Assembly: GCA_016212295.1 (NCBI GenBank)
Contig: JACRGO010000149.1
Span: 1-51,069, forward strand
Origin: Nitrospinota bacterium
GTDB taxonomy: Bacteria; Nitrospinota; Nitrospinia; JACRGO01
Length of the DNA: 51,069 bases
Direction: 5' to 3'
Part shown: piece by piece, positions 1 to 51,069 of the stretch
Numbering within the stretch: position 1 is the first letter of the stretch
How the letters are laid out: every line of letters begins with the position of its first letter
Made by a program: the position numbers and the translations under genes
Notes under the pieces: model-generated
The model's input: the letters and a program-made list of their open reading frames with translations, nothing else
Database searches by the model: none
Told to the model about the DNA's origin: nothing

Positions 1-33
1 GGCTTGCATGCAAATAGCCGAAGAAATTCTTAA

Positions 34-216
34 CACACCCCGGCCTTCGGCCGCCCCTCTCAAGAGGGGAATTTATAAGTGACGGCGCCCTTTCAATAGG
101 GTATTAATGAATAAGGCGTCGCGGCAAACCGCTGGAAATCACGCCGGCGGTGGCTGAAAAATTTATTCCTTTAAAAATTCCCCTCTTGAGAGGGGTGGCC
201 GAAGGCCGGGGTGTGT
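34..216. repeat. Long inverted repeat, about 42-bp arms
   Basis: Left arm 34-74 and right arm 175-216 are reverse complements with about one mismatch, separated by about 100 bases. Each arm also contains smaller palindromes, including the core GGCCTTCGGCC and the pair CCCCTCT/AGAGGGG. No gene is visible between the arms. The arrangement resembles a small non-autonomous palindromic element or two opposed copies of a dispersed repeat. The rest of 217-415 is AT-rich with no gene seen. Confidence 0.8.
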
Positions 217-415
217 CAGCGTGTTTTTTATACCAACCGCATATTGCCCTTCAGGATAAACATTTTTTTCAAGACAGCTTCTAAATCTTAGTTAACCTTT
301 GCGTCTTAGTGGCTTAGTGGCAAAAAAAGCATGGCGGCTGAGTATTTAATAATTTTTAAAAGCGAAAGTCCAATATTAATAAGATTCCCGCGGCAAGTCA
401 AGACAAGCTAACTCC

Positions 416-444
416 TTGAAAATCAGGGGGAATTACTTTAAGAT
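416..444 (+). promoter_or_regulatory. Candidate sigma-70-type promoter for rng
   Basis: TTGAAA at 416-421 is followed after exactly 17 bases by TAAGAT at 439-444. These match 5 of 6 and 4 of 6 consensus positions. It lies about 70 bases upstream of the ATG at 516. AT-rich intergenic DNA gives chance matches, so this is only a candidate. Confidence 0.3.
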
Positions 445-515
445 CAAGGCTCCATTATAGCCTTTGGCGTGACGATGTTCCAAACAAACAGCCAATTTTT
501 AAAAAAATAATATAC

Positions 516-2057
516 ATGGCCTCCGAAATCATTGTAAATGCCGCCAATTGGGAAACCCGCGTGGCCCTGATGGAAAATAACATCCTGATGGAGCTATACA
601 TCGAGCACAAAAAAGACAAGGGGATATTAGGGAATGTTTATAAGGGCAAGGTGATACGCGTCCTCCCTGGAATGCAGGCCGCCTTCATGGATATAGGACT
701 TGAGAAGGCCGGATTTTTATATGTCTCGGACATTGATTTCAAGGACATCATGATGGAGCACGACAACCTCCTGGGGGAGGTGGAAATAAACCATGACCTG
801 GAAAAGGAGGAAGTATCCGAGGATGAGAAGATGATGGGATATTCCCATACGGCGGCATTTCCCATTGAGGAAATGCTCAGGGAGGGGCAGGAAATAATGG
901 TCCAGATTTCCAAAAACCCATTAGGGCATAAAGGGGCCAGGCTCACCTCCTATATCACTATCCCCGGCCGTTATCTCGTCTTCATGCCAACAATCAACCA
1001 GGTGGGAATTTCGAGAAGGATTGAATCCGAATCGGAGCGGGAACGTCTTCGCAACATAGTCACGGAGTTAAAACCCCGGGAGAGCGGCTATATTGTCCGC
1101 ACCGCAAGCCAGGGCAGGCCAAGGGAGGAATTGGAAAATGACGTTATCTATTTGAACAAGCTCTGGCAAAACATAAAAAAAAAATCGAAGAAGACCAGGG
1201 GCCCCACCTTGATCTATCAGGACCTGGACTTGATCATGAGAGCGGTCCGCGACCTGGTCACCAAGGACGTCGAAAATATAATCATCGACAACGAGGAAGC
1301 ATACAACGAATGCGTGAAATTCGTGGAATCCTATCTGCCGCATCTGAGCAGGAACATAAAGCTGTATGACGGGAAGGAAAACATCTTCGACGCTTACGGG
1401 CTGGAGGTTGAGATAAGCCGCTCCCTTGGAAGAAAAATATGGCTGAAATCCGGCGGAAACATAACCATAGACCAGACCGAGGCCCTTACGGCCGTCGACG
1501 TGAACACCGGAAAGTTCGTGGGAAAGAGAAACCTGGAGGACACCATACTCAAGACGAACATGGAGGCTGTTAAGGAGATAGTCTACCAAATCCGCCTGAG
1601 AAATATCGGGGGATTGATCATCCTGGATTTCATCGACATGGAAAAGGAAAGCAGCAAGGAGATGGTGTACGGCGCCCTGGAGCAGGCATTGAAAACGGAC
1701 CGGACCCATACCACCATTTTGAAGATATCCGAGTTGGGTCTTGTGGAAATGACAAGAAAAAGGGTGCGCGACAGCATTGCGAGGACCCTTTGCGAGGCCT
1801 GCCCTTATTGTGAGGCAAGGGGGACGATCAAGTCGGCGCGTACCGTCTGCTACGACATCTTCCGTGAAATCACCCGCATATCCGCCGGGGACTTAAAGCA
1901 TAAAATCTTCTTGAATGTCAATCCGTCCGTGGCGGATCTTCTGCTTGACGAGGAAAGTGATTATCTGGAGGAACTGGAAAAATCCTTAAAAACACAGATC
2001 GTAATCAAGGCCGACTCCAGCATACATCAGGAACATTTTGATATAACGGCTGCTTAA
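516..2057 (+). CDS. rng: Ribonuclease G (RNase E/G family endoribonuclease)
   Basis: This is a single-strand-specific, 5'-end-sensing endoribonuclease that processes rRNA precursors and decays mRNA in the cytoplasm. The 513-residue length fits RNase G rather than the longer RNase E. An S1-like RNA-binding domain starts near residue 38 (GNVYKGKVIRVLPG) and carries a roughly 40-residue acidic insertion. The two metal-binding catalytic aspartates are visible as D328 in AVDVNTG and D371 in LDFIDM. The zinc-link CPYC motif is at residues 429-432. The ATG at 516 follows an A-rich stretch with no strong Shine-Dalgarno, but no better in-frame start is seen. The gene stands alone and is followed by repeat-rich intergenic DNA. 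Confidence 0.95.
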   Translation: MASEIIVNAANWETRVALMENNILMELYIEHKKDKGILGNVYKGKVIRVLPGMQAAFMDIGLEKAGFLYVSDIDFKDIMMEHDNLLGEVEINHDLEKEEVSEDEKMMGYSHTAAFPIEEMLREGQEIMVQISKNPLGHKGARLTSYITIPGRYLVFMPTINQVGISRRIESESERERLRNIVTELKPRESGYIVRTASQGRPREELENDVIYLNKLWQNIKKKSKKTRGPTLIYQDLDLIMRAVRDLVTKDVENIIIDNEEAYNECVKFVESYLPHLSRNIKLYDGKENIFDAYGLEVEISRSLGRKIWLKSGGNITIDQTEALTAVDVNTGKFVGKRNLEDTILKTNMEAVKEIVYQIRLRNIGGLIILDFIDMEKESSKEMVYGALEQALKTDRTHTTILKISELGLVEMTRKRVRDSIARTLCEACPYCEARGTIKSARTVCYDIFREITRISAGDLKHKIFLNVNPSVADLLLDEESDYLEELEKSLKTQIVIKADSSIHQEHFDITAA

Positions 2058-2469
2058 TACATGGCGCGGCATAGCCGCAACCAAAATTCGAATATCGAAT
2101 ATCGAAATAAGAAACAAATCCGAATAACCAAATCCCAATATCCCAAACCACGTTGGCCTGGGTTTTGAAATTTAACCCTTTGAATTTTGATATTGTTTCG
2201 CATTTCATTATTCGCATTTCGAATTTATTTTTCAACGAGTTGCATGAAAAACTGTGCTAAAAAAACAAAGTTTTATAAGTTTGTAGTATGGAGGACCCTG
2301 GGAGCGAGAGGCGATATAGTTTTTCAGGCGTCCTTTTGATAAAGGGCGGGCAAAAAGCCATTTGAGGCCAATTTCAGAGCTAGCCTCTCCCTGCGTCCAC
2401 AGGCCCACCGGAGTGGTTGTCGAGAAAAGGAAAATAGGATATTGGGTTTAACGCAGATGAACCTTGGCT
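2058..2469. other. Intergenic region with dispersed-repeat fragments
   Basis: No gene is supported. The segment opens with a short GC-rich motif (ATGGCGCGGCATAGCCGC) that recurs in related form near 6860, 26520, 27390, 42908 and 48843. AT-rich palindrome-like DNA follows, with a CAAAGTTTTAT motif at about 2266 that reappears at 6670. Positions 2285-2469 show no recognisable signal. Confidence 0.5.
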
Positions 2470-3597
2470 TCATTCCTGGGACCGGCGGGACAATTCCCTA
2501 TAAACAGAAAGGGTCTTCTCCATCATTTCCCCCTCTGTGAGATGTTTGACCGCGAAGGAATGTCCGGCCTCCGCTAACCGGTTTCTCAATTCACTGCTTT
2601 CCATCAACTGAAGGAGCCCATCCGCCATCCGGCCCGGATCGCCGGGCGGGACAAGATAACCATTCTCTCCGTGCCGGACAATATCAGTTATCCCTCCTGC
2701 TTCCGTTGCCAGCACGCATCTTTTGCAGGCCCATGCCTGCGGAATGACCTGCGAGGTCGCTTCACCGGACGTGGAGGCAAGAACCAGGACATCGAGGGCG
2801 TTCATCACCGCGGGAATATCCTCGCGATACCCGGTCATGATGACCGCCTTCTCCAGTCCCTTGCTTCTGATGGCGTTTTTCACCCTTTCAAATCCTGGCC
2901 CGTCCCCGACTATAACGAAAATCACGTTGGGCGTTTTCCTTAAAACTATCTCCGCCGCCGCGATAAAATCCATGTGCCCCTTCCAACCGCGAATGACCGC
3001 CACCTTGCCGATAAGGAAGGCGTCCTTTGGAACGCCTGCTTCCTCCCGGAATGATGAACCGTCTATTCCGGGCCTGAACCGCTCCGGGTTGATCCCCGCT
3101 GGAATGGAAACCACGTTATCTTTTGAAACCGTTTTTAATCCGGAGACCATTTCCGCTATGCGTTTTCCGCTGGCGATGATCCTGTCAGGAAGCCGGTATA
3201 CTAAATTGCGCGGGAAGAAGTCCTTGATAGGAATGGACACATGCCTGCTCCTGACTATCGGGACCCCCGCCAATTTCGCCGCTATTGAGGCCGTCCAACT
3301 GTCAATGGAGCTGTGTGTATGGACAATATCAACCCCCTCCTTGCGGATGAATTTGAAAATTTTTAAAATGTCCCCTGGATCAAGGGTCCACTGGAAAGGT
3401 ATGGCGTGTATGGAGAGATTCGGTATGCTTCGGCGCGAATATCTTGAGTGGATTTCACTGTCCGGCCTGCAAAGGATAAAGACCCTGTGTCCCTTCCCGG
3501 CAAGCCAGGTTGACTCCTGGAGGATACGAATTTCCTGGCCGCCCCAACCAGGGGCCGCCTCGGTGTGTAGAATTTTAAAAATATTACGCGCTGTCAA
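2470..3597 (-). CDS. Glycosyltransferase family 4 (GT-B fold)
   Basis: This is a predicted retaining GT-B glycosyltransferase that moves a sugar from a nucleotide-sugar donor onto a cell-surface glycan or lipid precursor at the inner face of the membrane. The N-terminal Rossmann half begins ILHTEAAPGWGGQEIRI with the glycine-rich acceptor loop. The C-terminal half holds the donor-site signature around LVLASTSGEATSQVIPQAWA and the region ATEAGGITDIVRHGENGYLV. At 375 residues it is full length. The start is a TTG at 3597 overlapping the stop of the upstream gene by four bases (TTGA), which implies translational coupling. The sugar and acceptor cannot be read from the sequence. Other glycosyltransferases lie downstream on the other strand. 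Confidence 0.85.
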   Translation of the reverse strand: MTARNIFKILHTEAAPGWGGQEIRILQESTWLAGKGHRVFILCRPDSEIHSRYSRRSIPNLSIHAIPFQWTLDPGDILKIFKFIRKEGVDIVHTHSSIDSWTASIAAKLAGVPIVRSRHVSIPIKDFFPRNLVYRLPDRIIASGKRIAEMVSGLKTVSKDNVVSIPAGINPERFRPGIDGSSFREEAGVPKDAFLIGKVAVIRGWKGHMDFIAAAEIVLRKTPNVIFVIVGDGPGFERVKNAIRSKGLEKAVIMTGYREDIPAVMNALDVLVLASTSGEATSQVIPQAWACKRCVLATEAGGITDIVRHGENGYLVPPGDPGRMADGLLQLMESSELRNRLAEAGHSFAVKHLTEGEMMEKTLSVYRELSRRSQE

Positions 3598-4124
3598 TCA
3601 AAAATCCGCTTCTTCAATTGTTCCGGCAACAACGCCTCTAATCCTGGTTGTGCTTCCATCAACCGCATAATATCAGCTAAATCCTTCTGGCGTTTGCTGG
3701 AGCGGCGGGTTTTATCCACGGCGGCCCAAACCTTACCTTGAAAGACATCTTCAATGGCCGCCACCGGGATTTTGTATCCTAAAACCATTTTGGGTTTTGC
3801 CCGTTTTATAAAAGCTTTATATCGTTCATCGGTTTGTATTTGAATCCGTAAATCGGAGCCTTTTTCGCTGACATTAATGCTGTTGGCGAATTGCGCGACT
3901 TTAAAACGTTTAGCAAGTCCTTGGACCAAAGGTTCCAGTTTTTCACCTGCGACCACGACGTCAAAATCCAAACTCACCACCGGCTCGGCATAGGCGTTGA
4001 CCGCCAACCCTCCTATGGCGCAAAATTTTATTTTGTTTTTTCGCAGGATATCGATAAATGATTGTAAAAAGTCGTCCCTGCCGTTTACAATTTTATTAAA
4101 AAAATCCTTTTCAGTCACCTTCAC
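3594..4124 (-). CDS. Nucleotidyltransferase-fold protein (MNT/AbiEii-like)
   Basis: The 176-residue protein carries a minimal nucleotidyltransferase signature: IGGLAVNAYAEP followed by SLDFDVVV, giving the GG motif and the paired acidic residues that bind metal. This architecture is known in AbiEii-type toxins and other small nucleotidyltransferases. No partner antitoxin (AbiEi or HEPN) is next to it; instead it overlaps the start of a glycosyltransferase by four bases. It could be an orphan toxin-like enzyme or a housekeeping nucleotidyltransferase. The N-terminal MKVTEKDFFNKIV is preceded by a GGAGTGAAGGTGA stretch that can serve as a ribosome-binding site. Confidence 0.65.
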   Translation of the reverse strand: MKVTEKDFFNKIVNGRDDFLQSFIDILRKNKIKFCAIGGLAVNAYAEPVVSLDFDVVVAGEKLEPLVQGLAKRFKVAQFANSINVSEKGSDLRIQIQTDERYKAFIKRAKPKMVLGYKIPVAAIEDVFQGKVWAAVDKTRRSSKRQKDLADIMRLMEAQPGLEALLPEQLKKRIFD

Positions 4125-4387
4125 TCCTGATCGTTCAAAATACTATCAAAAGATATTTTAAATTTCAGATTTCAGATTGGAAGAATACAAAAAAAATTAC
4201 CACAAAATATAAAAATTTTTTTATTAAAATGTGCTTGATGAATTTCCGGAGTAAACGTATAAGAATCCATTCGCCTTTCGCCTTAAAACTTATGCTAAAC
4301 TTTATTTTTTATAAACGCAAATTTTCAGCGGCTGAGCGCTAATTTCGCGCCATTCGTGTTCAGGCCTTTGTTTTGTTAGAATAAAAA
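4125..4387. other. AT-rich divergent intergenic region
   Basis: This 263-base gap separates divergently transcribed genes and must hold the promoters for both. It is strongly AT-rich with no clear conserved boxes that can be assigned by eye. The motif ATTTCAGATTTCAGATT at about 4162 is a short tandem duplication. Confidence 0.4.
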
Positions 4388-5590
4388 ATGCCGTCGAATA
4401 ATCCTATAAAGGTATTTTATCCATTCCCGGAAGATCCCCGCGTTCACAGGGCCAGGACCATACAGGCATTGAACACCGCGGCTTCCCTTGCCAAGGCCGG
4501 GGCGGAAGTGGCCCTTTTCCTGGATGGAAAGAAGGAAGGCTTCGAGGAATTGCTGTCTTCTTACTATGGAATCCATAAACCCCAAAATCTCCATGTGGAA
4601 TTCTCCAGCCGCGAAAAAGTGATAATGGGGGTCTTGCCCATACGCTCCAACCGGCTTTTCAACTCACGGTTTCTTCGCGTGGCGAAAGGGCTTGCCTCCC
4701 CTCCTGATGCCATTTTCTGCCGCCACTTGAAGACAGCCGAATTTCTTTTGAAGAAAAGGCCATTCCGGGGGGTCCCTGTCGTGTTTGAGGCCCATGATAT
4801 TTTCCACCTTTCATTCCAGGAGGAAAACAACCTCCGCTGTTTCAGGAACAGGATGAAGCACAACCGCCTCAAAAGGAGGGAAACCTTTGTATTGAACAGC
4901 GCAGGATCCGTTATTTCCATTACCTCGCATCTCCTGAAAAGAATGAGAGACGAATCCGGCGTTGGCTTTCCTGAAAACATTGCGCCGGACGGCACTGCCT
5001 TTGCCGGACTTTTTGAGGAAAAGAAACTCGATCTCTCTGATAACAGGATTTTCTATATCGGCAGTTTCCAGCCCTGGAAGGGGGTAAACCTCTTGATCGA
5101 GGCCCTTAAATATCCAGGGATGGGGGAACTGGTCCTCGTGGGACCCATGAATGGAAAGGAAAAAGAGGAGTTATCGCTTATTTCCAAGAGATTGGGGGTC
5201 CTGAATAAAGTGTCCTTTCGTGGCCCTGTGGCCCCATCCGGGATTTCATCCCTGCTCAAGGAAGTAAATTTCGTGGCAGTGCCGAACGGGAACGATTTGA
5301 GGTCGCGCTTATTCACCTCTCCCTTGAAACTTTTTGATTACATGGCGGCCGGGGCCGCGATTATCGCCTCCGACCATCCCTCCATACGGGAGGTATTGGG
5401 GGAGGAAAAAATCGGATGGGCCAAACCCGGTGACCCTTCCTCAATAGCCGGGGCATACAGGCGGTTAAAGGAAAACCAGGGGGAAACCATCAAGACGTCC
5501 CTTTCCTTGAAGAAGAAGGCAATGGAATATTCCTGGGACAGGAGGGGAGAACGAATCCTGGAAATATTATCAAACCTTTGCGCGCGATGA
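4388..5590 (+). CDS. Glycosyltransferase family 4 (GT-B fold)
   Basis: This is a 400-residue GT-B glycosyltransferase. The C-terminal donor-binding half is clear: FYIGSFQPWKGVNLLIEAL, LVLVGPMNGKEKEEL and, near the end, LKLFDYMAAGAAIIASDHP followed by IREVLGE, the usual E-x7-E region. The N-terminal half (VFYPFPEDPRVHRARTIQALNT) handles the acceptor. It overlaps the following GT9 gene by four bases (ATGA), so the two are very probably translated together in one surface-glycan pathway. The ATG at 4388 is the first good start; no strong Shine-Dalgarno precedes it. The specific sugar is unknown. Confidence 0.85.
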   Translation: MPSNNPIKVFYPFPEDPRVHRARTIQALNTAASLAKAGAEVALFLDGKKEGFEELLSSYYGIHKPQNLHVEFSSREKVIMGVLPIRSNRLFNSRFLRVAKGLASPPDAIFCRHLKTAEFLLKKRPFRGVPVVFEAHDIFHLSFQEENNLRCFRNRMKHNRLKRRETFVLNSAGSVISITSHLLKRMRDESGVGFPENIAPDGTAFAGLFEEKKLDLSDNRIFYIGSFQPWKGVNLLIEALKYPGMGELVLVGPMNGKEKEELSLISKRLGVLNKVSFRGPVAPSGISSLLKEVNFVAVPNGNDLRSRLFTSPLKLFDYMAAGAAIIASDHPSIREVLGEEKIGWAKPGDPSSIAGAYRRLKENQGETIKTSLSLKKKAMEYSWDRRGERILEILSNLCAR

Positions 5591-6588
5591 AGAAAATATT
5601 GATTATATGCACCACCGGAATGGGGGACACCTTGTTCGGCGCCCCTGCCTTGAGGGCCTTGAGGAAATCATTTCCAGGCGCGGTCCTGGACGTGCTGGCC
5701 CACCGGAAAAGCTCTGATCTTCTGAGGTTCAACCCTCATATAAACGGCCTTTATGAGTACAGGGAAAATCCGGCCGTGAAACTTGCCCTGGCCTTCAGAC
5801 TGCGCAAGAAATCCTATGGGCATGTGCTTATATTTCATGCCAATAACAGGGCGCTGTCGTTGTTGGATTGGTTGCATTATGGAGAGGCGCTGACCCACCA
5901 GAAAATGGAAGACCCAAGGCGCAACATCCGAAAGCCGATAATGGAAAAGGGCCTTCATTCCATAATTCGCAGACTGAGGCTTGTGGAAGAGATAGGCGGG
6001 AAGCCCGATGGGACCGGCATGGAGCTTTATTTCGGCAAGGAACACCAGAGGATGGCCGAGGATTTTCTTTCGGCCCACTTTTCCCTGAAATCCGCAAAGC
6101 CCCTGGTGGGGGTCCAAATCGGCGCGGCTGAGAAAATCCGGCGCTGGCCCATTGAAAATTTTGCTGAAATCATCATCAGGATTCAGAAGCAATACGGCGC
6201 CGATATTTTCATATCAGGCGGGAAAATGGACCGCCCGCTATACAGGCGGCTTGGCCGCGCAATTGATTTATCAAAGGTCCCTATGATAGACAGCCTCGAC
6301 CTCCTTGGAGGGGCGGCGCTTATAAGCAGGTGCGGTCTTTTCATATCCAACGACACCGGTCCTCTGCACATGGCCGTGGCCCTGGGCGTTCCAACGCTCT
6401 CGCTTTATTGCCCCAGCTTCCCGGACACCACCGGCCCCATAAACCGCGATGAAAAAAACCTGGTTATACAAAAGAAGGTCCCTTGCGATATTTGCCTGGA
6501 CCGCGAATGCGAGGACCCCTTTTGCATGGCCTCGATATCCGTTGATGAGGTTTTTGATGGCGTGAAAAAAATCCTCGGTCCATCATAA
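5587..6588 (+). CDS. Glycosyltransferase family 9 (heptosyltransferase-like)
   Basis: GT9 enzymes add heptose to the LPS inner core from ADP-heptose. The N-terminus MKKILIICTTGMGDTLFGAPALRAL is the family's typical opening, and the late block FISNDTGPLHMAVALGVPTLSLYCPS is the conserved GT9 donor-site segment. The chosen start is the ATG at 5587, which overlaps the preceding stop as ATGA; a TTG nine bases upstream is a weaker alternative. The 333-residue length is normal. Late cysteines (PCDICLDRECEDPFC) resemble the cysteine cluster common in GT9 tails. This gene supports a Gram-negative envelope, but which heptose position it uses cannot be told. Confidence 0.88.
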   Translation: MKKILIICTTGMGDTLFGAPALRALRKSFPGAVLDVLAHRKSSDLLRFNPHINGLYEYRENPAVKLALAFRLRKKSYGHVLIFHANNRALSLLDWLHYGEALTHQKMEDPRRNIRKPIMEKGLHSIIRRLRLVEEIGGKPDGTGMELYFGKEHQRMAEDFLSAHFSLKSAKPLVGVQIGAAEKIRRWPIENFAEIIIRIQKQYGADIFISGGKMDRPLYRRLGRAIDLSKVPMIDSLDLLGGAALISRCGLFISNDTGPLHMAVALGVPTLSLYCPSFPDTTGPINRDEKNLVIQKKVPCDICLDRECEDPFCMASISVDEVFDGVKKILGPS

Positions 6589-6639
6589 ATCAAATAGTTA
6601 GCCACAAAGATGTTTCTTCTTTTAATTTTTTTAATCCGC

Positions 6640-6870
6640 ACTACAAATCCATAAAACTTTGCTAAAAAAACAAAGTTTTATGAAACTCCAAATCTCAATT
6701 GTCAAATAACAAATAAATCCCGATAACCAAAATTACAAATAACAAACAAGGAAAAGGCAATGGAATTGCTTTGGACATTCAGTAATTGTAATTTGTAATT
6801 TATTTGGGATTTGTTATTTGTCATTTGGAATTTTGTTTCCCCTTTGGCTGCGGCCAAAGGCCGCGCCATG
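6640..6870. repeat. Dispersed AT-rich palindromic repeat (family B), copy 1
   Basis: The core runs from about 6690 to 6840 with opposed arms: CAATTGTCAAATAACAAATAA on the left and AATTTATTTGGGATTTGTTA on the right, around a conserved GGACATTCAGTAATTG centre. Copies occur at about 11403-11565 in opposite orientation and at 27228-27365, and a fragment at about 44171. It is preceded by a hairpin at 6648-6680 (ATAAAACTTTG/CAAAGTTTTAT) and followed by the GC-rich tag GGCCGCGCCATGAA. Confidence 0.75.
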
Positions 6871-6905
6871 AAATCTGTGTAATTCGTGGTGGAAAAAGTC
6901 TAAGT

Positions 6906-7232
6906 CTATCTAACCAACGCCCTTAATATCTTAACTGCCAGCCTGAGTTTTTCTTCATCAGCCTCGTTTGCCAGGGAACATAGGCTTTCCCTCAGCTCCT
7001 TTTTGTTTTTTGTACTGTGGGCAAACTCAAAGAAGTCCTTTAATTCAACAGCCAAGGCTGTTGCCAGTTTTTCAAGGGTGTCAAGAGAAGGAAAACCCCG
7101 CCCGACCTCTATCCTGCTCAGATGTTTCGGGTCTATGCCTACCTTTTCTGAAAGTTGTTCTTGAGATAGCTTCTTTGCTTTCCTCAGTTCTTTTATTCTT
7201 GCTCCAAGCAGTTCCTTACTGGACTTTTTCAT
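6906..7232 (-). CDS. XRE-family helix-turn-helix transcriptional regulator
   Basis: This 108-residue protein has a single N-terminal Cro/CI-type HTH: ARIKELRKAKKLSQEQLSEK followed by VGIDPKHLSRIEVGRGFPS, the canonical XRE helices 2 and 3. The C-terminal 40 residues are charged and helical (KNKKELRESLCSLANEADEE) and probably mediate dimerisation. The chosen start is the ATG at 7232 because GAGGAGAGAG precedes it; an in-frame ATG at 7265 would add 11 residues but lacks such a site. It is transcribed divergently from the two secreted proteins to the right, so local control of those genes or of itself is a reasonable inference. Confidence 0.88.
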   Translation of the reverse strand: MKKSSKELLGARIKELRKAKKLSQEQLSEKVGIDPKHLSRIEVGRGFPSLDTLEKLATALAVELKDFFEFAHSTKNKKELRESLCSLANEADEEKLRLAVKILRALVR

Positions 7233-7296
7233 AACTCTCTCCTCAAAAACGATCATAATAATCATTCATGAGAAAAGAAGTTTTTGGAACTACATT

Positions 7297-7312
7297 AAAT
7301 GATTAATTATTT
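7297..7312. promoter_or_regulatory. Candidate operator palindrome
   Basis: AAATGATTAATTATTT is a near-perfect 16-base palindrome in the divergent intergenic region between the XRE gene and the secreted-protein gene. Two copies of TTTGATA follow at about 7311 and 7327. The place and symmetry fit an XRE operator, but in AT-rich DNA this is weak evidence. Confidence 0.3.
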
Positions 7313-7366
7313 GATATTTTCCTATATTTGATATAGCATTGTCGGCATATAAGAAAGATAATTCAC

Positions 7367-7492
7367 TTTTTTTCTACTTTAAAGGAGGGAAGATTATGAA
7401 TTGTAAAGACGCCGGAAATTTTTTTGGTCCCAGCAGACAACTCCATTTGATCCTTTGCGCGGTTTTTTTCATTTGCTTCATTGCGGTCCCTG
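7367..7492 (+). repeat. Ribosome-binding-site plus signal-peptide segment, copy 1
   Basis: This 126-base segment contains a T-rich leader, AAAGGAGGG, the start codon and about 32 codons of an export signal. It recurs at 8259-8385 with about six differences, upstream of an unrelated mature protein. Confidence 0.9.
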
Positions 7493-8127
7493 TCCTTGCC
7501 GCCGGTAACGGTACTCTTCTGGTGATCTTGCAGGACACCTCGAAAAAACAAATCAACGCCCCGATATATGTGGATAACGAGTTGAAGGGAACCGGAAAGG
7601 TGACTCTGGCGCTTCCAGCAGGGAGGCATGAGTTAAGACTCGGGGTTTTGGCGGGATATACCATCGTGTCTCCCAAGAGCGGAAAGAAAAATGTTCAGGT
7701 AAAGGCCGGGAAAAAAATGACGTTGACAGGGATTTACAAAAGATACTCTTTAACAACGGCCTTCACCGATAATGGGAACGGGACGGTCACAGCCAATACT
7801 GGTCTGATGTGGCAGCAGGAGGATGACAATACGAAAAGGACCTGGGATGCGGCGGTGGCTTATTGCGGTGCCTTGTCCCTGGCTGGATATTCCGACTGGA
7901 GGCTTCCATATTTGGATGAACTTAACTCCATCGTGGATACAAGATATACTCCCGCTATTGATGGCGTTTATTTTCCAAACACAGATTCATCCTACTATTG
8001 GTCGTCTGCGACACACATGGGCAACACGTCCAACGCGTGGTACGTGGACTTCAAGAATGGCTTAGTCGTCAACAACATCAATAAGTCCTACAGCCTCTAT
8101 GCCCGGTGCGTTCGCGATGGACAGTGA
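7396..8127 (+). CDS. Secreted PEGA-like/DUF1566 protein
   Basis: The start is the ATG at 7396 with a strong AAAGGAGGG site; an upstream in-frame ATG at 7339 precedes that site and is discarded. Residues 1-36 form a signal peptide with a hydrophobic core LILCAVFFICFIAVPVLAA. Residues about 37-115 look like a PEGA-type surface domain (INAPIYVDNELKGTGKVTL, AGRHELRL). Residues about 118-243 are a DUF1566 domain, seen in DNGNGTVTANTGLMWQQ, YSDWRLPYLDELNSIVD, YYWSSATHMGN and the terminal YARCVRDGQ. DUF1566 proteins have a C-type-lectin-like fold and are usually exported; ligand and role are unknown. The signal region is shared with the next gene. Confidence 0.82.
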   Translation: MNCKDAGNFFGPSRQLHLILCAVFFICFIAVPVLAAGNGTLLVILQDTSKKQINAPIYVDNELKGTGKVTLALPAGRHELRLGVLAGYTIVSPKSGKKNVQVKAGKKMTLTGIYKRYSLTTAFTDNGNGTVTANTGLMWQQEDDNTKRTWDAAVAYCGALSLAGYSDWRLPYLDELNSIVDTRYTPAIDGVYFPNTDSSYYWSSATHMGNTSNAWYVDFKNGLVVNNINKSYSLYARCVRDGQ

Positions 8128-8130
8128 GTT

Positions 8131-8231
8131 GTTGGCCGTTTGATTATTTGAATATTTGTGTATTTATGGGGTGCAAGGGCGCAGCCACGGGGAGCTACAA
8201 GTCGGGCTGAGGGAACCCTGTGAACGGCCAC
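8131..8231. other. Possible structured intergenic element
   Basis: GGCCGTT near 8133 pairs with AACGGCC near 8224, closing a stretch of about 100 bases. Within it are complementary blocks such as GAGGGAACCCT and a GC-rich segment unlike the AT-rich DNA around it. It lies immediately upstream of the second signal-peptide segment. It could be a 5' leader structure or a repeat; it matches no riboswitch class I can confirm. Confidence 0.3.
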
Positions 8232-8258
8232 ATTGCGATCGACATTTAAGCAAAATAA

Positions 8259-8385
8259 TTTTTTTTCTACTTTAAAGGAGGGAAAGTTATGAATTGCAAA
8301 GACGCCGGAAATTTTTTTGGTTCCAGCAGACAACTCCATTTGATCATTTGCGCGGTTTTTTTTATTTGCTTCATTGCGGTCCCTG
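8259..8385 (+). repeat. Ribosome-binding-site plus signal-peptide segment, copy 2
   Basis: This is the second copy of the segment at 7367-7492. Similarity starts in the T-run before CTACTTTAAAGGAGGG and ends at GCGGTCCCTG. After that point the two genes share nothing obvious. Confidence 0.9.
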
Positions 8386-9593
8386 AAGATATTGCACTGG
8401 CGGCCGCCAAGTCCGCAGGCATTGCCTTTCCTGCCGACGGCGTCCTGGCTTCCACGTCGGAGGCCAAGAAAAAGACCGATAAAATTCTGGCCATTGAAAG
8501 CGTCACTCCTGACTACGGGAAAATCGGGGCCAGGGTCATCATAAAAGGCCAGAACTTCTCCAGTAATAGGGAAAGGAACATAGTTGAATTCAACGGCGTT
8601 AAGGCCACGGTAATCAGTGCAAAAAACAATAAGGCGCTGATAGTAAAAGTGCCGCCAGGGGCCTATTCCGGTTATATTACGGTAACGGTGAAAGATCAGA
8701 CCGCGACAAGCAATGTAAAATTCACGGTCCTCGGCAGCACGGGAAGCGAAATTCCTGAAGGCATGGTGGAGGTGCCGGGAGGATGTTTTACCATGGGGGA
8801 TGATAATGGGGACTGGGATGAAAAACCGGCGCACAACCACTGCGTAAGCACCTTCTACATTGATAAATATGAGACGACCAACGCACAGTATAAAAAAGAA
8901 TGTGAAGAAAACGGTCGTGAGATATGTAATTATCTGCCGCCCGCTTCTTGGCTTGCCTACTATAAAATTCATGATAGGTATAACGACCCAAATTATTCCA
9001 ATCACCCCGTGACTAATATGGCTTCACTCCATGCTGAACAGTACTGCAAGTATCGGGGGAAAAGGCTGCCCACTGAGGCGGAGTGGGAGTACGCGGCCAG
9101 GGGGCCAAACAGCTACAAATACCCTTGGGGGAATGAGGAGCCTGACAGCACGTTTGCCAATTTCTGTTCCACTTGCGTTGTGGTAGGAAAAACGGCGGAA
9201 GAGTGTTCCCAAAGTAACGCACCCGGCGGTTGCGTCATTATCACCGATGATCCCGCCAGTAATCCAAATGATTATACAGGCTTGACTATAAAACCAGGTA
9301 GCCACGAAAAAGATAAATCCTGGGCCGGAGTATATGACATGGGCGGAAACGTTAGTGAGATCACGAGCGATTGGTTGAAAAAAGAAGACTTGGATGCAAA
9401 AAAGAACAGCGCTTATATGAATGCCGGGCATGAAGGACATACCAATTATACCGAGCCTGATTTAAAAGTTGACCAGGTAATTTTAAAAGGTGGAAATTCT
9501 TGGGCGCCAACTTATTATATCAGGCCAGCTATCCACAGTTTGCTTCCTGACGGTTCGTCCAGGGCAGCAACCGGCTTTCGCTGTGCCTATTAA
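8289..9593 (+). CDS. Secreted TIG/IPT plus FGE-sulfatase (SUMF1-like) protein
   Basis: Residues 1-40 form a signal peptide almost identical to that of the preceding gene. Residues about 68-148 form an IPT/TIG immunoglobulin-like domain (IESVTPDYGKIGARVIIKGQ, ending VTVKDQTATSNVKFTVLG). Residues about 155-434 form an FGE-sulfatase domain: MVEVPGGCFTMGDDNGDWDE, IDKYETTNAQY, GKRLPTEAEWEYAARGPNS, YPWGNEEP, DMGGNVSEITSDW and the terminal ATGFRCAY. Family members either convert sulfatase cysteine to formylglycine or, more often in exported bacterial proteins, serve as C-type-lectin-like modules. No sulfatase is nearby, so a binding or structural role seems likelier. The ATG at 8289 follows AAAGGAGGG. 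Confidence 0.88.
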   Translation: MNCKDAGNFFGSSRQLHLIICAVFFICFIAVPEDIALAAAKSAGIAFPADGVLASTSEAKKKTDKILAIESVTPDYGKIGARVIIKGQNFSSNRERNIVEFNGVKATVISAKNNKALIVKVPPGAYSGYITVTVKDQTATSNVKFTVLGSTGSEIPEGMVEVPGGCFTMGDDNGDWDEKPAHNHCVSTFYIDKYETTNAQYKKECEENGREICNYLPPASWLAYYKIHDRYNDPNYSNHPVTNMASLHAEQYCKYRGKRLPTEAEWEYAARGPNSYKYPWGNEEPDSTFANFCSTCVVVGKTAEECSQSNAPGGCVIITDDPASNPNDYTGLTIKPGSHEKDKSWAGVYDMGGNVSEITSDWLKKEDLDAKKNSAYMNAGHEGHTNYTEPDLKVDQVILKGGNSWAPTYYIRPAIHSLLPDGSSRAATGFRCAY

Positions 9594-9599
9594 CTACTG

Positions 9600-9730
9600 G
9601 CCAACGCTTTGCGTTTATAAACAATCTCTTATTTTACTGATTATGTAAGTGTAAAAAATTACAAAATTTTACAAGCCCTCCGCATAAATTAATTCAATAA
9701 AAACAAGGGGTTTCCAAATTTATGCGTTGG
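9600..9730. other. Palindrome-containing convergent intergenic region
   Basis: CGCATAAATT at 9681-9690 is the reverse complement of AATTTATGCG at 9717-9726, and an outer pair GCCAACGC/GCGTTGGC spans 9600-9730. Two convergent genes end on either side, so the structure may act as a two-way transcription stop, but it lacks a clear T-tract. Confidence 0.4.
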
Positions 9731-9761
9731 CTATCCTGCTGTATGCGAGAGTTGCGCATGT

Positions 9762-11282
9762 CTACTTATTTTTCGCCCTCACGAATAGCGCGCTGTCATA
9801 ATAAACGGACAAGAGTTCCCATCCTTTTTCCTGAAGCATCTTCTCGTACACCGGGCAGTTCACCCTTATAAGCGCCATGTCGGTTGGATACTTGTCTATC
9901 AGATTTCTCCATCTTCCCTCCCTGGCGTTTACAAAATCAAAATAGGCGTCAATTGATTCCCGTGTGTAGACCGTTTCCAGCCTCCCGTCAATTGAGACCC
10001 TGCATCTGTCCCCAAGTTCCCAAATAATATATTCCCCCCAGGCGAACTCCACTGCAATGTTCCCTTCAAGCCCCAATTTCCTGATTTTGTTCACCATCAT
10101 ACGCGGGACCACATATCCCCCGCCCTGTTTATAGGAAACAGGCGTTACAAGGTCCATGATCCGCTCGTCCACGCTGAAGCGCCTTACAAAGGAATTCAGG
10201 GAAAACATCAGGGCCAGGACCAGGAGCGCTGCCGTGGCGCTTATGTTTCTTAAGGTAAGCGGGACCTTCGCCATGAAGGATTGGAATTTGTCCCGGTCCA
10301 AAAACCGGCTTACGCCGCCGTTGCTTAAAATGCCAGGCAGAAAGGCCATGGCGGATATGAAAAAGAACGGGGTGTGACGGACATGCTTCAGAGACACATA
10401 GATCGAAAAGATGATTATCAGATATTGATGGATTTTCTTTCTTTCAAACAACAGGGCCATTCCCAAAGCGGCGATGGCCAAAAGGATTTTGTAGTTATTG
10501 AGAATGTCAAAATCCGCAAGGTCCAGGGGCCGCCATTCCCCGATATACCACCGGTCCATTAAAACCGCCGGCAAAAGGTACTTGTAATAATTCAATCCAT
10601 AAGGGTTTATCAGTGGAGTCAGGAGGCACAGGAAAATTGCCGCGGCGGTCCGGAAATCGATTTTCCCTGACGCATACCAGTTGCCCAGAAAAAATAGTCC
10701 CAATATCCCCAACCCCGCCGCCACGCCTCCATGTGTGTTTGCCCAAAGGATATTAACCAGAGGCAGGAAAAAAATCAGGTTGGGCCTTTTTTCATACCGG
10801 CTCATGGCCCAAAGGAAGACCGTAAAAAAAAGGTAGGTAAAGAGGTGGGGCCTGCTGTTGATTCCAATAAAAAAATCCTGGAAGCAAATAAAATAAACAA
10901 GAATGATATGGACAGGCCGGGCGTTTTCCCTCCGGCAGACGCTGTAGCACAATGCCGTAATGGACATCCATATAATCATCTTGAACCAGATAATCCCAGG
11001 CCCGCCAAAATTTTTGTATATCCAATGGAAGATGACAGCGGCCCCCCATTCGTGGTTGACCCATAATTCCTTCACCGGCATATAGGAATAAACATCCGCT
11101 TGCGGAACCCCACGGCTTTCAACAATAAGTTTCCCAAAGGCCAGTTGGCCCCAAAAATCAGGATCAATGGCCCTGCCGTGTGAAAAGGTGACAATAGCGG
11201 AAAGGAGTATCGCGGCTAAAGCAATGAGATGGGAAAGCCTGGACGGGGATTTGTCCCGTGGGGAAGGATTCAAAGCATTCAT
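9762..11282 (-). CDS. Polytopic membrane protein, GT-C-like, function unknown
   Basis: The protein is about 506 residues with roughly ten hydrophobic segments, for example LIALAAILLSAIVTFSHG and LGILGLFFLGNWYASG. The first external loop reads AIDPDFWGQLAFGKLIVE followed by a PxADVYSY motif, resembling the catalytic aspartate loop of GT-C-type membrane glycosyltransferases. A soluble C-terminal domain of about 130 residues contains FAWGEYIIWELGDRCRVSID. The ATG at 11282 is preferred; an in-frame TTG at 11288 is the alternative. A decayed paralogue is at 49587-50133. The role is probably surface glycan or protein modification, by inference only. Confidence 0.7.
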   Translation of the reverse strand: MNALNPSPRDKSPSRLSHLIALAAILLSAIVTFSHGRAIDPDFWGQLAFGKLIVESRGVPQADVYSYMPVKELWVNHEWGAAVIFHWIYKNFGGPGIIWFKMIIWMSITALCYSVCRRENARPVHIILVYFICFQDFFIGINSRPHLFTYLFFTVFLWAMSRYEKRPNLIFFLPLVNILWANTHGGVAAGLGILGLFFLGNWYASGKIDFRTAAAIFLCLLTPLINPYGLNYYKYLLPAVLMDRWYIGEWRPLDLADFDILNNYKILLAIAALGMALLFERKKIHQYLIIIFSIYVSLKHVRHTPFFFISAMAFLPGILSNGGVSRFLDRDKFQSFMAKVPLTLRNISATAALLVLALMFSLNSFVRRFSVDERIMDLVTPVSYKQGGGYVVPRMMVNKIRKLGLEGNIAVEFAWGEYIIWELGDRCRVSIDGRLETVYTRESIDAYFDFVNAREGRWRNLIDKYPTDMALIRVNCPVYEKMLQEKGWELLSVYYDSALFVRAKNK

Positions 11283-11402
11283 GTTCAAGGTATTTTACCC
11301 TTTTCTTTTGGGCGCAGGAGAGGATATCATCAGGTATATTGAGCTTGACCTTCGGCTGACTTTTTCCTTCACGGATTACATGGCGCTCGGCTTCACAGCA
11401 AC

Positions 11403-11565
11403 TAAACTGGAAACAAAGTTCCAAATGACAAACAGCAAATTACAAATAAATTACAAATTTCAATTACTGAATGTCCAAAAGAATTCCATCTCGTTGTTTA
11501 TTCTTTTGTAATTTTGGTTATTAGGATTTATTTGTTATTTGACAATTGAAATTTGAAATTTCATG
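11403..11565. repeat. Dispersed AT-rich palindromic repeat (family B), copy 2 (inverted)
   Basis: This segment is in opposite orientation to the copy at 6690-6840. Shared blocks include CAATTACTGAATGTCC, ATTCCAT and AATTTTGGTTATTAGGATTT. It fills the divergent gap between the GT-C-like gene and the flavoprotein gene. Confidence 0.75.
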
Positions 11566-11636
11566 TATTTTTGTGCCTTACTATTAATTTTATGTTCAAA
11601 TACCCGCACCGTCAAGAAAGGATGTAAATACCCCGC

Positions 11637-12869
11637 ATGAACAAAGTGGCGATTATCGGCGGCGGGGCCTCCGGCCTTATGGCGGCGGGCACGGCGGCGT
11701 CATCGGGTTGCGAGGCCGATCTTTTCGAGCAGAACGATCGCGTGGGCAAAAAAATTCTGGCGACCGGCAACGGCAGGTGCAACATCACCAACACCGGCCT
11801 TTCTTTTTCAGCTTATTCCGGACGCCATCCAGGGTTCGCGGCTTACGGACTCAAGGAATTCGGGTTCGAGCAATTTGAAAGGTTCTGCCGCTCCATCGGC
11901 CTGCTGCTTGACGTAAAAGACGACGGCAGGGTGTATCCCCTTTCCAATGACGCGCGCTCCGTTGCCGCGGCCTTTGAGAGCTTTGCCCTGGATTCCGGTG
12001 CAAGGATTCATACCGGCCATCCGGTCACGGATATTAAAAAGTCCGGCGGACTCTTTGAACTCTCCAGCAATGAAAAACAGTTCAAGGGATATCAAAAGCT
12101 CCTCATAGCCACAGGCTCCGAGGCAGCCCCGCAGCTCGGCGGAAACGACAGCGGCTACAGGTTCGCCGTGAATTTCGGACACGGCGTCGAGGCCACCTAT
12201 CCTTCACTGGTTCAATTGCACGTTGACTCGTCCTTTCACCATAAAATGGCGGGAACCAAAATAAACGGGGAAACCACCCTTTACCTGGATCGGAGGTCCG
12301 CCGCGAAGGCCGGAGGCGACATCCTCTTTACAAGCTACGGCGTCTCCGGGTTCTCCATATTGGACATCTCCCAAAGGGCGTCCTCGGCGCTTAAGGCGTC
12401 CGGGCATGTCTCCATCGGACTTAACCTCTTGCCGGGTTTTAACGGTCAATCCCTCGCCGCGCAAATCGCCCGCTTCGCCAAGGACATGCCGGGCCGCTCC
12501 ATTAATACGCTTCTTACCGGACTTATCACCATTAAGGTTGCCCCTCATCTGCTCAAGGACGCCGGCGTGGACCCGGACATCAAGGGCGGACAGATCACGC
12601 CAAAAATCATCAGGAAAATCGCGCATAAGCTTCAGGACTGGCGCTTCGAGATCACGGACACCCACGGATTCAAGCACGCCGAGGTGAGCGGCGGCGGAGT
12701 GGGCACGGCGCAAATCAATGAAAAAACAATGGAGTCAACTTTGGTAAGCGGCCTTTATTTTTCAGGAGAGGTGATTGATATAGTGGGAAAACGCGGCGGC
12801 TATAACCTGCACTTCGCGTGGGCCAGCGGCAGGCTTGCGGGAAAAGGGCTGGCTGAAAGCCAATTTTAA
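11637..12869 (+). CDS. FAD-dependent oxidoreductase, BaiN/YhiN/HI0933 family
   Basis: The N-terminus VAIIGGGASGLMAAGTAASS is the dinucleotide-binding glycine motif, followed by FEQNDRVGKKILATGNGRCN, the family signature. The C-terminus SGEVIDIVGKRGGYNLHFAW is the matching second FAD contact. At 410 residues it is typical. Family members are flavoproteins of mostly unknown physiological substrate; BaiN is reported in bile-acid 7-dehydroxylation, which should not be assumed here. The ATG at 11637 is preceded by AAGGATG. It is a single-gene unit between repeat-containing intergenic regions. Confidence 0.9.
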   Translation: MNKVAIIGGGASGLMAAGTAASSGCEADLFEQNDRVGKKILATGNGRCNITNTGLSFSAYSGRHPGFAAYGLKEFGFEQFERFCRSIGLLLDVKDDGRVYPLSNDARSVAAAFESFALDSGARIHTGHPVTDIKKSGGLFELSSNEKQFKGYQKLLIATGSEAAPQLGGNDSGYRFAVNFGHGVEATYPSLVQLHVDSSFHHKMAGTKINGETTLYLDRRSAAKAGGDILFTSYGVSGFSILDISQRASSALKASGHVSIGLNLLPGFNGQSLAAQIARFAKDMPGRSINTLLTGLITIKVAPHLLKDAGVDPDIKGGQITPKIIRKIAHKLQDWRFEITDTHGFKHAEVSGGGVGTAQINEKTMESTLVSGLYFSGEVIDIVGKRGGYNLHFAWASGRLAGKGLAESQF

Positions 12870-13219
12870 TTGCCCGTCTCAAAATAAAACGCGCATAAAA
12901 ATTCCCCTCCTTGGAGCTGACAGTTGGACATTTTTTTGCTGAACAAGTGTTGTCTATCCCTGCCAAAAAAAATTTAACAGGGGTAGACAGTATGCACAGG
13001 ATATTTTGTTTTTATACTCTTCCAATCTAAAATCAGCAATCTGAAATTTAAAATATCTTTTGTTAGCATTTTCGCCAATTTTTTGGCGACCCCACCCGCT
13101 CCCGCATTCTCTCGAAAAGAAGACAGGCTTCTTAATAGCGCAACAATAAGTCCTTATATTTCAAGGAGTTGTGATAATGCGCCACAGCATGTGCCCTTTC
13201 TTTTTTTCGCTGACCCTGT

Positions 13220-13235
13220 AGGTATAGCTCTTGCA
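13220..13235 (+). promoter_or_regulatory. Candidate sigma-54 promoter upstream of fliL
   Basis: AGGTATAGCTCTTGCA has GG and GC elements separated by exactly ten bases, matching the -24/-12 architecture, with a perfect TTGCA at the -12 side. It lies about 130 bases before the fliL start. Flagellar genes in polar flagellates are often sigma-54 dependent. The -24 box lacks the usual TGGCA. Confidence 0.35.
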
Positions 13236-13269
13236 AATTCTCTATTGGCTGTTCTATTTTGGCCGTTTT

Positions 13270-13356
13270 TTTGACGTTCATGTCGCGCTATGCGACTGGC
13301 TCAAAAAACTTGCGCGGAAAACGCAAATTACTGAACGTAATATATAATATTAAGGA
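13270..13356 (+). repeat. Dispersed GCGCGG palindromic repeat (family C), copy 1
   Basis: The unit reads CGTCGCGCTATGCGACTGG, then an A-run, then a hairpin TTGCGCGGAAAACGCAA, ending CTGAACGTAATA. Related copies lie at 27060-27135 and 43040-43113. It ends directly in front of the fliL ribosome-binding site AAGGAGGG. Confidence 0.75.
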
Positions 13357-13362
13357 GGGATT

Positions 13363-13893
13363 ATGGGTATAGAAGAGCCTGCTGCTGCCGCCGCCGCTGA
13401 AGGAGGGGGAGCGTCCAAGGGTGGGATGATGAAATTCATCATCATCGGCCTGGTGGCGGTCCTTTTGCTGGGAGGCGGGGCTTTTGCTTATTTTAAGTTT
13501 TTCGCCGGACACGGCGAAGAGGAGAAAGCCAAGGAAGAAGGCCACGGGGAAAAATCGGAGAAGGACAAGGAGGTGGGGCAGGCCGGCATGCCTGGGACCA
13601 TGTACCCCTTGGAGTCCTTCATCGTGAACCTGGCCGGGAGTGAAGGAAAGCGCTTCCTGAAGATCACCATAGACCTTGAACTGGACAAGGCCGAGGCGGC
13701 CGAGGAAGTGAAGGCAAGGCTCCCGCAGGTAAAGGATTCCATACTTATACTCCTCAGCAGCAAGAGCTTCGAGGAAATTTATACGGTCCAGGGAAAATTC
13801 AAGTTAAGGGACGAGGTAATAAGCCGCACGAATTCGTTTTTAAAGACCGGGAAGGTCAAGAATGTATATTTTACGGAATTTGTAATTCAATAG
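13363..13893 (+). CDS. fliL: Flagellar basal body-associated protein FliL
   Basis: FliL is a single-pass inner-membrane protein that surrounds the stator units and supports torque. The 176-residue protein has a short alanine/glycine-rich cytoplasmic N-terminus, one membrane segment at about residues 22-45 (KFIIIGLVAVLLLGGGAF), a charged Glu/Lys-rich linker, and a periplasmic FliL domain from about residue 80 (YPLESFIVNLAG, RFLKITIDLELD). The C-terminus VKNVYFTEFVIQ is typical. The ATG follows AAGGAGGG. It is the first gene of the flagellar cluster and lies 15 bases from fliM. Confidence 0.93.
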   Translation: MGIEEPAAAAAAEGGGASKGGMMKFIIIGLVAVLLLGGGAFAYFKFFAGHGEEEKAKEEGHGEKSEKDKEVGQAGMPGTMYPLESFIVNLAGSEGKRFLKITIDLELDKAEAAEEVKARLPQVKDSILILLSSKSFEEIYTVQGKFKLRDEVISRTNSFLKTGKVKNVYFTEFVIQ

Positions 13894-13908
13894 AGGCGCG
13901 TTTAACCC

Positions 13909-14889
13909 ATGAGCCAGGTTTTATCACAAGAAGAGGTCGACGCCCTATTACGGGGTGTCACGGACGGTGAAATCGAGACCGAGACGGACGAATCCGCCGA
14001 AGAGTCAGAGATAGTTCCTTATGATCTTACAAGCCAGGAACGGATCATCCGCGGTAGAATGCCCACCCTGGACATCATCAACCAGCGGTTTTCCCGGCTT
14101 TTCCGGCAGAGCCTTTCCACTTCCTTGCGGAAGATAGCCGACGTCAGCACGGTTTCAACTGACACGGTGAAGTTCGGTGAATTCATAAAATCCCTGCCTG
14201 TCCCGGCTAGCCTTCATATTTTCAGGATGGAACCCCTTCGCGGCTTCGCCCTTTTCGTGGCGGAAAGCAAGCTGGTTTTTTCCCTTGTTGATACTTTCTT
14301 CGGCGGCGGCGCCGGGCGGACGGTCAAGATAGAAGGCCGCGATTTCACTTCAATAGAGCAGAGGATGATTAAAAAAGTGGTCATCTCCGCGCTCTCGGAC
14401 TGGGAAAAGGCATGGAAACCGGTTCATTCCGTCAATATCAGTTTCGTCCGGTCAGAGGTCAACCCGCAGTTCGCCGCTATCGTGCCGCCCACGGATGTCG
14501 TGGTAGTCATTCTTTTCGAGGTGGAGATGGAAAACGTCGCCGGGACCATAACCATTTGCCTGCCATACTCCACCATAGAGCCGATCATCAGTAAACTCCG
14601 GGCCGGATTCCAGAGCGACCAATTGGAAGTGGACCAAACCTGGATCAGACGTTTAAGCGACCGGTTGAACGAGACCCTGGTCAACATGCTGGTAAGTCTT
14701 GGAAGGACCACCATATCAGGGAAGGAATTAATGGGGTTGAAGATAGGCGATATTATTCAGTTGGACAATGATATAGGAGAGCCTTTGACCGTCACCGTGG
14801 AAGGCGTCCCCAAATTCAGGGGCATTCCCGGCAACAGCAGGGGCAACAAGGCGATAAAGGTCACGGAAATAATAGAAAAAACGGCTTGA
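13909..14889 (+). CDS. fliM: Flagellar motor switch protein FliM
   Basis: FliM forms the middle of the C-ring and receives CheY-phosphate to switch rotation. The N-terminal CheY-binding motif is present as LSQEEVDALLRGV. The middle CheC-like domain follows (PYDLTSQERIIRGRMPTLDI onward) and a SpoA domain closes the protein (GDIIQLDNDIGEPLTVTVEG). The 326 residues are full length. The initiating ATG is 15 bases after fliL. The intercistronic gap to fliN is unusually long because of a palindromic repeat. Confidence 0.95.
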   Translation: MSQVLSQEEVDALLRGVTDGEIETETDESAEESEIVPYDLTSQERIIRGRMPTLDIINQRFSRLFRQSLSTSLRKIADVSTVSTDTVKFGEFIKSLPVPASLHIFRMEPLRGFALFVAESKLVFSLVDTFFGGGAGRTVKIEGRDFTSIEQRMIKKVVISALSDWEKAWKPVHSVNISFVRSEVNPQFAAIVPPTDVVVVILFEVEMENVAGTITICLPYSTIEPIISKLRAGFQSDQLEVDQTWIRRLSDRLNETLVNMLVSLGRTTISGKELMGLKIGDIIQLDNDIGEPLTVTVEGVPKFRGIPGNSRGNKAIKVTEIIEKTA

Positions 14890-14902
14890 CGCCGGCATCA
14901 GC

Positions 14903-14970
14903 AGTCATTAGTCAATGGTCTGGTGGGATGTCTTGTTTTTACCAATGACTATTGACCAATGACTAATGAC
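14903..14970. repeat. TGACCAATGACTAATGAC palindrome (family D), copy 1
   Basis: GTCATTAGTCAATGGTC at 14904-14920 pairs with GACCAATGACTAATGAC at 14954-14970 with one mismatch. It sits between fliM and fliN. A related palindrome is at 48719-48787. Confidence 0.85.
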
Positions 14971-15006
14971 CAATGACTATTACTTTCAAACTTAGGAGGT
15001 ATCCGC

Positions 15007-15414
15007 ATGGGAACTGATGATTTTTCGGATTTAGAAGGCATGGGGGGCGGCGAAGGCCCCGGCACGGTGCCTGAAATCGATGAGGAAGCATACGCGTCCG
15101 GCGTCTCCCTGCAGCAGGCCGAGGACCAGTATCTTGCCGAGGACAGGGAGCCAAGAAACCTTAATCTGATCCTGGATATTCCATTGCAGGTAAGGGTGGA
15201 ATTGGGCCGGACAAAAATGTTGATCAACGACCTTCTCCAGCTAGGGCAGGGGTCGGTTATAGAGCTTTCCAAACTCGTTGGAGAGCCGCTTGAGGTCCTG
15301 GTGAACGATAAACTGGTGGCGAGAGGCGAGGTGGTCGTCGTTAATGAAAAATTCGGCGTCCGCTTGACGGATATCATAACTCCGATGGAACGTGTAGAGG
15401 CCCTCGGGGATTAA
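15007..15414 (+). CDS. fliN: Flagellar motor switch protein FliN
   Basis: FliN forms the base of the C-ring and interacts with FliH to deliver export substrates. The 135-residue protein has a variable acidic N-terminal 50 residues and a C-terminal SpoA domain: LILDIPLQVRVELGRTKMLI, LLQLGQGSVIELSKLVGEPL, VNDKLVARGEVVVVNEKFGV. The ATG at 15007 follows TAGGAGG. It comes after the palindromic element downstream of fliM. Confidence 0.95.
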   Translation: MGTDDFSDLEGMGGGEGPGTVPEIDEEAYASGVSLQQAEDQYLAEDREPRNLNLILDIPLQVRVELGRTKMLINDLLQLGQGSVIELSKLVGEPLEVLVNDKLVARGEVVVVNEKFGVRLTDIITPMERVEALGD

Positions 15415-15435
15415 TTATAAAATAAGGAGGCCCCA

Positions 15436-16677
15436 ATGAGACGATGGTTTGGCGTGGCGTTGACGATTTTTTTTACCCTTTCCGCTGGGCGGGCTTTTTC
15501 CGTTTCCCTGGAGGGGTTTAATTCCTTGAACGATATCAAGGCTTTTTCATCGGAAAATAATGTCCGTCTTTCCATCGACTTTAAAAAGCCACTAAAGGAT
15601 TATAAAGGCCCTATCTTTTACGAAAAAAGCATCCAGATCGATTTCCCTGATTCCTATATCAGTCCCGCGAAGAGAAAATTTCAGGTCGGCGATGATCTGA
15701 TCCAGGAAATCACAGCGTACCAATACAATAAGGACGTTGTGAGGGTCCGTTTTGTCCTGGCGCGTTCCCAATACGATCTCGACAAGAATTTCACCTTGGA
15801 AACCAGGGATGGGAACATGATTTTTTCCATTAGAAAGTTGCCGAGCGACCCGCTTGCCAGGCTTCTTGAAAAATCGACGTCCGAAACCAAGGAAGCCGCG
15901 CAAGCCCCGGCCCCGGCGGAACCTAGGGAAGTCCAGGTCCAGACAGTCCAAAAGAAAACAGAGCCTGAAGCAGCGCCGCCGGACGAGGCCAAGGTTAAGA
16001 AAGAACCCACGCAAGGATCTGGCTCATTGCCTGATTCCTTGTTCGCGTCACTGGAACCGGCCAAGGGAGCCGCCGGGCAAGGGAAGCTGAATCAGGAACC
16101 GGCGGTCCTCGCGCTGCATACCGGGGAGAACGCGCCTGACCTCTTTTCAGCAAGCGTGAAAATTTACGGCGCCCTTTTCGCCATTCTGGCCGTCTTCCTT
16201 GTTATCTTTTATTTCGCGAAAAATCATTTCTTCAATGGAATCCTGGCCCTTAACAAGGACAAGCTTATCGACGTCATAGCGACAAACCATATCGGGGCCA
16301 GGAAATTCATTTCCCTGGTGGAGGTCGCCGGGGAGGTCCTGGTGCTTGGCGTCTCGAACAACCATATTTCCATGCTGACCCGCATTGAAGACATGTCCAT
16401 GGTGGAGAAGCTTAAACAGCACAAGGCGCGTTTCCCGAAGTCCAATCCTTTAGGGGGTTTTAAGTTCCCCTTCCCTTTCCCAAAAAAGGACAAAACAGCC
16501 GCGCCTGATCTGGATTTTTCTTCTCACTTGAAAAGTTTTTCCCCGGATTCGCCGCCGGAACCGGAGTTCACGAAACCGAACAATACAGCGGCGGACGTGG
16601 CCCGGCTGATTCAGGATAGGCTTGGCAGGGCAAGAAAAAGCGAAAAAATGGATTTTTCCATTGAAAGCGTGGTGTGA
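15436..16677 (+). CDS. fliO: FliO-like flagellar protein with AMIN-like N-terminus
   Basis: FliO assists assembly of the FliP/Q/R export gate and is usually 100-150 residues. This one is 413. A signal peptide (about 1-22) leads to a periplasmic AMIN-like region at about 25-130 ([39 protein letters not shown]), a Pro/Ala/Lys-rich linker to about 235, a membrane segment at about 243-262 ([17 protein letters not shown]), and a FliO-type cytoplasmic domain ([37 protein letters not shown]). A long low-complexity tail follows. Position between fliN and fliP and the C-terminal domain support the call. The AMIN assignment is by eye; AMIN domains in PilQ and AmiC bind peptidoglycan. Confidence 0.85.
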
Positions 16678-16679
16678 TA

Positions 16680-17447
16680 ATGAATCCAAGGCCAAAAGGC
16701 ATTTTTGTGATGGGCGCTATGTCAGGCGCTCTTTTTTTGTCTTTTCCCGCCCTTGCCTATGCCGCGGACGCGGCCTTTCCCACAATTAACATTGGAATAG
16801 GGTCTTCCGCCAACCCCTCGGAGATCGCCACTAGCCTCAAGGTCATCTTTATCCTGACGGTCCTTTCCCTGGCCCCGGCGATACTGGTATTGATGACTTC
16901 CTTCGCCAGGATTGTCATAGTGTTGTCTTTTCTCAGGCAGGCCATCGGGACCCAAGGTATGCCGCCAAACCAGATTCTTATCGGCCTGGCCTTGTTCCTT
17001 ACTTTTTTTATCATGTCGCCTGTTTTCAATGATATTAATGAAAATGCCCTTCAGCCGTACCTGACCGAAAAAATTTCCCAGGAAAACGCCCTGTCGAAGG
17101 CCGCCGCTCCAATACGGACGTTCATGTTCAAGCAAACCCGTGAAAAGGACCTGGCCCTGTTCGTAAGGGCCGCGAAGCTCAACAGACCCAAGGTTTATGA
17201 TGATATCCCTATCCAAGTCCTGGTCCCGGCCTTCATCATCAGTGAACTGAAGACCTCTTTTCAAATCGGTTTTTTGATATATATCCCTTTCCTTATACTC
17301 GACATGGTGGTGGCGAGTGTTTTGCTTTCAATGGGCATGATGATGCTGCCCCCGGTTTTAATTTCATTGCCTTTTAAGTTGATGCTGTTCGTCCTTGTGG
17401 ACGGGTGGCACCTCATCATGGGGTCGTTGATAGAAAGTTTTCATTAA
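16680..17447 (+). CDS. fliP: Flagellar export gate protein FliP
   Basis: FliP is the main subunit of the FliP5-Q4-R1 export gate in the inner membrane. A cleavable signal peptide is present ([20 protein letters not shown]). The family blocks [58 protein letters not shown] and [20 protein letters not shown] are all intact. The ATG at 16680 is preferred; a GTG at 16674 overlapping the fliO stop (GTGA) is the alternative. The length of about 255 residues is normal. Confidence 0.95.
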
Positions 17448-17458
17448 GGAGAAAAAAA

Positions 17459-17728
17459 ATGACGGAATCCTGGGTATTAGGATTTGGCAGGGAGGCCATT
17501 GAGCTGACCTTGATGCTTTCCGCGCCCATGTTAGGATTTGGGCTGGTGACAGGCATTCTGATTTCCATTTTCCAGGCGGTTACCTCCATACAGGAAATGA
17601 CGTTGACCTTCATACCGAAGATACTCATGGTCTTTCTGGCGCTGCTGCTTTTCTTTCCTTGGCTTTTGCAGTCCATGATGGGGTTCACGGTAAGGGTCTT
17701 TCAGCAGATTCCTAATATAATCCGGTAA
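17459..17728 (+). CDS. fliQ: Flagellar export gate protein FliQ
   Basis: FliQ is a two-helix inner-membrane component of the export gate. The start is the ATG at 17459, directly after AAGGAG; an upstream in-frame ATG lies inside fliP and is rejected. The 89 residues include the conserved pattern ISIFQAVTSIQEMTLTFIPK and two hydrophobic helices (LMLSAPMLGFGLVTGILIS and ILMVFLALLLFFPWLL). It lies 11 bases after fliP. Confidence 0.95.
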   Translation: MTESWVLGFGREAIELTLMLSAPMLGFGLVTGILISIFQAVTSIQEMTLTFIPKILMVFLALLLFFPWLLQSMMGFTVRVFQQIPNIIR

Positions 17729-17783
17729 AAACACCGGAGCTGTAATGCGCTTTACAAGATTTTTTTTGCAAGTTTTTTTCCAG

Positions 17784-17902
17784 TTCAAGTTTAAAGTGAC
17801 TAAAGTTTAAAGTGAGCTAAAGTTGTGGAAGTTATTTTTTTCTATAAAAAGAAACCTACCACAACTTTAGGCACTTTAGTTCACTTGAAACTTTAGTCAT
17901 TT
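17784..17902. repeat. GTGACTAAAGT palindromic repeat (family A), copy 1
   Basis: An imperfect inverted repeat with arms built from GTGACTAAAGT and CTAAAGTTGTGG surrounds an AT-rich loop containing TTATTTTTTTCTATAAAAAG. It lies in the 226-base gap between fliQ and fliR. Copies at 19869-19990 and 23473-23589 have the same design. Confidence 0.88.
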
Positions 17903-17954
17903 CAGATTTGGCCGCAACCACAGGCCGCGATGAGTTCGCATCCAGGGAGACAAA

Positions 17955-18731
17955 GTGAGCATCTTCAATTTTTCACAATATGAAATAGAAACGCTGATGC
18001 TGGTCTTTACCAGGATAGGGGGGATTATCGGCGTGGCCCCAATTTTAGGGAGTAACAGCAGTCCGGCGTTATTGAAGGTGGGATTTATCGCCGCGTTGAC
18101 AATCCTTGTTTATCCGACGCTTAAAATTCCAATGGTGGAATACCCCCAGACCCTTGCGGGCCTCTCCCTTGCGCTTGGGGCGGAACTGCTGATCGGGATA
18201 TTGATATCCTTCGTGGCCCGGCTGGTTTTCACGGGCATAGAGCTGGCGGGAACCATAATAGGCTATCAGATGGGGTTCGGCATCGTGAATGTCATAGACC
18301 CCCTTACCGCGTCAAGCGTTTCCATCACTTCCACTATATATAACGTTTTCTCCATGCTGATTTTCCTGATTATGGATTGCCACCACTACTTCATAGACGC
18401 CATTTTGGGAAGCTTCGAACTGATCCCGCCCCTGGGGCTTCACTATTCCGGGACCATCGTTGAGTCCTTTACCATTTTATTCGAAAGCATCTTTCTGGTC
18501 GGGATTAAATTGTCGGCGCCGATTGTGGCCGCCCTCTTTTTTTCCAATGTGGCCCTGGGGCTGGTGGCCAGAACGGTCCCGCAGATGAACGTGTTCATAG
18601 TCGGTTTCCCTCTGCAGATAGGGCTTGGTTTATTTATTATCGGGATCACCATTCCGCTTTTTTCCATTTACGTAAAAACCCTCTTCACCCAAATGGGCCG
18701 CGATATCGTGGGTTTGATGCGCATCATGTAA
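17955..18731 (+). CDS. fliR: Flagellar export gate protein FliR
   Basis: FliR is the single-copy subunit that plugs the export gate. The protein has 258 residues and six hydrophobic segments. Family blocks include VFTRIGGIIGVAPILGSNSS, AGTIIGYQMGFGIVNVIDP and a C-terminal LVARTVPQMNVFIVGFPLQI. The start is a GTG at 17955 after a GGGAGA site; no ATG fits better. flhB begins 12 bases after the stop. Confidence 0.95.
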   Translation: MSIFNFSQYEIETLMLVFTRIGGIIGVAPILGSNSSPALLKVGFIAALTILVYPTLKIPMVEYPQTLAGLSLALGAELLIGILISFVARLVFTGIELAGTIIGYQMGFGIVNVIDPLTASSVSITSTIYNVFSMLIFLIMDCHHYFIDAILGSFELIPPLGLHYSGTIVESFTILFESIFLVGIKLSAPIVAALFFSNVALGLVARTVPQMNVFIVGFPLQIGLGLFIIGITIPLFSIYVKTLFTQMGRDIVGLMRIM

Positions 18732-18743
18732 CGGAAGACAATA

Positions 18744-19811
18744 ATGGCTGAAGAAGACAAGGACCAGCGAACAGAAGACGCCAGCGCCAAGCGGCTGAAG
18801 GAGAGCAGGGAAAAGGGGCAATTCCCCAACAGCAAGGAAATCTCATCGGTTTTCGTGCTCATGGCCAGTATCCTTGCTTTTTTAATAGCGGGAAGCTTCA
18901 CCTGGGAAAACCTCATGGGGATTTCTTCCCATATATTCGCGGAACTTAATTCCCTGGACGTGACCCAAACAGGCGTCTACATCCTGTTTCAACTCGTTGC
19001 CAAGAAAATTCTCATGGCACTGGCCCCTATTGCCCTATCCATCATGGTGTTCGGCGTTCTGGCTAACCTCATTCAAACAGGCGGCCCGAATTTTTCATTG
19101 AGTCCGCTTGCGCCAAAAATGAGCAAGCTTAATCCACTAAAAGGGTTTAACCGACTATTTTCCAAGAATTCCCTCGTGGAACTAGTCAAGTCCATTGCCA
19201 AGATCATGATCGTCGGCTATGTCGCCTTTTCCACCGTCAACGAAGAGCTGGACAAGCTTCCTTTCCTTATAGACATGTCCACCGGCCAGATATTGATCTA
19301 CCTTGCTAAAATCGGGATCGCCATAATGGTCAACACCTTTTGGATACTCGTGTTCCTGGCGATCCTGGACTTTGGTTTTCAATTCTGGAATTTCAGGGAA
19401 AACCTGAAAATGACCAAGCAGGAGGTCAAGGATGAGCGGAAACAAACGGAAGGAAATCCGCAAATCAAGGCAAGGGTAAGGAGCGTCCAGTACCAACTGG
19501 CCAGAAAACGCATGATGGCGGCCGTCCCCAAGGCGGACGTCGTCATAACCAACCCGACGCATATAGCAGTGGCGGTCCAGTACAAGAAGGGGGACGTCGC
19601 CCCTATCGTCACCGCCAAGGGGGCCGGGTTCATCGCGGAGAAAATCAAGGAAATAGCCAAGGCGAACAATGTGCCTCTCGTGGAGGACAAGCCCCTTGCC
19701 CAGTTATTGAATAAAACCATAGCCGTGGGAAAATATGTGCCGCAAAATCTGTACAAGGCCGTCGCTGAAATCCTGGCCTACGTTTACAAATTAAAGTACA
19801 GGGTTTTTTAA
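18744..19811 (+). CDS. flhB: Flagellar export switch protein FlhB
   Basis: FlhB controls the change of export substrate from rod/hook to filament proteins. The charged N-terminus (DQRTEDASAKRLKESREKGQ) and four membrane helices are followed by a cytoplasmic domain with the autocleavage motif NPTH at residues 270-273 (VVITNPTHIAVAVQYKKGD). The 355 residues are typical. ATG at 18744, 12 bases after fliR. The gap to flhA is filled with a palindromic repeat. Confidence 0.96.
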   Translation: MAEEDKDQRTEDASAKRLKESREKGQFPNSKEISSVFVLMASILAFLIAGSFTWENLMGISSHIFAELNSLDVTQTGVYILFQLVAKKILMALAPIALSIMVFGVLANLIQTGGPNFSLSPLAPKMSKLNPLKGFNRLFSKNSLVELVKSIAKIMIVGYVAFSTVNEELDKLPFLIDMSTGQILIYLAKIGIAIMVNTFWILVFLAILDFGFQFWNFRENLKMTKQEVKDERKQTEGNPQIKARVRSVQYQLARKRMMAAVPKADVVITNPTHIAVAVQYKKGDVAPIVTAKGAGFIAEKIKEIAKANNVPLVEDKPLAQLLNKTIAVGKYVPQNLYKAVAEILAYVYKLKYRVF

Positions 19812-19868
19812 AGAGTATGTTCTTGTACCGGGGTTTCAAAGTTTTTTTAAAATAAACGGTTTGCAGTG

Positions 19869-19990
19869 CGAGTGACTAAAGTGAGCTAAAGTTTGAAGTG
19901 ACTATAGTTGTGGAAGTTATTTTTTTACTATAAAAAAGAAACCTACCACAACTTTAGGCACTTTAGTTCACTTGACACTTTAGTCACTCA
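19869..19990. repeat. GTGACTAAAGT palindromic repeat (family A), copy 2
   Basis: Left arm AGTGACTAAAGTGAGCTAAA and a further GACTATAGTTGTGG oppose a right arm CCACAACTTTAGGCACTTTA ending TTTAGTCACT. The loop is the conserved TTATTTTTTTACTATAAAAA. It lies between flhB and flhA. Confidence 0.9.
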
Positions 19991-20060
19991 ACATTAGCAC
20001 CATGCTTCTTGGATCGCTATCGGCTATATACGGCGCGCAATTTTAATGGTAAAATAACAA

Positions 20061-22148
20061 ATGGCAAACAATACAAACAATACTTCAACCCTTCCGGCTT
20101 TCGCGAAAAACACCGACGTGGCCCTGGCGCTCGGAGTGGTCGGGATACTCATCATAATGATCATCCCCCTGCCGCCTGTGCTGCTGGACATATTTCTTTC
20201 CTTCAGCATCACATCATCATTGATCATATTGATGGTGTCCATGTACATGAAGGAAACGCTGGAGTTCTCGGTCTTCCCCCCGCTGCTACTTGTGATTACC
20301 CTTTACCGTCTTTCGCTTAACATAGCCTCCACGCGCCTTATTCTTCTTCACGGAAGTGAAGGTCCGGCCGCGGCGGGACACGTAATCCAGTCCTTCGGGA
20401 ATTTCGTGGTAGGCGGCAATTACGTGGTCGGCGGGGTCATCTTCACCATCCTGGTCCTGATCAATTTCATCGTTATTACCAAGGGTTCGGTCAGGACCTC
20501 TGAAGTGGCCGCCAGGTTCACCCTGGACGCCATACCCGGAAAGCAGATGAGCATTGACGCTGATTTGAACGCCGGGATGATAAATGAAATGGAGGCCAAG
20601 ACCAGGAGGAAAAAACTGGAGCAGGAAGCCGATTTCTATGGGTCCATGGACGGCGCCATCCGGTTCGTGCGCGGGGACGCCATTGCCGGCATTATTATCA
20701 CCTTGATCAACGTCCTTGGCGGTTTTATCATCGGCGTGTTTTTTGGCGGATTGTCCATAGCCGACGCCGCCAAGATATACACCTTGCTGACCATAGGCGA
20801 CGGGCTGGTGGCCCAGATTCCGGCCCTGATTATTTCCACAGCCTCCGGCATAGTGGTGACCAGGGCTTCATCCGACGTGAACCTTGGCGCCGACATCACC
20901 CGCCAATTGCTTTTTCAACCTAAATCCTTCGCCATCTCGTCCGGGGTTTTATTCTTTTTCGCCATGATGCCCGGACTCCCTACCTTTTCCTTCCTCGCGC
21001 TTTCCATAGCCACCGGGGCCATCGCTTTTTTTACCATCCAGACCCAGAAAAAAACGGCGCTTGAAAAGGAGAAGGAAAAAGAGAAGATCGCCAAGGCCCC
21101 TGTGCCTGAAAGGGTTGAAACCATACTGCCCTTGGACAAGATGGAACTGGAGGTCGGCTATGAACTGATTCCGCTTGTGGACGCTGAAAAAGACGGGGAG
21201 CTTTTAGAGAGGATAAAATCCATCAGAAGACAATTCGCCTTGGAATTCGGCATAATCATTCCTCCGCTCCATATCAGGGACAATCTCCAGTTGAAACCGT
21301 CCCAATACGCCATACTGATAAAGGGGGTCGAGGTCGCCAGAGGGGAAGTGATGATGGGGCTTTGCCTGGCCATGAATCCAGGTATAGAGGGCACAAGCGA
21401 AATTCGCGGCATACCCACAAAGGAGCCGACTTTTGGTCTTCCGGCGATTTGGATAACGGAAGAGGAAAAGGGAAGGGCGCAGATCGCCGGGTTCACCGTG
21501 GTGGACGTTGCCACCGTTATCACCACGCACATAAAGGAAATTATTAAGACCCACGCCCGCGAGCTCATAGGACGCCAGGAGGTCCAGGCCCTCCTGGACA
21601 ACCTGAAGGAAACAAGCCCGAAAGTAGTGGAGGAATTGATACCCGCGATTCTACCCCTTGGGACAGTCGTGAAAGTCCTGCAAAATCTTTTGAAGGAACA
21701 AATAAGCATTCGGGATTTTCTGTCCATAATGGAAGTCCTGGCCGACAATGGCCCGACGACCAAGGACCCGGAAGTCCTCACGGAATATGTGCGGCAGGCC
21801 ATGTCCAGGCCCATAACGAAACAATTCGTGGGCGATGAGGGGGCCCTTCCGGTAATTACCCTTGCGCAAAATATAGAGGACACTCTTTCAAGCTCCATCC
21901 AAAGAACGGAGCACGGCTCTTATCTTTCAATTGATCCCAATTTCGCGCAGAAGCTGCTCTTGAACATCAAGGCCGCCTATGAGAAAGTTTCCCCGGTGGA
22001 AGGACAGCCGGTAATCCTGTCCTCTCCAAGCGTAAGGCTGCATTTGCGCAAGTTATTGGAACGTTTTATTCCCAACGTGGTGGTCCTTTCCCACAATGAG
22101 ATAGCGCCAAATATTCCAATCAAGAATATCGGAATGGTGAAGGTATAA
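20061..22148 (+). CDS. flhA: Flagellar export apparatus protein FlhA
   Basis: FlhA forms the nonameric ring that receives export substrates and chaperones and helps couple the proton motive force. Eight hydrophobic segments occupy roughly residues 20-330. The FHIPEP signature is present as RTSEVAARFTLDAIPGKQMS. The C-terminal cytoplasmic domain (about 345-695) contains DREtype blocks such as GIIIPPLHIRDNLQLKPSQY and RPITKQFVGDEGALPVITL. The 695 residues are full length. The stop TAA is immediately followed by the flhF ATG with no gap, indicating coupling. Confidence 0.96.
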   Translation: MANNTNNTSTLPAFAKNTDVALALGVVGILIIMIIPLPPVLLDIFLSFSITSSLIILMVSMYMKETLEFSVFPPLLLVITLYRLSLNIASTRLILLHGSEGPAAAGHVIQSFGNFVVGGNYVVGGVIFTILVLINFIVITKGSVRTSEVAARFTLDAIPGKQMSIDADLNAGMINEMEAKTRRKKLEQEADFYGSMDGAIRFVRGDAIAGIIITLINVLGGFIIGVFFGGLSIADAAKIYTLLTIGDGLVAQIPALIISTASGIVVTRASSDVNLGADITRQLLFQPKSFAISSGVLFFFAMMPGLPTFSFLALSIATGAIAFFTIQTQKKTALEKEKEKEKIAKAPVPERVETILPLDKMELEVGYELIPLVDAEKDGELLERIKSIRRQFALEFGIIIPPLHIRDNLQLKPSQYAILIKGVEVARGEVMMGLCLAMNPGIEGTSEIRGIPTKEPTFGLPAIWITEEEKGRAQIAGFTVVDVATVITTHIKEIIKTHARELIGRQEVQALLDNLKETSPKVVEELIPAILPLGTVVKVLQNLLKEQISIRDFLSIMEVLADNGPTTKDPEVLTEYVRQAMSRPITKQFVGDEGALPVITLAQNIEDTLSSSIQRTEHGSYLSIDPNFAQKLLLNIKAAYEKVSPVEGQPVILSSPSVRLHLRKLLERFIPNVVVLSHNEIAPNIPIKNIGMVKV

Positions 22149-23444
22149 ATGATTAAAAAATTCCAGGCCCCAACCATGCAAGAGGCTTTGACCCTGGTCC
22201 GGAATTCCCTCGGACCGGACGCTGTTATCCTGTCCACCAGAAACATAAGGGGAGGGGGCGCTTTGGGCTACCAGGGGAAAGCGATGGTGGAAGTCACCGC
22301 GGCCTTGGACAATTCGCGCCCGCTGGGTCCTTCCCCTTATAAAAGCCAGCCGCTTCCACCCCCCAGGGAAAACGTGCTGCCCCCAAGGATAGAGTCTGAC
22401 GGGATCCACCAAAAAATGGCCGCGCTCTCCAAAAAGGAGCAGCAAAAAGAACTGCGGAGCATGCTGGACCCGATTCAGGATGATATTTCAGATCTAAAGA
22501 ATATGATGTACAACCTTTTAAATAAGGAGAAAAGCCAGGCGGTTGAGGACAAAGAAGGCGAACTCCTTAAGTCTGATATCACTGAATTGAAATCCATGAT
22601 CCAGCTTTTGATAGAGGGGGAATCCACCCAACCGGCCTCTCCCTTTCATGAGGGCCTGATGCAGGTCTACAAGGAAATGGTGGCCAGCAGGGTAAATGAG
22701 ACCTTCGCGCTTAAACTGGTCCAGGAGGTAAGCACGAAGATCCCGGAAGAGCACTATAAAAACGTCGGGCTTGTGAAGGCGCATGTCGCGCAGGAGATGA
22801 TGAGGTCCCTTAAGATAGGAGGCCCTATCAGGTTAAAGAAAGGGACCACTAAAATAGCGGCTTTCGTGGGTCCAACCGGGGTCGGCAAGACCACGACAAT
22901 CGCGAAATTGGCCGCTGATTTCTCCCTGGCCAAGAAGGCTTCCGTGGGGTTGATTACGCTTGACACCTACCGCATCGCGGCGGTGGAGCAATTGAAAACC
23001 TACGCCAGGATTTTAAAGATTCCCATTGAGGTCATTGTCAATGAAAACCAATTGGAAGAGGCACTGGCGAATTTCGAGCAAAAGGACCTGATACTGATCG
23101 ACACCGCCGGCCGGAGCAAGAAGGACGAGGCGCAATTAACGGAGCTGGTTAATTTTCTCGGAGTCGACCTCCCCATAGAGGTCCATCTCGTTTTGAGTTC
23201 CACCGGCACTGAGGAGAGCATCCTTGCCGCCTTTTCCAAATTCCATCCCATTTCAGTCGACCGCCTGCTTTTCACGAAGCTGGATGAGAGCGTGCATTAC
23301 GGGACCATCTATAACGTGGTGAAAAAAACCAACAAGCCGCTGTCATATTTCACAACCGGCCAAAAGGTGCCGGAAGATATCGAGCTGGCGGAGTCGGAGA
23401 GGCTCGTGGATTTGATCCTGAACCTTAAAAGAGCGAAAATGTGA
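22149..23444 (+). CDS. flhF: Flagellar biosynthesis GTPase FlhF
   Basis: FlhF is an SRP-type GTPase that places the flagellum at the cell pole. The basic N-terminus (MIKKFQAPTMQEALTLVRNS) leads to a variable linker and an NG domain. The P-loop GPTGVGKTTT starts near residue 241, and other nucleotide contacts are LITLDTYRIAAVEQL, DTAGRSKKDE and LLFTKLDESVHYG. The 431 residues are normal. It abuts flhA directly. Its presence with FlhG implies few, polar flagella. Confidence 0.95.
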   Translation: MIKKFQAPTMQEALTLVRNSLGPDAVILSTRNIRGGGALGYQGKAMVEVTAALDNSRPLGPSPYKSQPLPPPRENVLPPRIESDGIHQKMAALSKKEQQKELRSMLDPIQDDISDLKNMMYNLLNKEKSQAVEDKEGELLKSDITELKSMIQLLIEGESTQPASPFHEGLMQVYKEMVASRVNETFALKLVQEVSTKIPEEHYKNVGLVKAHVAQEMMRSLKIGGPIRLKKGTTKIAAFVGPTGVGKTTTIAKLAADFSLAKKASVGLITLDTYRIAAVEQLKTYARILKIPIEVIVNENQLEEALANFEQKDLILIDTAGRSKKDEAQLTELVNFLGVDLPIEVHLVLSSTGTEESILAAFSKFHPISVDRLLFTKLDESVHYGTIYNVVKKTNKPLSYFTTGQKVPEDIELAESERLVDLILNLKRAKM

Positions 23445-23472
23445 AACTAAGATAAGGATGAACATGAAAGCT

Positions 23473-23589
23473 GAGTGACTAAAGTTAAAAGTGAACTAAA
23501 GTGACTAAAGTTGTGGTGATTTTTTTTATAGTAAAAAATAACTTCCACAACTTTAGTCACTTTAGTTCACTTTTAACTTTAGTCTCACT
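23473..23589. repeat. GTGACTAAAGT palindromic repeat (family A), copy 3
   Basis: GAGTGACTAAAGTTAAAAGT and GTGACTAAAGTTGTGG form the left arm; CCACAACTTTAGTCACTTTA and TTTTAACTTTAGTCTCACTT form the right arm. The loop is AT-rich. It lies between flhF and flhG. Confidence 0.9.
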
Positions 23590-23626
23590 TTAATTATTCG
23601 CATTGTTACAACCAAGGAGGTAAATA

Positions 23627-24541
23627 ATGGACCAGGCCGGTACTTTACGCAGGCTAGTTAACAAAGGCGGCCGTATGCCTGATACCCTTGACTCAGGGTA
23701 TGCGGAGCCGGCGGGAGCCGGCGGATCGATCAGGACCATCTCCGTCACCAGCGGAAAGGGAGGGGTAGGAAAAACCAACCTTGTGGTGAACCTGGGTTAC
23801 GCCCTGACTAAACAGAACAAGAGGGTCCTTATTTTTGACGCTGACATGGGCCTTGGAAACATCAATGTCCTGCTGGGCGTTACCCCCAAGTATAACCTGT
23901 ACCATGTCCTTTCGGGTGAAAGGGAGATGGAGGGAATCATGCTCGAGGGGCCGGGAGGAATGAAAATACTCCCGGCCGCTTCAGGAATTCAAGATATGTC
24001 ACAGCTCACCAACCACCAGAAAATCTTTCTCTCCCAGGAATTTGAACGGCTGGCCGTGAATTTTGACGTCCTCTTGCTGGACACCGGGGCCGGAATATCC
24101 TCCAATGTCACCTACTTTTGCTCCAAGGCCCGTGATATTCTTGTCGTGGCAATGCCGGAACCCACCTCCCTCACGGACGCTTATGCCCTAATAAAGGTCA
24201 CACACGAAAAACATTTCCTAAAACGATTCAAGCTCGTGGTGAATTTTGTCCGCAACGAAAAAGAGGCCAAGGAGGTATACCGCCAACTAACCGCGGTCAT
24301 CGATAAATTCCTGCCCAAGGTCGCGCTTGATTACGTTGGTTATGTCCTGCGGGACGACCATATACCGAAGTCGGTCAGGCAGCAAAAAGCCCTTTTGGAG
24401 AGCTATCCCTTCTCCAAATCCGGCAAATGCTTTGAAGACATCGCTTCAAGGGTTTTTGAGGAAACCAGGCCGGTAAAGGGCGAGGGGATTTTGGGGGGAT
24501 TCTTGGGAAGCATTCAAGGGAAAAACCTTTCCGCGAGGTAA
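23627..24541 (+). CDS. flhG: Flagellar number regulator FlhG (FleN/YlxH, MinD-like ATPase)
   Basis: FlhG limits flagellar number and stimulates the FlhF GTPase. The N-terminal activator motif DQAGTLRRL occupies residues 2-10. The deviant Walker A is SGKGGVGKTNLVVN (P-loop residues about 43-50), followed by LIFDADMGLGNINVLLG and VLLLDTGAGIS. The 304 residues fit. The ATG follows AAGGAGG. It is separated from flhF only by a palindromic repeat and precedes a small membrane protein gene by three bases. Confidence 0.95.
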   Translation: MDQAGTLRRLVNKGGRMPDTLDSGYAEPAGAGGSIRTISVTSGKGGVGKTNLVVNLGYALTKQNKRVLIFDADMGLGNINVLLGVTPKYNLYHVLSGEREMEGIMLEGPGGMKILPAASGIQDMSQLTNHQKIFLSQEFERLAVNFDVLLLDTGAGISSNVTYFCSKARDILVVAMPEPTSLTDAYALIKVTHEKHFLKRFKLVVNFVRNEKEAKEVYRQLTAVIDKFLPKVALDYVGYVLRDDHIPKSVRQQKALLESYPFSKSGKCFEDIASRVFEETRPVKGEGILGGFLGSIQGKNLSAR

Positions 24542-24544
24542 AAA

Positions 24545-24796
24545 ATGTCCGCCGCCCTCAGGAAAATAGTGGTTTCCCTGGCCTTGATCGCCTTTACGTT
24601 ATCAACTATAATTGGCCTTGCCGCCGGATATCAGATAAGCACGGTCATTTTTCGCGGAATGGCGGTCTTCGTAATTTTTGTGGCCATCGGATGGCTTTTT
24701 GTCCCTCTCTTCATCCAGATTTGGGGGGAGGATGCCCCACAGGATCCTGAATTCGAAACTAATAACAAAGAAGAATCGCCGGAAGATAGAAAATGA
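24545..24796 (+). CDS. Small two-helix membrane protein of the flagellar cluster
   Basis: The 83-residue protein has two predicted membrane helices (VVSLALIAFTLSTIIGLAAG and MAVFVIFVAIGWLFVPLFI) and a charged acidic tail (DPEFETNNKEESPEDRK). I do not recognise the family. It starts three bases after flhG and overlaps fliA by four bases (ATGA), so it is embedded in the operon and very likely translated. A role in flagellar assembly or FliA/FlhG regulation is conceivable but has no direct support. Confidence 0.8.
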   Translation: MSAALRKIVVSLALIAFTLSTIIGLAAGYQISTVIFRGMAVFVIFVAIGWLFVPLFIQIWGEDAPQDPEFETNNKEESPEDRK

Positions 24797-25563
24797 GCCA
24801 GTGGTCCATTGAATGCGGCAGCAAAAAAGGGGAAGGCCTCAGCCAGGAACAAAGGGACTCCTTGATCATGGAGTATTCCCCGATGATCAAGTATATCGCC
24901 CAGCGGATCGCCGACCGGCTGCCGGCTAATGTCGAGTTGGATGATCTCATCAGCACGGGCGTGCTTGGCCTGATCGACGCAATCGAAAAATATGATCCAA
25001 CCAAGGGGGCGAAATTCAAGACTTACGCGGAATTCAGGGTCAGGGGCGCCATCATGGATGAACTCAGGTCCTTGGATTGGGTCCCCCGCTCCGTCCGGCA
25101 AAAGGCAAGCATCATCGGCGACGTTCATAAAAAACTGGAACAGAAATTGGGGCGCTCCGCCACTGATGAAGAGGCCGCATCTGAAATGGGGCTCACCACC
25201 GCCGAGTACCTTGAAAACCTTAACGCGTCCCAAAGCATGCCCCTGCTCAGCCTTGAGGACCTAGGCATCTCGGACAAAAAGGGCGAAAAAAAGAGCCTTC
25301 TCGATTGTCTGGCCGGCAACAAAAGCGCGGACCCTCATGTAAGCCTCAGACTTGAAGAATTGAAGAAGGTAATAGTCGAGGCCATTGATTCCCTCTCGGA
25401 AAAAGAACGATTGATGGTCTCCCTTTATTATTACGAAGAACTCACAATGAAGGAAATCGGCCAAGTCCTTGGAATAACCGAATCCAGGATTTCGCAAATC
25501 CATTCCAAGGCGGTATCGAGGCTGCGCTTGAAGTTGAAAAAACTGATAGCGGAAGAGATGTGA
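24793..25563 (+). CDS. fliA: RNA polymerase sigma factor FliA (sigma-28)
   Basis: FliA transcribes late flagellar and chemotaxis genes. All regions are visible: region 2 (DDLISTGVLGLIDAIEKYDP and FKTYAEFRVRGAIMDELRSL, followed by WVPRSVR), region 3 (LGRSATDEEAASEMGL) and region 4 (LTMKEIGQVLGITESRISQI). The 256 residues are typical. The start overlaps the preceding small gene by four bases. No flgM anti-sigma gene is in the window. Confidence 0.95.
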   Translation: MSQWSIECGSKKGEGLSQEQRDSLIMEYSPMIKYIAQRIADRLPANVELDDLISTGVLGLIDAIEKYDPTKGAKFKTYAEFRVRGAIMDELRSLDWVPRSVRQKASIIGDVHKKLEQKLGRSATDEEAASEMGLTTAEYLENLNASQSMPLLSLEDLGISDKKGEKKSLLDCLAGNKSADPHVSLRLEELKKVIVEAIDSLSEKERLMVSLYYYEELTMKEIGQVLGITESRISQIHSKAVSRLRLKLKKLIAEEM

Positions 25564-25570
25564 TCGCTTA

Positions 25571-26539
25571 ATGAAAGCATTTATCACCGGCATATCGGGA
25601 TTCGCTGGTCCCCATCTGGCTGAATTACTGTTGAAGGAAGGGGCGGAGGTGTCCGGTATGGTTCATGGCAAAAAAAGCCGGGACTCAAAAGCCGGGACTT
25701 CCGGCCATTCCATCGGAAAGGATGTTCGTCTCTTTGAAGGGGACATAAGGGATTCCAGCCAGTTGTCAAGGACCATCAAGAAAGTCCGGCCGGATGAAAT
25801 TTACCATCTGGCCGCCGTCTCCAATGTGCCTTATTCCCTGGAAAATCCCGGCCTGGCCTTTGAAATCAATTTTCATGGGACCCGAAAACTTTTCGATGCT
25901 GTTCTGAAGTCAGGAATATCAGCCAAGGTCCTTTTCGTGGGCTCCGCTGATTCCTACGGCGATATTTCCCCCAAAAGCCTTCCCATAAGGGAGGACGCCC
26001 CGTTCAGGCCGGCCTCTCCATACGCTTTGAGCAAGGCGGCGGCTGATCTGCTCGCTTACCAGTATTTCAGGAATCATGGCCTTCATGTTTTGAGGGCAAG
26101 GCCCTTCAATCATATAGGCCCCGGACAGGACGCCTCCTTTGTCTGCTCCAATTTCGCCGCCCAGGTGGCCCGTATCAAGGCTGGAAAAGCGAAGCCCGTG
26201 GTGAAGGTAGGGAATCTAAGCGCGAAAAAGGATTTTTCGGACGTTCGGGATGTCGTCAGGGCTTATAGATTGATTTTAAAACGCGGGAAGCCTGGGGAGG
26301 CGTTCAATATCTGCGGGGGGAAGGCATATTCCATCGGTTCCATCCTGCGAAAACTCATTCAGCTAAGCGGCATGGAAATAGAGATCAGGCGTGAGGAAAA
26401 ACGCTTCAGGAAAGTGGATACAAAGATAGTTTTCGGGGATTATTCCGCGCTCTACTCCAGGACAGGCTGGACGCCCAAGGTCCCACTGGAGGAATCCTTG
26501 AAAAATATTTTGGAATACCATGGCGCGGCGTGGCCGTAA
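25571..26539 (+). CDS. NAD-dependent epimerase/dehydratase (extended SDR), GDP-sugar type
   Basis: The 322-residue protein has the nucleotide-binding GISGFAG motif at residues 7-13, the downstream DIRD contact, and the catalytic Y151-x3-K155 pair in SPYALSKAAAD, with the upstream serine block FVGSADSYGD. The sequence RARPFNHIGPGQDASFVCSN resembles GDP-mannose 4,6-dehydratase and GDP-6-deoxymannose reductase members. It starts eight bases after fliA, so it probably belongs to the flagellar transcript; supplying a deoxysugar for flagellin or LPS glycosylation is an inference. Confidence 0.85.
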   Translation: MKAFITGISGFAGPHLAELLLKEGAEVSGMVHGKKSRDSKAGTSGHSIGKDVRLFEGDIRDSSQLSRTIKKVRPDEIYHLAAVSNVPYSLENPGLAFEINFHGTRKLFDAVLKSGISAKVLFVGSADSYGDISPKSLPIREDAPFRPASPYALSKAAADLLAYQYFRNHGLHVLRARPFNHIGPGQDASFVCSNFAAQVARIKAGKAKPVVKVGNLSAKKDFSDVRDVVRAYRLILKRGKPGEAFNICGGKAYSIGSILRKLIQLSGMEIEIRREEKRFRKVDTKIVFGDYSALYSRTGWTPKVPLEESLKNILEYHGAAWP

Positions 26540-26584
26540 CCAAAATAAATACGGTTGTCAACAAATAGCGGTTTATGGTAATTT

Positions 26585-26675
26585 ATTAACCACGAATTCA
26601 CACCAATGGACACGAATTAAAAAAAACCGTTTTTTAAAATTCGTGGAAATTAGTGTTCATTAGTGGCTGATTTAA
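26585..26675. repeat. AATTCGTG palindromic repeat (family E), copy 1
   Basis: AACCACGAATTCACACCAAT with GACACGAATTAA on the left opposes TTCGTGGAAATTAGTGTTCA and TTAGTGGCT on the right, around an A/T-rich loop with AAAAAACCGTTTTTT. Related hairpins are at 28986-29057 and 50248-50325. It fills the gap before the thioredoxin gene. Confidence 0.7.
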
Positions 26676-26703
26676 ATATATATCCTATAACATGGAGGCA
26701 GAA

Positions 26704-27030
26704 ATGGGAGCGAATACATTACAATTTGGTGACGCTGAATTCGAGGACACAGTACTCAAATCCGAAATACCCGTGCTGGTTGATTTTTGGGCCGAATGGT
26801 GCGCCCCTTGCCGCACCTTGGCCCCGACCGTGGATGATTTGGCGGTGGAAAACGCCGGCAAGGTAAAAATCGGCAAGCTCAATGTGGACCAGAATCCTAA
26901 AACCGCCACGACTTACGGGATCCGGAGCATTCCCTCTATTCTGCTGTTCAAGGGAGGCAAGGTGGTCCAGCAGATGGTGGGGGTCAAGACCAAAGCGGAA
27001 ATCCAGGCAATTATAAATGAGCATATTTGA
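26704..27030 (+). CDS. trxA: Thioredoxin
   Basis: Thioredoxin is a cytoplasmic dithiol reductant. The active site WCAPC has cysteines at residues 33 and 36, and the cis-proline block is IRSIPSILLFKGGK. The preferred start is the ATG at 26704, giving 108 residues, with GGAGG eight bases upstream; an ATG at 26692 lies before that site. The gene stands alone between repeat-rich gaps. Confidence 0.93.
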   Translation: MGANTLQFGDAEFEDTVLKSEIPVLVDFWAEWCAPCRTLAPTVDDLAVENAGKVKIGKLNVDQNPKTATTYGIRSIPSILLFKGGKVVQQMVGVKTKAEIQAIINEHI

Positions 27031-27059
27031 TTTTAAAATTAAATATCCGCCTTTGATTC

Positions 27060-27402
27060 ATAGCGCGGACATGCGCGCTCCAAGAAACGGTTGAAAAATT
27101 TGCGCGAAAAACGCAAACTTCTGAACGTAATAATATGAAAATCCGCGCGCAACCACGCGAATTTTTTTAAAATTTCTTGATTTTCCTGTATTACCCTGCA
27201 CCCTGATAACCGCCCCTTGTACTACAAATCACAATTGTCAAATAACAAATAAATCTCAATAACTAAAATTACAAGGAATAAACAAAGAAATGGAATTGTT
27301 TTGAACATTAAGTAATTGTAATTTGTAATTTATTTGTAATTTGCTCTTTGTCATTTGTAATTTTGTTTGCCTTTGCGGTTGCGGCGAAGCCGCGCCATGA
27401 AC
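27060..27402. repeat. Family C unit followed by family B repeat, with no gene
   Basis: Positions 27060-27135 hold a GCGCGG-type unit (TTGCGCGAAAAACGCAAA, then CTGAACGTAATAATA). Positions 27228-27365 hold another copy of the AT-rich family B palindrome, including CAATTGTCAAATAACAAATA and GAACATTAAGTAATTG. The GC-rich tag GAAGCCGCGCCATGAAC ends it. Nothing in the 432-base gap looks coding. Confidence 0.75.
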
Positions 27403-27462
27403 TATTGCATTTTTTTATTGACAAAGAACCCCTTATCGTTCTAATATTTTTTTCCCCCGCTC

Positions 27463-27936
27463 ATGGAAGATTCCTTCATAAGCCAAAAGGACCTTGACAG
27501 GATTTTTGGGCATGCGCAAAAGGAACATCCAAGGGAATGTTGCGGCATTGTCACCGGGCCTGAAAAGGAGGCCAAGGGAAACATCGTTTATCCTTGCGCG
27601 AATATCCAGAACCGGCTGCATGATGAAAACCCCAAGGAGCATCCCAGGGACGCCCGCACCGCCTACTACATCGATCCTGATGAGCTTCTGAAAATTTTAA
27701 AGGCGGCGAAAAAAAAGTCGCATTCCATCAAGGCAATTTACCATTCCCACACGGAAAACCAGGCATATTTTTCGGAAGAAGACAGAAAGCGGGCTCTTGT
27801 ATGGGGCGAACCGTTGTATCCTGGCGCCCGCTATATAGTGGTTTCAGTAATCGGCGGGAAGGTGGAAGAGTTTAAAATTTTTGCCTGGGACGAAAAAGCC
27901 GGGGATTTCAGGCAGGAAAAACATTTGAATGACTAA
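27463..27936 (+). CDS. M67-family JAMM metallopeptidase
   Basis: The 157-residue protein carries a complete JAMM zinc site: E25 in HPRECCG, H94 and H96 in YHSHTENQAYFSEED, S104 and D107. The ECCG motif is characteristic of bacterial Mov34/MPN peptidases that release the C-terminal residues of ThiS/MoaD-like sulfur carriers. Such genes usually neighbour moeB, thiS or cysM; none is here, so the substrate is open. The start ATG at 27463 has a weak ribosome-binding site. It is separated from the next gene by a half copy of the family A repeat. Confidence 0.88.
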   Translation: MEDSFISQKDLDRIFGHAQKEHPRECCGIVTGPEKEAKGNIVYPCANIQNRLHDENPKEHPRDARTAYYIDPDELLKILKAAKKKSHSIKAIYHSHTENQAYFSEEDRKRALVWGEPLYPGARYIVVSVIGGKVEEFKIFAWDEKAGDFRQEKHLND

Positions 27937-27990
27937 AGTAAGCTAAAGTTTCAAGTGACTAAAGTTGTGGAAGTTCTTTTTTATTATAAA
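27930..27990 (+). repeat. Half copy of the GTGACTAAAGT repeat (family A), left arm only
   Basis: GACTAAAGTAAGCTAAAGTT through GACTAAAGTTGTGGAAGT and the AT-rich loop are present, but the opposing arm is absent. Its end abuts the ribosome-binding site ATGGAGG of the next gene. It overlaps the last codons of the JAMM gene. Confidence 0.8.
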
Positions 27991-28007
27991 ACGATGGAGG
28001 ATTCAAT

Positions 28008-28787
28008 ATGCAAACGGCTCATGACGGCATTGACGGCAAATTGTATAAAACAATAGTGACGATTGTGGATGAAAGGGTAAAAGAGATAAAGGTTGCGTGG
28101 AAGGATTCTGACAGGGTGGAAGGCAGGCTGGATAGAATAGAAAACATCGTGGAAAAATTGGCGGAGGCCCAGAACCGGACGGAGAAGAAGGTAGAGGAGC
28201 TTGCGGAGGCCCAAAACCGAACAGAAAAGAAGGTTGAGGAGCTTGCTGAAGCCCAGAACCGGACGGAAAAGAAGGTAGGGGAACTTGCTGAAGCCCAGAA
28301 GGAGACACAGAAGGAAATCAGCATATTAACAAGAAGAATGGATGGATTGACAGTGGAGGTCGGCATACTGGCAAAAGGATTGAATCTGACGAGAAAGGAT
28401 TTGGGCGGAGTCACGTCAACCCTTGGCTACATGCTTGAAAACGAGGCATACAGGGTATTGCCGAAAATACTCAAAAAGAGATACGGGATAGAGGCGACGG
28501 AGAGGTTCTTGAGGAGGAGCATAAGGAGCTTTGGCGTTAAGAAGGATGGGGAGGTGAATATTTTCAGCAAGGGGATATATAAAGGAAAGAAGGTTGTTAT
28601 AATCGGAGAGGCAAAATCCAGGCTTGAGAAGGAAGATATAGATGGTCTGATTGATATTTCACGGAAACTGAAGGGTGCGCATGAAGGGGATGAGTTTCTT
28701 TTAGCCGTGACGCATTACGCGAGGGAGTCCGTGATTGAATATGGGAAGAAGAAGGGAGTGGAGGTTATTCAGAGTTTTGAGTGGTAA
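28008..28787 (+). CDS. Coiled-coil protein with DUF3782-like nuclease-fold C-terminus
   Basis: The first 40 residues are basic. Residues about 46-110 form a coiled coil built from a 14-residue unit, LAEAQNRTEKKVEE, repeated three to four times and encoded by 42-base tandem DNA repeats at 28152-28300. Residues about 125-259 resemble the DUF3782 family with a PD-(D/E)XK-like core: GEVNIFSKGIYKGKKVVIIG followed by EAKS, then LEKEDIDGLID. Function of the family is unknown; a DNA-related role is inference from the fold. The ATG follows GATGGAGG. Repeat number could vary between strains by slippage. Confidence 0.72.
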   Translation: MQTAHDGIDGKLYKTIVTIVDERVKEIKVAWKDSDRVEGRLDRIENIVEKLAEAQNRTEKKVEELAEAQNRTEKKVEELAEAQNRTEKKVGELAEAQKETQKEISILTRRMDGLTVEVGILAKGLNLTRKDLGGVTSTLGYMLENEAYRVLPKILKKRYGIEATERFLRRSIRSFGVKKDGEVNIFSKGIYKGKKVVIIGEAKSRLEKEDIDGLIDISRKLKGAHEGDEFLLAVTHYARESVIEYGKKKGVEVIQSFEW

Positions 28788-28827
28788 TTTCAAGCCCCCC
28801 ATGCTCATCTTTTAAAGAGGAGATATT

Positions 28828-28893
28828 ATGGCAGAAGAAACTTTGCAAGAAATATCCCGGCCATGTCTCAATCTTAATAACAGCTTTTTATGA
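28828..28893 (+). CDS. Possible 21-residue peptide or gene remnant
   Basis: An ATG at 28828 follows a good AGAGGAG site with suitable spacing and opens a 21-codon frame (MAEETLQEISRPCLNLNNSF plus Leu). The start region looks like that of a real gene, but it ends quickly and nothing similar follows. It may be the surviving 5' end of a deleted gene downstream of the DUF3782-like gene. Confidence 0.25.
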   Translation: MAEETLQEISRPCLNLNNSFL

Positions 28894-28985
28894 ATTTTGG
28901 ATTTGGGATCGTGGATTTTAGATACTTACCCACTAACCCTGAGAGTTCGTCTCTCACAATTTAAGAATCTCTTAAAATCAAAGAC

Positions 28986-29057
28986 ATGGAACCACTAATT
29001 ACACGAATTTCACGAATAAAAATTTAAAAATTAGTGTAATTCGTGAAATTAGTGGTT
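28986..29057. repeat. AATTCGTG palindromic repeat (family E), copy 2
   Basis: AACCACTAATTACACGAATT at the left pairs with AATTCGTGAAATTAGTGGTT at the right around an A/T-rich loop, a nearly perfect long hairpin. Around it, 28894-29221 is AT-rich, including a TTTGCGGCTTTGCGTGAG tag that recurs near 49510, and holds no other gene. Confidence 0.85.
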
Positions 29058-29221
29058 CAGAAAGTTTTTTGTGCCTTTGTGGTTAAATTCAAATATTTTT
29101 GGATAGAATTTAAATCCACAATCTAAAATCTGAAATCTCAAATAAAAAATCACACAGGCGAGGAAATCACAAAAAAAAACTTTGTGTCTTTGCGGCTTTG
29201 CGTGAGAAAAATTTAATATTT

Positions 29222-32200
29222 ATGAACACGAACTCAAAATTATTATTGGGCCTGGACATAGGATCAGTGAGCCTGAATACCGTTGTCCTCACTGAGGACG
29301 GCGCGGTCCTTCATGAATTCTATACGCGGCTCTTCGGAAAACCGGTGCAAAGGACCATAGAGGTCCTGGAAAGTCTTCGGGAGTTGGTGGACCTCGCGAA
29401 AATCGAATGCGTGGGGATAACCGGCGCGGGCGGCCAATTGATAGCGGAATTATTAGGGAAGGAATTCGTAAACGAGGTGATAGCCCAGTCCAGGGCGGTA
29501 GTGGAGCTTTATCCCGGCGCGGGAACGGTCATTGAAATGGGTGGAGAGGACTCCAAGCTCCTCCTTTTCCAAAGACATCCGGAGACCAAGGCCCCTTTTC
29601 TGGCCGATTTTTCCATGAACACCCTTTGCGCCGCGGGCACCGGCTCCTTTCTGGACCAACAGGCCGCGCGGATGAGAATCAACATTGAAAACGATTTCGG
29701 CGAACTGGCCCTGAAGTCCCAAAATCCTCCGAGGATCGCCGGACGCTGCAGCGTGTTTGCGAAATCGGACATGATCCACCTCCAGGGCATAGGCACGCCG
29801 GATTACGATATTGTCGCGGGCCTGTGCTATGCCGTGGCCAGGAGTTTTAAAAGCAACCTGGGCCGAGGAAAGGAATTTCAGAAGCCTGTGCTCTTTCAGG
29901 GAGGGGTCGCGGCCAATAAGGGGGTAGTGGCCGCCTTTGAAAACATCCTCGGCCTCAATCCCGGAGAGCTTATCATTCCGAAACATCATGCCTCAATGGG
30001 GGCCATAGGCGCCGCCCTGACCGCCAGGGACAGAGAGATGCCCGACACCCAAGATGTGCTCTCACCCGAACCGCTGAGGAAATACCTTGAATCCAGGACA
30101 ATAGAGTCGAGCGGCCTTGATCCACTTCCTCTAATTGAGTACAGGCAAAACGACCGTATCCAGACGCTGGACATCGGCAGGGCTGGGATGGAAAAGATGG
30201 ACGTCTTTTTGGGGATAGATATAGGGTCACTCAGCACAAACGTGGTGTTGATCGACAGCAATAAAGACGTTGTGGCCAGGCGTTACCTTCGCACCGCGGG
30301 CAGGCCCATAACAGCCGTGTGCCAGGGCCTCAGGGAAATAGGCGAAGAGGTGGGAGACAGGGTCAAGGTCCGCGGAGTTGGGACAACCGGCTCAGGCCGT
30401 TATATGATCGGGGACCTGGTCGGGTCGGACACTGTCCGGAACGAGATAACCGCCCAGGCCACGGCGGCCGTGCATTTCCATCCTGAAGTGGACACGATAT
30501 TCGAGATCGGGGGACAGGACTCCAAATACATCTCCATCAAAAACGGGGTTGTGGTGGATTTCGAGATGAACAAGGTCTGCGCCGCGGGCACAGGCTCCTT
30601 CATCGAAGAGCAGGCTGAAAAACTGGGTATACACATTGAGGAGGAATTCGGGGAGTTGGCGCTGTCGTCGGAAAATCCCAGCCGCCTTGGGGACCGCTGC
30701 ACTGTGTTCATGGAAACCAATCTGGTTTCGCATCAGCAAAAGGGGCACCTCACAAGCGACCTCACCGCCGGACTCAGCTATTCCATCGTGAAGAATTATC
30801 TGAACAGGGTGGTTTGCGACAGGCCCATAGGGAAACACATTCTCTTTCAAGGGGGAGTTGCCTGGAACAAGGCCGTGGTCTCAGCCTTTGAAAAAACCAC
30901 GGAAAGGAAAATCCACATTCCGCCGCACCATGACGTCACCGGCGCGATCGGCTCCGCCATGCTGGCGCAGAAGTGGGCCGGCAAAAACCCGGATGCCCAA
31001 AGCCGCTTCAAGGGGTTCGACCTGTCCAACAGGCCTTACACAGTGAAGTCCTTTGCCTGCAAGCAATGCGCTAATGTTTGCAACGTGAGCAGGATACAGT
31101 TTGAAAAGGAAAAACCGAATTTTTACGGGGCGCGTTGCGAAATCTACGAGGTGGATAAAAAGAAAGCTGACAACCACCTTCCCGATCTTTTCGAGGAAAG
31201 GAACAGGATACTGTTTCAGGATCTGGCGGATTTTCCCTCCAACGGCCCGGCCGGACCGGGAAAGACCATCGGAATACCGAGAGTCCTGCATTTTTATGAG
31301 TTCTATCCCCTTTGGCAGGCGTTCTTCAAAAAATTAGGTTTCAGGGTAATCCTCTCGGAACCCACTAGCAAGGAACTGATAAACAAGGCGGCCGAGGGTT
31401 CCACGACAGAGACCTGTTTTCCGATAAAAATCGTTCAGGGGCATGTGGAGCGTTTATTGGAGCAAGGGGTGGATTATATCTTCCTGCCAAGCTTCATCAC
31501 CGGTTCGCACAACAAGAAACTGAAGAAAGGGCAGATCTGTCCATACGTGCAGGCGGTCCCGTATCTGATAGACGCCGCCATCGAATTCGAGGGCCGGGGG
31601 GGAGTTAAACTCCTCAAGCCCGCGTTTCATTTCGCTGACCCGGAAAAAAAGATTTTAAAAGAGATTCAGAAATTCGCGCTCCAGATAGGGGTCTCCAAGA
31701 AGGACGCGGCAGAGGCATTCAGTCTAGGACGCGAGAAGCAGGATGCCTTTTATCAAGAGATGCAGAAGAGGGGACGGGAAGTCATCTCCCGATTGAAACC
31801 AGTGGAAAGGGCCATGGTTATCATCAGCCGTCCTTACAACGGATGCGATCCAGGGCTCAACATGGACCTGCCTCAAAAATTCCGTGAGATGGGGGCCATC
31901 GCCATTCCCATGGACTTTCTTCCTCTTGAACACGTTGATATCTCGGACGACTGGAGGGACATGTATTGGCGTTACGGCCAAAGGATACTCAGCGCCGCCA
32001 GACTCGTCAAGGAAAACAAAAACCTCTCCGCCGTTTTCCTTACCAATTTCGGGTGCGGTCCGGATTCCTTTATACAGACCTTTCTGAAAAAGGAGATGGG
32101 CGCCGAGCCATTCCTGCAATTGGAGATGGATGAACATAACGCGGACGCCGGTATGGTGACAAGATGCGAGGCGTTCCTGGACAGCCTGGAAAATTGCCGG

Positions 32201-33463
32201 GCGTCTCTTCATGCCCACGAATACATGGCAAGGAAGGAAGAAAAACGCGACGCGCACGGCAAGGCGGAAAGGACCATTTACATTCCTTACATGTCCGACG
32301 CCACTCACGCGATAGCCGCCGCCTTCCAGGCCTGCGGGACACGCGCCGAGGTGCTCCCGGTATCCACTTGGGAATCGGTGGAACTGGCGAAGAAATTCAC
32401 GTCCGGCAAGGAGTGCTATCCCACCATCCTGACCTTGGGGGATTTTATAAAAAAGGCGATGGCGGAGGATTTTGATTCTGGGAAGTCGGCCTTTTTCATG
32501 CCTTCCACGGACGGCCCTTGCAGGTTTGGTTTGTATTACCAGTTGCATGACCATATTCTAAAGGACCTGGGCAAGGAGGGCGTTGTTTTCGTCTCTCCCA
32601 ACCAGGGCAATTCAAAGGGGTTTTATGGTGAGTTGAAAATCTTCTCATCGGATTTTTTCAGGAAGGCATGGCAGGGAATAGTGGCTTTTGAGCTGCTTGA
32701 AAAACTCATGCTGCAGACCAGGCCTTATGAAACGAATAAGGGGGAAACGGACCGGCTCTATAAAATTTATCTGAAAAAACTTTTCAGCGCCATAGTGGAA
32801 AACAGGATCATAGAGACCCTGGAAGATGTTCTGCGTGAATTCAGCAAGATACAGGTTACCGGCTTCGGGACACGCCCGGTGGTCGGCATAGTGGGGGAAA
32901 TATACATACGCTCCAACTGGTTCGGCAACGCCAATGTGGTGAGGGAAATAGAGGACCTTGGCGGCGAGGTTTGGATGTCATGCTGCCAGGAATGGATTAT
33001 GTACGTCAACCATGAATTGAAGGTTGACAGCTTTCGCAAAAAAGATTATAAAGGACTCGTGGACGCCTTCATCAAGGGGATGGTCCAGAATTGGGACATG
33101 AAAAAAATGAGCGGCCTTTTCGAGGGGAAAATCAGGAACCTATACGAGCCCAAGACCAGGCATTTGATTGAATTGAGCGCCCCCTATTTGCACAAGACTT
33201 TTACCACGGAGGCGTTGTTGAGCGTGGGGAAATCAGTGGATTTTTCCAAGAACGGCGTGTCCGGCATAGTGAACCTCATGCCTTTCACCTGCATGCCGGG
33301 AAACATCACGGCCTCTTTGTTGAAAAAAGTCCGGGAGGACAACGGGAACTTTCCTTGTGTGTCCTTGATTTTTGATGGGACCGAGGACACGAACACCAGG
33401 ACCCGGCTTGAGGCTTTCATGCACCAGGTAAGGGAGTTCCAAGGGGCCAGGGCTTTTGTTTAA
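29222..33463 (+). CDS. Giant BcrAD/HgdC-type acyl-CoA dehydratase activase with tandem ASKHA domains
   Basis: This protein of about 1413 residues fuses two activator ATPase domains to a C-terminal HgdB/DUF2229-like region. Domain 1 (about 1-285) starts LLLGLDIGSVSLNTVVL; domain 2 (about 322-590) starts VFLGIDIGSLSTNVVLI. Each keeps the cluster cysteines of the family: C136 and C176 in domain 1, C453 and C493 in domain 2, within CAAGTGSF and RC[ST]VF contexts. HgdC-type activators bridge one [4Fe-4S] cluster across a homodimer, so the tandem may be an intramolecular pseudodimer. A cysteine motif FACKQCANVC follows near residue 615. ATG at 29222 is chosen; the earlier TTG at 29198 lies in repeat DNA. 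The family's substrate is unknown and no dehydratase is adjacent. Confidence 0.88.
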   Translation: MNTNSKLLLGLDIGSVSLNTVVLTEDGAVLHEFYTRLFGKPVQRTIEVLESLRELVDLAKIECVGITGAGGQLIAELLGKEFVNEVIAQSRAVVELYPGAGTVIEMGGEDSKLLLFQRHPETKAPFLADFSMNTLCAAGTGSFLDQQAARMRINIENDFGELALKSQNPPRIAGRCSVFAKSDMIHLQGIGTPDYDIVAGLCYAVARSFKSNLGRGKEFQKPVLFQGGVAANKGVVAAFENILGLNPGELIIPKHHASMGAIGAALTARDREMPDTQDVLSPEPLRKYLESRTIESSGLDPLPLIEYRQNDRIQTLDIGRAGMEKMDVFLGIDIGSLSTNVVLIDSNKDVVARRYLRTAGRPITAVCQGLREIGEEVGDRVKVRGVGTTGSGRYMIGDLVGSDTVRNEITAQATAAVHFHPEVDTIFEIGGQDSKYISIKNGVVVDFEMNKVCAAGTGSFIEEQAEKLGIHIEEEFGELALSSENPSRLGDRCTVFMETNLVSHQQKGHLTSDLTAGLSYSIVKNYLNRVVCDRPIGKHILFQGGVAWNKAVVSAFEKTTERKIHIPPHHDVTGAIGSAMLAQKWAGKNPDAQSRFKGFDLSNRPYTVKSFACKQCANVCNVSRIQFEKEKPNFYGARCEIYEVDKKKADNHLPDLFEERNRILFQDLADFPSNGPAGPGKTIGIPRVLHFYEFYPLWQAFFKKLGFRVILSEPTSKELINKAAEGSTTETCFPIKIVQGHVERLLEQGVDYIFLPSFITGSHNKKLKKGQICPYVQAVPYLIDAAIEFEGRGGVKLLKPAFHFADPEKKILKEIQKFALQIGVSKKDAAEAFSLGREKQDAFYQEMQKRGREVISRLKPVERAMVIISRPYNGCDPGLNMDLPQKFREMGAIAIPMDFLPLEHVDISDDWRDMYWRYGQRILSAARLVKENKNLSAVFLTNFGCGPDSFIQTFLKKEMGAEPFLQLEMDEHNADAGMVTRCEAFLDSLENCRASLHAHEYMARKEEKRDAHGKAERTIYIPYMSDATHAIAAAFQACGTRAEVLPVSTWESVELAKKFTSGKECYPTILTLGDFIKKAMAEDFDSGKSAFFMPSTDGPCRFGLYYQLHDHILKDLGKEGVVFVSPNQGNSKGFYGELKIFSSDFFRKAWQGIVAFELLEKLMLQTRPYETNKGETDRLYKIYLKKLFSAIVENRIIETLEDVLREFSKIQVTGFGTRPVVGIVGEIYIRSNWFGNANVVREIEDLGGEVWMSCCQEWIMYVNHELKVDSFRKKDYKGLVDAFIKGMVQNWDMKKMSGLFEGKIRNLYEPKTRHLIELSAPYLHKTFTTEALLSVGKSVDFSKNGVSGIVNLMPFTCMPGNITASLLKKVREDNGNFPCVSLIFDGTEDTNTRTRLEAFMHQVREFQGARAFV

Positions 33464-33892
<429 letters not shown>

Positions 33893-33909
33893 TTTATTAT
33901 ATGTAAATT

Positions 33910-33962
33910 AAAATCCCTTCCGTTCTCCCTTTCGGGGCCAAGAGCGGGAGGGATTTTTTTTT
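33910..33962 (+). terminator. Rho-independent terminator after ferredoxin
   Basis: AAAATCCCTTCCGTTCT pairs with AGAGCGGGAGGGATTTT through an approximately 15-base stem with a short loop, followed by a T-run of about nine. The A-run on the left means it may also work in reverse for the convergent gene. Confidence 0.88.
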
Positions 33963-34057
33963 ATCGCAAGCGCATACCCTGGGAAAAAATATTCCTGACG
34001 CCGCTATATTTCTGCTCATAATCGCCTCACGCTGCCAATACATCCTTCAATACAAAT

Positions 34058-34720
34058 TCAAAGGGCGCTACGGGTTAAAGCCCAAGTGTATTTCTCGTTT
34101 CTTCGGTGAATTCTATCTCCTCCCTTGAGGATGGTTTCAAAGCCCCCATTTCTATTAATTCCAATCCAACAGGTTGGATTATTTCCTTTAACCAAGGCAT
34201 TGCTCAAAACCCGCCCATCAGAAGAAACGTGCAGATGTCCCTTTGCATTTTCAGTTGTAAGACTTGAACCATCCGGGAAAACAATGTTAATACCAAGTCC
34301 ATCCTGTTTCGAGATATTCTGCGGAGGCACCGGCAGCGTAGCCAAAGATCCAGCACTCGGCCCAACAGTAGTGGTAGCGCCAAAAAACGTATCGGTGACC
34401 CTAACTGACATGATGTTGTAGACCGCTATGCCCAGCACCGCCACCGGAGTTAGAGCCCGAAGCTTCAGGGTGATATTGAATTTGCGGACTGCCTTCTGCC
34501 ACGGTTTATCGAAATCGGCACGCCATTCATACTTCACCGCGAATTGGCCGATATAGGTCCCTTCGTATAGAGCAACGCCGGCCTCTTGATAGTAATTTGC
34601 TTTTATGGGATTTTTTAATGGCGGAAAATTTTTGGTTTTTGTAGAGACCTCAAATGCCCTACAAACATCAAAATGGCAAAACGCCAGGATGAAAATGAAA
34701 ATTAAATTGAGTTTTTTCAT
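34058..34720 (-). CDS. Secreted protein of unknown function
   Basis: The start is the ATG at 34720 because GGGAGAGG precedes it; the longer frame from 34750 is rejected. The 220-residue protein has a signal peptide (KKLNLIFIFILAFCHFDVCR followed by AF). The mature part has alternating strands and no catalytic motif I recognise: NYYQEAGVALYEGTYIGQFA, GINIVFPDGSSLTTENAKG and a repeated-glycine region with NPTCWIGINRNGGFE. It might be an envelope or periplasmic protein. No cognate neighbours are evident. Confidence 0.6.
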   Translation of the reverse strand: MKKLNLIFIFILAFCHFDVCRAFEVSTKTKNFPPLKNPIKANYYQEAGVALYEGTYIGQFAVKYEWRADFDKPWQKAVRKFNITLKLRALTPVAVLGIAVYNIMSVRVTDTFFGATTTVGPSAGSLATLPVPPQNISKQDGLGINIVFPDGSSLTTENAKGHLHVSSDGRVLSNALVKGNNPTCWIGINRNGGFETILKGGDRIHRRNEKYTWALTRSAL

Positions 34721-35120
34721 AAACAACCTCTCCCAATTTTCGCAGAGCACCGCGTTTTTTATTCAATGTCTCAATTCAAGAATTGATTACGCTAAAGGAA
34801 CTGAACTGATTTAAAGCGATTGTAACGCAACGTGATTTGAAACGGTTCACCTCCTTCCCGCTCGTTGCGGATTTGCAATCCGCAACGCCCTTCCGCCCGG
34901 ATTTTTAATCCGAATGGGAATTGCAAATCCCAGTGGTGTCGCATTACGGATTACAAACCCGTAACGAGCGGAAGTAAACTCGCATCCCACACGGCGCTTC
35001 GCTTGCGTGGGATGCTCGGTTCCTTGTTGGACCACCCTCAAGGCAAGGGGGTGCTAAGCGCCCCCCCCTTTGAACCCCCACCAAAAGGTTCCCCCACCAT
35101 AGGTGGGGGCTTATATTGAG
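34721..35120. repeat. Cluster of short palindromes
   Basis: From 34858 to 34976 several small palindromes follow one another: TTGCGGATTTGCAATCCGCAA, CGGATTTTTAATCCG, GGAATTGCAAATCCC and TACGGATTACAAACCCGTA. A larger hairpin (GCATCCCAC/GTGGGATGC) lies at 34983-35016, and GC-rich CCCCC/GGGGG pairs end near 35110. No gene is supported. It resembles a bacterial interspersed mosaic element. Confidence 0.7.
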
Positions 35121-35139
35121 TTAAAAATAAAAAATTGTT

Positions 35140-35187
35140 TTTCTACCGCGACTTTAGCTCACTTTAAACTTTAGCCACTTGACACTT
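35140..35187 (-). repeat. Half copy of the GTGACTAAAGT repeat (family A), right arm only
   Basis: CGACTTTAGCTCACTTTAAA followed by CTTTAGCCACTTGACACTT matches the right arm of the family A palindromes; the left arm is missing. It abuts the 3' end of the PqqD-like gene. Confidence 0.75.
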
Positions 35188-35189
35188 CC

Positions 35190-35453
35190 TTACCTCAGTA
35201 TCCCCTTTTCCTTTAATTCCGAGAGTATCCTTTCCACGTCGCGGCGGGCGGTTTTTTCATCGATATTGAATCTGGATAGCATCTCTCCCACAATATCCCC
35301 CAAGCCCCTGTAGCCATCACAAAGGTTGTAGATCAAGGCGGCAGTGGCGTTCAGGGAGTGGACCTGATTGGCCTCCTGGTCATAGAGCACGGTTTCTTCA
35401 CCCATATCCTTTACTATCATGCCGTCGCGCTTGCGGAAATTAAGTTTATCCAT
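35190..35453 (-). CDS. PqqD-family peptide-binding protein
   Basis: The 87-residue protein matches the PqqD/RRE fold: VLYDQEANQVHSLNATAALI, YNLCDGYRGLGDIVGEMLSR and DVERILSELKEKGILR. PqqD proteins bind RiPP precursor peptides and present them to maturases. No radical SAM maturase or precursor peptide was found beside it, so it is an orphan here. The start is the ATG at 35453 (MDKLNFRKRDG); the longer frame upstream reads antisense through the tRNA and is not real. Confidence 0.8.
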   Translation of the reverse strand: MDKLNFRKRDGMIVKDMGEETVLYDQEANQVHSLNATAALIYNLCDGYRGLGDIVGEMLSRFNIDEKTARRDVERILSELKEKGILR

Positions 35454-35540
35454 AACGGAGATTAAAATACTCCTTTCGTGGCGTCCAGTCAATGTCCCTT
35501 GAAAACTAAAGCCCCCGGTGATAACATGGTCACAACATAA

Positions 35541-35617
35541 GCGCCCATAGCTCAGATGGATAGAGTAACGGATTGCGGATCCGTTGGTCGGAGGTTCGAG
35601 TCCTCTTGGGCGCGCCA
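35541..35617 (+). tRNA. tRNA-Arg (anticodon GCG)
   Basis: The 77-base gene folds fully: acceptor GCGCCCA pairs with TGGGCGC, discriminator G, then encoded CCA. The D-stem is GCTC/GAGT. The anticodon stem ACGGA/TCCGT encloses the loop TTGCGGA, giving anticodon GCG. The T-arm contains GGTTCGAGTC. It would read CGC, and CGU by wobble. Most bacteria use an ACG (inosine) arginine tRNA for these codons, so the G34 form is noteworthy. A terminator follows ten bases later. Confidence 0.92.
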
Positions 35618-35622
35618 TAAAA

Positions 35623-35910
35623 TCAAGGGGTTAGCCACTTTGGCTGACCCTTTTTTTTTATTGTGTCCAAATTGTGTCCAAGATTTTCCGGGACCTCTAA
35701 AATATCCACCCCGTTTCTTAAACTTTCCGGGGAGTGATGACTATGCCTCTCGGTCGTTGAAATACTCCTGTGGCCAAGCAATTTAGATATCTTGTAGAGG
35801 TCAATTCCGGCTTGAGCCAGTCTCGTTGCAAAGGTATGTCTGAGGCAATGGAAGGAAAAATCCATTATCTCCGCTTTTTTTAAGACCTCCCCAAGTTGTA
35901 TATTATGTTT
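35623..35910 (-). pseudogene. Truncated tyrosine recombinase (integrase) remnant, active-site Tyr replaced by His
   Basis: The surviving C-terminal part reads FHCLRHTFATRLAQAGIDLY, then KISKLLGHRSISTTERHSHH and SPESLRNGVDIL. The HxLRHTFAT box (catalytic R and flanking H) and the LLGH box are intact. The nucleophile position in the usual TERYxH block is CAT (His) instead of TAT (Tyr). Upstream, homology runs to LGEVLKKAEIMDF and then an in-frame TAA stops it near 35913; the N-terminal and core-binding domains are missing. It lies directly beside the tRNA-Arg gene in the opposite direction, the classical layout of a tRNA-targeting island. Confidence 0.85.
35628..35659 (+). terminator. Rho-independent terminator after tRNA-Arg
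   Basis: GGGTTAGCCA pairs with TGGCTGACCC around a three-base loop (CTT), followed by nine T. It overlaps the 3' end of the integrase remnant. Confidence 0.85.
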
Positions 35911-36294
35911 TTGTTATTTGGAAGTTTAGTGCTTTGGTCCTTGTTTAGTATTAGTGCTTCGGATTTCGAATTTCTTTACTGGAAAATCAGAGTTTTAGCT
36001 CAGGCGCTAGATGAAGAGCATGGGCAACCAGGGGAAAGAAAAATTTCCTTTCATACGAAAAAAGGATGCGACAAAATTTCCCCTGACAAATTTTGTCACA
36101 TCTTTGTTTTGACGGTAAAGGTTGGCTAACTAACTGAATCTTCAAGAAAAAATAAAATAAATTCCACCCATAGGAATGGTTGTGAAATTTCTTAGTGACA
36201 TAGTTTGTCACTTTGTATTTTTTTCGAGAAAACAGGAATGTTTGGAAGCTCAATAAAAACAATATATATGACGACTTTTTTGATATTGCCTTTT
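35911..36294. other. AT-rich region with hairpins, no gene seen
   Basis: GATGCGACAAAATTT at 36065-36079 pairs with AAATTTTGTCACATC at 36088-36102 (15-base arms, one mismatch), and GTGACA/TGTCAC form a smaller stem at 36196-36212. The shared TGACAAA motif suggests one protein-binding or repeat element. No reading frame here resembles a gene. Confidence 0.5.
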
Positions 36295-36310
36295 TGGCAT
36301 GGTTAGTGCT
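36295..36310 (+). promoter_or_regulatory. Sigma-54 promoter upstream of the pilin genes
   Basis: TGGCATGGTTAGTGCT has the invariant GG and GC separated by ten bases and a near-consensus TGGCA at -24. Transcription would start near 36321, about 160 bases before the first pilin ATG. Sigma-54 control of pilA is well established in several Gram-negative groups. No pilR/pilS is in the window. Confidence 0.65.
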
Positions 36311-36478
36311 AATCTTGTAAATAGAAAAAAGAGATAGGAGTTTTGTAATTCAAACGTAAGTTTAAATGGAAGGGGGTGCATAAAAACAAAAATATACAAA
36401 CTCTTGCTGTTAACCACGCCCATTAGGAAAAAATCGCCAATGGCGCGTTCCATTAATTTTTTTTGGGAGTATCCAATC

Positions 36479-36871
36479 ATGCGAAACGAAAAAGGTTTCA
36501 CGCTTATAGAGTTGATGATTGTTATAGCCATAATCGGCATCCTGGCCGCGGTTGCAATTCCTTCTTACCAGAACTACACCAAAAGGGCCAAGGCTTCAGA
36601 AGCGAAAATAATGCTGGATGCATTGAGGACTAATAATGAGACCTATCGCGCGGAATATAACAAATATACCGCTAACCAGACGTTGTTAGGCAATCCAACC
36701 GCCAATAGGAAATTTTACACTTATTCAATCACCCCCACCTCCGGCACCACCTTTACCGCCACTGCGACGAAAAACGGCACAGGATCGACAGCGGGCCTGA
36801 CCGGAACATGGACCTTGAAACAAGACGGCACATTGGGCGGCACTGCTGTTACAAGCGGGAATAACTTCTAA
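36479..36871 (+). CDS. pilA: Type IV major pilin, copy 1 (PilA-like)
   Basis: The 130-residue prepilin has a six-residue leader ending in Gly and the conserved mature N-terminus [20 protein letters not shown], with mature Phe1 and Glu5 as needed by prepilin peptidase and for assembly. The long N-terminal helix continues through [20 protein letters not shown]. The C-terminal globular part is Thr/Gly-rich with [17 protein letters not shown]. The start is the ATG at 36479 after GGGAG; the longer frame from 36404 lacks the leader geometry. It is nearly identical to the following gene. Confidence 0.92.
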
Positions 36872-36908
36872 CATTATTTTCCATTAATTTTTTTGGGGAG
36901 TATCCAAC

Positions 36909-37301
36909 ATGCGAAGCGAAAAAGGTTTCACGCTTATAGAGTTGATGATTGTTATAGCCATAATCGGCATCCTGGCCGCGGTTGCAATTCCTTCTTACCA
37001 GAACTACACCAAAAGGGCCAAGGCTTCAGAAGCGAAGATCATGCTTGATGCCTTAAGAACCAATAATGAGACCTATCGCGCGGAATATAACACATATACC
37101 TCTAACCAGACGTTGTTGGGCAATCCAACCGCCAATAAGAAATATTACAGTTATTCCATAACCCCCACTTCCGGCACCACCTTTACCGCCACTGCGACGA
37201 AAAACGGCACAGGGTCGACAGCGGGCCTGACCGGAACATGGACCTTGAAACAAGATGGCACATTGGGCGGCACTGCTGTTACCAGTGGGAACAACTTCTA
37301 A
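36909..37301 (+). CDS. Type IV major pilin, copy 2 (tandem duplicate)
   Basis: This pilin is the same length as the first and differs at about eight residues: Asn3 to Ser near the start, and a cluster between about residues 61 and 81 (NTYTSNQ versus [15 protein letters not shown] versus ANRKFYTY). The upstream CCATTAATTTTTTT and GGAGTATCCAA are also duplicated, so each copy has its own ribosome-binding site. The central stretch of about 110 bases around the leader and first helix is identical. A strong terminator follows, so both probably share the sigma-54 promoter. Confidence 0.92.
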
Positions 37302-37317
37302 CATTATTTTCCATTAC

Positions 37318-37351
37318 AAAAAAAAGGGGGGCTTCTTACCCCCCTTTTTTT
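37318..37351. terminator. Rho-independent terminator after the pilin pair
   Basis: AAAAAAAAGGGGGG pairs with CCCCCC followed by seven T, with a loop of seven to eight bases. The symmetry means it could work in both directions. Confidence 0.9.
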
Positions 37352-37402
37352 ATTCGCCCCTTCTTGGGTTTAAATCTTTTCAAAAGCCTCTGCGTTGATT
37401 TC

Positions 37403-39346
37403 ATGTCCCACCATAGCGTCCGTTTAAAGGCATTTTCTGTTTTTCTTTTATGTGTGATTTTCCTTTATTTAAACAGCCTCAATGCCCCCTTTTATTTCGA
37501 CGACCGTCCGAACATCCTTAATAATTTATATGTCCAGATGGAAGGACTCGCATGGCCTCCATTGGAGAGGCTGCTTAGGGAAAATTTTTTCTCAGGCAGG
37601 GCAATTCCCTATATTTCCTTCGGCATTAATTATCTAACGGGCGGGTTCCATCCCTTTGGCTACCATATTTTAAATGTAATCGTTCACCTCCTTAATGCTT
37701 GCCTCGTCTACCTCTTCGCTTTCAAGACCTTTTCCCTGCCTTCCTTAAGATTGGGCAGCGGCCATGTATTTCAGGCGGCCCTGTTAGCGGCTTTCCTCTG
37801 GGCAGTCCACCCAATACAGACCAATGCGGCCACTTACATTGTTCAAAGAATGACTTCCCTGTCCGCCATGTTTTTTCTTTTGTCCTTCATTGCTTATATC
37901 CAGGGAAGGCTTTCCTGGGAGGATTCCATGAAAAAATCCATGGCATGGTTCTTGTCCTCCGTCCTCCTTGGCGTTCTGTCCTTGGCGTGCAAGGAAAACA
38001 CCGCTTTTTTACCTTTTCTTATCCTGGCTTATGATTGCATGTTTTTTCGAGGCGCTTACCCTCCCCGCCGGAAATTTTTTTGGGGCCTCCTGGCGGCGGC
38101 GCTGCTGTTGCTTGCCATGGTGGAATGGTTCGGGGGGATGTCAATGATAACAAGGGTGTTGAATAATTACGCATACAGGGACTTCACCCTTCAGGAGCGC
38201 CTTCTTACAGAGATGAGGGTCGTTTTTCACTACCTTGGCCAGTTGCTTGTCCCCGACCCTGAGCGGCTTACCCTTTATTACGACAGCTATCCAATTTCCA
38301 GGTCTTTTTTCAATCCCTGGAGCACCGCGGTTTCTTTCCTGGGCTTGATTCTGGCCGCCGTGTCCATTTTTTTTTCCATATCATCAAACTCGCCTGGCGT
38401 TCTTATCTACGCCTTCGGCGCTCTATGGTACTTTGTCAACCTGATTATGGAATCCAGTTTCCTCGGCCTCGAACTGGTTTTTGAACACAGGGCCTATCTT
38501 CCGTCAATGGGCATATTCCTTATCATGTCTTTTTGGATAGTACGGCTGAAATCGATTTTCACGAAACAGAAACATTATGTCAACTGTTTCCTGGCTTTAT
38601 TTATTTTCCTTGAACTTTTCGGCACGGTGTTGAGGAACCAATATTGGTCCAATAAGGCGGCCTTTCATCAGCATGCCCTTGATATGGCCCCGGAGTCCAT
38701 CAGGGTTTTGTCAAGTCTTTCCTTGGTGTATATTGAGTTGGGTGACATGCAAGCCTCCAGGGAATTTCTGGAAAAGGCATTGGAAAAAAAACCGGATGAT
38801 ATTTACCTGCTTGCAGGCTATTTTTTAATGTTGAAGGATTTTAAAATGGACAAGGAGGCGGAACAAATTTTATTTAAAATAGACGGCCTTGTTGAAAATG
38901 GCGGGTACCGTTACCGCGTAACTGACATCCTGGGCCTTCAGGAATTAGCGGAAATGTTTTATGACAAGGAAAAAGATTATAAGAACGCCATAAAATACCT
39001 TAACTACATAATAAGAATTGACAAGATTACCAATAATTTTTTTAAGCTTGGCGTGGGATACTTGAATTTAAATCAGCCCGAAAAGGCGTTGGATCCCTTC
39101 AAGAAATCAATTGAAAGAAAACCTGATGTAGCGGAGTATAATTTTTTTCTCGGCCTTGCTTATAAAATGCTTGGCCGTGACAGGGAGGCCATTCCTTATG
39201 TAAAGAGAGCGCTGGAACTCTCCCCCCGCCCGGCTTTAATCAAGGATTTCCGCAGAATAATGAGCGGGCGGGTTTGGTCGGAGAAGAGGCCAAGAAGACC
39301 ATGGGCCGCGAGTCCACGTGGAACTCGGATGATTTTACCGGAATAA
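37403..39346 (+). CDS. GT-C-like membrane protein with C-terminal TPR repeats
   Basis: The 647-residue protein has about ten membrane helices to roughly residue 425, then TPR repeats (IRVLSSLSLVYIELGDMQAS; NFFKLGVGYLNLNQPEKALD; AEYNFFLGLAYKMLGRDREA). The first external loop carries FYFDDRPNILNN, like the aspartate pair of TMTC/PMT-type GT-C enzymes. Such proteins transfer sugars from lipid-linked donors to proteins outside the membrane. It begins about 50 bases after the pilin terminator, so pilin O-glycosylation is an attractive inference. The start is the ATG at 37403; the longer frame runs back into pilin 2. Confidence 0.78.
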   Translation: MSHHSVRLKAFSVFLLCVIFLYLNSLNAPFYFDDRPNILNNLYVQMEGLAWPPLERLLRENFFSGRAIPYISFGINYLTGGFHPFGYHILNVIVHLLNACLVYLFAFKTFSLPSLRLGSGHVFQAALLAAFLWAVHPIQTNAATYIVQRMTSLSAMFFLLSFIAYIQGRLSWEDSMKKSMAWFLSSVLLGVLSLACKENTAFLPFLILAYDCMFFRGAYPPRRKFFWGLLAAALLLLAMVEWFGGMSMITRVLNNYAYRDFTLQERLLTEMRVVFHYLGQLLVPDPERLTLYYDSYPISRSFFNPWSTAVSFLGLILAAVSIFFSISSNSPGVLIYAFGALWYFVNLIMESSFLGLELVFEHRAYLPSMGIFLIMSFWIVRLKSIFTKQKHYVNCFLALFIFLELFGTVLRNQYWSNKAAFHQHALDMAPESIRVLSSLSLVYIELGDMQASREFLEKALEKKPDDIYLLAGYFLMLKDFKMDKEAEQILFKIDGLVENGGYRYRVTDILGLQELAEMFYDKEKDYKNAIKYLNYIIRIDKITNNFFKLGVGYLNLNQPEKALDPFKKSIERKPDVAEYNFFLGLAYKMLGRDREAIPYVKRALELSPRPALIKDFRRIMSGRVWSEKRPRRPWAASPRGTRMILPE

Positions 39347-39429
39347 ATTAACGCCCTTTGGGCGGACAAAAAAAAATCGGAATTCAGAATCCAGGGGGCA
39401 GGGGGCAGAATATGAAAAAAATTCCTTGC

Positions 39430-39462
39430 TGGCTCCATAGTCCCGTCAGGACTATGGAGCCA
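39430..39462. other. Perfect 14-base hairpin between convergent genes
   Basis: TGGCTCCATAGTCC pairs perfectly with GGACTATGGAGCCA around CGTCA. It sits between the convergent GT-C/TPR and copA genes and may stop transcription, although it lacks a T-run. A smaller GCCC/GGGC hairpin with an A-run lies at 39352-39374. Confidence 0.55.
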
Positions 39463-39475
39463 TACTGTGTTTAGC

Positions 39476-41986
39476 TTATGGCATTGTGGCTCCTTGCTTC
39501 GGAGAATTCCATACCCTCCTAAACCTTCTCAATCTCAGGGAATTGCCGACCACGAACACGGAGCTCAGGGACATTGCCGCGGCGGCGAAGACAGGCTTCA
39601 GCAGGACGCCGAAGAACGGGTAAAGGAGCCCGGCTGCGATTGGGATTCCAAGGCAATTATAGAAGAAGGCCCAGAAGAGGTTCTGCCTGATTATCCTCAT
39701 TGTCTGGCCGCTGAGCCTAACCGCGTTGCTCACCCCCCAAAGATCGCCGCGGATCAGGGTGATATCGGACGCCTCCATTGCCACGTCCGTGCCGGTCCCA
39801 AGGGCGATCCCTATGTCCGCCCGCGCAAGGGCAGGGGCGTCGTTTATGCCGTCCCCGACCATGGCGACGATCTCTCCACTCTCCTGGAGTTTCCGGATCT
39901 CGGCCTCCTTCTCATGAGGCAGAACCCCGGCCAGGACCCTGTCAATGCCAGCTTCCTTGGCAATGGCCTCGGCGGTCTTCCGGTTGTCCCCTGTTATCAT
40001 CACGATTTTCAGTCCCCTTTCCCTTAAATCCTTCAATGCGGCGATGGCTTCGCTTTTTAATGTGTCAGCCACGGCAATGACTCCGATCCCGCTCTTTTCC
40101 ATGGCGAGGTATATGGGTGTCTTGCCCTGTCCGGAAAGCCGCCCCCCTTTTTCCGCCAAGTCAAGGAGATCCACCTTCTCCCTCAACATAAGTTTTTCAT
40201 TACCTATAAGGAATGTTTTGCCGTCTATTTTGGTTTTGACCCCAAGGCCTGGAATGGCGCGGAAGGTCTCAGGCTTGAGGAGAACAAGACCCTTCTCTTC
40301 TGCCTTTGACACAACTGCCGCGGCCAGTGGATGCTCTGAGTTTTTCTCCGCCGAGGCGGTCAGCCGGAGCAATTCGTCCGCCGTGAATGATTGAGGATCG
40401 GCGCCGGACAAAAGAATGTCCGTCACTTCCGGGACGCCCCTGGTCAGGGTCCCGGTCTTGTCAAATACAATGGTTGTAAGCGAGCAGGCCCGCTCAAGGC
40501 TTTCCCCGCCTTTCACAAGGACCCCTAGCTCCGCCCCTTTTCCGGTCCCCACCATGATGGCCGTGGGGGTTGCAAGACCCAGGGCGCAGGGGCAGGCGAT
40601 GATCATGACCGAGACAAAGGCAAGCAAGGCAAAGGTGAAGCCGCTTACAAAAAACCAAATTAAAAAGGCCAGACAGGCGATGGCGATCACTATTGGGACG
40701 AAGATGCCGGCGGTCTTGTCCGCCAGCCTCTGGATAGGGGCCTTGTCTCCCTGGGCGTCTTCCACAAGCTGAATGATGCGGGCCAGCATGGTTTCCCTTC
40801 CCACTCTTCTGGCCTCGAATCCAAAGGCGCCTGTCTTATTGATTGAGCCGCCGATGACCTCGTCCCCCGGCCTTTTCTCCACTGGGACGCTTTCCCCGGT
40901 CACCATGGATTCGTCCACCACGGAGTGGCCTTCGACGCATGCGCCGTCAACCGGAATCCTCTCGCCTGGCTTCACTAAAACTATATCGCCCGGCTTCACC
41001 TCTTCCACCGGGACCTCCCTTTCCAGGCCCTTTTCCATGATCCTCGCGGTCTTGGGCTGAAGTCCCATCAGCTTCACGATTGCCTCCGAGGTCCTGCCCT
41101 TGGCCCGGCTTTCCAGCATCCGGCCCATGAGGACCAATGTTATGATCATGGCGGCTGAATCGAAATAGACCTCCGGCTCCATCCCGGCTGCGATCAAGGG
41201 TCCGGGAAAAAACGCCGCGAAGGCGCTGTAAAAATAAGCGGCGGAGGTCCCAAGGGCTATCAGAGTGTTCATGTCAGTGGACGCATGGCGGGCCGCGACC
41301 CATGCGCCCCGGTAAAACTGAAACCCGCACCAGAACTGCGCCGGAGTTGCCAGCAGGAAGAGCAACAAGGGAAGGTTTTCCTCGCTGAATCCAAGCAGTG
41401 AGGCCGGCGCCCACATCATACCGAAGGCCATGAGCAGGGCGGAGAGGACAAGTCCGGCGAGGAATTTTTTCCTGAGAGTAGAGAGTTCCCGCTCCTGGCG
41501 CTCCTGTTCTGAATCCGGGCCGGTCCCGCCGGACAAATCCATCCTGGCCTTATAACCCAAGGCTTCAATGGCCGTTTGGATCTCTTTCGCAGTAACCAGG
41601 GAAGGGATGAACTCCACCTGGGCCTTGGCCGCCGCGAAATTGAGTCTGGCGTAAACGACGCCATTCAGGGAATTCAAGGCGGCCTCGATTTTCGAGACGC
41701 AGGAGGCGCAGGAGATGCCTTCTATTGGAAAGGAAATCTTTTGGGTGGGGACCCGGTAGCCAAGTCCTGTGATGGCCTCCATCAGGCCAAGGACGTTTAC
41801 TTTTCCGGGATAGAACTCAATGGACGCCTTTTCCGCAGCGAAATTGACTCCTGCCTTCACTACCCCCTCGCGGGAGGCAAGGGCCTTTTCAATCTTGGCG
41901 GCGCAAGCGGCGCAGCTCATCCCCTGGATGGGAAGGGAGAGGGCATGGATTTTGGGTTCGGCCTTGTCCATAATTTTTAATGCCAT
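39476..41986 (-). CDS. copA: Copper-exporting P1B-type ATPase with two heavy-metal domains
   Basis: CopA pumps Cu(I) out across the inner membrane. Two N-terminal metal-binding domains have GMSCAAC (C25, C28) and GISCASC (C93, C96). Eight membrane helices follow, with the ion-site motif [11 protein letters not shown]. The phosphorylation motif is [11 protein letters not shown], the actuator TGES is in [14 protein letters not shown], the P1B-specific SEHPLAAAV is present, and [11 protein letters not shown] is the hinge. The CPC motif supports Cu/Ag specificity. The 836 residues are full length. The start ATG at 41986 abuts a long palindrome that probably carries its leader. No copper sensor gene is adjacent. 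Confidence 0.95.
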
Positions 41987-42073
41987 AGTTCACGGGTGTC
42001 AGGGATCAGGGGCCAGTTTTCTTCTCCAAATAGTTTGGTTTTTCTGACTCCTGATCCCTGACCCCCGTGAACT
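41987..42073. repeat. Long palindrome upstream of copA
   Basis: AGTTCACGGGTGTCAGGGAT with CAGG pairs with CCTGATCCCTGACCCCCGTG plus AACT: 24-base arms, one mismatch, separated by about 39 bases. It lies between copA and the preceding gene of the same direction and would form a large hairpin in the copA leader. Confidence 0.88.
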
Positions 42074-42086
42074 ATTACCCAAGGGC

Positions 42087-42908
42087 CTAACCAAGCGTAG
42101 CCGGATAATACTCTTGTTTTTTAATGAGGTCAGGGGGAAGGCCGTAGGCGTTCAGAAAATTCCAGATCAGTTGCAAGCCCTCGTTTTTCCTTGGACTTTT
42201 ATAGTCGTCATCAAAAAAGTTCCGGTACCAATCAATCCGAAGATACGTCACTTCTTCAATGACTTTCAGGAAGTAATTTGCCTCTTCCTGGTTTTTTCCC
42301 TCCAATCCGGCATAGCCTGTTTTAAATATGGCTGTGGCCAAATAATTGAACCCCTTGTCGTGTGGCAGGCCGCAACAGCAGCACATGATTGCAAAGACGC
42401 GCTCTTCCGGGAACTCGTTGATTTTCCTGGCTACCAACTCCACGGGGATGTCACTTTTGACCCGATAATCACTGAAAATGGCTTCCACATACATCCTCAG
42501 ATTGTTCAGATAACTGTCGACATTGCCTTCGTTAAAAGTCCCCTGCAATAATTTACCCTTGGCGGTTGAAAAGTTTTTATCCCTTGCCTTGAGCTTCTCA
42601 AGCCTTTGGTCGAATTTATCAAAAGTTTCCTTTAGGTTTTTTTTGTTGTGGATATTTTCGATCAAATGCTCAGGCAGTGGTTCCCCGGTGATCGCGGATT
42701 TTAAAAGGCCGGCCCTTTCGCCGCTCTCCCAAAGTTCCGAAGCCCCCGGGATGCGGGACAATCTGTATAGCAAGGCGCCGCCCATACCTAAAAGGCCTGC
42801 AAGCCCCAAGAGGATCAGGACCCGCCTCCCGGCGTTTCCGTCTTGGCCGCTCAAGAGGCTTAATGGATCGAGCGTTTCCGGTGGATATTCTTTTTTGTCG
42901 GATATCAT
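42087..42908 (-). CDS. Membrane-anchored protein of unknown function
   Basis: The 273-residue protein has a polar N-terminus of about 30 residues, one membrane helix (RVLILLGLAGLLGMGGALLY) and a mostly helical soluble domain. The motif MCCCCGLPHDKGFNYLATAI contains four consecutive cysteines, and DWYRNFFDDDYKSPRKNEGL is acidic. I do not recognise the family. The start chosen is the ATG at 42908, whose upstream sequence is the end of a 35-base inverted repeat, so the repeat supplies the leader; a start six codons earlier would put repeat sequence into the protein. Confidence 0.6.
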   Translation of the reverse strand: MISDKKEYPPETLDPLSLLSGQDGNAGRRVLILLGLAGLLGMGGALLYRLSRIPGASELWESGERAGLLKSAITGEPLPEHLIENIHNKKNLKETFDKFDQRLEKLKARDKNFSTAKGKLLQGTFNEGNVDSYLNNLRMYVEAIFSDYRVKSDIPVELVARKINEFPEERVFAIMCCCCGLPHDKGFNYLATAIFKTGYAGLEGKNQEEANYFLKVIEEVTYLRIDWYRNFFDDDYKSPRKNEGLQLIWNFLNAYGLPPDLIKKQEYYPATLG

Positions 42909-43113
42909 AGCGCGACGTGGCCGCAATCAAAATAAATTTCGATGTATTCAAACGTTTGATGATATTATTACGTTCAGAAATTTACCTTTTCCGCTTGAAC
43001 TAAAACCGGCGTTGAATGCTTCAAGAGAAATTTATTTTGATTGCGGCCACGTCGCGCTATGCGACTGGGTTAAAAATTTGCGCGGACAAGGCAAATTTCT
43101 GAACGTAATAATA
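42906..43113. repeat. Interleaved double inverted repeat (two opposed family C units)
   Basis: Arm A (42906-42940) pairs perfectly over 35 bases with A' (43027-43061). Arm B (42963-42994) pairs with B' (43082-43113) with two mismatches. The order A-B-A'-B' makes the two pairings overlap, so they cannot both form as nested hairpins. The A'-B' half is the family C unit seen at 13270 and 27060. An A-type half alone is at about 48841-48877. Confidence 0.88.
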
Positions 43114-43387
43114 TAGGGATAAATTATATAACACGAATGGCATGAAGAGAAAATAAAATAACTTAAGCGCTGAGAACGCCGAGAGCGCGGAGAAAAAAAA
43201 CAAAGAATGAACTTAACGCCTTCAGGGCGGACTGAAAATAAAACACTGAGCGGCTTTGCCGCAACCACCTGTCTGTTGCGGACACGCACAGGCAGGAAAG
43301 AATTGACATCCCCCTGGCCCCCTTTTTTAAGGGGGAATATCTCAAAAATTCCCCCCTGGCAAGGGGGGATAAATGGAAATACCTATG
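43114..43387. repeat. Intergenic region with GC-rich hairpins
   Basis: Positions 43308-43372 contain CCCCCTTTTTTAAGGGGG and CCCCCCTGGCAAGGGGGG, two consecutive hairpins just past the 3' end of the leftward GT2 gene, whose transcript they could terminate. A CGCTGAGAACGCCGAGAGCG tract lies at 43168. No gene is supported. Confidence 0.6.
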
Positions 43388-44149
43388 CTATAAATTTAGC
43401 TTCCGCCCATCGGGACCGAAAATCCTTGAAGGCAGGATCCGCCTTTTTGATAATAAAAACTGGAGGGAAGTATACAGTACGCCTATTCCGTACTTAAGGC
43501 TCCTGGAAAAATTTATGGACGACGCCTCCGGGAAGTACTTTGTCGGACAGGATATTTCTCCGATCGTGAAATTGTAATAAACGCACTGGGCCAGCATTTG
43601 GTTGTCGAACACGAAATCGTCGGAGTTTTCCTCCAGGGGAAGGGTTTCCAGGACCCGTCGGGTAAAAGCGCGGTATCCGGTATGGTATTCGGACAGCTTG
43701 TATCCGATCAATAAATTCTGCGTGAAGGTCAGGAACCGGTTGGAAATATATTTATACAGGGGCATGCCGCCCTTTAAGGCGCCTGTCCCAAGTATTCTGG
43801 AGCCGATTACAACATCGAAATGCCCGGTGGCCAAAAGGTGGGCCATGGCAGGGACCAACTTCGGGGTGTACTGGTAATCAGGATGCAGCATTATAACGAT
43901 GTCGGCCCCTATCCTCAGGGCCTCCCTGTAGCAGGTCTTCTGGTTCCCGCCGTATCCCTTGTTCTTTAAATGCGTGAACGTCTTCAGGTCCAGCATTTTC
44001 GCCAGTTCAACGGTCCGGTCACGGCTGGCGTCATCCACTAGGATGACATCATCCACAATGTCCCTGGGGATTTCGTCGTAGGTGGCTTGCAGGGTCGCCT
44101 CAGCGTTATAGGCGGGAAGGACCACTACTATTTTTTTTCCGTTGACCAT
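43388..44149 (-). CDS. Glycosyltransferase family 2 (polyprenyl-phosphate sugar type)
   Basis: This 253-residue GT-A enzyme has the opening [20 protein letters not shown], nucleotide-binding VDDASRDRT, the metal-site variant HPDYQY where DxD would be, and acceptor motifs [20 protein letters not shown]. It resembles DPM1/undecaprenyl-phosphate sugar transferases without a membrane anchor. These make lipid-linked donors that GT-C enzymes use, which gives a possible link with the two GT-C-like genes in the window. The ATG at 44149 has a weak upstream site. Confidence 0.87.
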
Positions 44150-44344
44150 GATTTTATCTTTTGCCGCATTGAGATTTATTTGTTATTTGGCAAATGTGAT
44201 TTGCTGCTTATTTTAAGTTTACCACGAAGCCCAATGACTCTTCCAATCCACAGCGCGGCATCGGTTATTTTGTAATTCCTTTGATCTTCGGTTAAAATAT
44301 TCTGACGGTTATACTTCTTATAATTTTTTTGGAGTTTTGTGTAT

Positions 44345-44914
44345 ATGGCGACTTATATAAATGGAAACGCGGTGAGAGTGGGTTTTCTCATCAGGTACAA
44401 AAACGAGATTTACAGGGTGCTGACCACCGAGGTCCAGAAGCCCGGAAAGGGACCGTCTTATCTCCAGGCTAAGCTTAGAAACATTATCCAGGGCAACCAG
44501 ACGGAAATCCGTTTCCGCTCGGACGAGCGGGTGGAAAGGATCGCCATGGAGCAGCACGAAATGGAGTTCCTCTACGAAGACCCATCCGGATATTTTTTCA
44601 TGAACACGGAAACATACGATCAAATGTCCCTGGAAAAGGAAGTTGTCGCGGACGCAGTGAAGTACCTGACCCCGAACTTGAAGGTGCATGTGGAATTTTT
44701 TGAAGGCAAACCTTTAAACGTCCTTTTGCCCAAGGTCGTGGAACTGAAAATCATTGACACCGAACCCCCTTTACGAGGCGCCACTGCCTCCGGCTCGGGC
44801 AAACCGGCTAAATGCGAGACCGGCCTTTCCGTTAACGTTCCCAATTTCATTGAGGTGGGACAAGTGGTTAGAGTGGACACGGAAGAAGGCAAGTATCTGG
44901 AAAGGGCGAAATAA
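44345..44914 (+). CDS. efp: Elongation factor P
   Basis: EF-P relieves ribosomes stalled at proline stretches. The 189-residue, three-domain protein keeps the tip lysine K35 in QKPGKGPSYLQAKLRN, the position modified in most EF-Ps. Domain II (TEIRFRSDERVERIAMEQHE) and domain III (TGLSVNVPNFIEVGQVVRVD) are intact. The ATG at 44345 lies ten bases after GGAG; a GTG at 44339 is rejected. No modification enzyme (EpmA/EpmB, EarP, YmfI) is visible, so its modification is unknown. Confidence 0.95.
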   Translation: MATYINGNAVRVGFLIRYKNEIYRVLTTEVQKPGKGPSYLQAKLRNIIQGNQTEIRFRSDERVERIAMEQHEMEFLYEDPSGYFFMNTETYDQMSLEKEVVADAVKYLTPNLKVHVEFFEGKPLNVLLPKVVELKIIDTEPPLRGATASGSGKPAKCETGLSVNVPNFIEVGQVVRVDTEEGKYLERAK

Positions 44915-44928
44915 ATAGTCGGGCGCCC

Positions 44929-45918
44929 ATGCCGGAAGAAGCCATAAAAATCACAAACCTGAAAAAGGATTTCCGGATCAATGAATCCCACCCCGGTTTT
45001 CTTGGCTCCGTCCGAAACCTTTTTTCCAGAAAACACAAGATAAAACATGCCCTTGACGGCATCTCCCTGGAGATAAAAAAAGGGGACTTCGTGGGCTATG
45101 TTGGTGAGAACGGCGCGGGGAAGTCCACCACCATCAAGATCCTCACCGGGATCCTTGTCCCCACCTCTGGAGAGGCAAGGGTCAACGGCCTTGTCCCCCA
45201 CGAAAACCGGATCAAGAACGCGAAGAGGATAGGGGTCGTGTTCGGGCAGCGCACCCAGCTCTGGTGGGACCTCCCGGTCCGGGAGTCCTTTGATCTCCTC
45301 CAGGCGATCTATGAGGCGCCGGAGCCGGCCTTTCAAAGGAACCTGGAATACCTGGGGGAAGTCCTGGGACTAAAAGACCTTCTATCAGTCCCCGTGAGAA
45401 AGCTAAGCCTTGGACAACGTATGCGCTGCGACATTGCGGCGTCCCTTCTTCACGAGCCGGAAATCCTCTTCCTGGACGAGCCAACCATAGGACTCGACCT
45501 CCTGGCCAAGGACAGCATCCGAAAATTCCTCAAGAAAATAAACGCTGAAAAACAGACCACCATCCTCCTCACCACGCACGACATGGAAGACATAGATTAC
45601 CTTTGCGAACGGATCGTGATCCTGGACGAGGGAAAGATCATCTTCGACGGCTTGAGGGATGATCTCAAGAGGTACTACGGAAGGACAAGGGTGGTGGAGG
45701 TGGAGTTCCGCGAGGAAAATCCCCCCCTGCGTTTTGAAAACGGCGTTCAGATAGTGCGGGAGGAAAACCGGAAGAAGTGGATTTCCTTCGACCGGGAAAA
45801 ACACAACGCCTCGGAGGTCATCACTTACATCGTGAACCACGCCCCTGTGAAGGACATCTTCCTTCACGAGCCAAGGGTGGCGGACATAGTGAAAACCATT
45901 TATGAAAAAGTATCTTAA
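44929..45918 (+). CDS. ABC-2-type exporter, ATP-binding protein
   Basis: The 329-residue ATPase has Walker A GENGAGKST (about residues 59-67), the signature LSLGQRMR near residue 163, Walker B ILFLDEPTIGLD and an H-loop LLTTHDMED. A C-terminal extension of about 80 residues matches the DUF-type tail of the partner family. It begins 14 bases after efp and overlaps the permease by 17 bases. The cargo cannot be read from sequence. Confidence 0.93.
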   Translation: MPEEAIKITNLKKDFRINESHPGFLGSVRNLFSRKHKIKHALDGISLEIKKGDFVGYVGENGAGKSTTIKILTGILVPTSGEARVNGLVPHENRIKNAKRIGVVFGQRTQLWWDLPVRESFDLLQAIYEAPEPAFQRNLEYLGEVLGLKDLLSVPVRKLSLGQRMRCDIAASLLHEPEILFLDEPTIGLDLLAKDSIRKFLKKINAEKQTTILLTTHDMEDIDYLCERIVILDEGKIIFDGLRDDLKRYYGRTRVVEVEFREENPPLRFENGVQIVREENRKKWISFDREKHNASEVITYIVNHAPVKDIFLHEPRVADIVKTIYEKVS

Positions 45919-46699
45919 GGCGGCCTCCAAGTCCTTCCAGAAACAAGCGGCCTACAAGGTGGAATACTTCGTGGGACTCCTGAACGGGCTGCTTTTCATT
46001 TTCATCTTCACCAGCCTGTGGAAGGCGATTTACGCGAGGTCCGCGCCTGAGACTCTAAAGGGTCCCTTTGATCTGGAGTCAATGGTCACCTACGCTGTCC
46101 TTGCCATGATAATTAAAATATCATTCAGCATGGACGATAACGCCACCAGCTTCAAGATGAGGACAGGCGCCCTCGTAATGGACCTCATCAAGCCGGTCTC
46201 TTATTATTTTTTTTATCTCGCCGAGAGCGTGGGATACTCCCTGTTTCACGTTTTTTCGCGGGGAATTCCCCTGCTGGCCTTCAGCGTCCTTGCCTTTCAT
46301 GTCCGGTTCCCCACGGAGCCGTTGAATTATCTGCTGCTGGTCCTCTCCGGGACAATGGCCTATTCCATCTTTTTCAACATTAACTACATGGCCGGGCTGC
46401 TGTCTTTTTGGTTCATTGAGACCTTTTCCTTCCAGTTGATGAAGTACGGCCTCTTCACCCTTTTCGCCGGCGGGATACTCCCCGTGGATTTTTTCCCGGA
46501 TTCCATAAGGCCCTTGGTGTCCCTCCTTCCCTTTCCCCATATCTTCTACACCCCTACCGCCGTATTCATGGGGCATTCTCCTCCCGGCGGGGCGCGGCTG
46601 GCCATGCTGGCGCAATTTTGCTGGGCGGCGGTCCTTTCCGTCCTTTCCTGGCTTGCCTGGAAGGCGGCCATGAAAAAGCTGGTGGTGCAGGGCGGGTGA
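45902..46699 (+). CDS. ABC-2-type exporter, permease (DUF990-like)
   Basis: The 265-residue protein has six hydrophobic helices, beginning AAYKVEYFVGLLNGLLFIFI, then YFFYLAESVGYSLFHVF, and ending PTAVFMGHSPPGGARLAML. The family normally works with a second, related permease encoded immediately downstream. Here the next gene is not a permease: the downstream DNA is a set of gene fragments, and the last bases of this gene are repeated at 48579. The exporter may therefore be incomplete or act as a homodimer. Confidence 0.87.
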   Translation: MKKYLKAASKSFQKQAAYKVEYFVGLLNGLLFIFIFTSLWKAIYARSAPETLKGPFDLESMVTYAVLAMIIKISFSMDDNATSFKMRTGALVMDLIKPVSYYFFYLAESVGYSLFHVFSRGIPLLAFSVLAFHVRFPTEPLNYLLLVLSGTMAYSIFFNINYMAGLLSFWFIETFSFQLMKYGLFTLFAGGILPVDFFPDSIRPLVSLLPFPHIFYTPTAVFMGHSPPGGARLAMLAQFCWAAVLSVLSWLAWKAAMKKLVVQGG

Positions 46700-46706
46700 G
46701 TGGAGG
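46673..46706 (+). repeat. Direct repeat flanking the pseudogene block, left copy
   Basis: AAAAAGCTGGTGGTGCAGGG plus CGGGTGAGTGGAGG spans the end of the permease gene. It recurs at 48579-48615 with a few changes. Confidence 0.85.
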
Positions 46707-46714
46707 AAAACATT

Positions 46715-46888
46715 ATGATTACAGCAGAAATTAAAGAAGCGCGTCAGCGCCTCACTGAATATTTAAGCAAGGTCCAGAAAGGGGATTTAATCAGAGAGTT
46801 TGGAAAAGAATACGGTGCAGAAGACATGTATGGGATCACCTACGAATCCTGGCATAGCGTGTTCATTAGAACGTGCATTGGACAGTGA
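46715..46888 (+). pseudogene. Truncated Phd/YefM-type antitoxin
   Basis: MITAEIKEARQRLTEYLSKV, then QKGD, is the typical DNA-binding N-terminus of Phd/YefM antitoxins. After residue 24 the frame enters unrelated sequence (LIREFGKEYGAEDMYGITYE) and ends at residue 57, antisense to the next remnant. No toxin gene is near. A GTGGAGG site precedes the ATG at 46715. The gene appears cut by a rearrangement. Confidence 0.65.
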
Positions 46889-47195
46889 AAAAGATGTTCG
46901 AAAGACTATTGCATCGTCAATCGGAATGTGGCACTCCTCATCAGCATAGAACTGGACGATGACATCTCTGCCCGCATCTCCTGCCCTTTGGGCAAACTGC
47001 AGAGCCGGATCAATGTTGCCTCGCCTGAAGTAATGCTTCCAATCAGATGGCAGGACCGCGAAGTCTGGCTCCTCAATGGTGGAAAGTATAGCTGAAGTAC
47101 TTGTGTGCCTCTCGTAGATGCTTGTCGTACCTTCCCATGTCGCGAAATTCGGACTTGTCTTGGAATCCCGGTGTCCACCAGGGAAGCAATAAGAT
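46787..47195 (-). pseudogene. Frameshifted fragment, possibly exostosin-like glycosyltransferase
   Basis: Two frames on the minus strand join near 47078: LLLPWWTPGFQDKSEFRDMG and YDKHLREAHKYFSYT upstream, then IEEPDFAVLPSDWKHYFRRG, FAQRAGDAGRDVIVQFYADE and DDAIVFRTSF downstream. Read together they look like one protein interrupted by a frameshift. The pattern reminds me of bacterial exostosin-like (GT47) proteins; that assignment is weak. Confidence 0.4.
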
Positions 47196-47417
47196 TGCCG
47201 GAGCGGCGTGATCTGGTAGTCCCCGTTGATCCGGAAAGAGTCGAACAGGGGTATGTGGGGTGCTCGGGACCAGGGACTTCCCATCGAGCATAGCGATCCG
47301 TCCAGCGTCTCGCATGGTCCTCGCTTTCAGTCTGGCTGTCCCGCATGTCTCACCGCAGAATTGAGCAGATCGTACCATCGTGATAGTCTCTCCGACGTTG
47401 GTGCCGAGTGGATCACA

Positions 47418-48017
47418 TCAGGTCCTGTCTTGTCTGTCGCCACAACGTCGGGCACGAATTGTCGAGAAGGGCGAGCGAGAACTATACACGTCGTTGACCC
47501 ACCCCAATACGTAGGGGTACACGCGCTCTGCAAGATGCGCACAGGTCACCCTAGTGGACCGCGCATCTTCCCAGATTTGGCCCTTGGCAAGTGGACAGTA
47601 GGCGGTGAGCATAATCCCTTTAGATCGACAGTGTTCCAACAGCAACGGTTGCTGGAAAAACGGGTGAAACTCAACCTGGTTGGTGGCGAGTGATACGGGG
47701 CAAGCCGCTATGGCTTGATCGATCTGCCGGCGATTGAAGTTGCTCACACCGGCACTGCGTGCCTTTCCTGCGTGGACCAGATCGCCAAGCGCGCATCATT
47801 TCTTCGTCGTGATGAAGAACTCACTGCGAGGTATGTCGGCCTGTGCCAAGGCTTTCCCAATCTGCATGTGGTTACCGTAGAACTCGGCAGTATCGATGCG
47901 ATACCCCACATCTACCGCAAGGCGTACTACGCGTGTGGAGTGCGCGCCGCGTAGTCCCCATGTACCGAGCCCAAGCAACGGCATGGCGTCGCAAGATGGT
48001 AGTGTCGCGGTCATCAT
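47418..48017 (-). pseudogene. Aldo/keto reductase pseudogene with internal deletion
   Basis: The 5' part is a normal start: MPLLGLGTWGLRGAHSTRVV, VDVGYRIDTAEFYGNHMQIG and FFITTKK. The next codon is TGA. Reading on in the same frame gives ALGDLVHAGKARSAGVSNFN, LATNQVEFHPFFQQPLLLEH and IMLTAYCPLAKGQIWED. In intact family members about 90-100 residues separate these blocks, so the middle, including the catalytic Lys/His region, is deleted. The C-terminus past about 47562 is unrelated. Confidence 0.85.
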
Positions 48018-48158
48018 CCTATCTATCTCAGGTATCGCGTGTCCGTCTCACAGGCAGAACGTTTGAGTTCAGGGCCATCGGCCCTGCAACGAATTGTTTG
48101 GGCGCCGCCGTGCCTTTCATTATGGCTCCCAGAATTCCCTCGTGGCTTGCCATGAACG

Positions 48159-48578
48159 CTAAACGCCGTATGGGATATTGGAGGCCATCATCTTTCTCCG
48201 GTCAATCTTGCGCCCGTCGACAATGAATGTTCCGTCGCCGACAGCGTGAACCGTGCGCTTCTCCTTGTGTGCAGTGTCGATGTATGCGGCAACCGCCTCT
48301 AACACGACAATGTTGTGCTTCTTAACAATGTCGATGACCTTACACTCTATGTTGGCTAGGCACTCCTTTATTAAGGGCGGCCTGACAACTTTGCTCTGCA
48401 CAGGCGTGAGCTTGAACTTGGCAAACTTGTCTGTGTCTGTCCCAGAGCACACCCCTATACCGACCACCTTATCCAGCATGTCAACGGTGGGAATGGCAAT
48501 GACGCACTCCCTATTCTTTCGCAACGCCGCGAAAGAGTGGTTCCATTCACCCGTGGTGATGGCAAATACCGTTGCATT
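48159..48578 (-). pseudogene. 5'-truncated flavin reductase-like protein
   Basis: WNHSFAALRKNRECVIAIPT, VGIGVCSGTDTDKFAKFKLT and LANIECKVIDIVKKHNIVVL form a flavin reductase-like FMN-binding domain. The C-terminus is intact and stops at 48159. The N-terminal half is missing: upstream of about 48578 the sequence switches to the direct repeat of the permease end. It lies just upstream of, and in the same direction as, the aldo/keto reductase remnant. Confidence 0.75.
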
Positions 48579-48615
48579 AAAAAGGCTGGTGGTGCAGGGG
48601 GGGATGAGTGGAAGG
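48579..48615 (+). repeat. Direct repeat flanking the pseudogene block, right copy
   Basis: AAAAAGGCTGGTGGTGCAGG plus GGGGATGAGTGGAAGG repeats the end of the permease gene. In this copy the frame reads KRLVVQGGMSGR, as if a second permease gene end and the next start codon were once here. Confidence 0.85.
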
Positions 48616-48718
48616 GCCGTTGCATTTACGGCTATTGCTTGTATCCCATAGCATAGGAATTTCCATTTTTTTCGTTTACAAATCAAACAGTTGCATATTA
48701 GCGACATCAGCAGGTGAT

Positions 48719-48787
48719 AGTCATTGGTCAATGGTCATTTGTCATTGATAAACAGGAAGACACCTTAATGACCAGTGACCAATGACT
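48719..48787. repeat. TGACCAATGAC palindrome (family D), copy 2
   Basis: AGTCATTGGTCAATGGTCAT pairs with ATGACCAGTGACCAATGACT with one mismatch. It is related to the element between fliM and fliN. A half copy of the GCGCGACC repeat follows at 48841-48877. Confidence 0.85.
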
Positions 48788-48893
48788 CTTTAAAGTCCGC
48801 CCGAAAGGCGATAAGTTCTGCCCGCCGTCTTTCGTTAATTCCATAGCGCGACCTGGCCGCAACCAAAATAAATTTTTCGTGCATCAAGACGTT

Positions 48894-49016
48894 TGATACC
48901 CTGGTTTTCCCGTACTTCTTTAGCTGCTTCAAGGTGGCTTCATATTCGGCGTTGCACACGACAACATAATTATTTTGCTCCTGTTTTTTGTATGGGTCCA
49001 CTACAATTATATCGCC
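48894..49016 (-). pseudogene. Fragment of an S24/LexA-type repressor
   Basis: GDIIVVDPYKKQEQNNYVVV and CNAEYEATLKQLKKYGKTRV match the C-terminal peptidase-like domain of phage CI/LexA repressors, including the lysine in the ATLKQL block. The N-terminal DNA-binding domain and the catalytic-serine segment are absent, and the C-terminus runs into repeat DNA. Confidence 0.55.
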
Positions 49017-49026
49017 CTTACTATAA

Positions 49027-49565
49027 TTGAAGATGATAAGCTGATTGGATATCGGGGAGGGGTTTACTCCAGCTATAAGTCCTTTGAACGATTGGGGCAG
49101 CACAGAACTTGCAGTCCAGAAGACACCTTGGAGAAGATGCTACCTATAGCAAAACGGTGCGGCGTGACACGGCTGGCCGATATTACAGGGCTGGACAGAA
49201 TTGGCGTTCCCGTTACTGCGGTCATTAGGCCGAACAGCCTGACACTGGCAACTGCTTCCGGCAAGGGTTTAACTAAGGCGACTGCTAAAGTATCAGGCAT
49301 TATGGAGCCTATTGAGTTATATCATGCTGAGAATGTAATTCTGCCTAGCTTTCTTGAGACATATAACCGGCTACCTGGAGGAATTGCAAAAATTGAATTA
49401 CCTCTACTACCTTTAAAAAAGAATTCTCTCTTTAATCCTGATTGGCCGGAATATTGCTTCGAGAGATTCCATGCAGTCAAGTCATTAAGTTTTTCCTTTG
49501 TGGTCTTTGCGCCTTTGCGTGAGGCCATATCTTTAATGGATTTACTTCGTGTGCTTCATGGTTAA
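49027..49565 (+). pseudogene. Truncated YcaO-family protein
   Basis: YcaO enzymes use ATP to form azolines or thioamides in peptides. GQHRTCSPEDTLEKMLPIAK, GVTRLADITGLDRIGVPVTA, LATASGKGLTKATAKVSGIM and EPIELYHAEN match the N-terminal part. Similarity fades after IELPLLPLKKNSLFNPDWPE near 49460, where the frame enters a dispersed repeat (CCTTTGCGTGAGG). The ATP-binding C-terminal half is missing, and no ATG or strong start is in frame upstream. About 150 of the usual 400 residues survive. Confidence 0.75.
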
Positions 49566-49586
49566 TTTTGGTTCCGGCTTGTCCGG

Positions 49587-50133
49587 TTAGGGGACCGGTT
49601 TTTCCCGCGCGTAAACCACCGCCTTGGCGTCAATATGCACCAGGGTCCAGCCCCGGGTTATCTGAAGGGCCAGATCCAAGGGCGTTCCCCTCTCCCATAT
49701 CACGGTCCTGATGCAATACATGTCGAGCAATTCCTTCCATAATTTGCCCGCGCACGTTGAACAGCTCTTCATCGAGAATGATCCATGCGGTAAGGGGAAT
49801 AGCGGTGAGGAAGCGGATACGGGCCGTGGAAGCGTAAGGCAACAAGAGGGCAAGAATGGCCGCCGTGGCAGCGGCGGCGCAGACGAACATCAGGCCGGAC
49901 ATGCCAAGCCAGCGGACCAGGACCGAAAAGCCTATCTGGCAAAGGGGGAAGTGCAAGAGCCATGGGCCGGTGGAATTGAAGGAAAAGGGGTCGCGCCTAG
50001 GCAGTTCCCCATGCGAGAGGACCCAGTCGCCGGTGGCCAGATAGAAAAACCCATCCCCTCCAATGGCGGTGTGATGGAGGGAGTATCCGAACAAGGCGAA
50101 GACGTAAAGAAAATTCAGGATTCGAGATTTCAA
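49587..50133 (-). pseudogene. Decayed GT-C-like membrane protein (paralogue of the gene at 9762)
   Basis: The N-terminal frame reads GGDGFFYLATGDWVLSHGEL, PRRDPFSF and LCQIGFSVLVRWLGMSGLMF, parallel to DPDFWGQLAFGKLIVESRG and ADVYSY in the 506-residue gene. A second frame holds the C-terminus: WTLVHIDAKAVVYAREK, parallel to WELLSVYYDSALFVRAK. The two are in different frames near 49745, and about 300 residues between them are lost. Confidence 0.75.
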
Positions 50134-50391
50134 ATTTGAGATTAAAGGATCGGAAACCCATGATAAAAATCTCTTTTAACGGTTACCGGTTCACGGTTAA
50201 TAATCCGGGGCTTGGTATTATAAATCCGCGACGAGCGGAAGTACTTTCAACCACAGATTTCACCGATTGCGCGGATTTTATAAAAAATAATTTAATCTGT
50301 GCCATCTGCGGAATCTGTGGTTAAAAAAGTTTTTGTTGCGGCGAGGCCACGCCAGGTTAGCTGCCCCCTGGCAACTGCCCCCTGTGAACTT
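50134..50391. repeat. Intergenic region with family E hairpin
   Basis: AACCACAGATTTCACCGATT at about 50249 opposes a right arm ending GGAATCTGTGGTT at about 50325, a long imperfect hairpin around an A/T-rich loop. A short AACGGTTACCGGTT palindrome lies near 50177. No gene is seen. Confidence 0.65.
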
Positions 50392-51069
50392 TTAGTTTTT
50401 TTTCTTTATATGCCACTGGACGGAGCGCGTAAGTTTCAGGCCGTCCAGCTTCCCCTGGTAGTCATCCACCCCGGCCTTGAGCCCTTCTAAGCGGTCCTCC
50501 TCTCCGTCCCTGGTGGTCACCATTATTATTGGAAGTCCGGGATGCGCACTCTTTATGGCGCGGGTAAGTTCATAACCGTTCATCTCAGGCATTTCCAGGT
50601 CCGTGACCACGAGGTCGATCCCTGAAAGCTTTTGCAGGGCGTCCTTTCCGTCCACGGCCAGGACCACGTCAAACCCGCTCTCCAGGAGAAACTTCTTTAT
50701 GGATTCCCTGGCCACCACGGAATCGTCCGCCACCAATATCTTTCCCCTCTTTTGCGAGACCAAGGCGGCTTCCATGGCCGAGGAAGCCCTTTGCGAATTC
50801 AAATAATCGCGTGATCGCTGGAAGACAACCCCGTCAGCGATGACGAGAGTCACCCTGCCGCCCAGCACCATGCTGAAGGCAATGCCCTGGGAGCTGAAAC
50901 AATCTTCAGCCTCCTGCCTGTCAATGGGCTTTATTCCCCTGAGTCCGTTGACCACCAGGCCCGTCCTTTCCGCATCTTCTCCCATGATCACCAGATACAC
51001 ATCGCTTTCCGGTTTGGAGGGAGGGAAGTTGGTGATGTCATAAAGGTGGACCACAGGGAGGACATTCCC
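50392..51069 (-). CDS. cheA: Chemotaxis histidine kinase CheA, C-terminal part with receiver domain (partial)
   Basis: The gene runs off the right edge, so only about 225 C-terminal residues are present. The first part is a CheW-like regulatory domain (NVLPVVHLYDI, DVYLVIMGEDAERTGLVVNG). It is followed by a CheY-like receiver: KILVADDSVVARESIKKFLL, the phospho-acceptor aspartate in VTDLEMPEMNG, and IIMVTTRDGEEDRLEGLKAG with a late lysine (DDYQGK). This layout is that of hybrid CheA proteins in which a receiver follows the CheW domain. The call rests on the two domains; the HPt and kinase domains lie outside the window. Confidence 0.82.
   Translation of the reverse strand, partial: GNVLPVVHLYDITNFPPSKPESDVYLVIMGEDAERTGLVVNGLRGIKPIDRQEAEDCFSSQGIAFSMVLGGRVTLVIADGVVFQRSRDYLNSQRASSAMEAALVSQKRGKILVADDSVVARESIKKFLLESGFDVVLAVDGKDALQKLSGIDLVVTDLEMPEMNGYELTRAIKSAHPGLPIIMVTTRDGEEDRLEGLKAGVDDYQGKLDGLKLTRSVQWHIKKKN

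Follow-up and report, generated by a model that had tools for sequence, protein, structure and literature searches.

The window, the whole stretch of 51,069 nucleotides that we analysed, contains two neighbouring genes, P1 and P2, whose beginnings are nearly the same and whose remainders are unrelated (Table 1). Aligned without gaps, the strict parts of the two shared segments agree at 120 of 126 bases (95.2%, 6 mismatches), and a whole-genome search with the segment returned the match between the copies at E 1.5e-52. An ungapped repeat finder gave the segment a length of 138 nt at 92%, and upstream of the strict part a weaker match (17/21, followed by a 4-base gap) reaches about -54/-50. The 126 bases hold a ribosome-binding site, the ATG and the first 32 codons. 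Two of the mismatches are in the spacer that separates Shine-Dalgarno and ATG, and the four in the codons comprise 2 synonymous and 2 non-synonymous differences (Ks 0.11, Ka 0.03), which shows recent copying and goes beyond what mere selection on the peptide would preserve. Right after +96 the identity between P1 and P2 drops from 85-95% to 15-35%. The copies are direct repeats, 893 bp apart. A sequence-only reading of this DNA had described near-identical segments with leader, Shine-Dalgarno, start codon and export signal; our results agree with it and move the beginning of the second copy from 8259 to 8260. A scan for promoters and terminators gave nothing in excess of shuffles.

Table 1. 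Features at the P1/P2 locus, in positions of the window.
Feature	Position	Strand	Basis or remark
XRE/Cro-type helix-turn-helix regulator, divergent from P1	6906..7265	-	Pfam HTH_3, 59 bits
Shared 5' segment, copy 1	7342..7492	+	matches strictly at 7367-7492 (95.2%), more weakly upstream at 7342-7366
P1 Shine-Dalgarno (AAAGGAGGG), within copy 1	7381..7389	+	sequence
P1, 243 aa: putative signal peptide, then CnaB/PEGA-like stalk and Lcl_C head	7396..8127	+	
Putative P1 signal peptide, cleavage proposed after VLA35	7396..7500	+	by eye; predicted helix 13-28
CnaB/PEGA-like stalk module of P1, family at 23 loci of the genome	7501..7743	+	
Lcl_C (DUF1566) domain of P1	7792..8115	+	
Shared 5' segment, copy 2	8239..8385	+	strict part 8260-8385
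P2 Shine-Dalgarno (AAAGGAGGG), within copy 2	8274..8282	+	sequence
P2, 434 aa: putative signal peptide, TIG, FGE-like head	8289..9593	+	
Unshared end of P2 signal peptide (EDIALA), possibly remnant of a former signal	8386..8402	+	inferred from junction 8385/8386
TIG/IPT (immunoglobulin-like) domain of P2	8493..8729	+	Pfam
FGE-sulfatase-family domain of P2, without the catalytic cysteine pair	8757..9587	+	

P1 matches Lcl_C/DUF1566 (PF07603) at 107.3 bits against a Pfam gathering cut-off of 34.9. We modelled its structure with paralogues of the same genome. Residues 38-116 form a confident predicted beta-sandwich (pLDDT about 97), and this stalk model matches several CnaB-type/transthyretin-like domains as a whole-domain fold, with Z 9-10.6 over about 80 residues. 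According to the models, the stalk and the CnaB-type domains appear to have a fold in common, which does not imply a common function. PEGA (PF08308) is the nearest Pfam family, but at 17.2 bits the stalk stays below its cut-off of 20.8, and the PEGA model gave any match (E up to 10) in 4 of 12 members of the stalk family. The C-terminus of P1, modelled less confidently, matches the C-terminal domain of Legionella Lcl (8q4e, Z 8.8, 112 residues).

P2 matches FGE-sulfatase (PF03781) at 149.2 bits, where the Pfam gathering cut-off is 23.3. Active formylglycine-generating enzymes (FGEs) have a catalytic cysteine pair close to the C-terminus, in 6s07 within GGSFLCHESYC. This stretch aligns, in a weak part of the alignment, with KGGNSWAPTYYIRPA of P2, which lacks the cysteines. 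Without a visible pair of this kind, the FGE-like domain of P2 is probably a binding domain, as judged from its residues. The mature parts had been called unrelated by sequence, and so they are: Lcl_C/DUF1566 in P1, TIG plus FGE-sulfatase in P2. That both proteins end in C-type-lectin-like folds is reasonable for P1, given its structural match to the Legionella domain; for P2 it goes back to the known fold of the FGE family. P1 and P2 thus represent one plan made from unrelated parts: an export signal, a beta-sandwich stalk and a C-type-lectin-like head. Both proteins are probably exported and displayed on the surface, where their heads would bind ligands.

Comparison of the DNA of 5' regions demonstrates that P1 is a mosaic. 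It is P2-like from -54 to +96 and stalk-family-like from about +98 to +354, where it agrees with the stalk module of C119 at 77.6%, with that of C60 at 76.4% and with others at 71-75%. P1 changes from P2 to the stalk family as its match at the signal-peptide cleavage region.

We searched for the 126-bp segment elsewhere. The whole-genome search found no third copy, every other match being 14-26 bases long. No credible match outside its own genome was found among the 77 genomes of the class (its own is one of the 77), and a degenerate peptide pattern of the segment had no match in the species collection, where its own genome may be absent. With no further copy in the genome or in the 76 others of the class, the element represents a local two-copy event and no dispersed cassette, and the idea of a cassette spread through the genome has to be given up. 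The sequence-only reading had named two findings that together would speak against it, absence of other copies and descent of the two genes from one full-length duplication. The former is what we found, whereas the genes did not descend in the latter way. Nor was anything found that links the nearby XRE gene, to which attention had been drawn, with the segment. The homologue in the one congener of a gene flanking the locus is only 34% identical, so that no useful comparison of the locus was to be had.

The stalk is found at many places in the genome. A stalk profile gave 27 matches at 23 loci of its own genome and none in 79 other genomes searched; a second stalk profile had no match in the phylum's 76 other genomes. 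Peptide patterns of the stalk had no match in the species or viral collections, in scans that detect close relatives only. The partners of the stalk are of about ten types: Lcl_C, FISUMP, CHB_HEX_C, RCC1, Kelch, PQQ, CAP, FGE, subtilase and two parts that match no Pfam family. Four of the stalk loci are broken or truncated, with frameshifts in C168, C98 and the second C119 gene, and with C110c cut short. A tree of the stalk modules labelled by partner shows 14 changes for 14 labels; it is poorly resolved, and we do not rely on it because it includes two frameshifted members that had to be pieced together manually. The genome as a whole has 17 Lcl_C and 19 FGE matches, and many such genes lie outside the window. 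On C147 a TIG-FGE gene is followed by an Lcl_C gene, that is, the head types of P1 and P2 in opposite order.

Two closely similar stalk/Lcl_C genes have poly-G tracts upstream, G9 at C119:4434-4461 (- strand, locus L159) and G14 at C98:12075-12107 (+ strand, locus L158). In both, the tract lies between a -35-like and a -10-like hexamer, with spacers of 14 and 19 nt, respectively, and both genes have a common frameshift at the same place of the stalk module. A poly-G tract between promoter hexamers is the usual sign of phase variation. From their letters, these two promoters look phase-variable.

Other pairs of genes, with different signal peptides, likewise share a beginning and then part. C163a and C163b, 35 bp apart, are 86% identical from -26 to +342 and unrelated thereafter, with RCC1 in one and a part without assignment in the other. 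C219 and C156, on separate contigs, are 73% identical from -46 to +340 and continue as Kelch and FISUMP. C110c and C197a are 87% identical from -14 to +216 and then unrelated; C110c stops there with a stop codon, and is a truncated 5' copy. C110a and C110b share 91% identity between -15 and +140, after which their DNA is unalignable up to +369 and resumes in Lcl_C at lower identity. The common unit varies by case, being the signal peptide only, the signal with the stalk, or the mature domain only.

A comparison of substitution rates between the segment and the mature regions had been proposed. For P1 and P2 it cannot be made, their mature parts being unalignable, and it can be made in C110a/b, where codons 1-46 have a Ks of 0.08, the middle is saturated and Lcl_C has a Ks of 0.78. 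The Lcl_C pair C34b/C147b displays the reversed contrast, with Ks 1.2 in the signal peptide against 0.07-0.24 in the mature part (0.07-0.12 in codons 21-95). The pairs for these contrasts were picked after inspection, and hence the p values, about 5e-5 for the synonymous end-to-end contrast of C110a/b and 0.0017 for signal versus whole mature part of C34b/C147b, are descriptive. Together the two opposite contrasts indicate that 5' ends and mature domains moved independently. The earlier proposal of an exported-protein family diversified by 5' exchange is thus supported at the level of modules, by virtue of the 23 stalk loci, the pairs with shared starts and the C110 rate contrast, and is not supported for the 126-bp segment as a genome-wide unit. 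In the mature part of an Lcl_C pair (C147:22134-22466 and C34:10213-10545, loci L114 and L115), Ka is about equal to or above Ks; over the last 49 codons Ka is 0.33 and Ks 0.24, a difference without significance against neutrality. Such values suggest relaxed or diversifying selection on this head.

Our preferred reading, to which we assign a probability of roughly three in four, is that P1 and P2 are of different descent, that a recent partial duplication or gene conversion copied the 5' end from one to the other, and that this is one case of a genome-wide recombination of front ends and back ends. At the locus, partial duplication or gene conversion between the neighbours would have furnished the other gene with a leader, a ribosome-binding site and 32 codons. 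The copying junction would fall inside the signal peptide, thus supplying an unrelated mature protein with ready-made signals for translation and export. P1 is the likelier donor and P2 the likelier recipient, since P1 begins to match its family at the end of the shared part, and P2 still has what appears to be its own cleavage region (EDIALA|A). This direction is uncertain; the 5' end of P1 bears only a marginal resemblance to the 5' ends of its stalk relatives C119, C197b and C81. The step from P1 to P2 rests on one pair, as the segment is found nowhere else. In the wider process, exported proteins would exchange back-end domains and front-end modules, the latter being a signal alone or a signal plus the CnaB/PEGA-like stalk. 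An existing front end would be joined to another mature domain by recombination or partial tandem duplication, both among neighbours and among paralogues. We infer recombination as the mechanism.

Could both genes instead stem from a full-length tandem duplication, after which the mature parts diverged past recognition while the 5' end stayed? The two are adjacent and in the same orientation, and the heads of both fall within the wider C-type-lectin-like fold. However, a Ks of 0.11 in the shared part stands against mature parts of different Pfam families with different stalk domains, and the P1 stalk matches 22 other loci, so we consider such an origin hardly credible. Alternatively, the segment may be a regulatory RNA or a special signal for translation or export, and selection may keep the DNA alike in two old genes. 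That it starts near the ribosome-binding site and spans the export signal is in line with this, but the leader has no Rfam match, a third copy is missing from the genome, and the two copies hardly differ at synonymous sites or in the spacer, as would fit recent copying. We consider a selected signal very unlikely. Equally improbable is a misjoining of two genes through a repeat in the draft assembly. The genome is a draft of 237 contigs, 90.5% complete, and repeats of such length can mislead short-read assembly; yet 6 positions and the flanks distinguish the two copies, the site lies in the interior of a 51-kb contig, and the pattern recurs on other contigs. Furthermore, the segment would be common to two genes even if their adjacency were wrong.

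A programmed switch would have the 126-bp direct repeats recombine, deleting or swapping the body of P1 and leading to alternative expression in the style of mycoplasma surface antigens. A deletion between the repeats would leave P2 intact behind the upstream region of P1, and two relatives elsewhere carry the poly-G tracts between promoter-like hexamers described above. Against it, the copies are already 5% diverged, no inverted repeat joins the starts of P1 and P2, and the window holds no silent heads (no other Lcl_C or FGE part). With direct repeats only at the starts and no alternative Lcl_C or FGE parts in the window, the locus does not resemble an invertible locus of the Mycoplasma/Ureaplasma type, and we judge a switch improbable. 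Copying of a 5' end between P1 and P2 accords with 95.2% identity, Ks 0.11 and the abrupt loss of similarity, and in this respect the view that an expression-and-export segment had been put on unrelated mature proteins is borne out.

Other elements lie at and beyond the locus as well. Between the glycosyltransferase and XRE genes, at 6683-6833 of the window, are A-T-rich imperfect inverted repeats with arms of 36 nt that are 78% complementary, perhaps a decayed repeat element. At C142:10274-12148 (loci L018 and L053), a reverse transcriptase that looks group II intron-like adjoins a gene with a partial FGE domain. We also considered a diversity-generating retroelement that varies the C-type-lectin-like heads. 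The C142 enzyme is the single reverse transcriptase match in the genome and is group II intron-like by our reading, and a diversity-generating retroelement is unlikely; one may have been missed, given the 90.5% completeness.

The locus illustrates, with sharp breakpoints and synonymous-site evidence, how a working ribosome-binding site and an export signal can be gained in one step by exported proteins of a little-known bacterium. The expansion of the stalk to 23 loci with about ten kinds of partner, and its absence from 76 other genomes of the phylum, provide a natural set for studying the origin of new surface proteins beyond well-studied pathogens. It is conceivable, though we hold it to be rather doubtful, that the genome has a private and still active export toolkit, in which one stalk family has exchangeable signals and heads that move independently, partly under poly-G phase-variable promoters, with fast turnover of the surface.

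Several known systems resemble this one. CnaB/transthyretin-like domains form stalks of pilins and adhesins, and the P1 stalk is like them in structure (best Z 10.6) at a sequence identity of 15-25%; unlike them, it is the N-terminal front end of exported proteins in one genome. Legionella Lcl (PMC11162425), like P1, has an Lcl_C/DUF1566 head on an N-terminal stalk, but P1 has one CnaB/PEGA-like domain and is devoid of collagen-like repeats. In Ureaplasma, several MBA paralogues of one genome have in common a 5' region that encodes the signal peptide and membrane anchor, and they differ thereafter; chimeric genes arise by recombination, and switching by inversion at inverted repeats has been demonstrated (PMC3047005). 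In contrast, the repeats at P1 and P2 are direct, and no inverted repeat joins the starts. Similar in principle are type III effectors, chimeric forms of which with common 5' secretion ends are described in PMC6460904, citing Stavrinides et al. 2006. Terminal reassortment places a 5' end with a secretion signal on genes with unrelated remainders and yields chimeric families. The same 5' secretion end with unrelated mature parts is what P1/P2 and the other pairs exhibit. Here, unlike in the effectors, a putative cleavable Sec-type signal, alone or together with a stalk, forms the front end, and the products probably belong to the cell surface instead of being injected. The principle of terminal reassortment is thus already known; what is new is an exported stalk-and-head family of such make-up, found in one genome only.
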